A stretch of DNA of 64,000 bases from Phormidesmis priestleyi Ana (GTDB lineage Bacteria > Cyanobacteriota > Cyanobacteriia > Phormidesmidales > Phormidesmidaceae), in assembly GCA_001314865.1 (NCBI GenBank), contig LJZR01000012.1, positions 92,223-156,222 of the forward strand. The letters run 5' to 3'. The notes under the pieces were generated by a model, which saw only the letters and a program-made list of their open reading frames with translations, was not told the DNA's origin and searched no databases. Below are positions 1 through 64,000 of this stretch, piece by piece. The stretch's first letter is position 1; the number at the start of each line of letters is the position of its first letter. Both the position numbers and the translations under genes were made by a program.

Positions 1-2
1 TT

Positions 3-107
3 TGGGCAGAAAGCGAGTTAGGTCAGGGAAGCCGCTTTTATTTTACAGTGCCACTTAGGGGAGATTTAGAGCGGGGGAATTTAGAACCTAACGTTAGTTC
101 AGTTTGA
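3..107 (+). CDS. C-terminal fragment (34 aa) of a sensor histidine kinase truncated by the window edge; RcaE-like by context
   Basis: Frame 3 reads WAESELGQGSRFYFTVPLRGDLERGNLEPNVSSV*, resembling the end of a HATPase_c domain (G2 box 'S.LGQGS.F.FTVPL'). Confidence 0.7.
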   Translation, partial: WAESELGQGSRFYFTVPLRGDLERGNLEPNVSSV

Positions 108-220
108 ATCTGGTTGAATCTGGCTCACGCTTGGCTTCACCCTGGAGTTCCTCAGTTCGTTCTGTACCGGTTAATTTTGTATCGGTTAATTTTGTATCAG
201 CTTCATGCCGCAGACAACCT

Positions 221-601
221 ATGCCAGCCAAAAGTGTTTTGATTATCGACGATGAAGTCTCTATCCAAAAAGTAGTGAGCCTCAGCCTCAAAATGGAGGC
301 CAACTGGTCTGTAATTACCGCATCCTCTGGCAAGGAGGGTATTCTTCAGGCAGAACACCATCTCCCGGATGTGATTTTGCTAGATGTCATGATGCCTGAG
401 CTAGACGGCATCGCTACTTTTGAAGCACTGCGAGATAATCCGGTCACGCACTCTATTCCGGTGATACTCCTCACAGCCAAAACGCGCGCCGATGACAAGC
501 AGCTATTTCAAAAATTGGGGGTAGCCGGTGTTATTACCAAGCCCTTTCCACCGCTGACCCTCGCCAGCAAAATTGCTCAAATGGTCAACTGGTCGCTCTA
601 A
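221..601 (+). CDS. rcaF: Single-domain CheY-like response regulator, RcaF-like by context
   Basis: MPAKSVLIIDDEVSIQKVV...DVILLDVMMPELDG...PVILLTAK...ITKPF; receiver with DD/D/T/K residues. ORF starts at 104 but ATG 221 fits domain start. Confidence 0.8.
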   Translation: MPAKSVLIIDDEVSIQKVVSLSLKMEANWSVITASSGKEGILQAEHHLPDVILLDVMMPELDGIATFEALRDNPVTHSIPVILLTAKTRADDKQLFQKLGVAGVITKPFPPLTLASKIAQMVNWSL

Positions 602-641
602 ACATATATACACATATCCACACATATATACATACACACAC
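602..641. other. Alternating purine-pyrimidine tract between rcaF-like and rcaC-like genes
   Basis: acatatatacacatatc / cacacatatatacatacacacac, one break in alternation at 618/619. Confidence 0.6.
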
Positions 642-732
642 CCTCCAACCCGCCAACTCGCCAACCCATCACTCAAAGCACTTATAGCCCTCAAAGCCCT
701 CAAAACACTTAATAGACCCACGAGATAAAGCC

Positions 733-2676
733 ATGAGAGTATTACTCGTAGATGATGACAATGCCCTCAGCAAATTGCTCAGTCAGCACCTGAGTGAGCA
801 AAACTACGTAGTGGATCGAGTGACCGATGGCGAAACAGGCTGGGCCTATGCGGCAACCTTTGAATATGACTTGGTCATTTTGGACTGGGTACTGCCTCAG
901 CTAAATGGCATTCGATTGTGTCAACGGTTGCGGCAGCAGGGATACGAGATGCCCGTATTGTTGCTTACGACTAAAGACCAACAAACCGACAAAATTCAGG
1001 GGCTAGAAGCGGGCGCCGATGACTATGTTGTTAAGCCTTTTGACATGGCAGAACTCTTGGTGCGAATTCGGGTCCTTTTGCGGCGATCGCACGCCGAAAC
1101 CGAATCGGCCTTACATTGGGGCGACCTATGTTTAGATCCGGTGAGCTGTCAGGTCACTTATCAGCGGCAGCCGGTTTCTCTAACAGCCAAAGAATATGCC
1201 ATGTTGGAGCTGTTTTTGCACCATAGTCATCAAACCTTTAGCGCCACCACTCTCCTAGACCGAGTTTGGCCTTCTGAAGAATTTCCCAGTGAGGCTACAG
1301 TGCGATCGCATATTCGCGGACTACGCCAAAAGCTCAAACGCGCTGGCGCGTCGGCTGATTTGATCGAAACCGTCCATGGATTGGGCTATCGACTTAAAGC
1401 GCCCCCAATTGACCATGCACAGTCGGGTAAGCAGGTTGATCGCGATCGCGAAGCACATTATTTAGCAGGTCTCACCCAAGCTTGGCAGGCCCACAAAGGA
1501 GAAAGCCTAGAGCGGTGGAATAGCCTGGTACAGCTCGCTCATTCCCTCACCGCGAACGAAGGCGAAGCATTCCTATCTCCCCCCAATTCAGTCGGCACTC
1601 GCAGCCTCAGCGAGCAACAGCAAACCCAAGCTCGGCAAATTGCCCACACCCTAGCCGGTACATTAGGCACCTTTGGCCTCATGGAAGGCTATCGCTTAGC
1701 CCTGCAAATAGAAACCCTATTACTCCATGCCGACACCACCTTATCACCCTCTCAAATCACCCAACTTCATACGCTAGTGACTACATTAGGCCATGCCCTA
1801 GATGAGTCTCCTAAGCTGGTTTGCCCGATCGAAAATGCGCCTGAAACCCCCTCTCTTTTGATCGTAGATGTCAACGATATGCCCTACATTCAGCAGCTAA
1901 TCGCACTAGCCGTCGCCAAGGGGTTAGATCCTACCGTTGTCGCTTCGATTGAAGCAGCCGCGCAAACACTCTCACTGGGCTCTCCAATCGATACCACCAC
2001 AGAGCTACTCGCCCAGCCGCCAGAACTGGTACTCATTAACCTCGTCGCAAGCGAAACCAACTCAATACTAGACGAACCCATTTTACAAAGACTGTTGCAG
2101 TTTATTGGGCAAATTACCCAGCGCTGGCCGCAATTGCCCGTAGTGGTCATTACGCCGCAGGCCGACTTTGGCAATCGGTTGGACTTAGTCCGGCGAGGGA
2201 GCACCATCATTTTGGAGTATCCGGTTGTGCCCGCAGATGTGTTGGATCTCATTGGCCAATCGACCCATCTCAATCACCGCCTGAGCAAAATTATGATTGT
2301 TGACGATGATGCTCACTATTTGAAGCAGGTGATTCAACTGTTACATCCTTGGAATTTTCAAATTACGCCGCTGACAAGTCCCCAGCGGTTTTGGTCACTG
2401 TTTAATCAAGTATGTCCTGACTTGGTCATTTTAGATGTAGAAATGCCACATATTAGCGGCTTTGAGCTGTGTCAGGTACTTCGCAGCCATGTGCAGTGGC
2501 AACACTTGCCCATTGTGTTTATGAGCGTGCATAGCGATCGCGACATGCAAGATCGTGCGTTTGCCCTCGGCGCAGATGACTACATCATCAAACCGATTCA
2601 GGGAAAGTCTTTAGCCTATCGGCTGCTCAATCGATTGAAGCGATCATCAAACCAAATCAAAAGCCCAATCAGCTAA
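733..2676 (+). CDS. rcaC: Multidomain response regulator REC-OmpR wHTH-HPt-pseudoREC-REC, RcaC-like
   Basis: MRVLLVDDDNALSKLL...; Trans_reg_C 'SLTAKEYAMLELFLHHSHQTFS...VRSHIRGLRQKL'; HPt 'QIAHTLAGTLGTFGL'; C-terminal receiver 'KIMIVDDD...LVILDVEMP...DDYIIKP'. Confidence 0.88.
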   Translation: MRVLLVDDDNALSKLLSQHLSEQNYVVDRVTDGETGWAYAATFEYDLVILDWVLPQLNGIRLCQRLRQQGYEMPVLLLTTKDQQTDKIQGLEAGADDYVVKPFDMAELLVRIRVLLRRSHAETESALHWGDLCLDPVSCQVTYQRQPVSLTAKEYAMLELFLHHSHQTFSATTLLDRVWPSEEFPSEATVRSHIRGLRQKLKRAGASADLIETVHGLGYRLKAPPIDHAQSGKQVDRDREAHYLAGLTQAWQAHKGESLERWNSLVQLAHSLTANEGEAFLSPPNSVGTRSLSEQQQTQARQIAHTLAGTLGTFGLMEGYRLALQIETLLLHADTTLSPSQITQLHTLVTTLGHALDESPKLVCPIENAPETPSLLIVDVNDMPYIQQLIALAVAKGLDPTVVASIEAAAQTLSLGSPIDTTTELLAQPPELVLINLVASETNSILDEPILQRLLQFIGQITQRWPQLPVVVITPQADFGNRLDLVRRGSTIILEYPVVPADVLDLIGQSTHLNHRLSKIMIVDDDAHYLKQVIQLLHPWNFQITPLTSPQRFWSLFNQVCPDLVILDVEMPHISGFELCQVLRSHVQWQHLPIVFMSVHSDRDMQDRAFALGADDYIIKPIQGKSLAYRLLNRLKRSSNQIKSPIS

Positions 2677-2763
2677 CTACCCTCCAAGCCAACTGAAGGT
2701 ATCAAAATAAGGTATCCAAAAAAATAAGGCATCCCAAAAGGTATCAAAAACATTACAACCTCC

Positions 2764-2781
2764 CTGCACGTTATTTGCACA
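2764..2781 (+). promoter_or_regulatory. L-box-like RcaC site upstream of pcyA: CTGCACG-TTAT-TTGCACA
   Basis: Direct repeat with exact 4-bp spacer; second half-site perfect, first half-site 5/7 to TTGCACA; 40-49 bp upstream of the pcyA start. Confidence 0.72.
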
Positions 2782-2820
2782 AGCAATGGGCCAAGGTAAA
2801 CCCAGAATTGCTTTCTTTAG

Positions 2821-3642
2821 GTGCCCCCCATGATTCAAACGCGCCCCCACACCCAACAGATTCAACAGCAACATCCCCTCATCAATCGCTTGGCTGAGTT
2901 GATCAAAAGCATCTGGCAAAGCCAGTTAATGCTCTTCCCCTACGAAACACCCAAAGAGCTAGGCTACATCGAAGGCAACCTAGAAGGGGAACAGCTCACC
3001 ATCAAAAATACCTGCTACCAAACCTTTCAATTTCGTAAGCTCCATTTAGAACTGGCAAAAGTTGGCAGCCATCTGGATATTTTGCACTGTGTGATGTTTC
3101 CACACCCCTGCTACGATTTGCCCATTTTTGGGGTCGATATTGTCGCGGCTCGCGGCATCATTACAGCGGCCATTGTCGATCTATCGCCCATTTTAGAGAC
3201 CAGCGAAACCGTCTCTACAGGAAACAAAGCCTTTCCGGCAGGCTACGCCGAGGCACTAGGTAAAGTACCCGCCCATCACTTCACCCATCCTCGCGACCTA
3301 CCAGCCTGGGGCAATATCTTCTCAGAGCATTGTTTATTTATCAGCCCCAAAAGCCCCGAAGAAGAAAGGGCTTTTCTCAACCAAGCGACCCAGTATTTGT
3401 CACTGCACTGTGAGTTAGCGCGTGAGGCTAGCCCGGTCGATACACTCGAAAAAAGAGCGCAAATTTTGGCCGGACAGCGAAACTATTGTTTACAGCAACA
3501 GAAAAATGACAAAACCAGACGTATCTTAGAGCGTGCTTTTGACCCCGAATGGGCACAGCGATACCTGCAAACGATGCTATTTGACACCGTTCCAGAAATC
3601 ACCACAGAAACTATCCTCACGACCTCAACCCAGCGACTGTAA
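2821..3642 (+). CDS. pcyA: Phycocyanobilin:ferredoxin oxidoreductase PcyA
   Basis: ELGYIEGNLEGEQLTIKNTCYQTFQFRKLHLELAKVGSHLDILHCVMFPHPCYDLPIFGVDIVAARGIITAAIVDLSP; typical ferredoxin-dependent bilin reductase. Alternative start 2830. Confidence 0.93.
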   Translation: MPPMIQTRPHTQQIQQQHPLINRLAELIKSIWQSQLMLFPYETPKELGYIEGNLEGEQLTIKNTCYQTFQFRKLHLELAKVGSHLDILHCVMFPHPCYDLPIFGVDIVAARGIITAAIVDLSPILETSETVSTGNKAFPAGYAEALGKVPAHHFTHPRDLPAWGNIFSEHCLFISPKSPEEERAFLNQATQYLSLHCELAREASPVDTLEKRAQILAGQRNYCLQQQKNDKTRRILERAFDPEWAQRYLQTMLFDTVPEITTETILTTSTQRL

Positions 3643-3743
3643 CGCAATGCGAAGTTTCTTGAAGCCTGGTAAAGGCTATATTTAATGTTTCAAACGCTTT
3701 ACTGAGAAGGCTTCAGCGATTGTAACTAGTTATACACAATGCT

Positions 3744-3761
3744 GTGCACAAAATCTGCACA
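3744..3761 (+). promoter_or_regulatory. L-box-like RcaC site upstream of the first cpcBA operon: GTGCACA-AAAT-CTGCACA
   Basis: Two 6/7 half-sites of TTGCACA with exact 4-bp spacer, about 360 bp upstream of cpcB. Confidence 0.7.
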
Positions 3762-4119
3762 AGCAAATTGATTAAATGACTTTACTGGTTCGAAACACCT
3801 AAGGCCTGAGCGTTTGAGCCGTTAGGATTTTTGTTCTTTCAAAACCCACAGGTAAAGAGAAGTGGCCCTCGCGCTTCGCCAAAGGCAATAGATTTTTGTT
3901 GTTTTTGACGACAGGGTGTTTGTACTTTACCGACTGCTGGGGCAAGTGATGTTCTGCTTTGTTCGGTTGTTGGCTGTTATGGGGCATGGCCTCCTAATCG
4001 CCAGAAGCCTCGAATCATTCAGCACGTTTTAGAACATGCTCGCAACAAAAAACAACTGTTCGAGCCAGGATTTAAAGACAGTTTATTTGTGAGTTCAAAA
4101 CTTAGGAGATTAGGTTCAC

Positions 4120-4638
4120 ATGTTTGATGCTTTTACAAAAGTGGTTTCTCAAGCCGATGCACGGGGCGAGTATATTGGCGACGACAAAATTAATGCCCTC
4201 AATCAGCTAGTGGCTGATGGCAATAAGCGGATTGACGCTGTCAACCGGATTACGAGTAATTCTTCTAGCATTGTTGCCAACGCAGCGCGCTCTTTGTTCG
4301 CTGACCAGCCTCAGCTCATTTCGCCTGGTGGCAATGCTTACACCAGCCGTCGGATGGCCGCTTGCTTGCGTGATATGGAAATCATTTTGCGCTATGTTAC
4401 CTACGCTGTTTTTGCAGGCGACGGTAGCGTCTTGGATGACCGATGCTTGAACGGCTTGCGCGAAACCTACACAGCCCTCGGTGTACCGGGTGCTTCTGTA
4501 GCAGCAGGCGTTGGCAAGATGAAAGAAGCTGCGATCGCAATCGCGAACGACCGCGCAGGGATTACCCAAGGTGACTGTAGCTCTCTAATCGCCGAGCTAG
4601 GCGCTTACTTTGACCGGGCAGCTTCTGCAGTTAGCTAA
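4120..4638 (+). CDS. cpcB: C-phycocyanin beta subunit, first copy (Cpc2-like operon)
   Basis: 172 aa; [19 protein letters not shown]...[30 protein letters not shown]...[22 protein letters not shown]. Confidence 0.97.
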
Positions 4639-4699
4639 GCCCCATCCAAATTCTTTTTCCTTCAAGTACATCCTTAAAACATAAGAGAGATCTTCCACA

Positions 4700-5188
4700 A
4701 TGAAAACCCCCATGACTGAAGCGGTTGCAGCCGCTGATTCCCAAGGCCGTTTCCTCAGCAGCTCTGAGCTACAAGTTGCCTTTGGTCGTTTCCGTCAGGC
4801 GCAAGCTGGCCTAGCTGCCGCTCAATCGTTGGCTAAAAATGCAAGCTCACTGGTTGATGGCGCAGCTCAAGCTGTTTATACCAAGTTCCCCTACACCACT
4901 CAAATGCAGGGCAGCAACTACGCTTCAACATCCGAAGGTAAAGCTAAGTGTGCCCGTGACATTGGCTACTATCTCCGCATGGTGACCTATTGCCTCATCG
5001 CTGGCGGTACTGGCCCCATGGATGAGTATTTGATCTCAGGGATTAGTGAAATCAACAGCACCTTTGACCTGTCGCCTAGCTGGTATGTAGAAGCGCTAAA
5101 GCATATCAAAGCGAACCATGGCCTCAGTGGAGACGCGGCCTCTGAAGCTAATTCCTACATTGACTATGCCATCAACACATTGAGCTAG
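4700..5188 (+). CDS. cpcA: C-phycocyanin alpha subunit, first copy
   Basis: 162 aa; [31 protein letters not shown]...[27 protein letters not shown]. Confidence 0.97.
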
Positions 5189-5197
5189 CACAATCAG

Positions 5198-5242
5198 AAT
5201 CTGCCTGACGCTTAAAGGGTTAGCTTAGGCGTCAGGCAGATT
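5198..5242 (+). terminator. Intercistronic hairpin between cpcA and downstream linker (attenuator/processing type)
   Basis: aatctgcctgacgc (5198-5211) / gcgtcaggcagatt (5229-5242): perfect 14-bp inverted repeat. Confidence 0.8.
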
Positions 5243-5322
5243 TCACTGGTTTTGTTCGAATGCCTGTTTCTTTGCTTTTTGATCGATTATTTAATCAATG
5301 CTCCCGCTTCGAGGATTCCAAG

Positions 5323-6138
5323 ATGACGAGTAAAACTTCAGCAAGACTTTTAGGATTTGAATCGGCCCAGCTAGCACCTATTGAGCTACGTCCCCATGCT
5401 TCTGAGGACGATATCCAAGGGGTGATTTGGGCCGCTTATCGTCAGGTTTTTGGCAATGATCATGTGATGAACGCAGAGCGTCTCACCAGTAGTGAATCTT
5501 TGTTGAAACAGGGCTCCCTTCGGGTTTGTGATTTTGTCCGTGCCTTGGCGCTCTCGGAGCTATATAAAGAAAAGTTTTTTTATAGCACCTCTCATGTGCG
5601 CTTTATTGAACTCAATTTCAAGCATTTATTGGGCCGAGCACCCTACGATGAAGCTGAGATTTCTGAGCATGTGAATCTCTACATTCAACAGGGCTATGAG
5701 GCTGAAATTGGTAGTTACTTTGACTCGTTAGAATATCAGGAAAACTTTGGTGAGCATGTGGTGCCCTACTACCGGGGCTTTGCCACCCAACGCAACCAAA
5801 AAACGGTAGGGTTTGGCCGCATGTTTCAGCTGTATCGGGGAGCGGCGAGCAGCGATCGCGCCCATGTCAATCATCGCAAAGGTCTCCTCACGACAGAACT
5901 CGCCCGCAATACAGCCAGTCCAGTCAGAGCCTCAACCATGGGCAAAGAGCTCCAAGGCATCACGGGTGGCCAGCGCGAACAGCTATATCGCATTCGCGTT
6001 TCACAATCGGCCAATGGGCGATCGCCACAAGTTCGTCGGGGTATGCAGGAATATGTGGTCACTTACGAACAGTTAACCCCCACTTTGCAGCGGCTGAATC
6101 GTCGAGGTAGCCGTATTGTCAATATTACATCGGCTTAA
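5323..6138 (+). CDS. cpcC: Phycobilisome rod linker polypeptide (CpcC/CpcH type)
   Basis: PBS linker domain: [34 protein letters not shown]...[18 protein letters not shown] plus C-terminal CpcD domain. ORF opens at 5260; ATG 5323 is likely. Confidence 0.92.
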
Positions 6139-6229
6139 ATAAACCGCGATTCCCACAGCCGTTTGGCACTCACTTTTGCTGCGGCTGATTTTTTTGGTTT
6201 TTTGGTTTTTTATTTAGGAGAATAATTCT

Positions 6230-7105
6230 GTGGCTATTACGACTGGGTCTGCACGCTTAGGCACCCGCCCTTTTAGCGAACAAGCTATCGAAATGCGGCC
6301 AAACGCCGCTGATGATGAAATCCAAGGAATCATCTCGGCGACCTACAGACAGGTGCTCGGCAACGACTACTTAATGAAATCAGAGCGACTAATCGCGCTG
6401 GAGTCTTTGCTCACGAACAAGGCTTTGACCGTTAGAGACTTTGTGCGAGCCATGGCTAAGTCGGAACTGTACAAAACCAAGTTTTTGTACCCCCATTTTC
6501 AAACACGAGTGATTGAGCTTAATTTCAAGCATTTGTTAGGCCGTGCGCCCTACGATGAAGCCGAAGTAGTTGAGCATCTAGATCGCTATCAAAACCAAGG
6601 CTTTGATGCAGATATTGATTCCTACATTGACTCGCTAGAATACGAGACTTATTTTGGCGATAACATCGTGCCCTACTACCGAGGCTTTAGCACTCAAACC
6701 GGGCAAAAGATGGCAGGCTTTCCACGAATGTTTAGCCTTTATCGGGGCTATGCCAATAGCGATCGCGCTCAAATCGCCGGGAGTTCTTCTCGCTTAGCCA
6801 AAGAGCTTGCCCAAGGCACTGTTTCTGCGGTCGTACCGCCTTCTAGCGCTGACAACAGCAACGGTTGGGCTTATCAGCCAGCGGCGAAGGGAGCTACCAC
6901 TACCCGTCGAGTGTTTGGCAGACAAACTGCTACGAGCGATCGCGGTAGCCTCTACCGCATTGAGGTCACAGGCAGACGGTTGCCTGGCTACCCCAGCATC
7001 CGCCGGAGCAATCGGGTATTGGTCGTGCCCTACGAGAGTCTCTCTCAAACATTGCAGCAAATCAACCAATCTGGAGGACGAGTAGCCAGCATTACGTCTG
7101 CGTAG
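6230..7105 (+). CDS. cpcC: Phycobilisome rod linker polypeptide (CpcC/CpcI type)
   Basis: GTG start; [55 protein letters not shown]-terminal CpcD-like domain. Confidence 0.93.
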
Positions 7106-7145
7106 CCTGCATCCATAGGCCCAGCCGCTTCTCCATTCCAAACTC

Positions 7146-7184
7146 TCTATTCACCCTTTCTATTCACCCTTTCTATTCACCCTG
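7146..7184. repeat. 13-bp tandem repeat x3 (tctattcacccttt-type) just upstream of cpcD
   Basis: tctattcaccctt/tctattcaccctt/tctattcaccctg. Confidence 0.9.
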
Positions 7185-7195
7185 AGGTGTCAAGC

Positions 7196-7483
7196 ATGTT
7201 AGGACAATGTTCCATTGGTGGAGCCTCCGAATTAAACAGTCGTATCTTCGTTTATGAAGTCGCTGGCTTAAGTCAAAACGAAGTAACAACGCTTTCCCAA
7301 GCCCCTATTCGCGCCAGTCACAACCAGTTTTTCCAGGTGCCTTTTGCCCGGATGAATCAGGAGATGCAGCGCATTTTGTTGATGGGCGGAAAGATTGTAA
7401 ATATTCAGCCCCTAAGCGTACAAAACCAGAACGCACAGAATCAGAGCGAACAAAACGCCGAAGCGACAGACTCTGAGGATTAA
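7196..7483 (+). CDS. cpcD: Phycobilisome rod-capping linker CpcD
   Basis: MLGQCSIGGASELNSRIFVYEVAGLSQNEVTT...QVPFARMNQEMQRILLMGGKIVNIQPL; CpcD domain. Confidence 0.9.
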   Translation: MLGQCSIGGASELNSRIFVYEVAGLSQNEVTTLSQAPIRASHNQFFQVPFARMNQEMQRILLMGGKIVNIQPLSVQNQNAQNQSEQNAEATDSED

Positions 7484-7670
7484 TCAGACTCTGAGGATTA
7501 ATCAGAAAGAAGAGATGTCCAGTTAAACGACGCTCAAAGTCAAAAAACTGAAATCAAAACAAACTGAAATCAAAACAAACTGAAATAAGTTAAAACCCTT
7601 ATTCAGAAACCCAATGGTTGCTTGCATCTCCGCTTGATCAAGTGTCGCGCGATATCCACCGATCGGCCCA

Positions 7671-7713
7671 CTGTTGCTTCTAGGCATAACACCAAATCCC
7701 TAAGAAGCAACAG
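7671..7713 (+). promoter_or_regulatory. Inverted repeat in leader of the second cpcB
   Basis: ctgttgcttct (7671-7681) / agaagcaacag (7703-7713): 11-bp perfect arms, no T-run. Confidence 0.6.
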
Positions 7714-7749
7714 CTAACCGATTTTCCCCATTCCTAGGAGATTGATTCA

Positions 7750-8268
7750 ATGTTAGATGTCTTTACCAAGGTTGTTGCCCAATCTGATAAGCAGGGTCAG
7801 TTGGTTAGTAATAGTCAAATTGATGCTTTATTAGCCACAGTTAAAGAGGGTGCAAGGCGCACAGATGTGGTTAACCGCATTAGCAGCAATTCTTCTGCCA
7901 TTGTCACGAATGCAGCTCGGGCCTTGTTTGCCGAACAGCCTCAGCTCATCGCACCTGGCGGCAATGCCTACACCAATCGTCGGGTATCTGCTTGCCTGCG
8001 CGATATGGACATCATTTTGCGCTATGTTACCTATGCCATATTTTTGGGTGATGCCAGCGTGCTGGACGATCGCTGCTTAAATGGCCTACGCGAGACATAT
8101 ACAGCTTTAGGTGTACCGAGTGCTTCTATGGCCAACAGCATTACAAAAATGAAAGAAGCCGCGATCGCCCTTGCCAATGATCGCACCGGAATCACTCAGG
8201 GTGATTGCAGCTCCTTAATCGCTGAACTGTCGAGCTACTTTGATCGGGCTGCTGCCGCTGTCAGCTAA
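7750..8268 (+). CDS. cpcB: C-phycocyanin beta subunit, second copy
   Basis: 172 aa; [28 protein letters not shown]...[22 protein letters not shown]. Confidence 0.97.
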
Positions 8269-8410
8269 TCGCTGCCGACCCATAACCGACCCATAGCCGA
8301 CCTACTGCCCGACCCATAACCGACTGAATGACGGCTGTCAGTAACGGTTATGAACAAGTTCAAAAACATCCAAAAAACATTTCGAGAAACACTAGGGAGA
8401 TAGTATCTCA

Positions 8411-8899
8411 ATGAAAACGCAATTAACTGAAGCGGTTGTCGCAGCTGATTCTCAAGGCCGTTACCTGGGCAATACCGAACTACAAGTTGCCTTTGGTCGC
8501 CTGCGCTTAGCAGCAGCTGACTTAGAAGCAGCAAAGGTACTAGGCGCAAAAGCCGATCAGCTAGCAAGTGGCGCGGCAAATGCGGTTTATCAAAAGTATC
8601 CTTACACCACCCAAATGCAGGGCAACAACTATGCTTCAGATGAGCGTGGCAAAGCCAAGTGCCTGCGCGATATTGGCTATTATGTGCGCATGGTTCAGTA
8701 CTGTTTGATTGCGGGCGGCACTGGGCCTGCCGATGAGTTTTTGTTGGCCGGTTTGTCAGAAATGCACAGCAGCTTTGAGCTAGTGCCTGGCTGGTATGCA
8801 GAAGCGCTCAAGTACATCAAAGCAAACCATGGTTTGTCGGGTGACCCTGCGCTTGAGGCGAATTCCTACCTCGACTACATTATCAACGCACTGAGCTAG
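8411..8899 (+). CDS. cpcA: C-phycocyanin alpha subunit, second copy
   Basis: 162 aa; [42 protein letters not shown]... Confidence 0.97.
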
Positions 8900-8912
8900 T
8901 GCTACGACTAGG

Positions 8913-8955
8913 CGAATAAGGGTTGCGGCGAATTTAAAAACCGCTCCCTTATTCG
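8913..8955 (+). terminator. Intercistronic hairpin after second cpcA
   Basis: cgaataaggg (8913-8922) / cccttattcg (8946-8955), inner pair gcgg (8925-8928)/ccgc (8941-8944). Confidence 0.75.
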
Positions 8956-9000
8956 TCTGGGTAGATTAATTTGAATCAGCAAGCACTTTAATTTTTTTAA

Positions 9001-9096
9001 CTTAGACACTTTTGATTTAGACACTTTTAACTTAGACACTTTTGACTTAGACACTTTTGACTTAGACACTTTTGACTTAGACACTTTTGACTTAGA
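9001..9096. repeat. 15-bp tandem repeat, 6 full copies plus partial (cttagacacttttga) between cpcA and linker gene
   Basis: Four identical units at 9031-9090, near-identical units at 9001-9030. Confidence 0.97.
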
Positions 9097-9118
9097 TAGT
9101 TGCGTTGGGAGACACATC

Positions 9119-9943
9119 ATGGCTGGACTACAAGAGGCGAGCAGGTTTGGGATTCGGCCATTTGAGGAGGCAGAACCTGTTGAGCTGCGGCCCAATTGGA
9201 CTCAAGACGATGTCCAGTCTGTGATTTTGGCGGCCTACCGACAGGTGCTTGGCAATGAGTACCTCATGAAGACTGATCGGCTCGTGACCCAGGAATCGCT
9301 TTTAGTACAGGGCGTTATCACGGTTAGAGACTTCATTCGCGCGATCGCACTTTCAGACCTCTATCGCCAAAAGTTCTTATATCCCAACTTCCATGTGCGC
9401 TTTATAGAACTCAACTTTAAGCACCTCTTGGGCCGCGCACCCTACGATCAAAGCGAGATTTCTTACCATTTAGATCTCTTTATCTCCCAAGGCTACGAGG
9501 TTGAGATTGAGTCCTATCTCAGCTCAGATGAGTATGATGCGAGCTTTGGCGACAATACCGTTCCCACCTATCGAGATTTCCAAGTCGATCACCCAGGTCA
9601 ACGTGCTGTTGGCTTTAGCCGATTGTTGCAGCTGTATCGTGGCTATGCAAACAGCGATCGCGCCCAAGGGCAAAAGCAGCCTCGGCTCACTTGGGAAGTT
9701 GCCCGCAACTTAGCGACACCAATAGCATCGGCTTCTCCGGGTTCTATTGCAGGCTCTTTGGGCGGCCCAAGAGGCGATGTTTACCGGCTGCGGATTGTGG
9801 GATCAGCAGCCAATAGACGAACCAACAGCGCCGTTGTTCGCCAAGCCACCACTGAACTCTTGGTTCCCTATGACCAGCTCACAACAAAGCTAAAGCAACT
9901 GAGTCGTGCGGGCAGTCGGGTCGTGAGTGTAACGGCTGTCTGA
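9119..9943 (+). CDS. cpcC: Phycobilisome rod linker polypeptide
   Basis: MAGLQEASRFGIRPFEEAEPVELRPNWTQDDVQSVILAAYRQVLGNEYLMKTDRL; linker plus CpcD-like domain. Confidence 0.92.
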   Translation: MAGLQEASRFGIRPFEEAEPVELRPNWTQDDVQSVILAAYRQVLGNEYLMKTDRLVTQESLLVQGVITVRDFIRAIALSDLYRQKFLYPNFHVRFIELNFKHLLGRAPYDQSEISYHLDLFISQGYEVEIESYLSSDEYDASFGDNTVPTYRDFQVDHPGQRAVGFSRLLQLYRGYANSDRAQGQKQPRLTWEVARNLATPIASASPGSIAGSLGGPRGDVYRLRIVGSAANRRTNSAVVRQATTELLVPYDQLTTKLKQLSRAGSRVVSVTAV

Positions 9944-9986
9944 GGTGCGAAATTCATTCCAAAACTATTGATAAGGAGATTTTCAG

Positions 9987-10850
9987 GTGGCTATTACAAC
10001 AGCAGCCTCTCGACTCGGAACCTCGGCTTTTAGTGATGCTGCACCGGTCGAACTACGTCCCAAGGCCAGCCCAGGAGAAATTGAAGCCGTTATCCTAGCG
10101 GTGTATAAGCAGGTACTGGGCAATCCTCATCTGCTCAAGTCTGAACGATTGGTGATTGCAGAGTCTTTGCTACGCGATCGCAAAATCACCGTTCAAGCAT
10201 TTGTCCGTCAAGTCGCCAAGTCAGAACTCTATAAGCAGAAGTTTTTTAACAGCTGCTTTCAAAGCCGCACCATTGAGCTTAACTATAAGCATCTTCTAGG
10301 ACGCGCCCCTTACGACCAATCAGAGATTACAGAACACCTGAATCTGTATGAATCCGAGGGGTTTGAGGCCGATATTGACTCCTACATTGACTCGCCTGAG
10401 TATCAGGCCAACTTTGGTGAAAATATCGTTCCGTACTATTTAGATTTGGTCACCACCGGAATAGGACAGCGCTCGGTAGGGTTTCCGCGTTTGTTACAGC
10501 TGTATCGAGGCTATGCGAGCAGCGATCGCGCCCAACTCATTGGGAAAGCCCCTCGGTTGGTCAAAGATCTCGCTCGTAATACCGCTTCTGCCATATTGCC
10601 GACTTCAAGCAGTGGGTTTGCCTATCAGGGCGCAGCCAAAGGCGATGCTTCTTACAGTGCCTTTGGCGGATCAAAAGCACTGGGCTCTGGGCGTCTCTTC
10701 CGGGTAGAAGTCGCAGCCATCAGCAAGCCAGGCTATCCAAAAGTACGACGCGTCAATAAAGCCGTCATCATCCCCTTTGAAGAATTAACACCTCATATGC
10801 AAAGGGTACAGCGTCAAGGCGGAAAAATTGCCAGCATTACGCCACTCTAA
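9987..10850 (+). CDS. cpcC: Phycobilisome rod linker polypeptide
   Basis: GTG start; [46 protein letters not shown]; linker plus CpcD-like domain. Confidence 0.92.
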
Positions 10851-10935
10851 GGTTTAAAGATCGTTAGATCAAAACATCGTCAAAATTGCAGTTCTATCAG
10901 GTTCCAATGTTGTTAGGTTTAGGGTTTGTGCAAAC

Positions 10936-11688
10936 GTGAGTATTCCTTTATTAGCTTATTCTCCCTCTTGTCCCAATCAGCGTGTAGCCGCGCTAGGCGC
11001 TCGCGACGATGAAACGATCATTTATTCAGCAGATGATCAGTTCTCCCCAACAGATATAGACAATCTGATTAACGCAGCCTATCGACAGATCTTCTTTCAT
11101 GCCTTTAAGTGGGATCGCGAAAGGGTTCTCGAATCTCAGCTGCGCATCCGGCAAATTACAGTACGTGACTTTATTCGCGGACTGTTACTTTCAAATACCT
11201 TTATCGATAGCTTTTACCATAAAAATAGCAACTATCGATTTGTTGAGCACTGCGTTGAAAAAGTGCTAGGGCGTCGCGTTTATAACGAGCGAGAAAAAAT
11301 TGCTTGGTCTGCGCTGGTCATGACCAAAGGTGTCAAGGCATTTGTTGATGCCTTACTCAACAGCGACGAATACATCGAAAACTTCGGAGAGAACACCGTT
11401 CCCTTCCACCGTAGACGAACCCTGCCTAGCCGCGAATTGGGCGAAATTCCGTTCAACATCACCTCACCCCGTTACGATGCCTATCATCGAGACCAGCTGG
11501 GCTTTCCCCAATTTATTTGGAAGGAAGTGGTTCGCGGATTTCGTCCCTACGATCAGCAGCCAAAAAATGGCGATCCCACCTTGTTTACCGATATGGCAAA
11601 AAGTATCCGCCCGGCAGGTTCAACCCCATCCCTCACCGATCTCGACAAGCTCGACTTTAAAAAAGCCGTTCCCTATCGTCGCCGCTAA
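10936..11688 (+). CDS. cpcG: Phycobilisome rod-core linker CpcG (no hydrophobic CpcL-type tail)
   Basis: GTG start; [20 protein letters not shown]...[42 protein letters not shown]...NTVPFHRRR; hydrophilic C-terminus. Confidence 0.93.
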
Positions 11689-11786
11689 GCAGCTAGCAGG
11701 GTTAGCAGTGAGTGACAAGTAGTGACACAAGATTGTTGCGATGCGATCGCTGTTTGCGTAATGCAGCTGCATCGCGACATTAGCGA

Positions 11787-11840
11787 AACAGCACAGTAGT
11801 AAAGCTCCGGAAGAGCCCTTTGCTACTGTGCTGTTTTCTT
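11787..11840 (+). terminator. Rho-independent-like terminator after cpcG
   Basis: aacagcacagtag (11787-11799) / ctactgtgctgtt (11823-11835) followed by ttctt. Confidence 0.75.
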
Positions 11841-11860
11841 CGTGTTATGTTCTCACTTAT

Positions 11861-12472
11861 TTAGTCAGCCGTCAGACGGTATGTCCCGCGATCGCCCTTA
11901 TACCAGTCACCGCTGCGAACACCGCCTGAAAGAACATTCGAAATTCGGTTCCGAGCCTTCAAATGCTGAGACTTTGGCATACTCTCACTAAAGAGCGCAT
12001 CCATGACCTCTGCGATTTTAAAAGACTTATCAGGCTGAGTTTCTAAAACCAAACGAACCGCATCCGGAATAGACTGTTCCCCAACACCGGGGCGCGTGTA
12101 CTTTTGCCAGCTAGCTGCACGACCATCCTTCTTCTTAGTAGAGGCCTTAGCAGCAGGTTTGGCCTTAAGAACAGTCGCTTTTGTTTTCTTCTCGGCCACA
12201 GGCGCAGCTTTCTTTTCGACCACAGGCGCAGCTTTCTTCTCGGCCTTCGGGGCTTTTTTGCTAGCCGTTTTGCTAGCCGTCGTTTTCTCTTTAGCGGGTG
12301 CTTTCACTGGCAAAACTTCTGCTGCATCCGCAGATTCGCCAAATAGTGGTAAAATTGCCCGCACGCCTTGAAGTTTTTCCTGCACTTCAGCGAGCTGAGC
12401 TATTAAGGATTTTTCCTGCGCAAGCAAATCTTCAGATATTTCTTGCAGTTGGGGTAATACTGTTTGTGCCAT
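11861..12472 (-). CDS. Uncharacterised protein: coiled-coil N-term, Lys/Ala/Pro-rich histone-H1-like middle, winged-helix-like C-term
   Basis: MAQTVLPQLQEISEDLLAQEKSLIAQLAEVQEKLQG...KAPAKEKTTASKTASKKAPKAEKKAAPVVEKKAAPVAEKK...PDAVRLVLETQPDKSFKIAEVMDALFSE...LSGGVRSGDWYKGDRGTYRLT; ORF extends to 12511. Confidence 0.75.
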   Translation of the reverse strand: MAQTVLPQLQEISEDLLAQEKSLIAQLAEVQEKLQGVRAILPLFGESADAAEVLPVKAPAKEKTTASKTASKKAPKAEKKAAPVVEKKAAPVAEKKTKATVLKAKPAAKASTKKKDGRAASWQKYTRPGVGEQSIPDAVRLVLETQPDKSFKIAEVMDALFSESMPKSQHLKARNRISNVLSGGVRSGDWYKGDRGTYRLTAD

Positions 12473-12618
12473 ATATTCTTTAAAACAATCAAAAAAATTC
12501 ACTGACGACAATACTAGCGTAAATGGTACTCAAATACTCTAGTATTGAGAAACTCTTGAAAACTATTCTTGAGAAATAAGAGTCCTTGATAGAAAAGTAT
12601 TTGTAACAGAGTATTTTT

Positions 12619-12684
12619 CACAGAGTGTTCGCAGAGTGTTCACAGAGTGTTCGCAGAGTGTTCACAGAGTGTTCGCAGAGTAAT
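12619..12684. repeat. 11-bp tandem repeat x6 with alternating ca/cg start (cacagagtgtt/cgcagagtgtt)
   Basis: Direct reading of 12619-12684; last copy degenerate. Confidence 0.95.
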
Positions 12685-13077
12685 AGAGATTAGCACCATC
12701 CATACCATTTACCCGTATCTTCTAACCTCATATTTGCATACAACATTCTGAATTCAACATCCTTTCATATCATTAAACGCCCTGTTCATAGCTATTTCAG
12801 CGTTCCAACAGGATACATTCTCTATAGCTAAGCATCAGCCATGCGTCAGCTAAGCATCAACCAAATGTCGAACATTTGCCGAACATTTTTCGAACAAATA
12901 TCCAACATTTTCAGCCAAATGCTCTAGATGTTTTTGCCATCAAAAGAACTTTTTGCGCACAAAAAAATATGCTTTTTCTGACACTTTCACACTTTCACAT
13001 CAGTGAAACAACATCAGTGAAACGGTAATTGCGATCCACACATACGACAAAAGTGCTTGAAATTCTTCCACAATTGT

Positions 13078-14154
13078 TCAAAAATTGCTGAATTCCGCTT
13101 TCACCCGTCTAGGCTGAAGCATTTGCGCTGTTAATGTCGCCAAACTGTCGCTCGGAAGCTCCATAGAACTCATTACCGCCATAAGCTGACCTATTGCCTG
13201 AACATGAGTTTTCAACATTCCGGCCACATCCAAACCAAACTCAAACTGGGCTCTTAGCGCACTTCGTCGCAGGCGTTCGTTCACCACTGCCTGCCATGTT
13301 GGCTCACCGCCCAACCACGGATGTTGTTTGATATCAAACGATTCAGAAATAGGCTGTGTGGCAGGTGGATACTCAAATACTTTCTCATACATCTCAGCAA
13401 ATGGCGATTGTCCACCGTCACGCATTAACTCATCGGAGGGCGGCGAAATTACAATTTTCGTTGCACCCAGATCGCTGAGCAGCGCAATTAACGCTTGCTC
13501 CCGCTCCTCAAATAGCAGGGGGAAAAATTGATCCACCGGATAGTAAAAGTTTCGCCGCGCCCGAAAAGCATGGCAGCGGTAGGTTGTACCGGGAACAGGA
13601 TGTCCGGGCGGCATATAAATGCTATTGGGCAATTCGTTGAATCTCACCTGATCTACAAGCTGATTGGCCCAGAGACTCAAATCCATTCCAGCAAGCTGTC
13701 GGTACAGCATTCGAGCATCACGGTTGCGATGGTGAATCAGGCTAGGGTCGTTCTTTTTTGAGTATTTCTTTTGTAAAAAAGCATGGGTTGTCCACAGTAC
13801 GGCTGTCGCCCGCGCGGGCAGCGACAATGCAGTGAGCTGCAACAAAGAGCTGTTGCCCATTACCTCATCAAAGGTCATCAGCGCCATTGCCTTACGCAGC
13901 TCTAGCTCAGCTCTGGCAATATGCACATCCATACCATCTTGAAACGCGAGCGATCGCTCTCTACCGATCAAATCCCCTGGCATTTCATGGTGGCCCAGCA
14001 CGCGCAGCAGCGGCCTAGCTACCGAAATAGTAGGCTTACGCTGCACCAAGCTCAATTCACGAGCGCCATGGCTGCTCAAGTTATACTTGCCAGTCCCCTC
14101 TTCGTTGGGGCGATAGGGTGCAAAGTTTCTTTTCTGAGGTTTGTAGATATACAT
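13078..14154 (-). CDS. Uncharacterised 358-aa protein
   Basis: Long ORF with no antisense competitor of similar length; MYIYKPQKRNFAPYRPNEEGTGKYNLSSHGARELSLVQRKPTISVARPLLRVLGH...; family not recognised. Confidence 0.75.
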   Translation of the reverse strand: MYIYKPQKRNFAPYRPNEEGTGKYNLSSHGARELSLVQRKPTISVARPLLRVLGHHEMPGDLIGRERSLAFQDGMDVHIARAELELRKAMALMTFDEVMGNSSLLQLTALSLPARATAVLWTTHAFLQKKYSKKNDPSLIHHRNRDARMLYRQLAGMDLSLWANQLVDQVRFNELPNSIYMPPGHPVPGTTYRCHAFRARRNFYYPVDQFFPLLFEEREQALIALLSDLGATKIVISPPSDELMRDGGQSPFAEMYEKVFEYPPATQPISESFDIKQHPWLGGEPTWQAVVNERLRRSALRAQFEFGLDVAGMLKTHVQAIGQLMAVMSSMELPSDSLATLTAQMLQPRRVKAEFSNF

Positions 14155-14451
14155 AAAACAGCGATGTGAGCGTCCGGTGCTTGCAAAGCATCATACAGCC
14201 AGAAAGCCTTTACATCGCCCTCCTAGCGACCCCTCTATTGCTTGCTACTAGACTTATTTATCCGCCATATATAGCTGAGTATCCAAAATCTGAGTTATCT
14301 GAATTATGGGAAGAGCAATGAAAGAGCCTGTTTTTAGGATGCCTTTGAGTCATGTCGAGTCTTTGTGAGCGATCGCAACTACTTTCTCCCACCCTCTCTT
14401 AACGGCTTTCTTCAAGGCTTTCTCACAAACTTTTCATAATCATCGGTTGAT

Positions 14452-14880
14452 TCACTCGTAGCGCACCCGATTGTATTCAATCCAACCATCTGCATGACTG
14501 TTGCGCGGATCTTTGTGCGTCCAATGAATCAGCCCGCCGCGATCATTCCATTCATATTCGCCCTTCACAGACACGCGATCGCCCTTCATCAGCCCGCTAA
14601 TTCTCGGCGCCATATCAATGTTATGCACCACCAGCACCGTTTGATTACGGCTAATCCGAATAATAAACCGCTGATGCCGATCCCCGTCAATATCATCCGG
14701 CAAGATCGACTCAACCGTTCCCGACACATTATCAATGACAACGTCCGACTGCTGATTTTTAAAGGCTTCTAACAACGCCCGACTACCCATCACTTCAGCT
14801 TGACTATTTCGATACAAATAAGAGGGCGCTGCCAGTACTGGTAACATCCCACCCAAAAAGACTCGTCTATCCATACTCAC
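14452..14880 (-). CDS. DUF3465-type exported protein
   Basis: N-terminal signal-like MDRRVFLGGMLPVLAAPS; 'GDRVSVKGEYEWNDRGGLIHWTHKDPRNSHADGWIEYN'. Confidence 0.75.
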   Translation of the reverse strand: MSMDRRVFLGGMLPVLAAPSYLYRNSQAEVMGSRALLEAFKNQQSDVVIDNVSGTVESILPDDIDGDRHQRFIIRISRNQTVLVVHNIDMAPRISGLMKGDRVSVKGEYEWNDRGGLIHWTHKDPRNSHADGWIEYNRVRYE

Positions 14881-15157
14881 TTTGCCTCAGCCATCTGCTG
14901 TTGAAACCAGAGCGCAGCTTCCATATCGGTACAAAGACTCACTTAAAAGCTGCTTCGTCTCACAAAGCAACCGGTCAGCCCCAAACAAGTACAGAAGATC
15001 CCTCTACCTCATAATATTGCCCTTGGTCATCTAAACCAAAAAAGAAATGCCTGCAAGCGTCAAACAGCGACACCATGGGAAACATCAGGCGGGATGTTTT
15101 AATCGCACAGACTCAAAAGAAATCAAACTAACGATCATTACTATCAGCCATGATCAT

Positions 15158-15191
15158 AAAAAAGGGTACATAGCAAAGCTATGTACCCTTT
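15158..15191 (-). terminator. Rho-independent terminator of chlH
   Basis: aaagggtacatag (15161-15173)/ctatgtacccttt (15179-15191), T-run on minus strand. Confidence 0.85.
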
Positions 15192-15268
15192 CTACAATTT
15201 AATTAAAATCCCAAAGACAATCTAAAGACAATCTAACTGCGATTCAACTAGCCGAATCCAGACGAGAT

Positions 15269-18200
15269 TTACTCGACGCCCTCAATTCGGTTCTCTACTT
15301 CCTCATACAGTTCCTGAAGCCGCTCAATGTTCTCATCACTGGTTTCCCAGTAGCCGCGACCATTCACTTCTAGCAGCGTCGTTACCATCCGACGGAACGA
15401 GTTAGGATTCAAGTCCATCAGCCGTTTGCACATTTCAGGATCGTTAATGAAGGTGTCGTTCGTATCTTCATACACCCAGTTATCCACCGCGTCAGCCGTT
15501 GCCGACCAGCCCATGGTGTTCACTAGGCGATTAGAAATTTCTCTGACGCCTTCGTAGCCGTTGGAGAGCATCCCTTCGTACCACTTGGGGTTTAGCATTT
15601 TGGTACGGGCATCTAGGCGGACGGTTTCAGAGAGCGATCGCACCTGAGCATTCGCCGTCGTCGTATCTGCAATAAACGAAGCAGGCTTCTTCCCATCATC
15701 TCGCAAACTCGCCACCACCTTAGTTGGATCAGAGTCAAAGTAGTGAGACACATCCGTCAGCGAAATCTCAGAAGAATCGAGGTTTTGGAAGGTCACGTCC
15801 GCCGTCTTCAACGACGATTCCAGCAGCCCACGAGACTCATCCATAACACCCGGATTGTCACAGTTAAACGAGAAAGACTTCCGCGCTAAATACATATCGC
15901 GCAGCTCCTGCTCCTCTTCCCAGCTGCTATTTTCTACGGCCAGGTTCACGTTTGCAGCGTAAGAGCCCGATGCGTTAGAGAAAATCCGCGTCGCTGCGCC
16001 GCGCAGTGTCAAGCCAAATTCCTCAGCCTGTGCCATGGCATGCTTGCGCACATAGTTCATCTCTAGCGGCTCTTCAGCCTCAGCGGCCATTTTCACCGCC
16101 CGATCTAGCAGCGCCATTTGGTTGATAAACAAATCGCGAAACACGCCCGAGCAGTTAATCACAACGTCAATCCGAGGTCGCCCAAGCTCTTCAAGCGAAA
16201 TAAGCTCCAGCTTGTTCATCCGGCCTAGGGCATCTGGCACCGGCTTTACACCGACAAACCACATCATTTGAGCGAGCGACTCACCGTAGGTCTTAATGTT
16301 GTCAGTTCCCCACAGCACGGTTGCGATCGTCTCAGGATACGCACCGTCGTTTTCAGCTCTTTGCCGCGCAATCAGTCTATCTACCACAATCTTGGCAGAG
16401 TCTACCGCTGCCGAAGTGGGAATCGACTGTGGATCAAGCGCGTGAATGTTTTTACCCGTCGGCAGCACGTCCGGATTACGGATAGGGTCACCGCCAGGAC
16501 CAGGAAGCACATACTCACCGTCCAACGCGCTAAGTAGGCCAGAAAGCTCGTTATCGGCCACTACCTGCTTCAGGCAAAACTGCAAATACTCAAACAAACT
16601 CGTCAGCGACTCATCTGCAACGTTGGTATAGCCTAGCTGGTGCAATGCCTTTGTCCATACCGCCTTTTTGCCGCCAAAGTTAAAGGCCGACAAAATCGAA
16701 GTTGCAGAGACCCGACCATCGTCATTCATCTGCTCTTCGACCATGGCTCTAACAGCTGCGCGAGTGGCTTCTGTAATGTCGTACAAGGTCTGGACATCTG
16801 CGAGGTGACCGCGATCGCTATTTTGATAAATCTCATCAATTTCACGGCCCATGCTCTCGGCAATAATCCGCTGAAGGCTCTTTTGGCCTTCTTCAATGCG
16901 GTCTAGGCTAGCGATGTTTACGAGGGTTGCAATCGCCTCTTCAGCCGTCGGCGGCTCACCGACCACATGCAGTCCGCAAGGCAACAGCCGAGACTCAATC
17001 TCCATCAATTTGATGTAGAGTTTGCCTACCAGCGTATCTCGCTCCTCCTTACTCAGTCCGCTGCACTCTTCTGGCAGCTCAATATCCTTATCCAAATTCA
17101 CCTGTCGCGCCTTCTCAATCGCCGCATTCACAATCGGAATCCCACGACCGCCCTCTTTCAAGGTCTGATAAGACGCAATCAGCTCACTCAGCTCTTTGAG
17201 CCCTTTATACAAACCAGCGTTTTCAGCAGGCGGCGTCAAGTAGCTAATAATTTCCGCATAGCCCCGACGCTTCGCAATCGTCGCCTCCGAAGGATTATTC
17301 GCTGCGTAGTAATACAAATTAGGCGTATTGCCAATTAGGTTATCGGGATAGCACTTGGCACTCATCCCCATTTGCTTACCCGGCATAAACTCTAGCGAGC
17401 CATGTGTGCCAAAATGCAGCACCGCATCCGCCTTCCAAATTTTCTCTAGATAGGTGTAGTAAGCAGCAAACCCATGGTGCGGACTCGCTGACCGAGAGAA
17501 CAGCAGCCTCATCGGATCGCCTTCGTAACCAAACGTAGGCTGAACACCAATGAACACATTTCCAAAGGTCTTACCGTAAACCAGTAGATTCTGACCGTCT
17601 GTGTTCAACTGTCCTGGCGGGGGACCCCAGTTCTCTTCTAAGCGGTGCGAATAAGGCGTTAGCTCCTCGTACTCAGCCACCGACATCTTATGCGCAATGT
17701 TTAAATTCGGGCTGTTGTACTGCGCCTGCGCATCATGAATCACCATCTCCATCAGCGCTTTGGAAGTTTCAGGCATATCCTCAATGGTGTAGCCCTGAGC
17801 CTTCATCTCTTCCATCACTCGAAAGATAGAGCCAAACACGTTCAAATACGCCGCTGTTCCCACATTCCCTTTATCGGGCGGAAAGCTAAATACCGTAATC
17901 GCCAGCCGTTTTTCTGCACGCGGCAGCTTGCGCAACCTTGCCCACTTTAAAGCCCGAGTCGAAATCGCCTCTACTCGGTCTTGCAAGGTAATCGCTCGCC
18001 CTGTAGCGCCATCTCGGCCCGACATAATAATCGGCTCAATTGCCCCATCTAGCTCCGGAATCGCCATTTGTAGCGCTACCTGAATTGGGTGCAACCCCAA
18101 ATCACTTGCCTCCCACTCTTCCGTAGTCTGAAACACCAAAGGCAAAGACACCATGTAAGGACGGTTCAGCTTTTGCAGCGCCTCAATTGCTTTGGGATGA

Positions 18201-19267
18201 TCTTGTCGGGCAGGGCCACCAACTAGCGCAAACCCGGTCAAAGACACTACAGCATCCACAATCGCTTCTGTGGGATTGAGCGGATCAAAGAAGTAGGCAT
18301 CTACTGGTTTAGAAAAGTCTAAACCGCCTGCAAACACAGGGATAACTCTGGCGCCTTTGTACTCCAGCTCCTGCACAATTGAAACATAGTGGGCATCGTC
18401 GCCCGTGACCAAATGAGTCCGCTGCAACACAATGCCAACGCAAGGCGCATTTGAGTTGCGCGCAATTTCAGGAATATCGCTGCGGGAGTCATACCAGTTG
18501 AGGTATTCCTTTACATCCTCAAACATCGCAGGCGCTAAGGGATGCCAAATGCCGATATCTGGGAAAGTGACCGGCTGATCGTAGCTCAGCGCTGCCGCCT
18601 CATTCGGCGTTCCGGCATAGTCGTCCGTCAGCACATATTTATCAGAGAGCATCAGCAGGAAATTTTCCAGGTTCTCTGCCGAACCCCCCAGCCAATACTG
18701 AAAGCTCAGCATAAAGTTGCGAGCATCCTGCGCTTTTTCTACCGGCAAATACTTCAGCACCTTTGGCAGTGTCCGCAGCAGCTTCAGCATGGCATCTTCA
18801 AACCCACTGCCTTGCTTTTGGCGGCGCTTTTTCATAAAGTCGCCAATGACGCTTTTGGACTGGCCCAGCGAGGCCATATTAAAGCTGCCGAGCTTGTTCA
18901 AACGCATGACCTGTGGCATGGAGGGGAACACCACAGCTGCATCTAGGCGATCGCGCTGTGGCTTAACCGCTGCCGCCACCTTTTCAGCCAGTTCTTCCAC
19001 AAAAATCAGTGACCCAATGAAAATATTGGCTTCAGCAATGTCTTTTTTGAATGCTTCATAATTCTCTTCGCTGCGCAGCTCCTCAATGAGGTAGCCACTC
19101 ACTTCTACAGCCATTCGAGGATTCTTTTCATTGATCGAATGTACCGCCGCCGACAAAGCACTTTGATACTGGGGCTCGAGTACGACATAGACCACCTTAA
19201 CCAGCACGCGATTGCCCAATTCCTGGGGAACAACATGTCTGACAGTGGGCCGAACTTGAGTGAACAT
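15269..19267 (-). CDS. chlH: Magnesium chelatase subunit H
   Basis: 1332 aa; [38 protein letters not shown]...; '[21 protein letters not shown]'. Confidence 0.97.
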
Positions 19268-19805
19268 GCGCGGTGAACTCCTAAAAGATTAGATGTCTGC
19301 TGTTTTTTTGCTTATTATTTCAAAGCCTGAAAGTACTGCTGATAGTAAACAAATCTACCGCAACAACATCATTACAGGCTAGTAACGCTCTATAAAACGT
19401 TCTCTATCATGACTTTCCAGAGAACTTATTTTTTAACAAAAAGAAACATATGTTTAAACTGAGGTAAAGACGCTCTTGGAATACCACAATTCGTTTCAAT
19501 TAGCTTACAGCTACTCGCTGAACCTATATAAAGTTTTACCAGAAAACCTTGATGCAACAAGGCTTTAAGCCGACGCACGACACAAAATGAAATATTTATC
19601 TTCGCGCTTTCGCGTGTAGACGAAAATGCATTTTTTTGCCATTGCCATCTCCTATTGTTTGCATAAGTTAAAGTTATTCATATTGACAAAGAAATCATTT
19701 TGATCATTTTAGACAGATATTATTGAGAACTGTTAACAAGATCACAATCTATGGCATCGTCAGTAAATATCTAAAAATCAGGGCAATCTCTAAAACCAGA
19801 GATAA

Positions 19806-20765
19806 ATGAAGATGCGCATTTTAGTCATTGGCGGCACTCGGTTCATTGGGGTGTATCTCACTCGGCAGTTGGTGAGTCAGGGGCATGAAGTGGTATTGCT
19901 CAATCGTGGCAATCATCCTGCACCCATAGAAGGGTTAGAAACTATTGTGTGCGATCGCACCGACCCCCAAGCCCTCACAACCGAGCTATCCGATCAATCC
20001 TTTGACGCCATCTTCGATAACAATGGCCGCGAGCTCGCCCACACCCAGCCCTTGGTAGAACTTTTTAAGGGCAAGCTCAAGCACTACATTTATGTCAGCT
20101 CCGCAGGCGTTTATGCCAAAAGCGACCAAATGCCTCATATCGAAGGCGACCCCGTCGATCCCAACAGCCGCCACAAAGGCAAATTCCACACCGAAGACTA
20201 CTTAGCCAATCAAGGCATCCCCTTCACCGCCATCCGCCCCGTCTATATCTACGGCCCGCAAAACTACAATCCTTTAGAGGAATGGTTTTTTGACCGATTA
20301 GTGCGCAATCAGCCAGTCCCCATCCCCGGCAACGGCATGGCACTCACCCATCTGGGTCACTGCGAAGACCTCGCCACCGCCATGGTGAGCATTCTGGGCA
20401 ATGAAACCGCCATCGGCAAGATCTACAACATCTCTGGGCCTAAAGCCGTCACCTTCGACGGCCTCGCCAAAGCCTGCGCCCAGGCAATCGGCAAAGACCC
20501 CACCAGCATCAACATCGTCCACTACGACCCTAGCCAATTCGATTTTGGCAAGCGCAAAGCCTTTCCCATGCGCGTTCAACACTTCTTCACCGACATCCAC
20601 AAAGCCCAAACCGATCTCAACTGGCAACCCAAATTCAATCTAGTCACAGGACTCAAAGATGCTTACGAAAATGACTATCTCGCTAACGGCAAGCACAAAG
20701 CAAACATTGACTTCTCACTCGATCAGCAAATTCTAGAGAAGATAAGCAGCAAAAAAATCGAGTGA
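19806..20765 (+). CDS. NAD-dependent epimerase/dehydratase, CSP41-like
   Basis: MRILVIGGTRFIGVYLTRQLVSQGHEVVLLNRG; YVSSAGVYAKSDQMPHIEGD. Confidence 0.85.
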   Translation: MKMRILVIGGTRFIGVYLTRQLVSQGHEVVLLNRGNHPAPIEGLETIVCDRTDPQALTTELSDQSFDAIFDNNGRELAHTQPLVELFKGKLKHYIYVSSAGVYAKSDQMPHIEGDPVDPNSRHKGKFHTEDYLANQGIPFTAIRPVYIYGPQNYNPLEEWFFDRLVRNQPVPIPGNGMALTHLGHCEDLATAMVSILGNETAIGKIYNISGPKAVTFDGLAKACAQAIGKDPTSINIVHYDPSQFDFGKRKAFPMRVQHFFTDIHKAQTDLNWQPKFNLVTGLKDAYENDYLANGKHKANIDFSLDQQILEKISSKKIE

Positions 20766-21030
20766 GACATAATAATTCTCATATTCTTTCATTTAAATCA
20801 ACAAAAAATCGACAAACATATAAAATGCACGAGCAGGCATCTAAGACAGATGCCCCTAGCCCCAGGCAACCTTCTCCCAGAGCCTTTTCCCAGAGCCTTT
20901 TTCCAGAGGCTGAGCACTAGCCGAAGCCTCCGGTTCGGTAACCCCCCCTTCAGCAAACCGCCCTCCATTAAGCACTATAGATATAACCTTTACGAATAAA
21001 TTCGTTAGTTATTCAGCTCGGAGAAAGCAC

Positions 21031-22944
<1,914 letters not shown>

Positions 22945-23020
22945 AGCGGCATTCCTAGCGTCTTTCGGAGCTATTAGCTAGAGCACAGTCAGTAGCACGT
23001 CACTAAATAGCTAGAGATAA

Positions 23021-23060
23021 AAAGGATACAGCGGGTTTATTTCCCCCTGTATCCTTTTTT
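23021..23060 (+). terminator. Rho-independent terminator of dnaK
   Basis: aaaggatacag / ctgtatccttt followed by T-run. Confidence 0.9.
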
Positions 23061-23534
23061 ATTTAAATAAATATTGAACTACATTGCAAAGTACAGACGC
23101 ATTCGTGCTTTGCAATTCACGTTGACCCCTATCCCATCAAAGGTTTCAGCCAGCATTAAGCCCTAACCAATCTGACAGATGCGACAGGGATAGCAAAAGA
23201 ATCGCCGTTTCCGGATAATTTCCATGAAGCTATCATCATTTTTTAACAGCTTGTTTGTAAAGCATTTTCATCGGAACTTTGCGTAAACCACTGGGATTCT
23301 CTTCATTGTGAGCTGTAAATATACTAGAGAGCCTCAGTATTTTTCTCAGCTTTATCTTCGCTATTTTTTCTACCTTCACAAGTTTCCTCAAAAAAGTTGC
23401 TGGCTTAAAACTTAGATGAAGAATCCAAAAATGTGTAGTCCTACTATAGGCATCGCTAAAGCAGAATTATTACACTGAGACTCTCAGTGCATCAAATTTT
23501 CTTGATATGTTCGTCACTATGCTGAAGTTAATCC

Positions 23535-24329
23535 ATGTTCCAACCTACAAACATTGTATCAGCTGCACTTGCAGCCGTTTTCGTCCTAGTGCTGTCGCCT
23601 AACCAACGGTTGCAAGCAGCCACTCTTTTTACAGGCAGTAGCAATGGCATATTTGGGACACCCATTATTGATGCTTCCGTAGATTCCGAAGCACTTTTCA
23701 GCATAGAAAGAGCCGGCCCTCGAACAGAATCATTCCTAGTAGGAGAACCGGGCGTTGGCTCAATGCCCAATCAGCTAACCTTCTCAGGTCAAAGCTTTTC
23801 GGTCATGCCTGAACAAACTTTTGCAATTGGCAACTTCTTTTACCACAATGGACAGACCTTTAGCGGAACCAATGTCTCTGCCGTCCCAATTAGTGTAAGT
23901 CTCAATTTTCACCAGCCCACGCAAGCTCAGCAGCAGTTCGAGTACCGCTTTACATTTGGCTTAACACCCAATATAGCGACTAGCAGCAGTGCCGACAGCC
24001 TCACCATCTCTCAAAACCCTGCCCCTCAAGCCTTCGCGCTCAATCAATCCAACTATCCAGAAAACTATAGCGTAGAGGTTTTAGGATTTAGCCTAGACCA
24101 GGGCGCCACCTTCACCCGTAACTTTCAAATTCCAGAAGATCGCTCAATTAACAGCACACTATTCGCTCGTATCCAAAAAAATTCTACTGCCTACGATCTA
24201 ACAAAGCCATCATCCTCTTCACCCGTTAGCATACCCGAACCCGCGCTGCTGACCGGTTTGCTTCTGTTAGGAAGTACGACATTCTTGAGCAAGCTTAGTA
24301 AAAAATTCACCTTGCCGCTAAGTCACTGA
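23535..24329 (+). CDS. Secreted PEP-CTERM-like protein
   Basis: N-terminal signal peptide; C-terminal PEP-hydrophobic-basic 'SIPEPALLTGLLLLGSTTFLSKLSKKF'. Confidence 0.7.
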   Translation: MFQPTNIVSAALAAVFVLVLSPNQRLQAATLFTGSSNGIFGTPIIDASVDSEALFSIERAGPRTESFLVGEPGVGSMPNQLTFSGQSFSVMPEQTFAIGNFFYHNGQTFSGTNVSAVPISVSLNFHQPTQAQQQFEYRFTFGLTPNIATSSSADSLTISQNPAPQAFALNQSNYPENYSVEVLGFSLDQGATFTRNFQIPEDRSINSTLFARIQKNSTAYDLTKPSSSSPVSIPEPALLTGLLLLGSTTFLSKLSKKFTLPLSH

Positions 24330-24370
24330 TAAGTACCTGAATTAGCTCTCCCAAAGATTACGAAAAAAAA

Positions 24371-24406
24371 GAACCGCCTACTTCAGCTAAAGTAGGCGGT
24401 TCTTTT
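24371..24406. terminator. Bidirectional terminator between PEP-CTERM gene and hliP
   Basis: gaaccgcctactt (24371-24383)/aagtaggcggttc (24390-24402) flanked by A-run and T-run. Confidence 0.9.
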
Positions 24407-24441
24407 CAGGGTTGCGTTGAATGATCTATGCTAAGCGCAAT

Positions 24442-24612
24442 CTATGCCAGTCCCAATAAAGTCATCAAGCCTTTTCCAGTCAGCAGTTGAATTAAAATCA
24501 GCGCAGCTACACCCACCATGGCAGCTCTCCCGTTGAGTTTTTCTGCGTACTGGTTAAACCCCTTCTTAGGGCGCTCCATGTTGGGAACTTTTGTTGGCTG
24601 AATACTGGCCAT
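24442..24612 (-). CDS. hliP: High-light-inducible / CAB-like protein, 56 aa (absent from supplied ORF track)
   Basis: Reverse-strand translation MASIQPTKVPNMERPKKGFNQYAEKLNGRAAMVGVAALILIQLLTGKGLMTLLGLA*; ELNGRxAM-type chlorophyll-binding motif. Confidence 0.9.
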   Translation of the reverse strand: MASIQPTKVPNMERPKKGFNQYAEKLNGRAAMVGVAALILIQLLTGKGLMTLLGLA

Positions 24613-24653
24613 CGCTACCTTTAAAAATCATTGCCTACCTATTGTCACCAACA

Positions 24654-24724
24654 AGCGTATCGACAGTCAATGGCGATCGCAAATTGACTGTCGGATTGAC
24701 TGTCGGATTGACTGTCGATACGCT
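24654..24724. repeat. Perfect 18-bp inverted repeat with two extra tandem copies of part of the right arm, upstream of hliP
   Basis: agcgtatcgacagtcaat (24654-24671) vs attgactgtcgatacgct (24707-24724); attgactgtcgg also at 24683-24694 and 24695-24706. Confidence 0.95.
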
Positions 24725-24922
24725 CACCTACGCATTTTATTTTACTCCAAAATTCCTTTAACTTGGCTTAGTTGTGAATAACTGCCACTACACCTAAAGA
24801 CTGCATCAGTGTAACCACGATTCTCTAATGTATACAAAATCATTTAAGACGGGAAGGCACCAGATAATATCAACGTCTGTGCCTCCACTGCCCATTCTAA
24901 GAAACCGCTCTTCGACTCCAGC

Positions 24923-25696
24923 GTGTGTACTATGAGACGCTTCAAAATAGCTACATCTACTGCAATCTTGATCCTAGTCGCGCTGACCGTTAAAGACGCT
25001 CAATCGCCTAGCTTCGCCACTACGCAGAATAATAGCGAAGCCAGGATCGGTCTGCCCGGAAGACGTATTAGCGGCGGTTCTAGATCTCCCAATACCACCT
25101 GTTTAGCCACTCCTGATCAGCCCGTAATTGCACTCATGCCCAAAAATAATTTGGGCCTTACGCTTTCTGAGTATCCTACATTTTGGTTTTCACTCCCTGC
25201 TATCAGCCCAGATCGCACCCTTGAGTTCGGACTGTATGACCAAGATGGAGACTTACTTTATCAAACAACATTCAGCGTCTCTGGACAGGCTGAAGTCGCT
25301 AGCCTATCGCTGCCAAAAACCTCCTCCCCGCTAGTTCAGGATGCTGACTACAGATGGTACTTATCGGTGGTTTGCGATCGCGAAAGCCATGCTGAAAACC
25401 TAGTGGTCACTGGCTGGATTCGACGAGTACAGCCCAGTCAAGCAATTGACAGACAGCTCACAAGCACGACCGACCAAGAGCGTTTAGCTGTTTATCAAAA
25501 TATTGGACTTTGGTACGACGCGCTAACACTCCTCGCCCAGCTCCGTTATCGTGAGCCCTTAGATAGCACTTTAGAGCAACAGTGGATTGCGCTCCTAGAA
25601 TCTGTCGATCTATCTCAAGCCTCAGCAGTACCTTTAGGGAATGAGCTAACACCCATTCCGCCACTGGCGACAATTGCCCATCCGTCTCGCTACTAA
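24923..25696 (+). CDS. DUF928 family protein (copy 1)
   Basis: GLPGRRISGGSRSPNTTCLATPDQPVIALMPKNNLGLTLSEYPTFWFSLP; likely start downstream at MRRFKIATS (24932). Confidence 0.82.
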   Translation: MCTMRRFKIATSTAILILVALTVKDAQSPSFATTQNNSEARIGLPGRRISGGSRSPNTTCLATPDQPVIALMPKNNLGLTLSEYPTFWFSLPAISPDRTLEFGLYDQDGDLLYQTTFSVSGQAEVASLSLPKTSSPLVQDADYRWYLSVVCDRESHAENLVVTGWIRRVQPSQAIDRQLTSTTDQERLAVYQNIGLWYDALTLLAQLRYREPLDSTLEQQWIALLESVDLSQASAVPLGNELTPIPPLATIAHPSRY

Positions 25697-25730
25697 GAAC
25701 ATCCAATCCGTTCTTCATTTCTTTACTTTT

Positions 25731-26495
25731 ATGAACTCTAAACGCATTTCGCAGTCGATATCTGTAACCACAGTCAGTCTCTCGCTGGTATTTGGAACAT
25801 TGCCGCTGCCTAGCTTTGCAGGAAATACAGAAGGCGACGTCAGAGTGGGCCTTCCGGGTAGGCGTATCAGCGGTGGGGTAAGGGAAGGAAACTGTTTTAC
25901 CGATTTTAACCAATCGCTTGTTGCAATCATGCCGCGTAATAACACAGGCAAGACATTAGCTGAGCACCCTACCTTTTGGTTCTCTATCCCCGAAAGCAGC
26001 GGATACAACAAAATAGAATTTCAGCTGTTAAGTGAGCAAGATGAGATCCTTTACCACACCGAACTCAATACTGGCGGAAGCTATGGAATCACCGAGCTTC
26101 AGCTACCCAATACAGCCCCTAGCCTCGCTCTTGACAAGAACTATCGCTGGGTACTCTCCACAAGCTGTAGTGACGTTTCCCGGTTTGAAGTGCAAGGTTG
26201 GGTGCGGCGGGTTGAAATTCCTGCAAAAATCGCGGCACAACTGGAAACGGCTAGTGCAAGCGAACGCCTTGCCCTGTACAGATCCGCTGACCTGTGGCAC
26301 GAGCAGGTCACCGAACTCGTCAATCTACGTCGCCGCAATATCAACGATATGGACTTCCAGTTAGAATGGGCAGCGCTGATAGACTCAACCGGTCTTACCT
26401 CCGATATCTCAAGCAACATTGCAGCAACAGCCATGACCCCGATTGAATCTACGGTGCTAGTATCGTCAGAGCATGAAGACAACCTCAGTGACTAA
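25731..26495 (+). CDS. DUF928 family protein (copy 2)
   Basis: VGLPGRRISGGVREGNCFTDFNQSLVAIMPRNNTGKTLAEHPTFWFSIP; ORF extends upstream to 25674. Confidence 0.82.
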   Translation: MNSKRISQSISVTTVSLSLVFGTLPLPSFAGNTEGDVRVGLPGRRISGGVREGNCFTDFNQSLVAIMPRNNTGKTLAEHPTFWFSIPESSGYNKIEFQLLSEQDEILYHTELNTGGSYGITELQLPNTAPSLALDKNYRWVLSTSCSDVSRFEVQGWVRRVEIPAKIAAQLETASASERLALYRSADLWHEQVTELVNLRRRNINDMDFQLEWAALIDSTGLTSDISSNIAATAMTPIESTVLVSSEHEDNLSD

Positions 26496-26550
26496 CAAGC
26501 AGCTCATCAGAATCTTTCAAAAGAATCACTTTGATTGCGACTGCGCGACT

Positions 26551-26610
26551 AGTCATTACTGGTCATTACTGGTCATCACTGGTCATCACTGGTCATCACT
26601 GGTCATCACT
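26551..26610. repeat. 10-bp tandem repeat x6 (ggtcatcact)
   Basis: agtcattact, ggtcattact, then 4x ggtcatcact. Confidence 0.97.
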
Positions 26611-26629
26611 GTGAGCCAATGGGCATTCT

Positions 26630-29278
26630 TTGGGTATAAACAACCTGCTAGCGCAACCTCTGTCAGGAGCCCCATTGTCCGTCATTAGCACTCTCTATCA
26701 AAAGCTACGTAAAGAACCTTACTGGCTAACGAGCATTGTAGTTACGGGCTTGATATTAGCCCTGCAGCAGGCTGGGGGATTGCAGTCATTAGAGCTACTT
26801 GCGTTTGACAATATGACCCGGATACGGGGCGATAAAGGACCCGATCCCAGGCTGCTGATTGTTGAAATTACAGAAGAAGACATCCGCAACCAAAGCGAGT
26901 GGCCCCTCACTGATCAAACAGTAGCGAATCTACTGGGCCAGATTCAAGCTGGCAAGCCTAAGGTCATTGGCCTTGATATTTATCGAGATATCCCCCAAGG
27001 AACAGGTCAAGCGGCACTCGCAGAGGCTCTGCAACAGCCAAATGTCGTTGCTATCACCAGCATTGGCATCAGCGAGAAAGATAGTATTCCACCCCCACCA
27101 AACCTCGATCCTCGTCAGGTAGGATTCAACGACTTCATCATCGATTCAGACGGCATTGTAAGGCGTAGCTTGCTGTTTGCACTCAAATCAGAAGACGAAC
27201 CACTGTTTTCTTTCGCGCTACAGGTAAGCCTAAGATACCTAGCGACAGAAAAAGTCGAAACAGAAAGAAGCTCAATAGACAATGGTTCTGAAAATACTCT
27301 CTTTAAGTGGGCAGGAGACACCCTGCTCATAGATTCCACAGAATTTACAGCGTTAGAAACCAATTCAGGTGGCTACGACACCATTGACTATTCTGGCTAT
27401 CAAATGTTGATGGATTATCGTTCTCCCAACTTGGTAGCCAGAAAAGTTAGCTTGACAGAAACCTTAGCGGGCAAGGTAGATCCAGGCTGGATTGAAGATA
27501 AAATCGTCCTCATTGGGGTGACAGCACCGAGCACAAAAGATTTCTTCTACACGCCTTTTAGCGCTAAGCGAGAAGTCGAACATGTTATGCCTGGGGTAAC
27601 GGTTCATGCACAAATTGTCAGCCAAATACTCAGCAGCGTCTTAGATGGAAACAAAAACTTTTGGTATTGGCCGCAGGGAGTAGAAACTGCTTGGATCTGG
27701 ATCTGGGCATTGGCAGGTGGCTTTTGGGTCTGGCGTTTGAAGCGATCCGCAGTGCTAGGCGTGGTTATTATCATAGGGCTAATATGCCTAGGCGGTATCT
27801 ACTTTGTAGTCTTTCAGCTAATGGGTTGGATACCCTTTGCAGCACCTGCCCTAGCGCTACTAGCCACAAGCAGCGTACTCATCACTTATCAAGTCTTTTA
27901 CCAGTCTTTCTACGATCCGCTGACTGGCTTACCCAATCGCGCCCTGCTAGTCCGACAGCTCAGACGGGCTCTCCAAAGTAGCAGCAAAACGGATGTCCAT
28001 GCCTCTGCAGCCGTTTTACTCCTCGACTTGGATCATTTTAAGGCAATCAACGAAAGTTTTGGGCATCGGTTTGGCGATCAGTTGTTGCAACTAGCCGCAG
28101 ATCGGATTAAAACTCAGCTTCCCTCACAGGCTAAACTTGCCAGAATCGGCGGCGATGAATTTGTCGTTTTGCTGCAAAATTTGAGCGAGGCCAGTCAGGC
28201 GACAAAAATCGCAGATGCGCTGTACAACCAGCTAGCAAAACCCTTTGAAATTGAGGAGCAGTCTATTACGACAAGTTTTAGCATTGGCATCGCGCTCAGC
28301 CAGGTCCAAGCTGCTGAGGAAGCTGAAACTCTAATACAGGATGCTCACAGAGCGATGGCTAGAGCTAGAGCACTGGGCAAAGAGCACTACGAGATTTTTG
28401 ACCCAGGGATGCGCCAAGAAGCGGTCAAGCGCTTTCAGCTAGAAGCTGAGCTACGACAAGCTATTAGCAGAAAAGAGTTTATGCTGTACTACCAGCCCAT
28501 TATCGATCTTAAAACAGGCACGCTAGCCGGATTTGAGGCGCTAGTTAGATGGCAACATCCAGAACGAGGGTTTATATCACCCGGCGCATTTATTCCGGCA
28601 GCAGAAGAGTCAGGACTAATTGTACCAATGGGCAGTTGGATTTTGGCAGAAGCCTGCATGCAAATGCGGCAGTGGCAAGTACAGTTTCCACAAGCTCAAG
28701 ACATGATGATGAGCGTTAACCTTTCTACAAAGCAATTTAACCAAATCAACTTGGCAGCAGAAGTTGCAGAGATACTTAAAAAAACTGAGCTGGACAGCCG
28801 ATCGCTTAAGCTGGAGCTTACAGAGAGCGCAGCAATGGAGGATGTGAAAGGCACCATTGAGCAGCTCGGCAAGCTAAAAGCTTTGAACCTTAAGCTGAGT
28901 TTAGATGACTTTGGCACAGGCTATTCGTCATTGAGCTATTTACATCAGCTGCCCACCGATACACTGAAAGTAGATCAATCTTTTGTGGGTCGGATGGAAG
29001 TAGAGTCGAATGAGGACAGTAATATTGTTAAAACAATTATTTCTTTAGGCCATCAGCTAGGGATGGATGTAATTGCAGAAGGTATTGAAACCGCCGAGCA
29101 GCTAGCAGGCCTACGTAAGCTAAATTGCAATTATGGGCAGGGATACTTTTTTTCTAAGCCGCTGCCGGAAGATGCCGCAACTGTACTCGTAGCAGAAAAT
29201 AAGCTGTGGATAACGGATGCAGTACTTGAGAATGAGGCACTAGGAATGAAGGCTATAGCCTATACACTAGAAAGCTAG
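26630..29278 (+). CDS. CHASE2-transmembrane-GGDEF-EAL cyclic-di-GMP signalling protein
   Basis: CHASE2-like N-term (RIRGDKGPDPRLLIVEITEEDI), 3 TM segments, 'IGGDEFVVLL', 'GFEALVRWQHPERG', 'DDFGTGYSSLSYL'; TTG start. Confidence 0.9.
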   Translation: MGINNLLAQPLSGAPLSVISTLYQKLRKEPYWLTSIVVTGLILALQQAGGLQSLELLAFDNMTRIRGDKGPDPRLLIVEITEEDIRNQSEWPLTDQTVANLLGQIQAGKPKVIGLDIYRDIPQGTGQAALAEALQQPNVVAITSIGISEKDSIPPPPNLDPRQVGFNDFIIDSDGIVRRSLLFALKSEDEPLFSFALQVSLRYLATEKVETERSSIDNGSENTLFKWAGDTLLIDSTEFTALETNSGGYDTIDYSGYQMLMDYRSPNLVARKVSLTETLAGKVDPGWIEDKIVLIGVTAPSTKDFFYTPFSAKREVEHVMPGVTVHAQIVSQILSSVLDGNKNFWYWPQGVETAWIWIWALAGGFWVWRLKRSAVLGVVIIIGLICLGGIYFVVFQLMGWIPFAAPALALLATSSVLITYQVFYQSFYDPLTGLPNRALLVRQLRRALQSSSKTDVHASAAVLLLDLDHFKAINESFGHRFGDQLLQLAADRIKTQLPSQAKLARIGGDEFVVLLQNLSEASQATKIADALYNQLAKPFEIEEQSITTSFSIGIALSQVQAAEEAETLIQDAHRAMARARALGKEHYEIFDPGMRQEAVKRFQLEAELRQAISRKEFMLYYQPIIDLKTGTLAGFEALVRWQHPERGFISPGAFIPAAEESGLIVPMGSWILAEACMQMRQWQVQFPQAQDMMMSVNLSTKQFNQINLAAEVAEILKKTELDSRSLKLELTESAAMEDVKGTIEQLGKLKALNLKLSLDDFGTGYSSLSYLHQLPTDTLKVDQSFVGRMEVESNEDSNIVKTIISLGHQLGMDVIAEGIETAEQLAGLRKLNCNYGQGYFFSKPLPEDAATVLVAENKLWITDAVLENEALGMKAIAYTLES

Positions 29279-29335
29279 TAATATCTCTTTTAACGCCCAT
29301 TTTTTGGACGCCCATCTGAGGCGTGCTTACTTTTT

Positions 29336-29512
29336 ATGGCAGATTTAGTACAGTGGACAGCAGCGGCTGAGGCGCGCTTGAAGGAAATTCCTTTTTTTGT
29401 AAGACCAGCAGCGCGTAAGAAGATTGAAAAATATGCGAGAGAAAACGGCATCACTGAGATTTCAGAATCTGTTTATCAAGAGGCTAAGAATCAGTTTGGT
29501 CGAAAAAGCTAG
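29336..29512 (+). CDS. Stand-alone PCP_red domain protein, 58 aa (absent from supplied ORF track)
   Basis: MADLVQWTAAAEARLKEIPFFVRPAARKKIEKYARENGITEISESVYQEAKNQFGRKS*; matches the C-terminal domain of ChlB-type proteins. Confidence 0.85.
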   Translation: MADLVQWTAAAEARLKEIPFFVRPAARKKIEKYARENGITEISESVYQEAKNQFGRKS

Positions 29513-29724
29513 TTTTTATCGCTTAAACTGCTTAAACGTCAGGTTTACGCTGCATAAAAAAAGCTTGCAGAAAGAAGATGAAAATCCTCTGCAAGCCATG
29601 AATCGAGCTGTGTAGACAAGCTGTGTAGACTCTGTGTAAACAGCTTTGCAATATGCAGTCGGGCGGTCCAACAAACGACCAGTGAAGGAGAAGAGGGGAC
29701 TATAGCGATATATGAATGTCCACG

Positions 29725-30297
29725 CTAGTCAATCGTTTCACTGTCTACTTCAACCACAATAGAGCCGTTTTCTGCGGTTTTAGCCCCTCTCTGAGTGGAT
29801 GTGTCTGGTGTAGAAGCCGTACGCCACAGACGAGCAACATTAAAGCGGTCTTTGAGATCCTGGTATTGAGTGCCGTAACGGTTGGCGAGCAAGCTATCTA
29901 GCCTAGTTGTCTGTAGTTTGAGCTGAGGCAACAGGTTTTCTTTGGCAGCTGTAGCCGTAGTGAGCGACAAGGTACGGGCAAATCGAACAATCCGCTCGGT
30001 CACATCTTCAGTTTCTGCGTTTTGATTCCAGGCTTTATTAACCGTTGTTTGGGCTTGCTGACCTTTCGCTTTAACTGAGGCAACTGTTTCAGCCGTCACC
30101 TCTTTGGCTAAGGGGCTGATCACAGATTTTCCTGCTTTGATTTCGGAAACGGTTTCGGTAAAAGCCGATTTTAAGATTTTAGAAACACGCTGATATCTTT
30201 GAGCGCTTTCTTTTTGCAATGTTTTGAGTTTCTCGACGGTAGTAGGCATAGGCTTAGCAGCGGTGTCAGTAAGTTCTTGCGAGGTTGTGTAAGTCAT
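29725..30297 (-). CDS. Uncharacterised 190-aa helical protein
   Basis: ORF MTYTTSQELTDTAAKPMPTTVEKLKTLQKESAQRYQRVSKILKSAF...; no recognised family. Confidence 0.65.
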   Translation of the reverse strand: MTYTTSQELTDTAAKPMPTTVEKLKTLQKESAQRYQRVSKILKSAFTETVSEIKAGKSVISPLAKEVTAETVASVKAKGQQAQTTVNKAWNQNAETEDVTERIVRFARTLSLTTATAAKENLLPQLKLQTTRLDSLLANRYGTQYQDLKDRFNVARLWRTASTPDTSTQRGAKTAENGSIVVEVDSETID

Positions 30298-30407
30298 GGT
30301 GTGTATTTCAAGGGTAAAGGATTGAGGGACGGAGGGGTTTAACGTAATTGAAAGATTTAGCTTAAAGATCTAGCTCACGAAAAAGTGTGGTAGATGGATG
30401 AGCTTAA

Positions 30408-30749
30408 CTAGCAAGAAACGGCTTCTACCGTGATTGTTTGAGCAGCTTCTGAATTTGAATCGGGGTTGAATACGCTAGTCGCTTCGTTAGCAGCTTCGCT
30501 GGTGGTTTCGCTGGACTTACGCTTGTGCTTGAGTTGATCTGCCATGAGCGCACTGACTTCTGTGACTAATAAGCTAACGATAAGGCCATCATCGATCCAG
30601 CCGAGAATGGGAAAAACATCGGGAGAAATGTCTAGTGGACTAACTAAATACAACAGTGTTCCAAAAATAACAACCCAGCGATATTTGGTATGCTTCAGCG
30701 CTTTTTGGTACAGGTTGTGAAGGATGTTTGAGAAGTGTTGTTGTTTCAT
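30408..30749 (-). CDS. YkvA family (DUF1232) protein
   Basis: YRWVVIFGTLLYLVSPLDISPDVFPILGWIDDGLIVSLLV. Confidence 0.9.
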   Translation of the reverse strand: MKQQHFSNILHNLYQKALKHTKYRWVVIFGTLLYLVSPLDISPDVFPILGWIDDGLIVSLLVTEVSALMADQLKHKRKSSETTSEAANEATSVFNPDSNSEAAQTITVEAVSC

Positions 30750-30940
30750 TTAGTTCAGTGGCTATTGCCTTATGCCAACACATCTATCGTCGCAGATGAG
30801 TTTGTTGGTGTCAGGTGTAGGTTGCACACCGAACCTTGACGGGGCGGTCGGATTGAACCGTATAGGGTTTCCCGAACAGCTATCTGGCTAAATCGGTATG
30901 AAAGGCTATGAAAGGCAAAAGGCTATCAGGTTACAAGATG

Positions 30941-31477
30941 CTAGGAGGTGAGCAATGTACTCAGATGGACCAGCTCTGGAATGATCAAAGCTTCTAGCGC
31001 AAGTTTGACGGCGTTACTAGATCCGGGAACTGAGAAAATGAGGGTGCTTTTATGCTCGGTTGAGTGGATGCCAGCAACTGCGCGTGAGGCGATCGCCCGC
31101 GAACCAATCTCTGCGTAGCTGAGCTGCCTAAAAATTTCGCCGAAGCCAGGAAGTTCTTTGGTGAGTAGCTGAGAAATGGCATCGTAGGTCGTATCTCTCG
31201 GGGCAATTCCGGTGCCGCCATTGAGTAAAATGGCCTGAACCTGTGGCCAGCTAGCGAGCTTGTTGACTTCAGCGGCAATCTGCTCAGGCTCGTCTTTGAC
31301 AATTTGGTAACTGATGATGGAATGGCCAGCAGCGGTCAGCTGTGTTGTTATCAGCTGACCGCTTTTGTCGGTGTCAAAGGTGCGAGTGTCGCTGACGGTG
31401 ATCACGGCACAGGCGACCGAGGCTGTGCCGCTGGGAAGATCATCGTCCGCATGGGGACGGTTGAGGTGAGCTGCCAT
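30941..31477 (-). CDS. moaB: Molybdenum cofactor biosynthesis protein MoaB
   Basis: AVITVSDTRTFDTDKSGQLI...ILLNGGTGIAPRDTTYDAI...FSVPGSSNAVKLALE. Confidence 0.9.
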   Translation of the reverse strand: MAAHLNRPHADDDLPSGTASVACAVITVSDTRTFDTDKSGQLITTQLTAAGHSIISYQIVKDEPEQIAAEVNKLASWPQVQAILLNGGTGIAPRDTTYDAISQLLTKELPGFGEIFRQLSYAEIGSRAIASRAVAGIHSTEHKSTLIFSVPGSSNAVKLALEALIIPELVHLSTLLTS

Positions 31478-31489
31478 AGCCGCTGTGAC

Positions 31490-31828
31490 CTATTCGTCGC
31501 TTTTAGTGAGGCCCAGACCGTTGTCTCGGGAGTAGCGATCCATAAAGCGAATAAAGCGATCCCATTCTGCTTGGCCTCGCATCACAAAAACCGCTTCGAC
31601 ACCGGCAGGTTCGCCGTTGACGAATTTGCCGTTGACATCGCGTGTGGTCAGCTCGCCTTCCTCATCTACCATATACAGCCCGGTAATCTCACCGCCTGCT
31701 TCGATCAGCGCCTTGGGCCGATCAAAATAGAAGGTTGCCGTGCCATCGGAGAGATCTTTGGCTCGGGTGATGCGGATGTCGGGGACAACGTCTTCTTTGA
31801 CCCCTCGGGAGAATTGCATTTCAGCCAT
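31490..31828 (-). CDS. psb28: Photosystem II protein Psb28
   Basis: MAEMQFSRGVKEDVVPDIRITRAKDLSDGTATFYFDRP...GLYMVDEEGEL. Confidence 0.95.
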   Translation of the reverse strand: MAEMQFSRGVKEDVVPDIRITRAKDLSDGTATFYFDRPKALIEAGGEITGLYMVDEEGELTTRDVNGKFVNGEPAGVEAVFVMRGQAEWDRFIRFMDRYSRDNGLGLTKSDE

Positions 31829-31927
31829 GGTTGAGTTTTTTATGGTTGGTTTTCGTTACGCAGTTGTGATGCTTTAGTTTCTCATTTTATTGAACCTTAT
31901 TAAACTACCTCATGGAATCAGCCGCCG

Positions 31928-34081
31928 CTAGCTGAGAATGACCTGGTCGGGAGAGGCGATCGCAGGCATTTTGTCGGCCAAAACGAGGGCTTGATAGACC
32001 ATGGCAGAGACTTCTGCGCGGCTCGCAGCGCGGCTAGGCCGAAGTTCTGAGAGAACGGGATGGTTGAACACTAGGCCCAACTGGGTCGCACAGACGACGG
32101 CATCAATTGCGTAGGTGGGAATGTCAGCTCGGTCAGTGTAGACCTGAAGCGATCGCGATCGCGCCCTTAGCAAATCAGCCGATTTGAGGTTTAGGCCACT
32201 GACCAAGGCGAGCAATGCTTGCAGCTTAGTTAGCGGATAGTTGGGGTCAAAGGTGAGGTCAGGAAAGCCCGACATAAAATTGGCGCGGTAGGCTCGCTGA
32301 ATCACCAACGCACCCCAGAAGCTCTCAGGCACATCGCGAAAGGAAATGGCAGGCCGCACTGGCGCGGGGTCGAAGGCACCGACGATGAGCGCCGCAAACT
32401 GGGCCCGAGTCATGGGCGCATCTGGCTGAAAGGAGCCATCGCGAAAACCGCTGAGCCAGCCTTTTTGTACCAGCGGATCAATAAAGGATTTGGCCCAATG
32501 ACGCGCTGAGAGATCGGTAAAGTTGGCAGCGGCAGCAGCAGCCTGCGAAATAAAAGGCGAGGCGAGGCGTGGCGTGGTTCCTGCTGCGACTAATGCCTGA
32601 TGCACTAACGCTGCTGTCTCAGCGCGGGTAATGGGATCTAAAGGTCGTAACTGATAGGGATTGGGGTAGCTGACAATGAGCTCGCGCTGGGTAGCCGCTG
32701 CAACTGGCTCAATGGCATAGCTGGGAATTTGGGCGCGATCGCGATACACCAGCAGTGACTCTGAACGGCCACTGCCCAGGGCCAACCCATTCACCAAAGC
32801 AACGATGGCCTGCACCCGTGTCATGGGCGCATCAGGGCGAAACATGCCATCTGGGAAGCCCGCAATAAACCCTTGCACCTGCGCCTGACGGATCGCTGGC
32901 GCCGCCCAAAAACTCGTCGCTACATCACGAAACCGAATCGGGGGACGAATGGCCTCTACAGTAGGGAAAGAAGCGGCCACCAAAGCCGCAAACTGGGCAC
33001 GCGTGACCTGGCTATCTGGCCGAAACGTCCCGTCAATGAAGCCTTTTACCAGCGCTTTCTCGGCCAGTGCTTCCACAAAGGGCGCTGACCAATGTCCGAC
33101 TAAGTCATTGAAGCGGCTGTCTAAGCTGAGGCCCGCGAGGGGATCGGGATCGGGCGAGGGTAGAGGCAAAGGCAGCGGCGTTGGCTCGACGTTGCCTAGC
33201 AAAACCGCTGGCACTGCAACTTCCGCCGGGATTTGGCTCGCGAGGTAAGTCACTAGGCCCTGCACTCGTATTGGGTTCAGCTGGTTGCCAGCCGTGGCCA
33301 GGGGGGCAGCGGCATCGTTGCGAATGTCGTCAGTTTTGCCTTCAAATTGGTTCTCGCCCAAGTCCTGAGGATGGCCGATGTCTGGTTCGGCGCGGTCTTT
33401 CACCCACAAGGCGACTTCCTGACTGGCGATCGCCTGATTTTTGCGCAGTACAGGGCGAGCAAAGTTAGCCGTTACAATGGCATACCGATTTCCCGTGAGC
33501 TGATTGTCAATCACCAGCGGCGCGGCCTGATCACCAATGACAATCCCTTCGCCCGTGCGCTCGAATATATTTTGGCGAATCTCGCCCTTCGCTTGGGCGC
33601 GCATGGTGAGGCCGCTACCGCCATTGCCGATAAATTCATTTTTAGAGATAAACGGACATGCTTTTTGGGTGGCTACCAGGCCATGCTGCTGGCAGTTCAG
33701 CAGCCGGTTGTTCACTACTAGGGCAACCCCTTCATTGGCCAGAATGCCGCTACCTTGGGGGTTGGTAATGGTCACCTCACGCAGCTGAGCGCGATCGCCC
33801 AGCACCACCGTTACATTGTCAGTGATAGCGTTGTCATTCGTGGCATTGTCAGCAGGGCCACCGCCAGTAATAACCACGGCCTGACGGGTAGTGCCAGCAA
33901 TCGTAACGCCTGCTGGCACCACTAGCGGAAAGCGTTCTCCCGCCTGATAGGCGCCCGGCGCAAGCTGCACTACGCCGCCGGGACGAGCCCGTTGTAATGC
34001 CCGAGTCACCGTTCTAAACGGAAACTGAGCTGTACCCTCATCAAGGTCCCGACCGGTAGGACTCACGTACACAACAGCCAT
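31928..34081 (-). CDS. DUF1565/right-handed parallel beta-helix plus SLH-domain protein (two SLH triplets)
   Basis: VYVSPTGRDLDEGTAQFPFRTVTRALQRARPGGVVQLAPGAY; repeated 'FxDxxxxFWAxxAIxxAxxxGFIxGFPDGxFRPDxPMTRxQ'. Confidence 0.88.
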   Translation of the reverse strand: MAVVYVSPTGRDLDEGTAQFPFRTVTRALQRARPGGVVQLAPGAYQAGERFPLVVPAGVTIAGTTRQAVVITGGGPADNATNDNAITDNVTVVLGDRAQLREVTITNPQGSGILANEGVALVVNNRLLNCQQHGLVATQKACPFISKNEFIGNGGSGLTMRAQAKGEIRQNIFERTGEGIVIGDQAAPLVIDNQLTGNRYAIVTANFARPVLRKNQAIASQEVALWVKDRAEPDIGHPQDLGENQFEGKTDDIRNDAAAPLATAGNQLNPIRVQGLVTYLASQIPAEVAVPAVLLGNVEPTPLPLPLPSPDPDPLAGLSLDSRFNDLVGHWSAPFVEALAEKALVKGFIDGTFRPDSQVTRAQFAALVAASFPTVEAIRPPIRFRDVATSFWAAPAIRQAQVQGFIAGFPDGMFRPDAPMTRVQAIVALVNGLALGSGRSESLLVYRDRAQIPSYAIEPVAAATQRELIVSYPNPYQLRPLDPITRAETAALVHQALVAAGTTPRLASPFISQAAAAAANFTDLSARHWAKSFIDPLVQKGWLSGFRDGSFQPDAPMTRAQFAALIVGAFDPAPVRPAISFRDVPESFWGALVIQRAYRANFMSGFPDLTFDPNYPLTKLQALLALVSGLNLKSADLLRARSRSLQVYTDRADIPTYAIDAVVCATQLGLVFNHPVLSELRPSRAASRAEVSAMVYQALVLADKMPAIASPDQVILS

Positions 34082-34209
34082 AAAGGAACCCCTAGCGACA
34101 AAACCAGAACTAGACCATCTTAATGGGTCGTCAGGAACCGTTAGAATGGAGGCATTGCATTAATTACATCGCTAACGCAAAAGCTGTACAAGCAGTAGAC
34201 GGGTTTCCT

Positions 34210-34662
34210 ATGGCAGATTGGCTCGAACATACCGTCCATGTGGATGTAGACGCCTCAGTAGAAAAGGTGTGGGAGATGTGGTCTGACTTAGAGCAGATGC
34301 CTCAATGGATGAAGTGGATTGACTCGGTAGAAATATTAGCGGATGACCCCAGTCTCTCTCGGTGGCGGCTCAATACAAGTGGGCTTTCTTTTTCTTGGCT
34401 GTCGCGAATTGCTAATATCATTCCTCAGCAAATTATTCAGTGGGAGTCAGTAGATGGTCTTCCCAATAAGGGGGCGATTCGCTTTTATGGCCATAAGGAC
34501 GGCACGAGCACGGTAAAAATGACTATTGCCTACGCACTGCCCAGCATTTTGGCCCGCCTGATGATGAGCAGTTCATTTGTAGATCAGGTGGTAACCTCAA
34601 CCTTACAGGCAGATTTAGATAGGTTTAAAGCAATGGCTACCGAAGAACAAACCGAGCCGTAA
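34210..34662 (+). CDS. SRPBCC (polyketide cyclase/dehydrase-like) protein
   Basis: MADWLEHTVHVDVDASVEKVWEMWSDLEQMPQWMKWIDSVEIL; ORF opens at 34123. Confidence 0.8.
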   Translation: MADWLEHTVHVDVDASVEKVWEMWSDLEQMPQWMKWIDSVEILADDPSLSRWRLNTSGLSFSWLSRIANIIPQQIIQWESVDGLPNKGAIRFYGHKDGTSTVKMTIAYALPSILARLMMSSSFVDQVVTSTLQADLDRFKAMATEEQTEP

Positions 34663-34731
34663 CCCACGAAAATGGAGCCATCATAAAGCCGTCATAAAAT
34701 GGGAATTACAGTGGTTTCGACGGGTTCGACG

Positions 34732-37395
34732 ATGGCTAACGCATTAGAGGCACTGCGATCGCAAAATCTAACCGACCTTTTCACCCAAGCACTCGGCTGG
34801 CAACCCGTGGAAAAAAGTCCAGCGGCCCAGCAACAAGCGCTGCGAATACTAGGCGAATCTTGCTGCCCAATCGCCTACCGTGACGGTGTAGTTGTATGGC
34901 AGGTACTGCTCAGTAAAGATTTTCAGCTGACACCGGCTAGCAAGGCACAAATTTATCAGTCGGTTTTAGCTGTTTCAACGCAGGCCACTTCGGCGCAGAC
35001 TACTTCAGTGCAGACCACTTCAGCGCAGACCACTTCAGCGCAGACTACTTCAGCGCAGACCACTTCAGCGCAGGCCACTTCAGCGCAAGCCGGTTTAGCG
35101 CAAGCGAGTGAACAGACAAAACTACCCCTAGTCATTTTTGTCGATGCGGCTAAAACGCGCAGCCTATGGTGTCAATCCTTACAAGAGAGCGCTTTGTATG
35201 TTGTAGGACAGCCCACTACGCTGTGGAGGTATCGTTTACAACGGTTTTCACAGAGTGCTTGCGGTCTTTTTCCTACGGCTAAAACCAAAACCATAGACGC
35301 TAAGTACGCCGTTTTTGAGCAGCTCATACAAGGTCTCTACGACCATATTAGCGGTGTTAGCAACAGCACCGATCGGCAGCGATACGCGGTGCTGACCCTG
35401 CAGCGGCTGATTTTTGTGCAAAGCATACAGATTAAAGGCTGGCTGAATGGAGAGAGCTGGTATTTGCAAACCCGTTTTGAAACCGCGCTACAACAGGGAG
35501 AGAATTTGTTCTTTACAACCTGTTTGCAACCGCTTTATCAAAGTTTGGCACTGCCTGCGTTAGAAAGACCTTTGTCGTTGGTTCAAACGGTTGGCAGCAC
35601 ACCTTTTTTGGGTCATCTGTTTGGATTGCATCCGTTAGAGCAGCGCTATGCCGACATCAATATTGCCGACAGACCGTTTGAAGCAATATTAGGCTGGATG
35701 AGTGAGCAGACGAGCGCAGGTAGCTTTAATCCTTGGCTAAGTGCAGATTTAGGCAGCTGGCTAGAGCGGTACTGGGCAAGTCGTACACAGCCAGACGCGG
35801 GCTATGTAGGAGATTTTGAACTGGCAAGTCGATTGTGCGATCGCACCCTCGACCCCCTACTCTCTCAACGCATCAGCAATTCTCCCAACACAGAAACGGC
35901 CCAGCTGATCTCGCACTCATCACTCAACGAACGATTGTTCCAGGCCACACCCAACACCTGCCGCCAGCTTATTCAAGAAATCCTCCCGACACTGCGAGTT
36001 CTCGATCCAGCCTGTGGCAGCGGCAACCTGCTCGCTGCAATCAATCAGCGGCTACTCGATATCTTCAGCGTTTTAACCGGCTACACTCAGCAAAGCCAAG
36101 ATGCCCAGCTTAAAATTTGGCAGTCGAGCCTTTTAGATCAGAATTATTTAGATCAAAATTATTCGGATCAAAATTATTCAACCGCCAACAATTCGGAACC
36201 CACCCATCAGCGCTTAACCCGCCAAGAGAAGGCAACCCAGCGGCAGCTGATATCAGAAACAAACATTTTGATCAATCTTCAAATCCGGGTGTTCAAAAAC
36301 AATCTCTACGGCGTTGACCTTTCGGCAGGTGCGGTAGAATCGGCCCATTTTCTGCTGCTGCTGCATCTCGTGACACTCGCCCAAGTGGCCGAACAAATCG
36401 AGCCGCTGTTTGATTTGTCCTTTAATGTGATGTCTGGCAATAGCTTAGTTGGCCTGATAGATGTTGATGAAGAGAGCTTTGATCAGATCGATGGTGGGGA
36501 CGGCCAGCTCAATGCTTTTCAAGGAAATTTGCTACAGCCACTAGCCGCAGAAGGCTATCAGACCATTCTTGCTGAGAAAAATTTGGCTTTAGAACATTAC
36601 AAATCTCGCAATCAGCTGTTAGCTGACGCGCGCAATATTCCAGCCTATGCAAGAGCTTCATTACTACGATCGGAAATTACTCAACTTGATAACAAAGCGC
36701 AAAACAAGCTAAACGCCTTACTACTGAGGCAAATGAGTCAGCAAATGGGCATTCAGTACAAAGCCATGCAGCTCAATGACAAGCCCCAGCGTCGCTTGCT
36801 GACGTTAGAGGATATCGATATTTTGCAGCCCTTTCACTGGGGATATCACTTCAACAGTATTATTCGGCAAGGCGGGTTTGACTGCGTAGTATGTGCGCCG
36901 CCTTGGGAGGCTTTTAGGCCGACAGCGGAAGATTTTTTTCAGCGATTTCAAGACCTAGCCGAAGCAAAAGGGATGAGCGCAAAAACATTAAAGACCTCTA
37001 AACAGGCTCTGGCCAAAGGAGATCCGGAGATTGCAGAAGCATGGCTGTTTTATCAAGAACAATATGCTTATGTTGCTGACTATTTTTATCGGAGTGAGCA
37101 CTATGCCCATCAAAACCCGACGGTAAATGGAGTGATCGTCCGCAACCAGATCAGAAAAGAGCGGCTTTTTGCCGAGCAATGCGTCAGCTTGCTGAGTGCT
37201 AACGGCATTGGCGCAATCCTTTTGCCTCAGCCTTTGTCAGCCATCGCTAAAGCAGAGACGCTTCAACAGTTTTTTGAGGAGAATACTGTATATGTAGAAC
37301 ATGCAGAAGATGTACAAGAGCCATCATCAAGAGAAACACCGGAACAACAGACCGTTTTGGTATGGCAAATGCAGAAAGATGCTTTACACGATTAA
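34732..37395 (+). CDS. N6-adenine DNA methyltransferase-like (Eco57I-related) protein with altered motif IV
   Basis: Motif I 'VLDPACGSGNLLAAINQRLL'; motif IV position reads 'FDCVVCAPPWEAF' instead of NPP[WYF]. ORF opens at 34699; ATG 34732 plausible. Confidence 0.75.
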   Translation: MANALEALRSQNLTDLFTQALGWQPVEKSPAAQQQALRILGESCCPIAYRDGVVVWQVLLSKDFQLTPASKAQIYQSVLAVSTQATSAQTTSVQTTSAQTTSAQTTSAQTTSAQATSAQAGLAQASEQTKLPLVIFVDAAKTRSLWCQSLQESALYVVGQPTTLWRYRLQRFSQSACGLFPTAKTKTIDAKYAVFEQLIQGLYDHISGVSNSTDRQRYAVLTLQRLIFVQSIQIKGWLNGESWYLQTRFETALQQGENLFFTTCLQPLYQSLALPALERPLSLVQTVGSTPFLGHLFGLHPLEQRYADINIADRPFEAILGWMSEQTSAGSFNPWLSADLGSWLERYWASRTQPDAGYVGDFELASRLCDRTLDPLLSQRISNSPNTETAQLISHSSLNERLFQATPNTCRQLIQEILPTLRVLDPACGSGNLLAAINQRLLDIFSVLTGYTQQSQDAQLKIWQSSLLDQNYLDQNYSDQNYSTANNSEPTHQRLTRQEKATQRQLISETNILINLQIRVFKNNLYGVDLSAGAVESAHFLLLLHLVTLAQVAEQIEPLFDLSFNVMSGNSLVGLIDVDEESFDQIDGGDGQLNAFQGNLLQPLAAEGYQTILAEKNLALEHYKSRNQLLADARNIPAYARASLLRSEITQLDNKAQNKLNALLLRQMSQQMGIQYKAMQLNDKPQRRLLTLEDIDILQPFHWGYHFNSIIRQGGFDCVVCAPPWEAFRPTAEDFFQRFQDLAEAKGMSAKTLKTSKQALAKGDPEIAEAWLFYQEQYAYVADYFYRSEHYAHQNPTVNGVIVRNQIRKERLFAEQCVSLLSANGIGAILLPQPLSAIAKAETLQQFFEENTVYVEHAEDVQEPSSRETPEQQTVLVWQMQKDALHD
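34981..35100 (+). repeat. In-frame 15-bp tandem repeat x8 encoding Q(T/A)TSA pentapeptides
   Basis: cagaccacttcagcg-type units read directly. Confidence 0.97.
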
Positions 37396-38064
37396 CGCAT
37401 CTATCAGCGCATCTATCAGCGCATCTATTTGAGAGTACAGCGCATCTTGGCTACTGACGTTGGTTAGCACATGATCGGCTTTTTCGCATTTTTCGCTCAG
37501 ACTCATCTGCGCATCTATTCGCAGCTGGGCAGCGGCTTCTGAGAGCTGGTTGCGCTTCATGAGCCGTTCTTTTTGCTGAGCAGGCTCGCAGGTAATCACC
37601 CAAATTTCAGAGACTAAATGGGTGAGATCTGCCTCAAAGAGCAACGGAATGGCGTACACCAGCATTTGTTCGGGTGGGAACATAGCGGTTACTGATTGAA
37701 ACCGGGCGCGTACAAAGGGGTGAATCTGTTGCTCTAACCATTCTTTTTCGGCTGGGCTGTTAAAAACCAAGCTGCCTAGCTGGGCGCGATTGAGTGTGCC
37801 ATCGGGTAGCAAAATGTTGGAACCATAGCGATCGCACACCCTTTTCAAAATTTCACTGCCTTTGGCGACGGCCTCCCGCGCATACACATCGGCATCTAGC
37901 ACTGGCAGACCGTATCGACGCGCTAAATAGTCCGACGCTGTACTTTTTCCGGTCGCGATGCCGCCTGTTAGGCCAATAATTCGTCTTGTCTGCGGCCTCG
38001 TCTGCGGTCTCTCTTTCAATGTCTCCAATCCTTCTTTCAATCTCCCTATCAATATCCCTATCAA
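37384..38064 (-). CDS. coaE: Dephospho-CoA kinase
   Basis: RIIGLTGGIATGKSTASDYLARRYGLPVLDADVYAREAV; 3x IDAL tail repeat. Confidence 0.93.
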   Translation of the reverse strand: MIGILIGRLKEGLETLKERPQTRPQTRRIIGLTGGIATGKSTASDYLARRYGLPVLDADVYAREAVAKGSEILKRVCDRYGSNILLPDGTLNRAQLGSLVFNSPAEKEWLEQQIHPFVRARFQSVTAMFPPEQMLVYAIPLLFEADLTHLVSEIWVITCEPAQQKERLMKRNQLSEAAAQLRIDAQMSLSEKCEKADHVLTNVSSQDALYSQIDALIDALIDALIV

Positions 38065-39620
38065 TGCGCCTGCTTTGCCCAGGTCTCTAGCTCAGCTGTT
38101 AGCCCAGCCAGGGTATATTCTTGGGCCTCAAGCGTGACTTTGCCTAGCAGCTCACGACAGTCGCGCGAGGTTTGCGGGCCGATAGAGGCGATCGCAACCT
38201 CATCTAGCAGTTCTAGCCACCGCTCGCCAAAGGTTTGTAACATCAGCTGGGCAAAGTGACGAACCGTTTTAGAACTGGCAAAGGTAATCGCATCCGCCTG
38301 ATGATTTTCGATAGCCTGCAAAGCTGCTGACGGAATACGCGCCGGACAGGCCGACTCATACGCCGGAACTTCAGTCACTCTCGCGCCTTTTGCCGTCATC
38401 GCTTGAACCAGCACCTCTCGCCCGCCGCTTTCTACCCGAGGGAACAACAGCTGCTTGCCCGCTGGATTTTCAGGAAAATGCTCAATCAAAGCATCGGCGA
38501 CAAAGGTGGGGGGAACAAAGTCGGCACAAAGCCCCCGCTGCTGTAAAAATCCGTTGGTTTTTGTGCCGACGACGGCAATCTTAAGATTGGCCAAATCACG
38601 GCAGTCTTTGCCCTGATGCAGCAGGCGATTTAAGAAAAAAGTAACCGCATTTGGAGAGGTCAGCAGTAGCCAGTCAAAGCGAGAGAGACGGGCGATCGCC
38701 TGATCCATCGGCTCCCAGCTAGCAGGCTCACGGATTTCTAGGGCAGGCAAGTCAATCACCTGAGCGCCTTTATTCATGAGCATTTGGCTAAACTGACCGG
38801 CCTGAGTCGCTGCCCGTGTGACCAAAATGGTTTTACCCGCTAGCGGCACTGAGGCGGCAGGGGGCGGCGTTAAGTAAGTTCGTAGCCCCACCACTTCACC
38901 CACAATCAGCACACAGGGAGACAACTGAGCTGATCCTACTAATTGCGGCATACTTAGTAGCGTCCCCTGCCAGATTTGCTGCTGAGGCTGGCTGGCCCAG
39001 CGCACCACGGCCATAGGTGTTTCAGGACGCTTGCCATGAGCGATTAAGCGATCGCAAATCACGCGCAAATGCCGCCCGCCCATCAGCAGCACCAGCGTAT
39101 CCAACCGAACCAGCATCGACCAGTCCAGCGCATCTAAATCATGCGCGGTAAACGCCCCAAATCCGCGACTCAGCACCGGGTCAGTCAGGGGAATCCCTGC
39201 CAGCAAAGGAGCCGCCAGCACCGAGGAGATCCCAGGCACCACTTCAAACGCGCAGTCAGCCGCCTTGAGCGCCTGAATTTCAGCAGCGGCTCGGCCAAAC
39301 ACGAACGGATCACCACTCTTGAGCCTTACTACCTGCTTGCCTGCCTGAGCTAGCCGCACCAGCAGCTGATTAATCTCCGATTGAGAAGTACTGGGCTTGC
39401 CCCCGCGTTTGCCCACATGCCACTGCTCACAGTTTGCCGCAAGCTCCTGTAGCAGGCTGCTATCGACCAAGGCGTCATACACTATGGCGTCAGCTCGGTT
39501 CAACAATCTGCGGCCCTGCACCGTCAAACAGTCAAGACTGCCTGGCCCTGCCCCTAACAGAAAAACCTTGCCGCGACGCTGGCCGCTACTTGATACAGAC
39601 CCAGATACAGACCCAGACAT
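38061..39620 (-). CDS. cobA-hemD: Fused uroporphyrinogen-III C-methyltransferase / uroporphyrinogen-III synthase
   Basis: N-term 'KVFLLGAGPGSLDCLTVQGRRLLNRADAIVYDALVD' (SUMT); C-term 'GKTILVTRAATQAGQFSQMLMNKGAQVIDLPALEI' (HemD). Confidence 0.92.
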   Translation of the reverse strand: MSGSVSGSVSSSGQRRGKVFLLGAGPGSLDCLTVQGRRLLNRADAIVYDALVDSSLLQELAANCEQWHVGKRGGKPSTSQSEINQLLVRLAQAGKQVVRLKSGDPFVFGRAAAEIQALKAADCAFEVVPGISSVLAAPLLAGIPLTDPVLSRGFGAFTAHDLDALDWSMLVRLDTLVLLMGGRHLRVICDRLIAHGKRPETPMAVVRWASQPQQQIWQGTLLSMPQLVGSAQLSPCVLIVGEVVGLRTYLTPPPAASVPLAGKTILVTRAATQAGQFSQMLMNKGAQVIDLPALEIREPASWEPMDQAIARLSRFDWLLLTSPNAVTFFLNRLLHQGKDCRDLANLKIAVVGTKTNGFLQQRGLCADFVPPTFVADALIEHFPENPAGKQLLFPRVESGGREVLVQAMTAKGARVTEVPAYESACPARIPSAALQAIENHQADAITFASSKTVRHFAQLMLQTFGERWLELLDEVAIASIGPQTSRDCRELLGKVTLEAQEYTLAGLTAELETWAKQAH

Positions 39621-40351
39621 GCCGCACTCGTCAATCCAATGCCTCTATTTTGAGTCACGACGGGCCTTTGTGCCTAACGGATCTGCATATACGCCCAGGT
39701 GATTCGCGACGGGTCTTAAATACATGGGCACACGGGCCTGTATGGGCGCATTCAAAAGCAAGCAACCCCAGGTAAGCATATTTTTTTGAACAGACCTATC
39801 GGAATTTTTATTTCAGAGAAAGATAAACTAAGCGAAATAAATATGTAGTTGCTTATCCACATGTCAAGAATCTTGTTGAAAATAAGTGAGGCCCCAGACG
39901 CTTGACATAAAATAGGCTTGTTCAAAGAAAATAGTCCTTTTCACCACTAACGCACTATTTTAGCCCTCTTAATTTAGCCCTTTTCTTTAGCCCTCTTGCT
40001 CTTAAATCGCCCTTTTCACACATGTGGTTTCTGGGCTTAAGGCTTTTGGACTTGGAGCTTCTGGACTTGGAAACGATTAAGCGGGATTTGAACATACGAA
40101 CTGTTGTTAGGCCAGTTGTTGAATCAGTTATTTGACTGAACATTTGACCAGATGTTTAACAGATAGTTGTTTGCAACTATTTCATAACTATCAAAGGCGG
40201 CAAACCTTTACGAGATACAGCCTTAAATCGCCCCTTTGGGATAGTATGAGCCTTTGCAAAAATACCTTTGCAGGCAACAGTTCTAGATTTTTTGTAACTA
40301 GCCTTTACCAATTTAAAGCCAAATTAGCGAGATCAAAGGAGATTCAGCACC

Positions 40352-40501
40352 ATGGCATTCTTCCAAACGCTCAACAGCATTTTCGTTTATCTGGCCGAAG
40401 GGGTCTATCGAATTTTCAGTCCCCATAGCGATGCCTATCCGGCAACAGGCATGCAGCCCTATAGTGGCATTCCCTACTCCAAACGATTCGATACCTGGTA
40501 A
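40352..40501 (+). CDS. Small 49-aa protein (absent from supplied ORF track)
   Basis: RBS-like aaaggag upstream; MAFFQTLNSIFVYLAEGVYRIFSPHSDAYPATGMQPYSGIPYSKRFDTW*. Confidence 0.65.
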   Translation: MAFFQTLNSIFVYLAEGVYRIFSPHSDAYPATGMQPYSGIPYSKRFDTW

Positions 40502-40583
40502 GGCTAACGATTCTGTCATCACAACATCTATACCCAAACTCAATCAATAAACTCAATCAATAGGCGCAATAAAAAAGCGCAAT

Positions 40584-40621
40584 AAAAAAGCAGGTAGAAA
40601 TTTTCCATTACCTGCTTTTTT
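40584..40621. terminator. Bidirectional terminator between the 49-aa gene and NDH-2
   Basis: aaaaaagcaggta (40584-40596)/tacctgctttttt (40609-40621). Confidence 0.9.
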
Positions 40622-40680
40622 TAAGCCATTTCATTCCGTTGAATTAACCTGCTGTGGCTCTAATCGTGGGACGACTAGAG

Positions 40681-42120
40681 CTATGGCATATCGGCCATCG
40701 CAACATTTTTGCCCATCGCCTTTTTACCCATCGTCATTTCATCAACGACCAAAGCTGACAGCGCCGGAATGGAATCGTCTCCCGTAATCAGGCGAGCTCC
40801 GCGCTGGCTGGTGAAGTAATGCCAGCCCCACTGAAGCATCACCAGCAGCTTGTTATCGAATTCGATGAGGTAGTAGATATGAACAAAAATCCAGATAATC
40901 CAAGCAGGGAAACCAGAAAGGTTGGCAAAGCCAAGGCTAGCAACTGCCTCATTGCGACCAATCACCGCGAGGCTGCCAGTGTCTTTATAGTTAAACGCTT
41001 TAACCGGCTTATTCGCGACGCGACGCTTGATGAGGTCGGCGAGGTAATCGCCTTGCTGCATTGCGGTCGCCGCCGTCCCCGGAAGGGGTGCTTCGGTGCC
41101 ATGCGCGTAGTGCGCCAAGTCGCCAGCGATGAAAATATTGGGATGCCCCGGTACGCTTAGGTCAGATTCTACGATGACCCGGCCTGTGCGATCTAGCGCT
41201 GCGCCTGTTTGGTCTGAAATGGCCTTGCCCATGGGCGAGGCTTTAATGCCTGCCGCCCACAGTACGGTAAAGGCTTGGACTTGTTCTTTGCGATCGCCGC
41301 TTTTGAGCGTGACGGTATCGCCTTCAATATTAGTCACTAGCGTATTTGTCCGAACTTCTACTCCCAGCTTTTCTAAAGACTTTTGCGCCGCGCTCGAAAG
41401 CTTGGCAGGGTAGGGGGGCAGCACCCGATCCATGCCTTCTAGCAGCACGACCTTCGTTTCTCCGGGGTTAATGCTGCGGAAGTCTTCACGTAGGGTTTCG
41501 TAGGCGAGTTCGGCGATCGCGCCAGAAAGCTCCACGCCAGTCGGCCCCGCACCCACAATAAAAAAGGTCAACAGCGCCTCACGACGCGCCGGGTCTGTCT
41601 CTTTTTCAGCGGCTTCAAAGGCTAAAAAAATGCGACGACGTACCTCTAACGCATCTTCAATGGTTTTCATACCGGGCGCAATGTCTGACCACTCATCCTT
41701 ACCAAAGTAATGATGGCTAGAGCCCGTAGCCACAATCAAACTGTCGTAGCCAACCGTTTCGCCATTTTTAAGCAGCACTTTTCGGGTTTCGGCTTCAATG
41801 CCGATAACCTCTCCCATGAGCACCTGCACGTTCTTTTGCTGGCTGAGAATGGCGCGCAGTGGAGAGGAAATATCACCTGCCGACAAACCACCGGTTGCCA
41901 CCTGATACAGCAGCGGCTGAAAGAGATGAAAATTGCGCTTGTCGATTAGGGTTACTTTAACAGCCGCCTTGCCCAAGGCTTTTGCAGCATATAAGCCGCC
42001 AAAGCCGCCGCCGACAATCACAACATGGTGAAGCACCTTTTTCCCAGCGATTTCAGAGCCGGAGGCTTGATTGTGTACAGCATTGGATTTGACGGGCTTG
42101 TTCTTGAGAACGGCTGTCAT
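40681..42120 (-). CDS. Type II NAD(P)H dehydrogenase (NDH-2)
   Basis: VVIVGGGFGGLYAAKALGKAAVKVTLIDKRNFHLFQPLLYQVATGGLSAGDIS. Confidence 0.93.
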   Translation of the reverse strand: MTAVLKNKPVKSNAVHNQASGSEIAGKKVLHHVVIVGGGFGGLYAAKALGKAAVKVTLIDKRNFHLFQPLLYQVATGGLSAGDISSPLRAILSQQKNVQVLMGEVIGIEAETRKVLLKNGETVGYDSLIVATGSSHHYFGKDEWSDIAPGMKTIEDALEVRRRIFLAFEAAEKETDPARREALLTFFIVGAGPTGVELSGAIAELAYETLREDFRSINPGETKVVLLEGMDRVLPPYPAKLSSAAQKSLEKLGVEVRTNTLVTNIEGDTVTLKSGDRKEQVQAFTVLWAAGIKASPMGKAISDQTGAALDRTGRVIVESDLSVPGHPNIFIAGDLAHYAHGTEAPLPGTAATAMQQGDYLADLIKRRVANKPVKAFNYKDTGSLAVIGRNEAVASLGFANLSGFPAWIIWIFVHIYYLIEFDNKLLVMLQWGWHYFTSQRGARLITGDDSIPALSALVVDEMTMGKKAMGKNVAMADMP

Positions 42121-42580
42121 AGTTAGTGACCAATAATTATGTAACTTAACTAAAGTTTATAACTTTAACAGGATCTTTTCTTATAGCGATTCAGACACTT
42201 CATCGAAAAATTGTCTGGTTTTTTGCTTTCTTTTGCTTTCTCTGGCGTCTTTTGCTGTATCAAACTGCTGTCAGCAGCCTTTCGACAGCCTTTCGACAGC
42301 GTTTTGACAGCTAATATGCCCATTATCTTGAAACTTTTTCTTAATTTTTACTGTGACCATGACTACTTTTACCCCATCTATGCATTTAGGAAGGAAGTTT
42401 TAGGAAGGAAGTTTGTGCTTTAGAAAAGGCTTTAGGGAAAGAGGAGCCATAGAGTCAAGTGAATTTATATATATAGATTTCAGTAGCCTGTGTAGCGGAA
42501 GAAATTGTAGAGTTAGAAAAATATTGGGCTGAATTGTTTTGGGCCAAAACATTTGCCAGCCAGTGGAAGGAAGAAAAAGC

Positions 42581-44491
42581 ATGGGGCTAATTGTTCAAAA
42601 GTATGGCGGCACCTCTGTCGGCACTATAGAGCGCATTCAGGCAGTTGCTGAGCGCATTCACACCACCGCGAAAGCAGGTAACTCAGTGATTGTAGTGGTT
42701 TCAGCGATGGGCAAAAGTACCGATAGCCTAGTGAAGCTAGCGAGCGAAATTTCGAGCAATCCTAGCCGTCGGGAAATGGACATGCTGCTTTCTACAGGCG
42801 AGCAGGTCACCATTGCACTGCTGAGTATGGCCCTGCATGAACATGGTCAGGCGGCGATTTCACTCACGGGCGCTCAGGTCGGCATCGTAACGGAAGCAGA
42901 GCACACGCGCGCCCGCATTTTAGAAATTAAAACCCAGCGGCTGGAGCGACATTTAAAAGAAGGCAAAGTCATTGTTGTTGCGGGCTTTCAGGGGACTAGC
43001 CGCAGCGACCAACTGTTAGAAGACCCAGATATGTTGGGCGAAATTACCACCCTCGGCAGAGGGGGATCAGATACCTCTGCGGTGGCGCTCGCTGCTGCGA
43101 TGCAGGCTGAACGCTGCGAAATCTATACCGATGTTCCCGGCATCTTAACGTCCGATCCTCGGCTAGTACCCGATGCGCAGCTGATGGAGGAAATCACCTG
43201 CGACGAAATGCTTGAGCTGGCGAGCTTAGGTGCGAGTGTGCTGCATCCTCGGGCCGTAGAAATTGCTCGCAACTATGGTGTGATGCTAGTTGTGCGCTCT
43301 AGCTGGACAGATCAGCCCGGCACTCGGGTGACCTCACCGGCCCCGCAGCCCAGGGCGCTAGCAGGGTTGGAGCTGGGCAATCCGGTTGATGCGGTGGAGT
43401 TTGATACGAATCAGGCCAAGGTAGCCTTGCTCAGGGTGCCTGACAAACCGGGCGTGGCCGCTCAACTGTTTGGCGCGCTAGCAGGACAGGCGCTTAATAT
43501 TGATTTGATCATTCAGTCTATTCACGAGGGTAATTCTAACGATATTGCTTTTACGGTGCATTCTCAGTCACTGGCGCAGGCGGCTAGTGTGGCTGAGCAT
43601 ATTGCGCCAACGCTGCGATCCTCCTACGGTGGGACTATCTCTGGCGGCGGCGCTATCTCTGGCGGCGGCGCTATCTCTGGCAGTGGGACTATCTCTGGCG
43701 GCGGCGCCGCAGATGAAGCCGAGGTTCAAACCGCTGACCATATTGCCAAGATCAGTATTGCGGGCGCTGGCATGATTGGTCGCCCTGGCGTCGCTGCGGG
43801 TATGTTTTCGGCGCTGGCTGAGGCAGGTGTGAATATTCAGATGATTTCGACTTCAGAGGTCAAGGTGAGTTGTACGGTGGCAGGAGATGACTGCGATCGC
43901 GCGATCGCCACTCTGTGCAAACATTTTGACGTTACCAACTCTCCTGCACGATTGGATCAGGCCCAACTGACCGCAGCCAATCTCCCCTCCGTCAGGGGCG
44001 CGGCCCTAGACCTACAGCAAGCCCAGCTTGCCATTCGCTATGTCCCCGACAGACCTGGCCTGGCCGCTCGCATTTTCCAGCTACTGGCCGACCGCAGCAT
44101 CAGCGTAGATATGATTATTCAGTCACAGCGCAGTCGTCCTCACCAGGGCCAAATGACCCGCGACATCGCCTGTACCATCAGGCAAGACGACGCCGAACTC
44201 GCTAAAAACCTGTTGCAAGCAGCAGCGGCTGAACTAGGCTACGGAGAGGTGTGGATCAACAAAGACATCGCCAAGGTGAGCGTCGTTGGCATTGGCATGG
44301 CCTATCGCCCTGGCATTGCCGCAGCAATGTTTGAATCTCTCGCCGCCGCCGATATCAACATCCATATGATCGGCACCTCCGAGATTAAAATTAGCTGCGT
44401 AGTAGAGCAAGCCAAAGGCGTAGAAGCGCTCAGAGTCGTCCATTCTGCCTTTGACCTAGCAGGCTCGGAAACGGTAGAGGTACCGGCGTGA
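42581..44491 (+). CDS. lysC: Aspartate kinase with multiple ACT domains
   Basis: MGLIVQKYGGTSVGTIERIQAVAERI; four ACT-like repeats; ORF opens at 42539. Confidence 0.95.
   Translation: MGLIVQKYGGTSVGTIERIQAVAERIHTTAKAGNSVIVVVSAMGKSTDSLVKLASEISSNPSRREMDMLLSTGEQVTIALLSMALHEHGQAAISLTGAQVGIVTEAEHTRARILEIKTQRLERHLKEGKVIVVAGFQGTSRSDQLLEDPDMLGEITTLGRGGSDTSAVALAAAMQAERCEIYTDVPGILTSDPRLVPDAQLMEEITCDEMLELASLGASVLHPRAVEIARNYGVMLVVRSSWTDQPGTRVTSPAPQPRALAGLELGNPVDAVEFDTNQAKVALLRVPDKPGVAAQLFGALAGQALNIDLIIQSIHEGNSNDIAFTVHSQSLAQAASVAEHIAPTLRSSYGGTISGGGAISGGGAISGSGTISGGGAADEAEVQTADHIAKISIAGAGMIGRPGVAAGMFSALAEAGVNIQMISTSEVKVSCTVAGDDCDRAIATLCKHFDVTNSPARLDQAQLTAANLPSVRGAALDLQQAQLAIRYVPDRPGLAARIFQLLADRSISVDMIIQSQRSRPHQGQMTRDIACTIRQDDAELAKNLLQAAAAELGYGEVWINKDIAKVSVVGIGMAYRPGIAAAMFESLAAADINIHMIGTSEIKISCVVEQAKGVEALRVVHSAFDLAGSETVEVPA
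43625..43708 (+). repeat. In-frame 18-bp repeat encoding (G)GG(A/T)IS linker inside aspartokinase
   Basis: ggcggcggcgctatctct-type units; YGGTISGGGAISGGGAISGSGTISGGGA. Confidence 0.95.
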
Positions 44492-44631
44492 GTCAAGATG
44501 TCGCTATCTTTATCGGCAGCGCTATGGTGCTGATTGGCTACCTCATTTTTTCAGCCAAAACAGAAATGGGAACTCAAATAAAATGGCCTTTAAATGACAT
44601 TAGAAGACAGGAAGAGAAAGAAAACGAATGA
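44488..44631 (+). CDS. Possible 47-aa single-TM protein translationally coupled to lysC (absent from supplied ORF track)
   Basis: GTG overlaps the lysC TGA; VSQDVAIFIGSAMVLIGYLIFSAKTEMGTQIKWPLNDIRRQEEKENE*. Confidence 0.45.
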   Translation: MSQDVAIFIGSAMVLIGYLIFSAKTEMGTQIKWPLNDIRRQEEKENE

Positions 44632-45036
44632 GTGAGTTTACAATGCCACGTGGCACTCCCACGCAGCACTCCCACGCAGAAAGGAAGTGGTCATTACAGC
44701 TGCTTAATTGCAAGCAAGACTTAGCAGCGCTGGGGGTCGTAAGGTTGCTCGTTATTTAGGATCTCAAAGCTCGATCAGCGTTGGCACTTTTGTCGCTGAC
44801 GGAGTGATGCTGTGGAGGGTAATGCTATGGAGGGATATCTACACTCCATAGCATTTGCTAAACTTGTAATACTAAAAACGTCAGTAAACGTCAGCCAAAT
44901 ATACCGTCAAAGTGAATTTGGCAAAGTGAATTTGGCAAAGTGAAATCTGGCGAAGTGACTGAGCGACTTGTACTGAGCGACTCGTTTTGCGTAGGTCACG
45001 CATCACTGCTTACCTTTAGCCCTCAGGCAAGCCCTC

Positions 45037-45339
45037 ATGAACAACAACAATTTGATCGAGTCTTTTTATAGCTGGTATCGTGGCGCTATTCGCCATCCTA
45101 AATGGCGCTGGGCTATTATTCTTGGCACAGTGTTTTATCTCATTAGCCCGCTCGATATTTCGCCCGATGTTATCCCTATTATCGGCTGGCTAGATGACGG
45201 CATTTTAGCGACTCTGCTAGTGACTGAGCTCTCTTCTTTAGCTATGGATTATCTTAAAAACAAAAGCAAAGGTAACGTCGCTGAGGGTACTACAGTTGAA
45301 GCAGAAGGTGCAAATGTGATTGATGTAGAAGTTAGCTAG
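45037..45339 (+). CDS. YkvA family (DUF1232) protein, paralogue of 30408-30749
   Basis: WRWAIILGTVFYLISPLDISPDVIPIIGWLDDGILATLLVTEL. Confidence 0.9.
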   Translation: MNNNNLIESFYSWYRGAIRHPKWRWAIILGTVFYLISPLDISPDVIPIIGWLDDGILATLLVTELSSLAMDYLKNKSKGNVAEGTTVEAEGANVIDVEVS

Positions 45340-45422
45340 CGATCGCTTACTGCCAGTGCTATGTCAGTGCTATTTCGGTGCTATTAAGGCGTTAAGATAG
45401 CGGTTTTCCCTGGCGCTGCTGC

Positions 45423-46865
45423 ATGTTAAACGCTTTAGAAAAAGTTCAGTCTTTTTTTGCCGAGCCGTTTTTACAGCTCGGCAATTCGGCAATTTCGTTG
45501 GGTGCAATTAGCCAAGTTTTACTCATTTTGCTGGTTGTACTGCTTGTGGCTTTTGGGCTAAAGCGGTTTATTTCACTGCAAATTCTTGGTCGGCTTGGGC
45601 TCAGGCAGGGCACTCGCGAGTCGGTGGCGGTAATTACGAGCTACGCGATCGCAGCATTGCTTTGCATTGTGCTGTTACAAGCTGCTGGGATCAACCTTGC
45701 CTCACTCGCCGTTATTGCTGGCAGCTTAGGCGTGGGTGTTGGCTTTGGCCTGCAAGAAATCACCAAAGATTTTATTAGCGGTTTGGCTTTGCTCCTAGAA
45801 CGCAAGCTAAAAGTAGGCGATTTTGTTGAAACTGACGAAGTCTCTGGCTATATTGATGAAATCTCGCTGCGCTCTACGGTGATTCGTACTATCACCCAAA
45901 AGCATATTGTTGTACCCAATAGTGACTTAATTAGCAACAGAATCACCAACTGGACATACGCCAATCAAAAAGGCTGGGTTATTGTTCCAATTAGCGTTAC
46001 CCATGAGAGTGATCCTATCTTGGTAATTGAGATATTGCTGGATTCTGCTTATATGGAGGAAACAGTTTCTTTAGAACAGCCGCCTGAAGTATATCTGTTT
46101 AACATTGGAGAGAACTCGCTAGACTTTAAGTTGGTTGTGTGGATTAACCGGATTGATTTGAAGTACGTCACTGAAAGCTCGCTTCATTTCATTATTTTGC
46201 AAAATTTAAAGCAGCATGGCCTACGCCTGGCCTCTCCCCGCTTAGATGTTTGGCAGCGTAACCCCAGCGTGGTGATTGCTTCAACGCCAAAAGACTACAG
46301 CCAAGACGCCGATTTGCAGCGATCAGTCGGGAGCGATTTGGATAATTTTGCTAAACCCGTAGCGATTAGAGACTTGTTGAAGCAGATTCCCTTTTTTCAG
46401 CAATGCACCGACTTAGAACTTCGTAAGCTGGTAGAAATTGGCCATCGCAAGCGGCTAGAGACATCAGAAGTGCTCTATCGAGAAGGTGAACCGGGTGACG
46501 CCTTTTATATTATTTTGTGTGGCTCGGTGGGCTATACGCTGCCCGCGACGCAGCAAACCACGATTGTCAAAGCAGGGCAATTTGTCGGAGAGTTTTCGCT
46601 AATGCTTGGGGTGCCTCGCACGGTCACTATCAAAGCCGTTGAAGAGACAACGCTGTTTAAGATTAGTCCCCAAGGTTTTAAAAAACTACTGCAAGATCAG
46701 CCTCACTTATACAATTTAATTGTGGCGGAAATGGGGCGTCATGAGGAAGAACTTTCTCAGCAAGGTCGCCAACTCAGGGCGCTAGGGCTGATCAACTCGG
46801 AAGAGTACAATCGCAACCCGATTGATTGGGTGCGTCAACATTTAGAGCGATTGTTTGGGCTCTAG
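45423..46865 (+). CDS. MscS mechanosensitive channel with C-terminal cyclic-nucleotide-binding domain
   Basis: SLAVIAGSLGVGVGFGLQEITKDFISGLALLLERKLKVGDFVE; C-term 'REGEPGDAFYIILCGSVGYTLP...GQFVGEFSLMLGVPRTVT'. Confidence 0.92.
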   Translation: MLNALEKVQSFFAEPFLQLGNSAISLGAISQVLLILLVVLLVAFGLKRFISLQILGRLGLRQGTRESVAVITSYAIAALLCIVLLQAAGINLASLAVIAGSLGVGVGFGLQEITKDFISGLALLLERKLKVGDFVETDEVSGYIDEISLRSTVIRTITQKHIVVPNSDLISNRITNWTYANQKGWVIVPISVTHESDPILVIEILLDSAYMEETVSLEQPPEVYLFNIGENSLDFKLVVWINRIDLKYVTESSLHFIILQNLKQHGLRLASPRLDVWQRNPSVVIASTPKDYSQDADLQRSVGSDLDNFAKPVAIRDLLKQIPFFQQCTDLELRKLVEIGHRKRLETSEVLYREGEPGDAFYIILCGSVGYTLPATQQTTIVKAGQFVGEFSLMLGVPRTVTIKAVEETTLFKISPQGFKKLLQDQPHLYNLIVAEMGRHEEELSQQGRQLRALGLINSEEYNRNPIDWVRQHLERLFGL

Positions 46866-47035
46866 CGGAATCGCATAGACAAAATCAGGCGCTATTAATT
46901 AAAAATTAACCCAAAATTAATAGGGAGCGTTGTACATTACAAAAATAATTGATGTTTTACGCGAAGGATATTCATAGACCTACAGACCTCGGCGTTGGTA
47001 GGTTATTTAATTGGGGGTGAATCTCCAAAGACTAT

Positions 47036-47686
47036 ATGGAAAGCCCTGATCCAAAGCTTATGTCAAAAGACACCCAATCTTTTTTGCTCTCCGACTCGGC
47101 TATGCGAGCTGCGAGCTACTCTACCTACGAAAATTTTCAGCCGCAGCTCTCTTTAGGCCCCACTGAGCTACAAACCTGGAAGCACCGAATTCTCAACTTT
47201 CAATCCCAGATTCAAGCTGCGCCGCCCGCCCAACAGGGCAGCTTGTTTGAGCCCGTGGCCCCGGTGGAGGCGAGTCCTGCGGACACCCTTGACCCCTTTA
47301 GCCTGCGCCGCCAAAACACCGAATTTTGGCGCTGGCAGTTCGACGATGTTGGTATTGCCGCGATGTACTTTGTGATTGACTACGCGGCTACTGCCCCTGA
47401 CAGCGGCCAGCCCCTGCTGCTCTACATTGGCGAAACTGTAAAATCAAACCAGCGTTGGAAAGGCGTTCACGACTGCAAGCGCTATCTTACTAACTATCGC
47501 CAGTCTCACTACGAGAATGGGCTAGACAGTGAGCTGGGTATTGCCTTTTGGCCTGCTGCCCCCGAAGCGCGTAAGCCTCGGCAGCAGCTGGAATTAGCGT
47601 TGATTTATCGGTGGCGATCGCCCTTCAATAAAGAAAACTGGCGCTTTTGGAACACCCCTTTTGTCAGTGGCAAGCAGAACCCGTAA
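47036..47686 (+). CDS. GIY-YIG nuclease-like protein
   Basis: AMYFVIDYAA...LLLYIGETVKSNQRWKGVHDCKRYLTNY...QLELALIYRWRSPFNKENW. Confidence 0.65.
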   Translation: MESPDPKLMSKDTQSFLLSDSAMRAASYSTYENFQPQLSLGPTELQTWKHRILNFQSQIQAAPPAQQGSLFEPVAPVEASPADTLDPFSLRRQNTEFWRWQFDDVGIAAMYFVIDYAATAPDSGQPLLLYIGETVKSNQRWKGVHDCKRYLTNYRQSHYENGLDSELGIAFWPAAPEARKPRQQLELALIYRWRSPFNKENWRFWNTPFVSGKQNP

Positions 47687-47750
47687 AGGCAGGGAGTCAT
47701 AGGCCCTAAAGAAACGGTAGCGGATAAGTTCTGCCTGCTTTCCTGCCTGC

Positions 47751-49841
47751 TTACTTCACGAGCGCATATTCCCCGGTGAGTTTGCATAGCTGCTGCACCA
47801 GCAAACTGAGGAACAAGCCCACATCTGTGACGACGCCAGTGGATTCTACCGATCCGCGATCGCTCAATTTGGTGACCACAGCCGGATTAATATCCACGCA
47901 CACCATTTTCACACCGGCTGGGGTCATATTCCCAACGCCGATAGAATGCAGCATGGTTGAGAGCATCAAGATTAAATCAGCCCCTTCAATCAATCGAGCG
48001 TAGTCGGCCTGCGCTTCAATCAAATTCATTTTGGTGTCGGGCAGGGGGCCATCGTCGCGAATTGAACCAGCCAGGGAAAAGGGCACGTTGTTTTTCACGC
48101 ATTCGTACATGACGCCGCTGGTGAGAACACCTTTTTCAACCGCATTCGCGATGCTGCCGTAGCGACGAATAGTGTTAATAGCCTTGAGATGATGGCGATG
48201 GCCGCCCTGAACCGAGACGCCGCGCTTCATATCCATGCCTAACGAAGTGCCCATCATGGATTGTTCAATATCATGAACAGCGATCGCATTGCCGCCTAGC
48301 AGCGCATGCACATAGCCGCCCTGAATTAGCTTTCGCAAATGCTCGCTACCGCCGGTATGAATGACCACCGGGCCAGCCGTGACGACCACCTTGCCACCGC
48401 GATCGCGAATTCGCCGCAAGTCCCAGGCAATTTGCTCAACCACTAGCTCAACCCGGCGCTCGCTTGAAACGCCTGCGCCCATGAAGCTAAAGTCGTCTGT
48501 CCCTTTTTTGATAGAAGGCGCTTTGCGCAGGGTGTGAATGCCTTTGCTGCCTACAACCACTTCTTCACCCACTTTGAGATCGCGCAATAGCTTGCAGCGC
48601 GCGACTAGCTGACCCGATTCATGGGTAACGGCGATCGCGCCATCCATCCGCTGTCCCTGCACCCGATACCAGTGGTCACCCACTAACACCTCCGAAGGGT
48701 AAATAGTCGTCACATAAAAATCATCGGGGGCAACACCGTCTTGAACCACCGCATCTAGCTGAGCAGGCGTTGACTCTCGGGGCAAGCTCACCGCCCCCAG
48801 GTCAATGAGCTGCCCCATAATGTCATCCATGACAGAAATATCGGGCGCTGTCACCTTCACTTCAGCAACCGAAATATCCTGCCGCTGCATACCCAAATCA
48901 AAGCTCAGCACCTGAAAGCTACCGCCGCCCGTCGTAATCACATCTAGCGCCCGGTTTACAATGCCCGAGTCTAGCAAATGGCCTTCTAAACGAATCACCC
49001 GGCTCAAAATAGAAGACGCTTTGGGCTCAGTTTGGCGGGGTTCAATGGTTTTTAAGGTAAGGCACTTGGCCGCGCCACCCGCCTTCAAAAATTCGGTCAG
49101 CGGCGTTTCTTCGACGGTAAAACCGCGATCGCTCAAAATGGCTTTCAGCTCATCGCTGGCCTGGTTCATCACCACAACGTGATCGACATTCACCGTATTG
49201 CAGGCAAAATTTATCGCATCTATTTCGCTGACCACAATGCGCTTTTCCGCCGGAACTCGCATTTCAATGAGCCGATTAGAATAGGCGTCAAAAGCGGGCG
49301 GATAGTACATCACATACCCGTCTGTCAGCGGACAAAAACAGGTATCTAAATGATAGAAACGGCTATCTACCAATCGCAAAGAGAGAACTTCTACATCTAA
49401 CCAATCTGCAAGGTAGGGGTGAGAGTCTAACTCAGAGCGAAAGCCATAGCCCGCCCACAGCCAGCCGCCTGCTCGGTCAATCAGGGCATCGCCTGCCCCT
49501 TCAAACGGCAGACTTTTTGGCAGGGTATACACCGTAAAGCCGTTGTCCTCAAACCACTTGTGAAAATAGGGTTCTTCGCCTTGGCGCTCAGGGTGCAAAA
49601 ACCGGCTCAAAACGACGCGATCGCCCAGAACCAGCCCGGCATTAGCAGCAAACACCATATCTGGCCAGCCTTTTTGGGGCTCAACTAGCTCAATCGTCGC
49701 ATGTTTTTTCAGCACGCTATATAGCTGATTCCACTGAGATTCTGCATGATCGCGCGACGATCGGTGAATATTGCCTTCCATCCAGGGATTAATCACATAG
49801 TCCACATCGTAGTGGTGGGGCGGACACATCAAAATCTTCAT
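47751..49841 (-). CDS. argZ: Bifunctional arginine dihydrolase / LOR-SDH (ornithine cyclodeaminase-like) protein, ArgZ/AgrE type
   Basis: MKILMCPPHHYDVDYVINPWMEGNIHRSSRDHAESQWNQLY...WPDMVFAANAGLVLGDRVVLSRF; C-terminal LOR/SDH domain. ORF opens at 49898. Confidence 0.9.
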   Translation of the reverse strand: MKILMCPPHHYDVDYVINPWMEGNIHRSSRDHAESQWNQLYSVLKKHATIELVEPQKGWPDMVFAANAGLVLGDRVVLSRFLHPERQGEEPYFHKWFEDNGFTVYTLPKSLPFEGAGDALIDRAGGWLWAGYGFRSELDSHPYLADWLDVEVLSLRLVDSRFYHLDTCFCPLTDGYVMYYPPAFDAYSNRLIEMRVPAEKRIVVSEIDAINFACNTVNVDHVVVMNQASDELKAILSDRGFTVEETPLTEFLKAGGAAKCLTLKTIEPRQTEPKASSILSRVIRLEGHLLDSGIVNRALDVITTGGGSFQVLSFDLGMQRQDISVAEVKVTAPDISVMDDIMGQLIDLGAVSLPRESTPAQLDAVVQDGVAPDDFYVTTIYPSEVLVGDHWYRVQGQRMDGAIAVTHESGQLVARCKLLRDLKVGEEVVVGSKGIHTLRKAPSIKKGTDDFSFMGAGVSSERRVELVVEQIAWDLRRIRDRGGKVVVTAGPVVIHTGGSEHLRKLIQGGYVHALLGGNAIAVHDIEQSMMGTSLGMDMKRGVSVQGGHRHHLKAINTIRRYGSIANAVEKGVLTSGVMYECVKNNVPFSLAGSIRDDGPLPDTKMNLIEAQADYARLIEGADLILMLSTMLHSIGVGNMTPAGVKMVCVDINPAVVTKLSDRGSVESTGVVTDVGLFLSLLVQQLCKLTGEYALVK

Positions 49842-50335
49842 GTCGTGGGTCATCGGGGTCATCCTCAAAAATTGAAAAAATACTGACAGCGCAAACAATA
49901 CAACCGCAATTAAAAAATGCTAAACACAGCTAAACACACAGGCTCATTTCTGTTATTCAAACCGCAACTCAAACCGCAATTCAAACCGCACCTTATCAAC
50001 CGCAAAATATCTAAAACAGATCCTTACTCAGCCGCTGCTCATAACGCGCTACAAAAAACTAGCTTGCATCATTTCCAGGCACAAGAATATCTGTTTTTCC
50101 TGACAGGTCAGCTCAATATTTTAGTATGTTCTGCCTTTTCACAGCTGTCTGCACAGTTCCAGATAACACCCCAAATAACACCCCAGATAACACCCCAGAT
50201 ATCGCTCCAGATATCGCCTCACTAAGACTTTTGCGGCCACCCGGACACAGGAGGCAATATTTATAACCAACTACCCCCTAAGCAGTACGCAAATCTCTGC
50301 CTAAAGAAGGCTAGGAAGGTTGTAGGCTATAGAAC

Positions 50336-50596
50336 CTAGTTTTTTTGGCGACGATTGCCAAATGTTATGAAACCATCACTCAAGCATGAAGCACGGAGAA
50401 AAGGGTAATGTACAATACCGTTATCAACGGATAAAAAGCCTTTATTTCTTAGCTCATGTGCGCAAGCTCTGAGGTCACGAATGCCTAGGTATCGTTGGCG
50501 AAACAGAATATACCTATAACTACCTACAAATTGGTCGCTACCAATATGGGTGACGACAGGGAGGTTTGTTTGGCGTAGCTGATATAGTGTAGTCAA
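50336..50596 (-). CDS. Possible 86-aa orphan ORF
   Basis: MTTLYQLRQTNLPVVTHIGSDQFVGSYRYILFRQRYLGIRDLRACAHELRNKGFLSVDNG; ORF only. Confidence 0.35.
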   Translation of the reverse strand: MTTLYQLRQTNLPVVTHIGSDQFVGSYRYILFRQRYLGIRDLRACAHELRNKGFLSVDNGIVHYPFLRASCLSDGFITFGNRRQKN

Positions 50597-51333
50597 TATC
50601 AGAGTTTACGAGGAGTAGAGTGAGATAAAGAACTAGATACTGTCTTGACCCTTAACTGTCTTGAATCCTAACCGTCTTGACCCTTAACTATCTTGACCCT
50701 TAATTAGACTCCCCAAAGAGTATCTGAATCTTTAAACAGCATTTTAACTAGCAGTAATCAGCACATTAACCAGCAACAGTTTTATCACTTAAAAAGTTCT
50801 TCGCTTAACATTTTTTTTGGATTGTCAAAAGCTGTTTCAAACAGTTTTCTGGTATTCATAATTTATGAGGAGTACTAGACAGGGTAAGCGTTTTAGCGAA
50901 TTTACGCGATCCAGATAAGCTGTAAAAACACCTAAACAGAGTCAGAAATCTTGTCATCGTCACTTCTGGTCACTTCTGTTGTTTGGCTCTGCCACTACTT
51001 GGTTCTACTGTCCACTTTACGGATTATCGCTTTACGGATTATCACTTTACGGATCGTTTTACTCAACCTCTTTAATCGACAAATAGGCTCTGTTGAGAAG
51101 ATAGATTCTGTTTCGCCAAGTTTCGCATTGAACACCCGTTTACCCGGTTAGATAACCTGTTATCTACCATCAGTTTATCTACCTATCAGCTATCAGCAAC
51201 TGTAACCGTTGTCATTTAACCACTCATCTGCACTTTCGTTAACGTCCCGCACTGCTTAGCAAGCTTGACGCAAACTTTGCGTCTCAAATTTTGCACAGTG
51301 ATTTACCAAATACTTACTATTGAGGGCATTACC

Positions 51334-51558
51334 ATGCTTAAAGAAGCGCGTCGATATTCTATTCATTCCGTTCAAGATGAAGTCCGAGCCTTGGTCAATA
51401 GAGGATCTATTGGCAAGCAGAGTCAAATTTATGTTTTGGCTCGATACTTTAGCGATCGCGAGTGGAAGAAAATAGAGGAAGTGCTAGAAAGCAATGAGTA
51501 TTTACTCAGAGACCCTATTGGCGACCTGATCGGTCAAGAGAGTTGGCTAAACGATTAA
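51334..51558 (+). CDS. DUF4327 family protein
   Basis: MLKEARRYSIHSVQDEVRALVNRGSIGKQSQIYVLARYFSDREWKKIEEVLESNEYLLRDPIGDLIG; ORF opens at 51265. Confidence 0.85.
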   Translation: MLKEARRYSIHSVQDEVRALVNRGSIGKQSQIYVLARYFSDREWKKIEEVLESNEYLLRDPIGDLIGQESWLND

Positions 51559-51756
51559 AACTCTCGTATTTTCAAGGTTGTCGTTCAGTCATGCCGTTCA
51601 GTCATGCCGTTCAGTTCGTTCAGTCATGCCGTTCAGTCATTAATGCATTCAGCAACAGCGATGCATTGACCGCTGCCTCGCCGCAGGTGATCGCCTTTGC
51701 AGCGGTCAATACGACTACAGCGATACGATATTGAATTGCGTTCCCTAAGCACTCCC

Positions 51757-51996
51757 TCAGCTGTAGGAATCACCCTTTAGCGGCGGCTTATTAAGGTTGG
51801 CGTTGTCAACGACGTAAGCCATGTTGTAAGGATCGTCTACTTTTTTAGAAGCCTGCCTGAGTTCTACACCAATGACGTTGCCATCTTCGTCGTAGTCTAA
51901 AATGAGCCCTGGCGCTATTTGAGCGGTTTCTTCGATGGTGGCTAGGTTGAACGAAATCTGTAAAATGTCTTTATTTTCGTCGTACAGTACTTTCAT
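51757..51996 (-). CDS. DUF2283 family protein
   Basis: MKVLYDENKDILQISFNLATIEETAQIAPGLILDYDEDGNVIGVELRQAS. Confidence 0.85.
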   Translation of the reverse strand: MKVLYDENKDILQISFNLATIEETAQIAPGLILDYDEDGNVIGVELRQASKKVDDPYNMAYVVDNANLNKPPLKGDSYS

Positions 51997-52264
51997 AGCA
52001 GGCTTTCACAGGGTTTTATAAGCAGTGGTATGAAGATGATGCTTATGGGCGATTGTCTAGCGATTGTCTAGACAGATGACAGGCAGCAACCCATCTCCTA
52101 AGATCATCATAGAATGATGGAAACCGTTACAACACATTCTTTCTACGTATTAACAGCAATTATTTCTTGCCGGTGGCTATGCGAATGTGCGCTATGAACC
52201 AGTAAAAAACTATCTAATAGAGTTGTATGGTGACTGTATTCAATGCCTAACGATTTAGATAGCT

Positions 52265-54043
52265 ATGTCTCAAACACGGCCCGCTACCGTTCGCCCCATC
52301 GGTGTATACATTCTTTCAGGCTTAGCTGTTGACGCTACAGTCAAGCCCAAATCGCCTCGTCTGCTGGCCATTGATGCCATTCGGGGGTATTTGGTAGAAA
52401 TTGACGTTGAAACCAATAATACGGTCGTTCTTAATCCTTATTCTGTAGCCGATTGGATTGGTGCAACGGGTCTAGCCGTTTGGCAAAACACCGTTTGGTT
52501 TACTCGGGGTTCGTCTGTTTTTACCTGTACGTTGACTCGGCCAGAGGCTGAGACGCCTCACCTATCAACACCTCGGCTATTAACAGAGTTGCCCTATCAG
52601 GCGGATGGGGTGGCCGTTTGGGAGTCTACTTTGTACGTGACCTGCCAAAAAGCAGGCTACATTTATGTGTACGCCAATGGCAGCAGCGACTGGAGCCAAA
52701 AAATCCGCCAGCCTGGTATTGGGATCGAAAATATTACGGCGACTGAATCGGCATTGTGGGTGTGCGATCGCACAGAACAATCCGTCTTTTGCCTAGATCG
52801 CGCCACAGGCGATTTGAACTTTGCCGCGCTGACGCCATTTAGCTCACCCACGGGCATTACCTTTTATCCTCAGACATCTCCTGAAACATCTTCTGAGACA
52901 TCTCCTGAAACATCTTCTGAGACATCTCCTGAAACATCTTCTGAGACATCTGAAGACGCATCCATAAACGCCGTCAATACAGACATCTGCTACGTCGCTT
53001 ATGCAGATGAGGAAGTTTACATCAGAGACGATCCTAACTCGGCAGACCCGTATCAGGTCACTTTTCGCGATCGCACCTTCATTCATCCCCTCTACATTCA
53101 CCACAACGCCGCCGAGCACTACACCCTTTCCAACGGCTACCTCACCGAAATTGAATATGTCGAAGAACTGCTGCCACTAGAAGACGTACCCTCACTCAGC
53201 AACGTAGAATGGCGCATTGCCCTACCTGCCGATACACTGCGCCAAAAAGTCCGCAGCGTCACCCCAGTGGGTCACGCCTTCACCGAAGAAATCCAAGATG
53301 GTCAGCGAGTCGCCGTTTACCGTTTTGATGAGCTTACGCCGTTTGAGGCAGGCTTAATCGGCTGGAAAGCCACAGTCGAAATGTACAGCATCAAACACAC
53401 ACTCACTCCCCGAGATGTAGAATCAGCACCGTCCCTATCAGCAGACTTTCAGCAGCGCTATTTAGTCGATGACGACGAGCTGTCTATGGATCATCCCTTG
53501 ATTCAAAAAGCGGCGAAAGAAGCGGTCGGCACCGAAACCAACATTTTGAGAAAAGCGCTAAAGATTCGCAACTACGTATATGACAAACTCGCCTATGGCA
53601 TTCAGCCCAAAATCGACACACCGGATATCGCCTTAGCACGAGGCGTCGGTTCTTGTGGCGAGTATGTGGGGCTGCTGCTGGCCCTATTTCGCCTAAACGG
53701 CATTGCCTGTCGTACCATTGGCCGCTACAAGTGCCCGCAAAAGTCCGAACTCCGAAACCTCCCCCTAGAGCCCGACTACAACCATGTGTGGTTAGAATTT
53801 TATGTGCCTGACATTGGCTGGCTGCCCATGGAATCGAACGTCGATGACGTGCTCGAACAAGGCCCCTATCCCACCCGATTTTTCATGGGGCTTGCCTGGT
53901 ACCATACCGAACTAGGCAAAGGCATCCCCTTTGCCAAGCTCAAAGCCGACAACCGACCCGAAAAATTCTCACTCAGCGATTTGGCCATCAACCACATTCG
54001 CTTCACCATTCGAGCAGAACTCGACCCCTCCCAACAATCATGA
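52265..54043 (+). CDS. Transglutaminase-like protein with N-terminal propeller-like region
   Basis: C-term 'VGSCGEYVGLLLALFRLNGIACRTIGRY...PDYNHVWLEFYVPDIGWLPMES' (Cys/His/Asp triad-like). Confidence 0.85.
   Translation: MSQTRPATVRPIGVYILSGLAVDATVKPKSPRLLAIDAIRGYLVEIDVETNNTVVLNPYSVADWIGATGLAVWQNTVWFTRGSSVFTCTLTRPEAETPHLSTPRLLTELPYQADGVAVWESTLYVTCQKAGYIYVYANGSSDWSQKIRQPGIGIENITATESALWVCDRTEQSVFCLDRATGDLNFAALTPFSSPTGITFYPQTSPETSSETSPETSSETSPETSSETSEDASINAVNTDICYVAYADEEVYIRDDPNSADPYQVTFRDRTFIHPLYIHHNAAEHYTLSNGYLTEIEYVEELLPLEDVPSLSNVEWRIALPADTLRQKVRSVTPVGHAFTEEIQDGQRVAVYRFDELTPFEAGLIGWKATVEMYSIKHTLTPRDVESAPSLSADFQQRYLVDDDELSMDHPLIQKAAKEAVGTETNILRKALKIRNYVYDKLAYGIQPKIDTPDIALARGVGSCGEYVGLLLALFRLNGIACRTIGRYKCPQKSELRNLPLEPDYNHVWLEFYVPDIGWLPMESNVDDVLEQGPYPTRFFMGLAWYHTELGKGIPFAKLKADNRPEKFSLSDLAINHIRFTIRAELDPSQQS
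52874..52945 (+). repeat. In-frame 24-bp (2x12) repeat x3 encoding TSPETSSE
   Basis: acatctcctgaa acatcttctgag repeated three times. Confidence 0.97.
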
Positions 54044-54987
54044 CTTACTCTCTCATCATCCATGGCGGCGCAGGTGCCCTCGAAGATCTTAAATACGAAG
54101 CAGATGAATCAAAATTTAAAGCCAGCATCGTTGAGATTCTCGAAGCTGGACGACAAAAACTAGCCCAAGGCGAGGCAGCATTAGATGTTGTTGAATACTG
54201 CGTGAATCTCTTAGAGAACAATCCGCTGTATAACGCAGGCAAAGGATCGGTACTCAACGAAAATGGCCAAGTTGAAATGGATGCCGCCCTAATGAACGGC
54301 AGTGACCTCCGCGCGGGGGCCGTCACCTGCGTTAAAAACGTCAAAAATCCGATCTCTCTTGCTCGCAAGGTCTTAGAACAGGGCGATCATGTCATGCTGG
54401 CGGGCGAAGGCGCATTAGAATTTGCCAAATTCTCTCAAGCAGAGCTGTGCCCTGATGAATATTTCATCACAGCGGCCCGAGTAAAACAGCTCGAAGAAGC
54501 CAAATCCGCTGGCCGGATGACGCTAGATCATGAACGTGTGAAACCGGATCAAAAACCGGATCAAAAGCCCGCTCAAAAATTAGGAACTGTAGGCGCGGTC
54601 GCCCGTGATCAACAAGGCAACTTAGCGGCAGCCACCTCTACCGGCGGACTGGTCAACAAACGCTGGGGCCGAGTTGGCGACACGCCTGTCGTTGGCGCGG
54701 GGGTCTTTGCCGACAACGAAACCTGCGGCGTATCGGCCACTGGATATGGAGAACAGTTTTTACGCACGGTTTTTGCCAAAACCGTTTCGACTTATGTGCA
54801 GTTTAACGGCATGAATGCCGCCGAAGCCGCTACCGCTGGGGTTGACTATTTGGTTCGCAAAGTCAATGGCGAAGGCGGCGTGATTGTGATTGACCATCAA
54901 GGCAAATGCGCCTCGGCTCAGTCTACTTCTGGCCTGATTCACGGCTGGATTGAGGCAGGCGGTGAGGCCATCTGTAAGCTGGGGTGA
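54040..54987 (+). CDS. Isoaspartyl peptidase / L-asparaginase (Ntn hydrolase)
   Basis: SLIIHGGAGALEDL...; cleavage region 'LGTVGAVARDQQGNLAAATSTGG'; ATGA overlap with upstream gene. Confidence 0.93.
   Translation: MTYSLIIHGGAGALEDLKYEADESKFKASIVEILEAGRQKLAQGEAALDVVEYCVNLLENNPLYNAGKGSVLNENGQVEMDAALMNGSDLRAGAVTCVKNVKNPISLARKVLEQGDHVMLAGEGALEFAKFSQAELCPDEYFITAARVKQLEEAKSAGRMTLDHERVKPDQKPDQKPAQKLGTVGAVARDQQGNLAAATSTGGLVNKRWGRVGDTPVVGAGVFADNETCGVSATGYGEQFLRTVFAKTVSTYVQFNGMNAAEAATAGVDYLVRKVNGEGGVIVIDHQGKCASAQSTSGLIHGWIEAGGEAICKLG
54541..54576 (+). repeat. In-frame 12-bp repeat x3 (KPDQ/KPAQ) just before the autoproteolytic Gly-Thr
   Basis: aaaccggatcaa aaaccggatcaa aagcccgctcaa. Confidence 0.95.
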
Positions 54988-55146
54988 GGTTTGAATGATG
55001 CGAGCTGCTGTATCTCGCATCAATTCACTAGCCAAGTGCTTTTCTAAAATTTCGCTGTTTGTTGGGTGGTCACGCGATCGCGCCCACCTCCATTGCAATC
55101 TGTCGCAATCTGTCGCAATCTATCGATATCTATCGATATCACAGAC

Positions 55147-56235
55147 TTAATCGTCCAAATTTGGCATTCGGAAGACATCTGCAAACAGCGACTTTTTATT
55201 AACCCGGCGCTCGTCGCTCGGCGAATCGTAAACAACCATCAGCGCATCGTCGTATCCTAGGCAGGGAAAAAGGGCCAGCCCTTCGGCATGATCCACACCG
55301 GGAATAAAAGGGAGATCAAACAATACGCTGAGCGCATCTTCGCTTTGTTCCCAAATGGTATGGTTGCTGTGGTCGGGTAAGTTTTTGACCTGAAAGACCT
55401 GCATTGCCCCTTCTAGCTCCATCGTAGGCCCTGCCAAAATAATTAAATTGTTGTTTCGTAAGCACAGCTCTCGAACGCCCAGTCCGTTGAGATCAACAAA
55501 GTGTTTACGATAAATTTCGCCCTTATCGCCAATCTCTTTAGCGGTTAAAACGCCCGGCTCGGACTCTTCTAGCTCTAGCTCTAATATGATTGCGCGGCCG
55601 CGTAACACCGGGCCGCGCAAGCCCAAATACACTCGATTGCCTAAAACGGCTAGCCCTTCAATATCTAGCCCGTTGTCTTTTGAGGGTAAGCGCATTTGAA
55701 CAAAAGGGCCGATATGCTCATCTTGGGCGAGGGCTTCCATGAGCATGTTGTGTTTTTTGGTTTTGCGCAGTAAAGCAGCTGTAAGCGTGTCTTCTTCACT
55801 ATTTGAGGGCTGGTAAGATTTCACTAGCTGGCCGTTGATAACCGGTACTCTAGCAAGCAGGTAGCGATTGGCGTCGGTTTCAATTTCGGCCAGAGCCTGA
55901 ATATCTTTTTTGTATTTTTTGCCTTTTGGCTGATTGCGCTTTGCACTGTGAGAGCCGACTAGCCAAAGGTAGCCGTCAGAATAGTCCATGCCTTCGATAT
56001 CGATTTCAGAGTCGGCGTCAAACAGCTTGATGAGGTCACCTGCGGCAAAGCGCTGATGGTTGCCGTAGATGCAGGGCGCAGTTGGGCTCAATCGTTCGAT
56101 GCTGGTGAGTTCGTCGGAGCCTAGCCATAGGCTGCCGTCGGGGGTGCGGGCGATCGCAGAAATCTCCCCACTCAAGTCGGCGTCTGGGCTATCAAACTGA
56201 AGCAAAACACGGCTGAGCAAAAAGCTATTAGGCAT
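55147..56235 (-). CDS. DUF3616 family protein
   Basis: RVLLQFDSPDADLSGEISAIARTPDGSLWLGSDELTSIERLSP...DIEGMDYSDGYLWLVGSHS. Confidence 0.8.
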   Translation of the reverse strand: MPNSFLLSRVLLQFDSPDADLSGEISAIARTPDGSLWLGSDELTSIERLSPTAPCIYGNHQRFAAGDLIKLFDADSEIDIEGMDYSDGYLWLVGSHSAKRNQPKGKKYKKDIQALAEIETDANRYLLARVPVINGQLVKSYQPSNSEEDTLTAALLRKTKKHNMLMEALAQDEHIGPFVQMRLPSKDNGLDIEGLAVLGNRVYLGLRGPVLRGRAIILELELEESEPGVLTAKEIGDKGEIYRKHFVDLNGLGVRELCLRNNNLIILAGPTMELEGAMQVFQVKNLPDHSNHTIWEQSEDALSVLFDLPFIPGVDHAEGLALFPCLGYDDALMVVYDSPSDERRVNKKSLFADVFRMPNLDD

Positions 56236-56547
56236 AGAAACAGTAAAAGATAAAAAACAGCAAAATATAAACGGTATAGCCGATTTGCCGACATTCTACA
56301 AATTATAGGCTCAGCCGAGCATTTGCATCTATCAGAAGAAAGCTCATGCGTCTCTATTCATGCGCCTCTAAAAACAGCATCCCAAAATTTTGCTTGTGTC
56401 AATCATCCTGTAAAGCATCCTGTAGAGAATCCTGTAAAGCTAGTACAAACGACTCATCAAGTTTCGTAGAATCTATAATTTTTCTAAGGTCGCTTTTTAA
56501 GTGTCTGTGGCAGCATAGCGAAAGATGATTCAGGGAAATAGAAACAC

Positions 56548-57132
56548 ATGGCAGCCTCAACCACCGATACCCAACGCTTTCGCTCAGCAACAGATTTTCC
56601 ACAACAAATTCAAACGCTAGAGCGCGAGCAGGCAAACGCTTTGTATGCCGAGATGAGAGAGTGCCTAATTTTTACCAACCGCAGTCGCGCTCAGCTCGTG
56701 CGCAGGAACACAGAGCACAAAGACAAAACGCTACAGCTACGCGACAAAATCGGCAATCTACAGGGCTTGATTAACCAGCTGCAAACCCAAAAGCAAACCC
56801 AGCTCGCCGAAAGAGAAGCCATTATCACTCAGCTCGCAGGCGAAATGCAGGAAATGGATGCTCAGCTCAATACCCTCTCTCAGGCATTTGATGCCGTGGG
56901 CGATGTAGAGTCCGAAGCGCAGTCTCAGTGGGGGAGACTTCTGTTTCCAAAGCGGATTTTGAGCCTGCTCAAGGCTGTAAAAGCGCTAATGCAATGGTAC
57001 AAAAAAGACGAGACACCTGAAATCACTGGAGGCGCTATTGAGATTGAAGTGATTGACGAGGAGCACAGGCGCGATTATCCGCATCAATATACCGATCAAG
57101 CCTCCATCAACCGCGACTTGCTAGATCGCTAA
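56548..57132 (+). CDS. Uncharacterised coiled-coil protein, 194 aa
   Basis: ORF with long heptad-like segment HKDKTLQLRDKIGNLQGLINQLQTQKQTQLAEREAIITQLAGEMQEMDAQL. Confidence 0.7.
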   Translation: MAASTTDTQRFRSATDFPQQIQTLEREQANALYAEMRECLIFTNRSRAQLVRRNTEHKDKTLQLRDKIGNLQGLINQLQTQKQTQLAEREAIITQLAGEMQEMDAQLNTLSQAFDAVGDVESEAQSQWGRLLFPKRILSLLKAVKALMQWYKKDETPEITGGAIEIEVIDEEHRRDYPHQYTDQASINRDLLDR

Positions 57133-57253
57133 CCCTTGCTGAATTGCCAACCCTAGCGGAATCTTGCAAGCCGCTAGGCGCTAGGCGTCGTAAAGCCAAT
57201 TTTAAGAACTTGTATTATGAGATTCATATTCATAGCCGAAATGCACAGAAATT

Positions 57254-57652
57254 ATGGGTAAGCAGAAAATAGATCGACTGCTGGCCAAGCTTCAGGACAA
57301 CCACGCACAAGATATTCACGACACCGCCGCGATTTTTACAGTGGCTCAGGGGGCCGTGAATCAGCTCGCGCAGGAAATGGGCCGAACGCCCGACACAAGC
57401 GAGAAGCCATCATCGCTGCTAGCCCCACCGCAGCTTACAAAAGCTGAGCTGATCCATCGCTATGGGAACTACAACGCTTGTCGTTCAGCAGCCAAAAAGG
57501 CCGGTATTACGTTTAGCCGTCAGCCTCGCTGGCCGCAAATCGTAGCCGCCTTTAACTACTTAGAAGGCTGTCAAAAGTGTGTCAATACCTATTTGCAGCA
57601 GCACCCTAGTCCAGACCTTCAAGATATCAAAATCACGCTGTCGCTCAGTTAG
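57254..57652 (+). CDS. Uncharacterised 132-aa protein
   Basis: MGKQKIDRLLAKLQDNHAQDIHDTAAIFTVAQGAVNQLAQEMGR...RYGNYNACRSAAKKAGITFSRQPRWPQIVAAFNYLEG. Confidence 0.65.
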   Translation: MGKQKIDRLLAKLQDNHAQDIHDTAAIFTVAQGAVNQLAQEMGRTPDTSEKPSSLLAPPQLTKAELIHRYGNYNACRSAAKKAGITFSRQPRWPQIVAAFNYLEGCQKCVNTYLQQHPSPDLQDIKITLSLS

Positions 57653-57784
57653 GGCGTCGCCATAGAATAGCTGACACAACACCGGACACAACACCTAACA
57701 AAAACCTAACAAAACACCTGTGTTGCCGATAACTGTATAGGATAAGGACGCGATAGATAGGGACGAAATAGGGAAGAAATAGGG

Positions 57785-58609
57785 ATGCCAGAGATAAAGG
57801 TGGCCATTGTTGGCTGTGGATATGTAGGGTCAGCGGTGGCTGAGCATTGGCAGGCGCAGGGGTTAGATGTGCTAGTGACGACGACTCGGGAAGAGCGCGT
57901 AGCAGAGCTAAAACCCCTGTCGAATCAGGTGGTAGTGCTGAGTGGAACGGATCGCGATCGCCTACAAGCGGCTTTGGCCGACCGCCAAGTCGTCCTTTTA
58001 TGTGTGGCCTCCAAACGCGGTGCGAGCTATGCCGATACCTACTTGCGTAGCGCCCAAACCCTCGCGGCGGTGCTCCCGCATACGGCTGTAGAACAGTTGA
58101 TTTACACCAGCAGCTGCTCAGTATACGGCGAGCACAACGGCGCATGGGTAAGTGAGCTAATGCCGCCCATGCCAGCGACAGAAAACGGCAAAATCATTGA
58201 ACAAACCGAAGAGACGCTGCTATCGGCCACTGGGCCGCAGCGAAAGGTTTGCATCTTACGCTTGGGTGGCATTTATGGCCCCGGTAGAACCTTAGAGAAA
58301 ATCTACAGTCGCGCGGCGGGCACCACCCGAGGGGGCAACGGCGCAGAAGCAACAAACTGGGTGCATTTAAGCGATATTGTTGCGGGCATTGACTGGGCAA
58401 AAGAAAAACAACTCGCAGGAATTTATAACTTGGTGCAGGAAGAGGTGCCCAGCGTGCGAGAATTGATTGGCCAGGTGTGCGATCGCTATCATCTAGCCCC
58501 TGTTAGCTGGGACGAAAGCCAGCCAAGCACCCGCAAAAATGTCCGCGTTTCCAATGCCAAAATCAAAAGCACCGGCTACCAGTTTGTCCATCCGAGCTTT
58601 TGGCCTTGA
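57785..58609 (+). CDS. NAD(P)-dependent epimerase / SDR family protein
   Basis: KVAIVGCGYVGSAVAEHWQAQGLDVLVTTTR; YTSSCSVYGEHNG; LRLGGIYGPGR. Confidence 0.85.
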   Translation: MPEIKVAIVGCGYVGSAVAEHWQAQGLDVLVTTTREERVAELKPLSNQVVVLSGTDRDRLQAALADRQVVLLCVASKRGASYADTYLRSAQTLAAVLPHTAVEQLIYTSSCSVYGEHNGAWVSELMPPMPATENGKIIEQTEETLLSATGPQRKVCILRLGGIYGPGRTLEKIYSRAAGTTRGGNGAEATNWVHLSDIVAGIDWAKEKQLAGIYNLVQEEVPSVRELIGQVCDRYHLAPVSWDESQPSTRKNVRVSNAKIKSTGYQFVHPSFWP

Positions 58610-58620
58610 ATCGCGTTAGA

Positions 58621-58660
58621 GATTTACTAGAGATTTACTAGAGATTTATTAGAGATTTAC
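58621..58660. repeat. 11-bp tandem repeat x3.6 (gatttactaga)
   Basis: Direct reading. Confidence 0.95.
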
Positions 58661-58771
58661 GCCCTTTGTATCGCTCGCTGAATCACCCTCTTACTTTGGA
58701 GAGACGGTTACCGTTGCGCGAGTCTTTAAGCTTTGGGGTAAGAAGGCCTTAAAAAGGAAAGGCGATCGCTT

Positions 58772-58819
58772 CTAAGGGTTATGACAACTAAGGGTCATGA
58801 CAACTAAGGGTCATGACAA
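58772..58819. repeat. 16-bp tandem repeat x3 (ctaagggtcatgacaa) upstream of GH13 gene
   Basis: Direct reading. Confidence 0.95.
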
Positions 58820-58840
58820 CCTCTGAAGGATCGCGGAATT

Positions 58841-60748
58841 TTGTTTATGACTATTCCCAACGTTCACTGGTGGAGAAATACATCGGTTAGCCCTCAAGTT
58901 TGGACTTGGCAAGATGCTAACCAGGTTGAACATAAAGGAACCTGGTGGCAAAACGCCGTTATTTATCAAATTAATCCGCTCAGCTTTCTGGATACGGACG
59001 GCGATGGACAGGGCGATTTGGCAGGCATTATTGAAAAGTTAGACTATATTGCCAGCCTTGGAGTGGATGCGATTTGGCTATGCCCTATCTTTGAGTCGCC
59101 TATGAAAGATTTGGGCTACGACATTACCGATATGCGGCAAATCGATCCTGCTTTTGGCAGTTTAGAGTTGTTTGATCAGCTGCTAGATGTGGCCCATGCG
59201 GTTGGCATTAAGGTGATTATCGATCAGGTATGGAGCCATACTTCTGAAAAACATCCGTGGTTTTTAGAGAGTCGGCAAAATCAGTACAACGCCCGCGCCG
59301 ACTGGTATTTGTGGGCTGATCCTAAGCCCGATGGAACGCCGCCTAACAACTGGCTCTCGGCATTTACGGGCCGCAGTGCTTGGCAGTGGGCACCCGAACG
59401 ACGACAGTTTTATTTTTATAATTTTTTGCCCTCGCAGCCAGATTTGAACTGGCATAATTCGGCGGTGGTGGAGGCAATTTTAGAGCGATCGCAGTTCTGG
59501 CTCGACAGAGGCGTTGATGGCTTTAGAATTGACGCTCCTAATTTCTTTTTGCAAGATGCCCAGCTCCGCGACAATCCGCCCAGACCACCCGATACGCCCA
59601 GGCCTGAGGGCATAGATGCCGAAAATCCGATGGTGCGACAGCTGTTTAAGTACAACTTTTGTCGGCCTGAAACCCTAGAGGCCATTCGGCCTATTCGAGA
59701 ATTGCTAGACCGCTATCCAGAGGTGGTGTCGCTGGCTGAAGTTACCCTGTGTGACGATTCGGTAGCCTTAGCGAGCGAGTATGTAAAAGGCAATCAGCGG
59801 TTTCATTTGGCCTATCACAGTGCCTTGCTGGCCGATGAGCCGATGAGTGCTGCGCTGATGAAACGCACCCTAGAGCGCACAATTCACCATTTTCGAGAAG
59901 GGGGCGGCTGTTGGATTGTGGGCAATCATGACTATGGCCGGTTGCGATCGCGCTGGACTGGCGCAGATGCTTCTAAAACGCCCTATCCCGAACGTTTTTA
60001 CCGTATGATAGCCGCGCTGTTGCTGTCTTTGCCGGGGGCGTTTTGCCTGTATCAAGGCGATGAGCTAGGACTGCCCGAAGCCACCATCCCGGAAGACATT
60101 CCAGTCAGCCAGATTCAAGATCCCTTTGGCAAGGCCCTGTACCCTGCGATTCATGGTCGCGATGGCTCCCGCACACCCATGCCCTGGCAGCATCAAGCGC
60201 CCAATGCTGGCTTTAGTACGGCTCAGCAGCCTTGGCTCCCCGTCCCGGAGGGGCACTATGCCCGCGCGGTCAACCAGCAGGCCCGCGACCCCCAGTCTCT
60301 ACTCAATACCTGGCGGCGGCTCTTGCATTGGCGGCGGCAGCAGCCAGCCTTACTCGCGGGTGATGTTCAGCTATTAGATACCGAAGAGCCCTTGTTTGGC
60401 TTCATTCGGCAATACGACGGCCAGCGGTTGGTGTGTTTGTTTAACCTGAGCGATGCGTTAGTGCGCTATTCACTGCCTGCTGAACTCAATGACTGTCAGA
60501 TGGTTCAGGGGCTTGGCTTTGAGGTCAACCGGCGAGATAACGTGCTAAAGCTACCTAAATACGGCGCGTTTTTAGGCAACTTGCCTAGTCCTTCGGCCCC
60601 ACTCCGGCCAGACGATCAAGATCTTAACCATCGCCCCTCTCACCTAGCTGAGCCCGATTCTTCTTCTGATCAAGCCTTTGATCAAACCTTGCAGTTAACC
60701 TCTCGAAATAATGGCCAAAGCACTGGCGAATCCGAACTGGTGGCGTAG
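58841..60748 (+). CDS. GH13 alpha-amylase family protein (oligo-1,6-glucosidase/alpha-glucosidase-like), copy 1
   Basis: WWQNAVIYQINPLSFLDTDGDGQGDLAGIIEKLDYIASLGVDAIWLCPIF...DGFRIDAPNFF...WIVGNHDYGR. Confidence 0.9.
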   Translation: MFMTIPNVHWWRNTSVSPQVWTWQDANQVEHKGTWWQNAVIYQINPLSFLDTDGDGQGDLAGIIEKLDYIASLGVDAIWLCPIFESPMKDLGYDITDMRQIDPAFGSLELFDQLLDVAHAVGIKVIIDQVWSHTSEKHPWFLESRQNQYNARADWYLWADPKPDGTPPNNWLSAFTGRSAWQWAPERRQFYFYNFLPSQPDLNWHNSAVVEAILERSQFWLDRGVDGFRIDAPNFFLQDAQLRDNPPRPPDTPRPEGIDAENPMVRQLFKYNFCRPETLEAIRPIRELLDRYPEVVSLAEVTLCDDSVALASEYVKGNQRFHLAYHSALLADEPMSAALMKRTLERTIHHFREGGGCWIVGNHDYGRLRSRWTGADASKTPYPERFYRMIAALLLSLPGAFCLYQGDELGLPEATIPEDIPVSQIQDPFGKALYPAIHGRDGSRTPMPWQHQAPNAGFSTAQQPWLPVPEGHYARAVNQQARDPQSLLNTWRRLLHWRRQQPALLAGDVQLLDTEEPLFGFIRQYDGQRLVCLFNLSDALVRYSLPAELNDCQMVQGLGFEVNRRDNVLKLPKYGAFLGNLPSPSAPLRPDDQDLNHRPSHLAEPDSSSDQAFDQTLQLTSRNNGQSTGESELVA

Positions 60749-62363
60749 CGCCGTCATCTATCAAATTTATCCCCGTAGCTTTAATGACAGTAGCGGCAGC
60801 GGCGTGGGAGACTTACGCGGCATTTTGCAAAAGCTCGACTATGTTGAATCATTGGGGGTCGATGCCCTGTGGATTTCACCCTTTTTTAAGTCGCCAATGA
60901 AAGACTTTGGCTACGATATCTCTGACTATCGCGCGATTGATCCGATGTTTGGCACCATGGCAGATTTTGACGCGCTGCTAGCGGCTGTGCATGACCGTGG
61001 GATGAAGCTGCTGATAGACCAAGTGTGGAACCACACCTCAGATGCTCATGAGTGGTTTCAAGAGAGTCGCAGCGATCGCACCAACCCCAAGGCAGACTGG
61101 TATGTATGGGCCGATCCTAAAGCCGACGGATCGCCGCCGAATAACTGGCAATCGGCCTTTGGTGGCAGCGCCTGGGCCTGGGAACCAGCCAGAGAACAGT
61201 ACTACCTGCATAATTTTTTGGTCTCTCAGGCCGATTTGAACTGGTACAACCCGGCGGTTGTAGAAGAGATTTTAGCGATCGCCTCCTTTTGGCTCGACAA
61301 AGGCGTCGATGGCTTTCGCCTAGATGTGGTCAACTTTTTTATGTACGACCGCGAGCTGCGCGACAATCCGCAGCGCCCCGCGACTATTCCCAGGCCCGAC
61401 GGCGCATCGGCCAAAGATCCATTTTTTGACTATATCAATCTGTACAACATTTGCCAGCCCGAAACGCTCGATACCTTAACCCAAATCCGAGCGCACCTCA
61501 ATCGCTATCCGGGTGTCACCACCCTCGCTGAAATCAGCAGCGCCGAAGACACCCTGCTCGCCTCTAGCCAGTATGTTAGCGACGAGCGGCTGCATATGGC
61601 CTACAATTCATCGCTCATGACCGATGAACCCCTGACTCAGCAGCGGTTGTCGCAGCTCATCCAGCGGGTTGAAGATTTGTTTGGCGACAACATTCTCTGC
61701 TGGACGGCGGGCACGCACGACTTTCCTCGGCTCAAAAGCCGCTGGCAGCAGTCCAACCAAATCGCGGCGTTTAACCAGCAGGCGTTCGACCATATGCTCG
61801 TGGCTTTGCTGATTAGCCTGCGAGGCAGCTGCTGCATTTATCAGGGCGATGAATTGGGCCTAAGCCAAGCCGAAATTCCTCACGACAAAATGCAAGATCC
61901 CTTTGGCATTGCGGGCTATCCCCATGTTTTGGGTCGCGATGGCTCACGCACGCCCATGCCTTGGCATGCGGGGCAGCATCAGGCAGGCTTTACCGATCAT
62001 CCAGAACCCTGGCTACCTATCCCGGCTGATCACCTAGCCATTTCGGTGGATCAACAAAACCAAGACAGCCACTCTTTGTTGAATAAATATCGCCAAATGA
62101 TCCGCTGGCGTCAGCAGCAGCCCGCCCTGCGCGATGGTCAGTTGACTCTACTAGAGACCGCGCCACCCGTGCTCGGCTTTATTCGCCAATCGGCAGAACA
62201 ATCTGTGGTTTGCCTTTTTAACATCAGCGCCGAAGTCGTCAACTACGATGTGAGCCCCTTTGATCCGTTTGAGATCGATCCGGCGACGGGATTTATCAAT
62301 CGGCGCTACGACAACCTTGTAGAACTCCCTGCCTATGGGGTATTTTTCGCTGAGCTAAAGTAA
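60711..62363 (+). CDS. GH13 alpha-glucosidase-like protein, copy 2
   Basis: [50 protein letters not shown]...[11 protein letters not shown]...[10 protein letters not shown]. Confidence 0.9.
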   Translation: [550 protein letters not shown]

Positions 62364-62410
62364 CCATACGGCGCTTTGCAAGCAAAAATTAGCCCAAAAC
62401 TAAAAGAGAA

Positions 62411-63049
62411 TCAGAAGAAGAAGCGATCGCGTCTTGGCGGAGCATCGATATTGAATCGTTCGATGCCTGCATATTGGCCTTCGGTAGCACCTGCCGGAAA
62501 GGCCGTTAGCCGATACTGATAGAGGCCCTCATGAGGGTTACGAGCTTTAAGCGCAACCGTTACCTGCCTACCCGGTGCAACAGGCGGATCAAATTCCACC
62601 GTGAGGGTTCTGTCCGACTCGCGATCAACCGTGCTGATAGGGAACGGCTGTCGGCTGCTGGCATCAAAAGCGTAGCTGTCATTTGGCCGATAGCGGGGAT
62701 AGTCTACGCCTTCAATTTGCTCAAAAACGAGCTTTGCTAAAGGTTCTACGGCATCCGCTGGAAAGTGAACCGTAAACAGATACTCGGTGCGGCGATACTG
62801 CCAGTCGATAGGGATACGAATGTTAGTAACGCGCAGCGGCCTGCGAAAGCTAATGTTTGGATTGGTTGCTGGCGTTAGCCCAGGCGTTTCATTAACCGGC
62901 TGAGGGGCTTGAGCGAGCGAGGTGTTTGGGTGGCTGGGGGTGGCGTTTGTTTGGGCGATGGTCGGCAGGTAAACGGCTGACCCAATCGACAGAATGAGTG
63001 AGCCTGTAAGGGCTTTAAGGGCTTTAGGGTAAAAAGAGGATTTGAACAT
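62411..63049 (-). CDS. DUF2808 family secreted protein
   Basis: Signal peptide; 'YLFTVHFPADAVEPLAKLVFEQIEGVDYPRYRPNDSYAF'; ORF opens at 63082. Confidence 0.85.
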   Translation of the reverse strand: MFKSSFYPKALKALTGSLILSIGSAVYLPTIAQTNATPSHPNTSLAQAPQPVNETPGLTPATNPNISFRRPLRVTNIRIPIDWQYRRTEYLFTVHFPADAVEPLAKLVFEQIEGVDYPRYRPNDSYAFDASSRQPFPISTVDRESDRTLTVEFDPPVAPGRQVTVALKARNPHEGLYQYRLTAFPAGATEGQYAGIERFNIDAPPRRDRFFF

Positions 63050-63268
63050 GAGTTGAATAGGTAAGTAACCCAGTGTAATCAAATTAAAGATGAAACAGAA
63101 TCACTGCATTGCCCTCACGATTACCCTCACTATTGCCCTCATAGGTTTAATGATGCTGAGCTACTCATAAGGAATGGGACAGGAGGAGTTGGGCAAGAGA
63201 AGTTGGGCAGGAGGAGGGGGACAGGAGGAGTTGATCTTGATAGTGTCCTAGCTGTCATGATAGCTGAA

Positions 63269-63305
63269 GCCCTCATCCCCAGCCCTTCTCCCTGAGGGTG
63301 AGGGC
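63269..63305. repeat. Palindromic intergenic element gccctcatccccagcccttctccctgagggtgagggc
   Basis: gccctca (63269-63275)/tgagggc (63299-63305); resembles a widespread intergenic palindrome type. Confidence 0.6.
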
Positions 63306-63357
63306 CCGTATTGTGTTGCCACAGCCAGAAGACAGAGGAGATAAAGGAGATGACAGC

Positions 63358-63894
63358 ATGAAAATTACATTTCCAGAACGGTCATTAGTGCTATTGATGG
63401 GGGCTTCGGGCTCCGGCAAATCTACATTTGCGCGTCAGCATTTTTTGGCAACTGAAGTTCTTTCTTCGGATCATTATCGGGCGGTGGTGGCGGATGATGA
63501 AAGCGACCAGAGCGCCACAAAAGATGCGTTTGAAGTGCTGCACTATATTGCCGCTAAGCGGCTAGCAGGGGGGCGGCTCACCGTGATAGATGCGACCAAT
63601 GTGCAGCCGTTTGCTCGCGAGTCGCTGTTAAAGCTCGCGCAAGAGCATCATTTTTATGTAGTGATCATCGCGCTCAATGTACCCGAAGCCGTTTGCCATG
63701 CGCGAAATCAGCAGCGGCCTCATCGGCAGGTAGAGCCGCATGTGGTGAGCGGGCAAGTGCAAGACTTGGAGCAATCGCTTCAAACCCTTAAACAAGAAAA
63801 CATTGACTATATTTACATCCTCAATTCCGCAGCAGAGATTGACGCAGTTGAAATAAATCGACAGCCAACACTAAGTAGCTCAGCATATAAGTAG
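63358..63894 (+). CDS. P-loop AAA/polynucleotide-kinase-like protein
   Basis: MKITFPERSLVLLMGASGSGKSTFARQHFLATEVLSSDHYR; LTVIDATNVQPFARESLL; ORF opens at 63298. Confidence 0.82.
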   Translation: MKITFPERSLVLLMGASGSGKSTFARQHFLATEVLSSDHYRAVVADDESDQSATKDAFEVLHYIAAKRLAGGRLTVIDATNVQPFARESLLKLAQEHHFYVVIIALNVPEAVCHARNQQRPHRQVEPHVVSGQVQDLEQSLQTLKQENIDYIYILNSAAEIDAVEINRQPTLSSSAYK

Positions 63895-64000
63895 CTCAGC
63901 ATATAACAATAGTCCGGACAGAAAAGCGAGAGAAATAGTCAAGAAAGCCATTTAGGCATAAGGTTTAGTTAACAAAACCAACCACCTGAATGGCTATGGC

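Follow-up and report, generated by a model that had tools for sequence, protein, structure and literature searches.

A predicted RcaC operator (L box) before a cpc2-type phycocyanin operon in Phormidesmis priestleyi Ana, a cyanobacterium in which no phycoerythrin pathway was found

What is the value of a green/red light sensor to a cell without a green-absorbing antenna? This question is made testable by a locus of Phormidesmis priestleyi Ana, which was analysed here as a window of 64,000 nucleotides from contig LJZR01000012.1. The organism appears to have lost phycoerythrin, the normal counterweight to phycocyanin in the RcaE/RcaC pathway, and its retention of a control site of this pathway is unusual. 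In our reading of the sequence, positions 3744-3761 are in all likelihood the RcaC operator of a red-light-activated cpcBAHID promoter and, with neither phycoerythrin nor the PEB pathway found, the pathway would adjust phycocyanin alone.

A preliminary description of this DNA had reported an L-box-like GTGCACA-AAAT-CTGCACA at this place on the forward strand, and this has been confirmed. The 18-mer GTGCACAAAATCTGCACA is formed by two direct TTGCACA-like half-sites with N4 spacing, has 2 mismatches to TTGCACA-N4-TTGCACA (14 positions) and starts 376 bp ahead of the first cpcB ATG at 4120. The consensus alone proves little, because sequences within 3 mismatches of it occur no more often in the window (11 observed) than in its shuffles (9.0 +/- 3.1). 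The genome scan for the consensus, which had been proposed as a check, was run and turned out to be uninformative by itself, with dozens of 2-mismatch matches across the genome (G000). Both counts would suit a repeat that is a functionless chance near-match, but this explanation is extremely improbable, as it is already contradicted by conservation. Among the loci examined, where an L box was sought within 700 bp of cpcB, all 25 rca-type cpcBAHID operons of related genomes carry it upstream of cpcB in the same orientation and position, with a TTNAAT-like -10 element (TTAAAT, TTTAAT or a close variant) placed exactly 10 nt behind it. No such box precedes any of the 13 cpcBAEF copies or any of the 11 cpcB genes from genomes that lack an rca cluster (Fisher p about 1e-14 for the distribution across cpc operon types, kinship among the genomes being ignored). 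Moreover, a weight matrix built from the relatives only ranks the site first among the ~128,000 positions of the window and a site before pcyA (2764-2781) second; of 5.1 million simulated positions, none reaches the score of the former and one reaches that of the latter. The departures from TTGCACA are conserved within the clade of the window as [GAT]TGCACA-N4-CTGCACA and, being common to it, represent a lineage form and not decay. On the evidence of this comparison with relatives, the L box at 3744-3761 is a genuine control site.

The pcyA gene is also preceded by an L box in most relatives with the cluster, and in RcaC genomes the element is thus seen before both the cpc2-type operons (25/25) and most of the cluster pcyA copies. 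The earlier suggestion that the site belongs to the first cpcBA operon only holds with regard to the second cpcB but missed the site before pcyA. No third L box with the -10 spacing was present among the wider candidate sites of the genome. Inverted L boxes were found before pebAB in G001 and, in G032, before linker genes which were taken as phycoerythrin linkers, in agreement with the inverted L box published for pebAB of PCC 7335 (PMC8256508). In G141 (L210:8350-9910), pcyA is followed by cpeBA-like genes that have an L box in direct orientation, whereas those described for green-light genes are inverted. An L box in G032 (L047:1189) precedes a stand-alone linker pair related to the linkers behind the second cpcBA of the window, and the 10-nt spacing to a -10 element is not obvious there.

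The features of the region are collected in the table below. The genes follow the order rcaE-rcaF-rcaC-pcyA-cpcBAHID-cpcBA-linkers-cpcG, and the full frame of rcaE lies at L009:5982-8330. The GAF domain of RcaE matches the solved RcaE structure 7ckv with 210 bits, and the residues taken as the bilin Cys and as Glu, Leu and Lys of the protochromic site are aligned between the two. In RcaC, Asp51, the HPt His and the Asp of the C-terminal REC domain are all present. The first operon had been described as the inducible cpc2 type, and this is well supported by rcaE, rcaF, rcaC and pcyA lying just upstream and by the site in all 25 rca-type operons; to judge from this arrangement, it is very probably controlled by RcaC.

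Table. Predicted features of the rca-cpc region (positions in the window)
Feature	Position	Strand	Remarks
rcaE, 3' end	1..107	+	782 aa kinase, CBS-GAF-PAS-histidine kinase; remainder upstream of the window
rcaF-like single-domain response regulator	221..601	+	ORF open from 104
rcaC	733..2676	+	REC - OmpR/PhoB DNA-binding domain - HPt - REC, 647 aa (Pfam)
Second L box, CTGCACG-TTAT-TTGCACA	2764..2781	+	upstream of pcyA, where most relatives have it too; ranked second by the matrix
Possible pcyA -10, CAAGGT	2792..2797	+	10 nt past the L box; GGCAAGGTNA conserved in several relatives
pcyA (phycocyanobilin:ferredoxin oxidoreductase), L-box copy	2830..3642	+	
Upstream element around ATTGTAACTAGTTATACACAA	3719..3741	+	conserved; GTA-N8-TAC here, GTA-N10-TAC in several relatives
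L box (predicted RcaC site, cpcBAHID promoter)	3744..3761	+	GTGCACA-AAAT-CTGCACA; matrix rank 1, conservation
Predicted -10, TTAAAT	3772..3777	+	exactly 10 nt past the L box; TT[AT]AAT conserved at this spacing
cpcB-cpcA-cpcH-cpcI-cpcD (cpc2-type) operon	4120..7483	+	
cpcD-cpcB (second copy) spacer	7484..7749	.	L box absent; neither promoter nor T-tailed terminator predicted on the + strand; strong RNA fold (z -5.1)
Second cpcBA, two rod linkers and CpcG-type linker	7750..11688	+	CpcB 73% identical to the first; G004 ortholog has its own L box

The -10 element of the first operon is without the usual A at position 2, which counts against the promoter model; at the same spacing, TTAACT and TTCAAT occur as minor variants in the relatives. 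Transcription would be expected to start at about 3784, with a leader of about 336 nt. The GTA-N8-TAC at 3722-3735, just 5' of the L box, is an NtcA-type palindrome, which may tie the promoter to nitrogen status or may be due to chance. An Rfam scan of positions 1-13000 returned no known RNA. The fixed spacing of 10 nt between L box and -10 element offers a precise promoter model for RcaC target searches.

From this layout a course of regulation can be proposed. RcaE, a cyanobacteriochrome kinase of the green/red type, would respond to red light by passing phosphate via RcaF to RcaC, and phosphorylated RcaC would bind both direct half-sites head-to-tail. The L box ends 10 nt before the -10 element, so bound RcaC would replace the -35 contact and recruit RNA polymerase, as PhoB does at pho boxes. 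The pho promoters have the same 10-nt spacing to the -10 element. The second L box would drive pcyA, and the additional phycocyanin and its bilin would therefore rise together in red light.

The position of the second cpcBA operon in this scheme is less simple. Its cpcB sits 266 bp downstream of cpcD and, as had been stated in the preliminary description, no comparable paired site precedes it, the best score within 7484-7749 ranking only 261st with the relatives-only matrix. The operon had been regarded as constitutive on this ground; our results do not support that assignment. A constitutive-type (cpc1-type) cpcBAEF is present as a third copy elsewhere in the genome (G000:C68), and the second cpcBA of the window is followed by linkers instead of cpcE and cpcF. 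In its closest relative, the stand-alone ortholog of the second cpcB in G004 (C320), GCGCACA-AAAT-CTGCACA, 10 nt and TTAAAT lie ahead of the gene. That the second cpcBA is a constitutive set with its own promoter in the spacer is therefore unlikely: the missing L box would agree with it, and the strong RNA structure of the spacer could end upstream transcripts, but no sigma-70-like site was predicted on its forward strand. As no T-tailed terminator was called on that strand either, transcripts begun at the L-box promoter may run on across the gap. The simplest reading is that the second cpcBA formerly had its own L-box promoter and now, placed behind the first operon, would rely on read-through. 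The spacer contains a long stem-loop at 7662-7722, and a 15-bp tandem repeat (TTTTGACTTAGACAC-like) is present at 8980-9114, between the second cpcA and the next linker gene. A sulphur-sparing (cpc3-like) role of the second cpcBA was considered and rejected, the Met and Cys counts of its CpcB and CpcA not being reduced.

A type III response (CA3) combines phycoerythrin genes with inverse regulation of phycoerythrin and phycocyanin, and here the genome departs from it. CpeB, PebA and PebB were all absent from the assembly (136 contigs, 98.8% complete). All matches to the PBP family could be assigned, to three CpcBA pairs, APC-type proteins, an ApcE-like protein and one orphan CpeA-like protein, and the only bilin reductases are two PcyA. 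The orphan is a phycoerythrin-alpha-like protein of 196 aa (G000:C68:397085-397564; L143:9083-9670, reverse strand) with only one bilin-type Cys, whose gene adjoins a CpcT-like gene. Phycoerythrin and pebAB are found in some sister genomes (G001, G002, G005), which, together with the number of contigs, raises the possibility that the genes were lost in assembly gaps and that the acclimation is of the ordinary kind. This is quite improbable, as it requires each of cpeBA, pebA and pebB to have been missed; moreover, the pebA-pebB-cpcBAEF region of the sisters is contained in one contig here, without pebAB, and P. priestleyi has been published as free of phycoerythrin by genomes and spectra (PMC8941735). 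With no phycoerythrin beta subunit and no PEB-making enzymes, the pathway would adjust phycocyanin alone, and we read the setting as phycocyanin-only type III acclimation.

It may also be asked whether the box is real and the pathway a relic, phycoerythrin having been lost and the cluster drifting without a colour response. A survey of 391 genomes bears on this. A search of genome contigs with RcaC had named some relatives (Phormidesmis, Leptolyngbya and Heron Island J), along with many unrelated regulators; since orthologs and paralogs of RcaC beyond the family are not distinguishable by identity alone, the survey was based on RcaE. This kinase was detected in 58 genomes, 41 of them with PebA and CpeB, 1 with PebA only and 16 with neither. 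These 16 contrast with the published inseparability of RcaE and phycoerythrin: in a survey of 65 genomes, all 27 with RcaE were able to make PEB and RcaE was linked to phycoerythrin (PMC9415938), and a metagenome study considered RcaE without phycoerythrin as possibly due to incomplete genomes (PMC8941735). Two of the members are weak, namely G006, in which a fragment of PebB lies at the edge of a contig, and G004, with 7% contamination and broken reductase fragments; G195, on the other hand, is a single-contig assembly. At least 8 of the 16 retain the L box before a cpc operon (G000, G049, G057, G144, G185, G188, G239 and G267), and none was found in the regions examined of G195, G223, G226 and G237.

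The relic remains a real rival for the Ana genome because the rca cluster is decaying stepwise in G003 (L041, rcaE reduced to a remnant) and G031 (L044, rcaE not found nearby), in both of which no PEB enzymes or CpeB were detected; pcyA is broken or gone in these genomes, yet the cpc L-box promoter is intact. The absence of CpeB and PebAB agrees with it as well, and the persistence of the orphan phycoerythrin-alpha-like gene means that the pathway may be a remnant of recent date. We nevertheless hold the relic to be unlikely: the genes of the Ana cluster and both of its promoters are all intact, and the RcaE genomes without phycoerythrin, about a quarter of the total, are spread over several families, with the L-box cpc operon kept as counted above. 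A phycocyanin-only output in vivo is the preferred reading. A wider proposal, somewhat more doubtful than probable, is that this constitutes a distinct and recurring type of acclimation, in which, among cyanobacteria that lack phycoerythrin, RcaE-RcaF-RcaC and L boxes would tune only phycocyanin and its bilin, the inducible antenna being enlarged by fusion of a once-separate L-box cpcBA-linker operon behind the first.

The locus has much in common with CA3 as known from Fremyella diplosiphon and Synechococcus sp. PCC 7335, namely the sensor, relay and regulator RcaE-RcaF-RcaC, the L boxes in direct orientation ahead of cpc2 and of pcyA, and the cpcBAHID operon. Unlike CA3, only the phycocyanin branch remains, no phycoerythrin or PEB pathway having been found; the genes lie in one cluster, the half-sites are of the clade-specific forms [GAT]TGCACA and CTGCACA, and RcaE bears an N-terminal CBS region. 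Regulators of the OmpR/PhoB class read 18-nt direct repeats of 7-4-7 form, for example the pho boxes (PMC4415409). The L box is likewise an 18-nt 7-4-7 direct repeat close upstream of the -10 element, whereas the half-site sequence and the signal differ from those of the pho box. In case of CcaS/CcaR (CA1, CA2 and CA7), a green/red cyanobacteriochrome also governs antenna genes by means of an OmpR-class regulator; here, in contrast, the kinase matches RcaE, the RcaC-like regulator contains an HPt and two REC domains, and the site is an L box and not a G box. Neither the L box nor its pathway is new as such; the setting in a genome without phycoerythrin would be, and it is this phycocyanin-only setting which is worth following.
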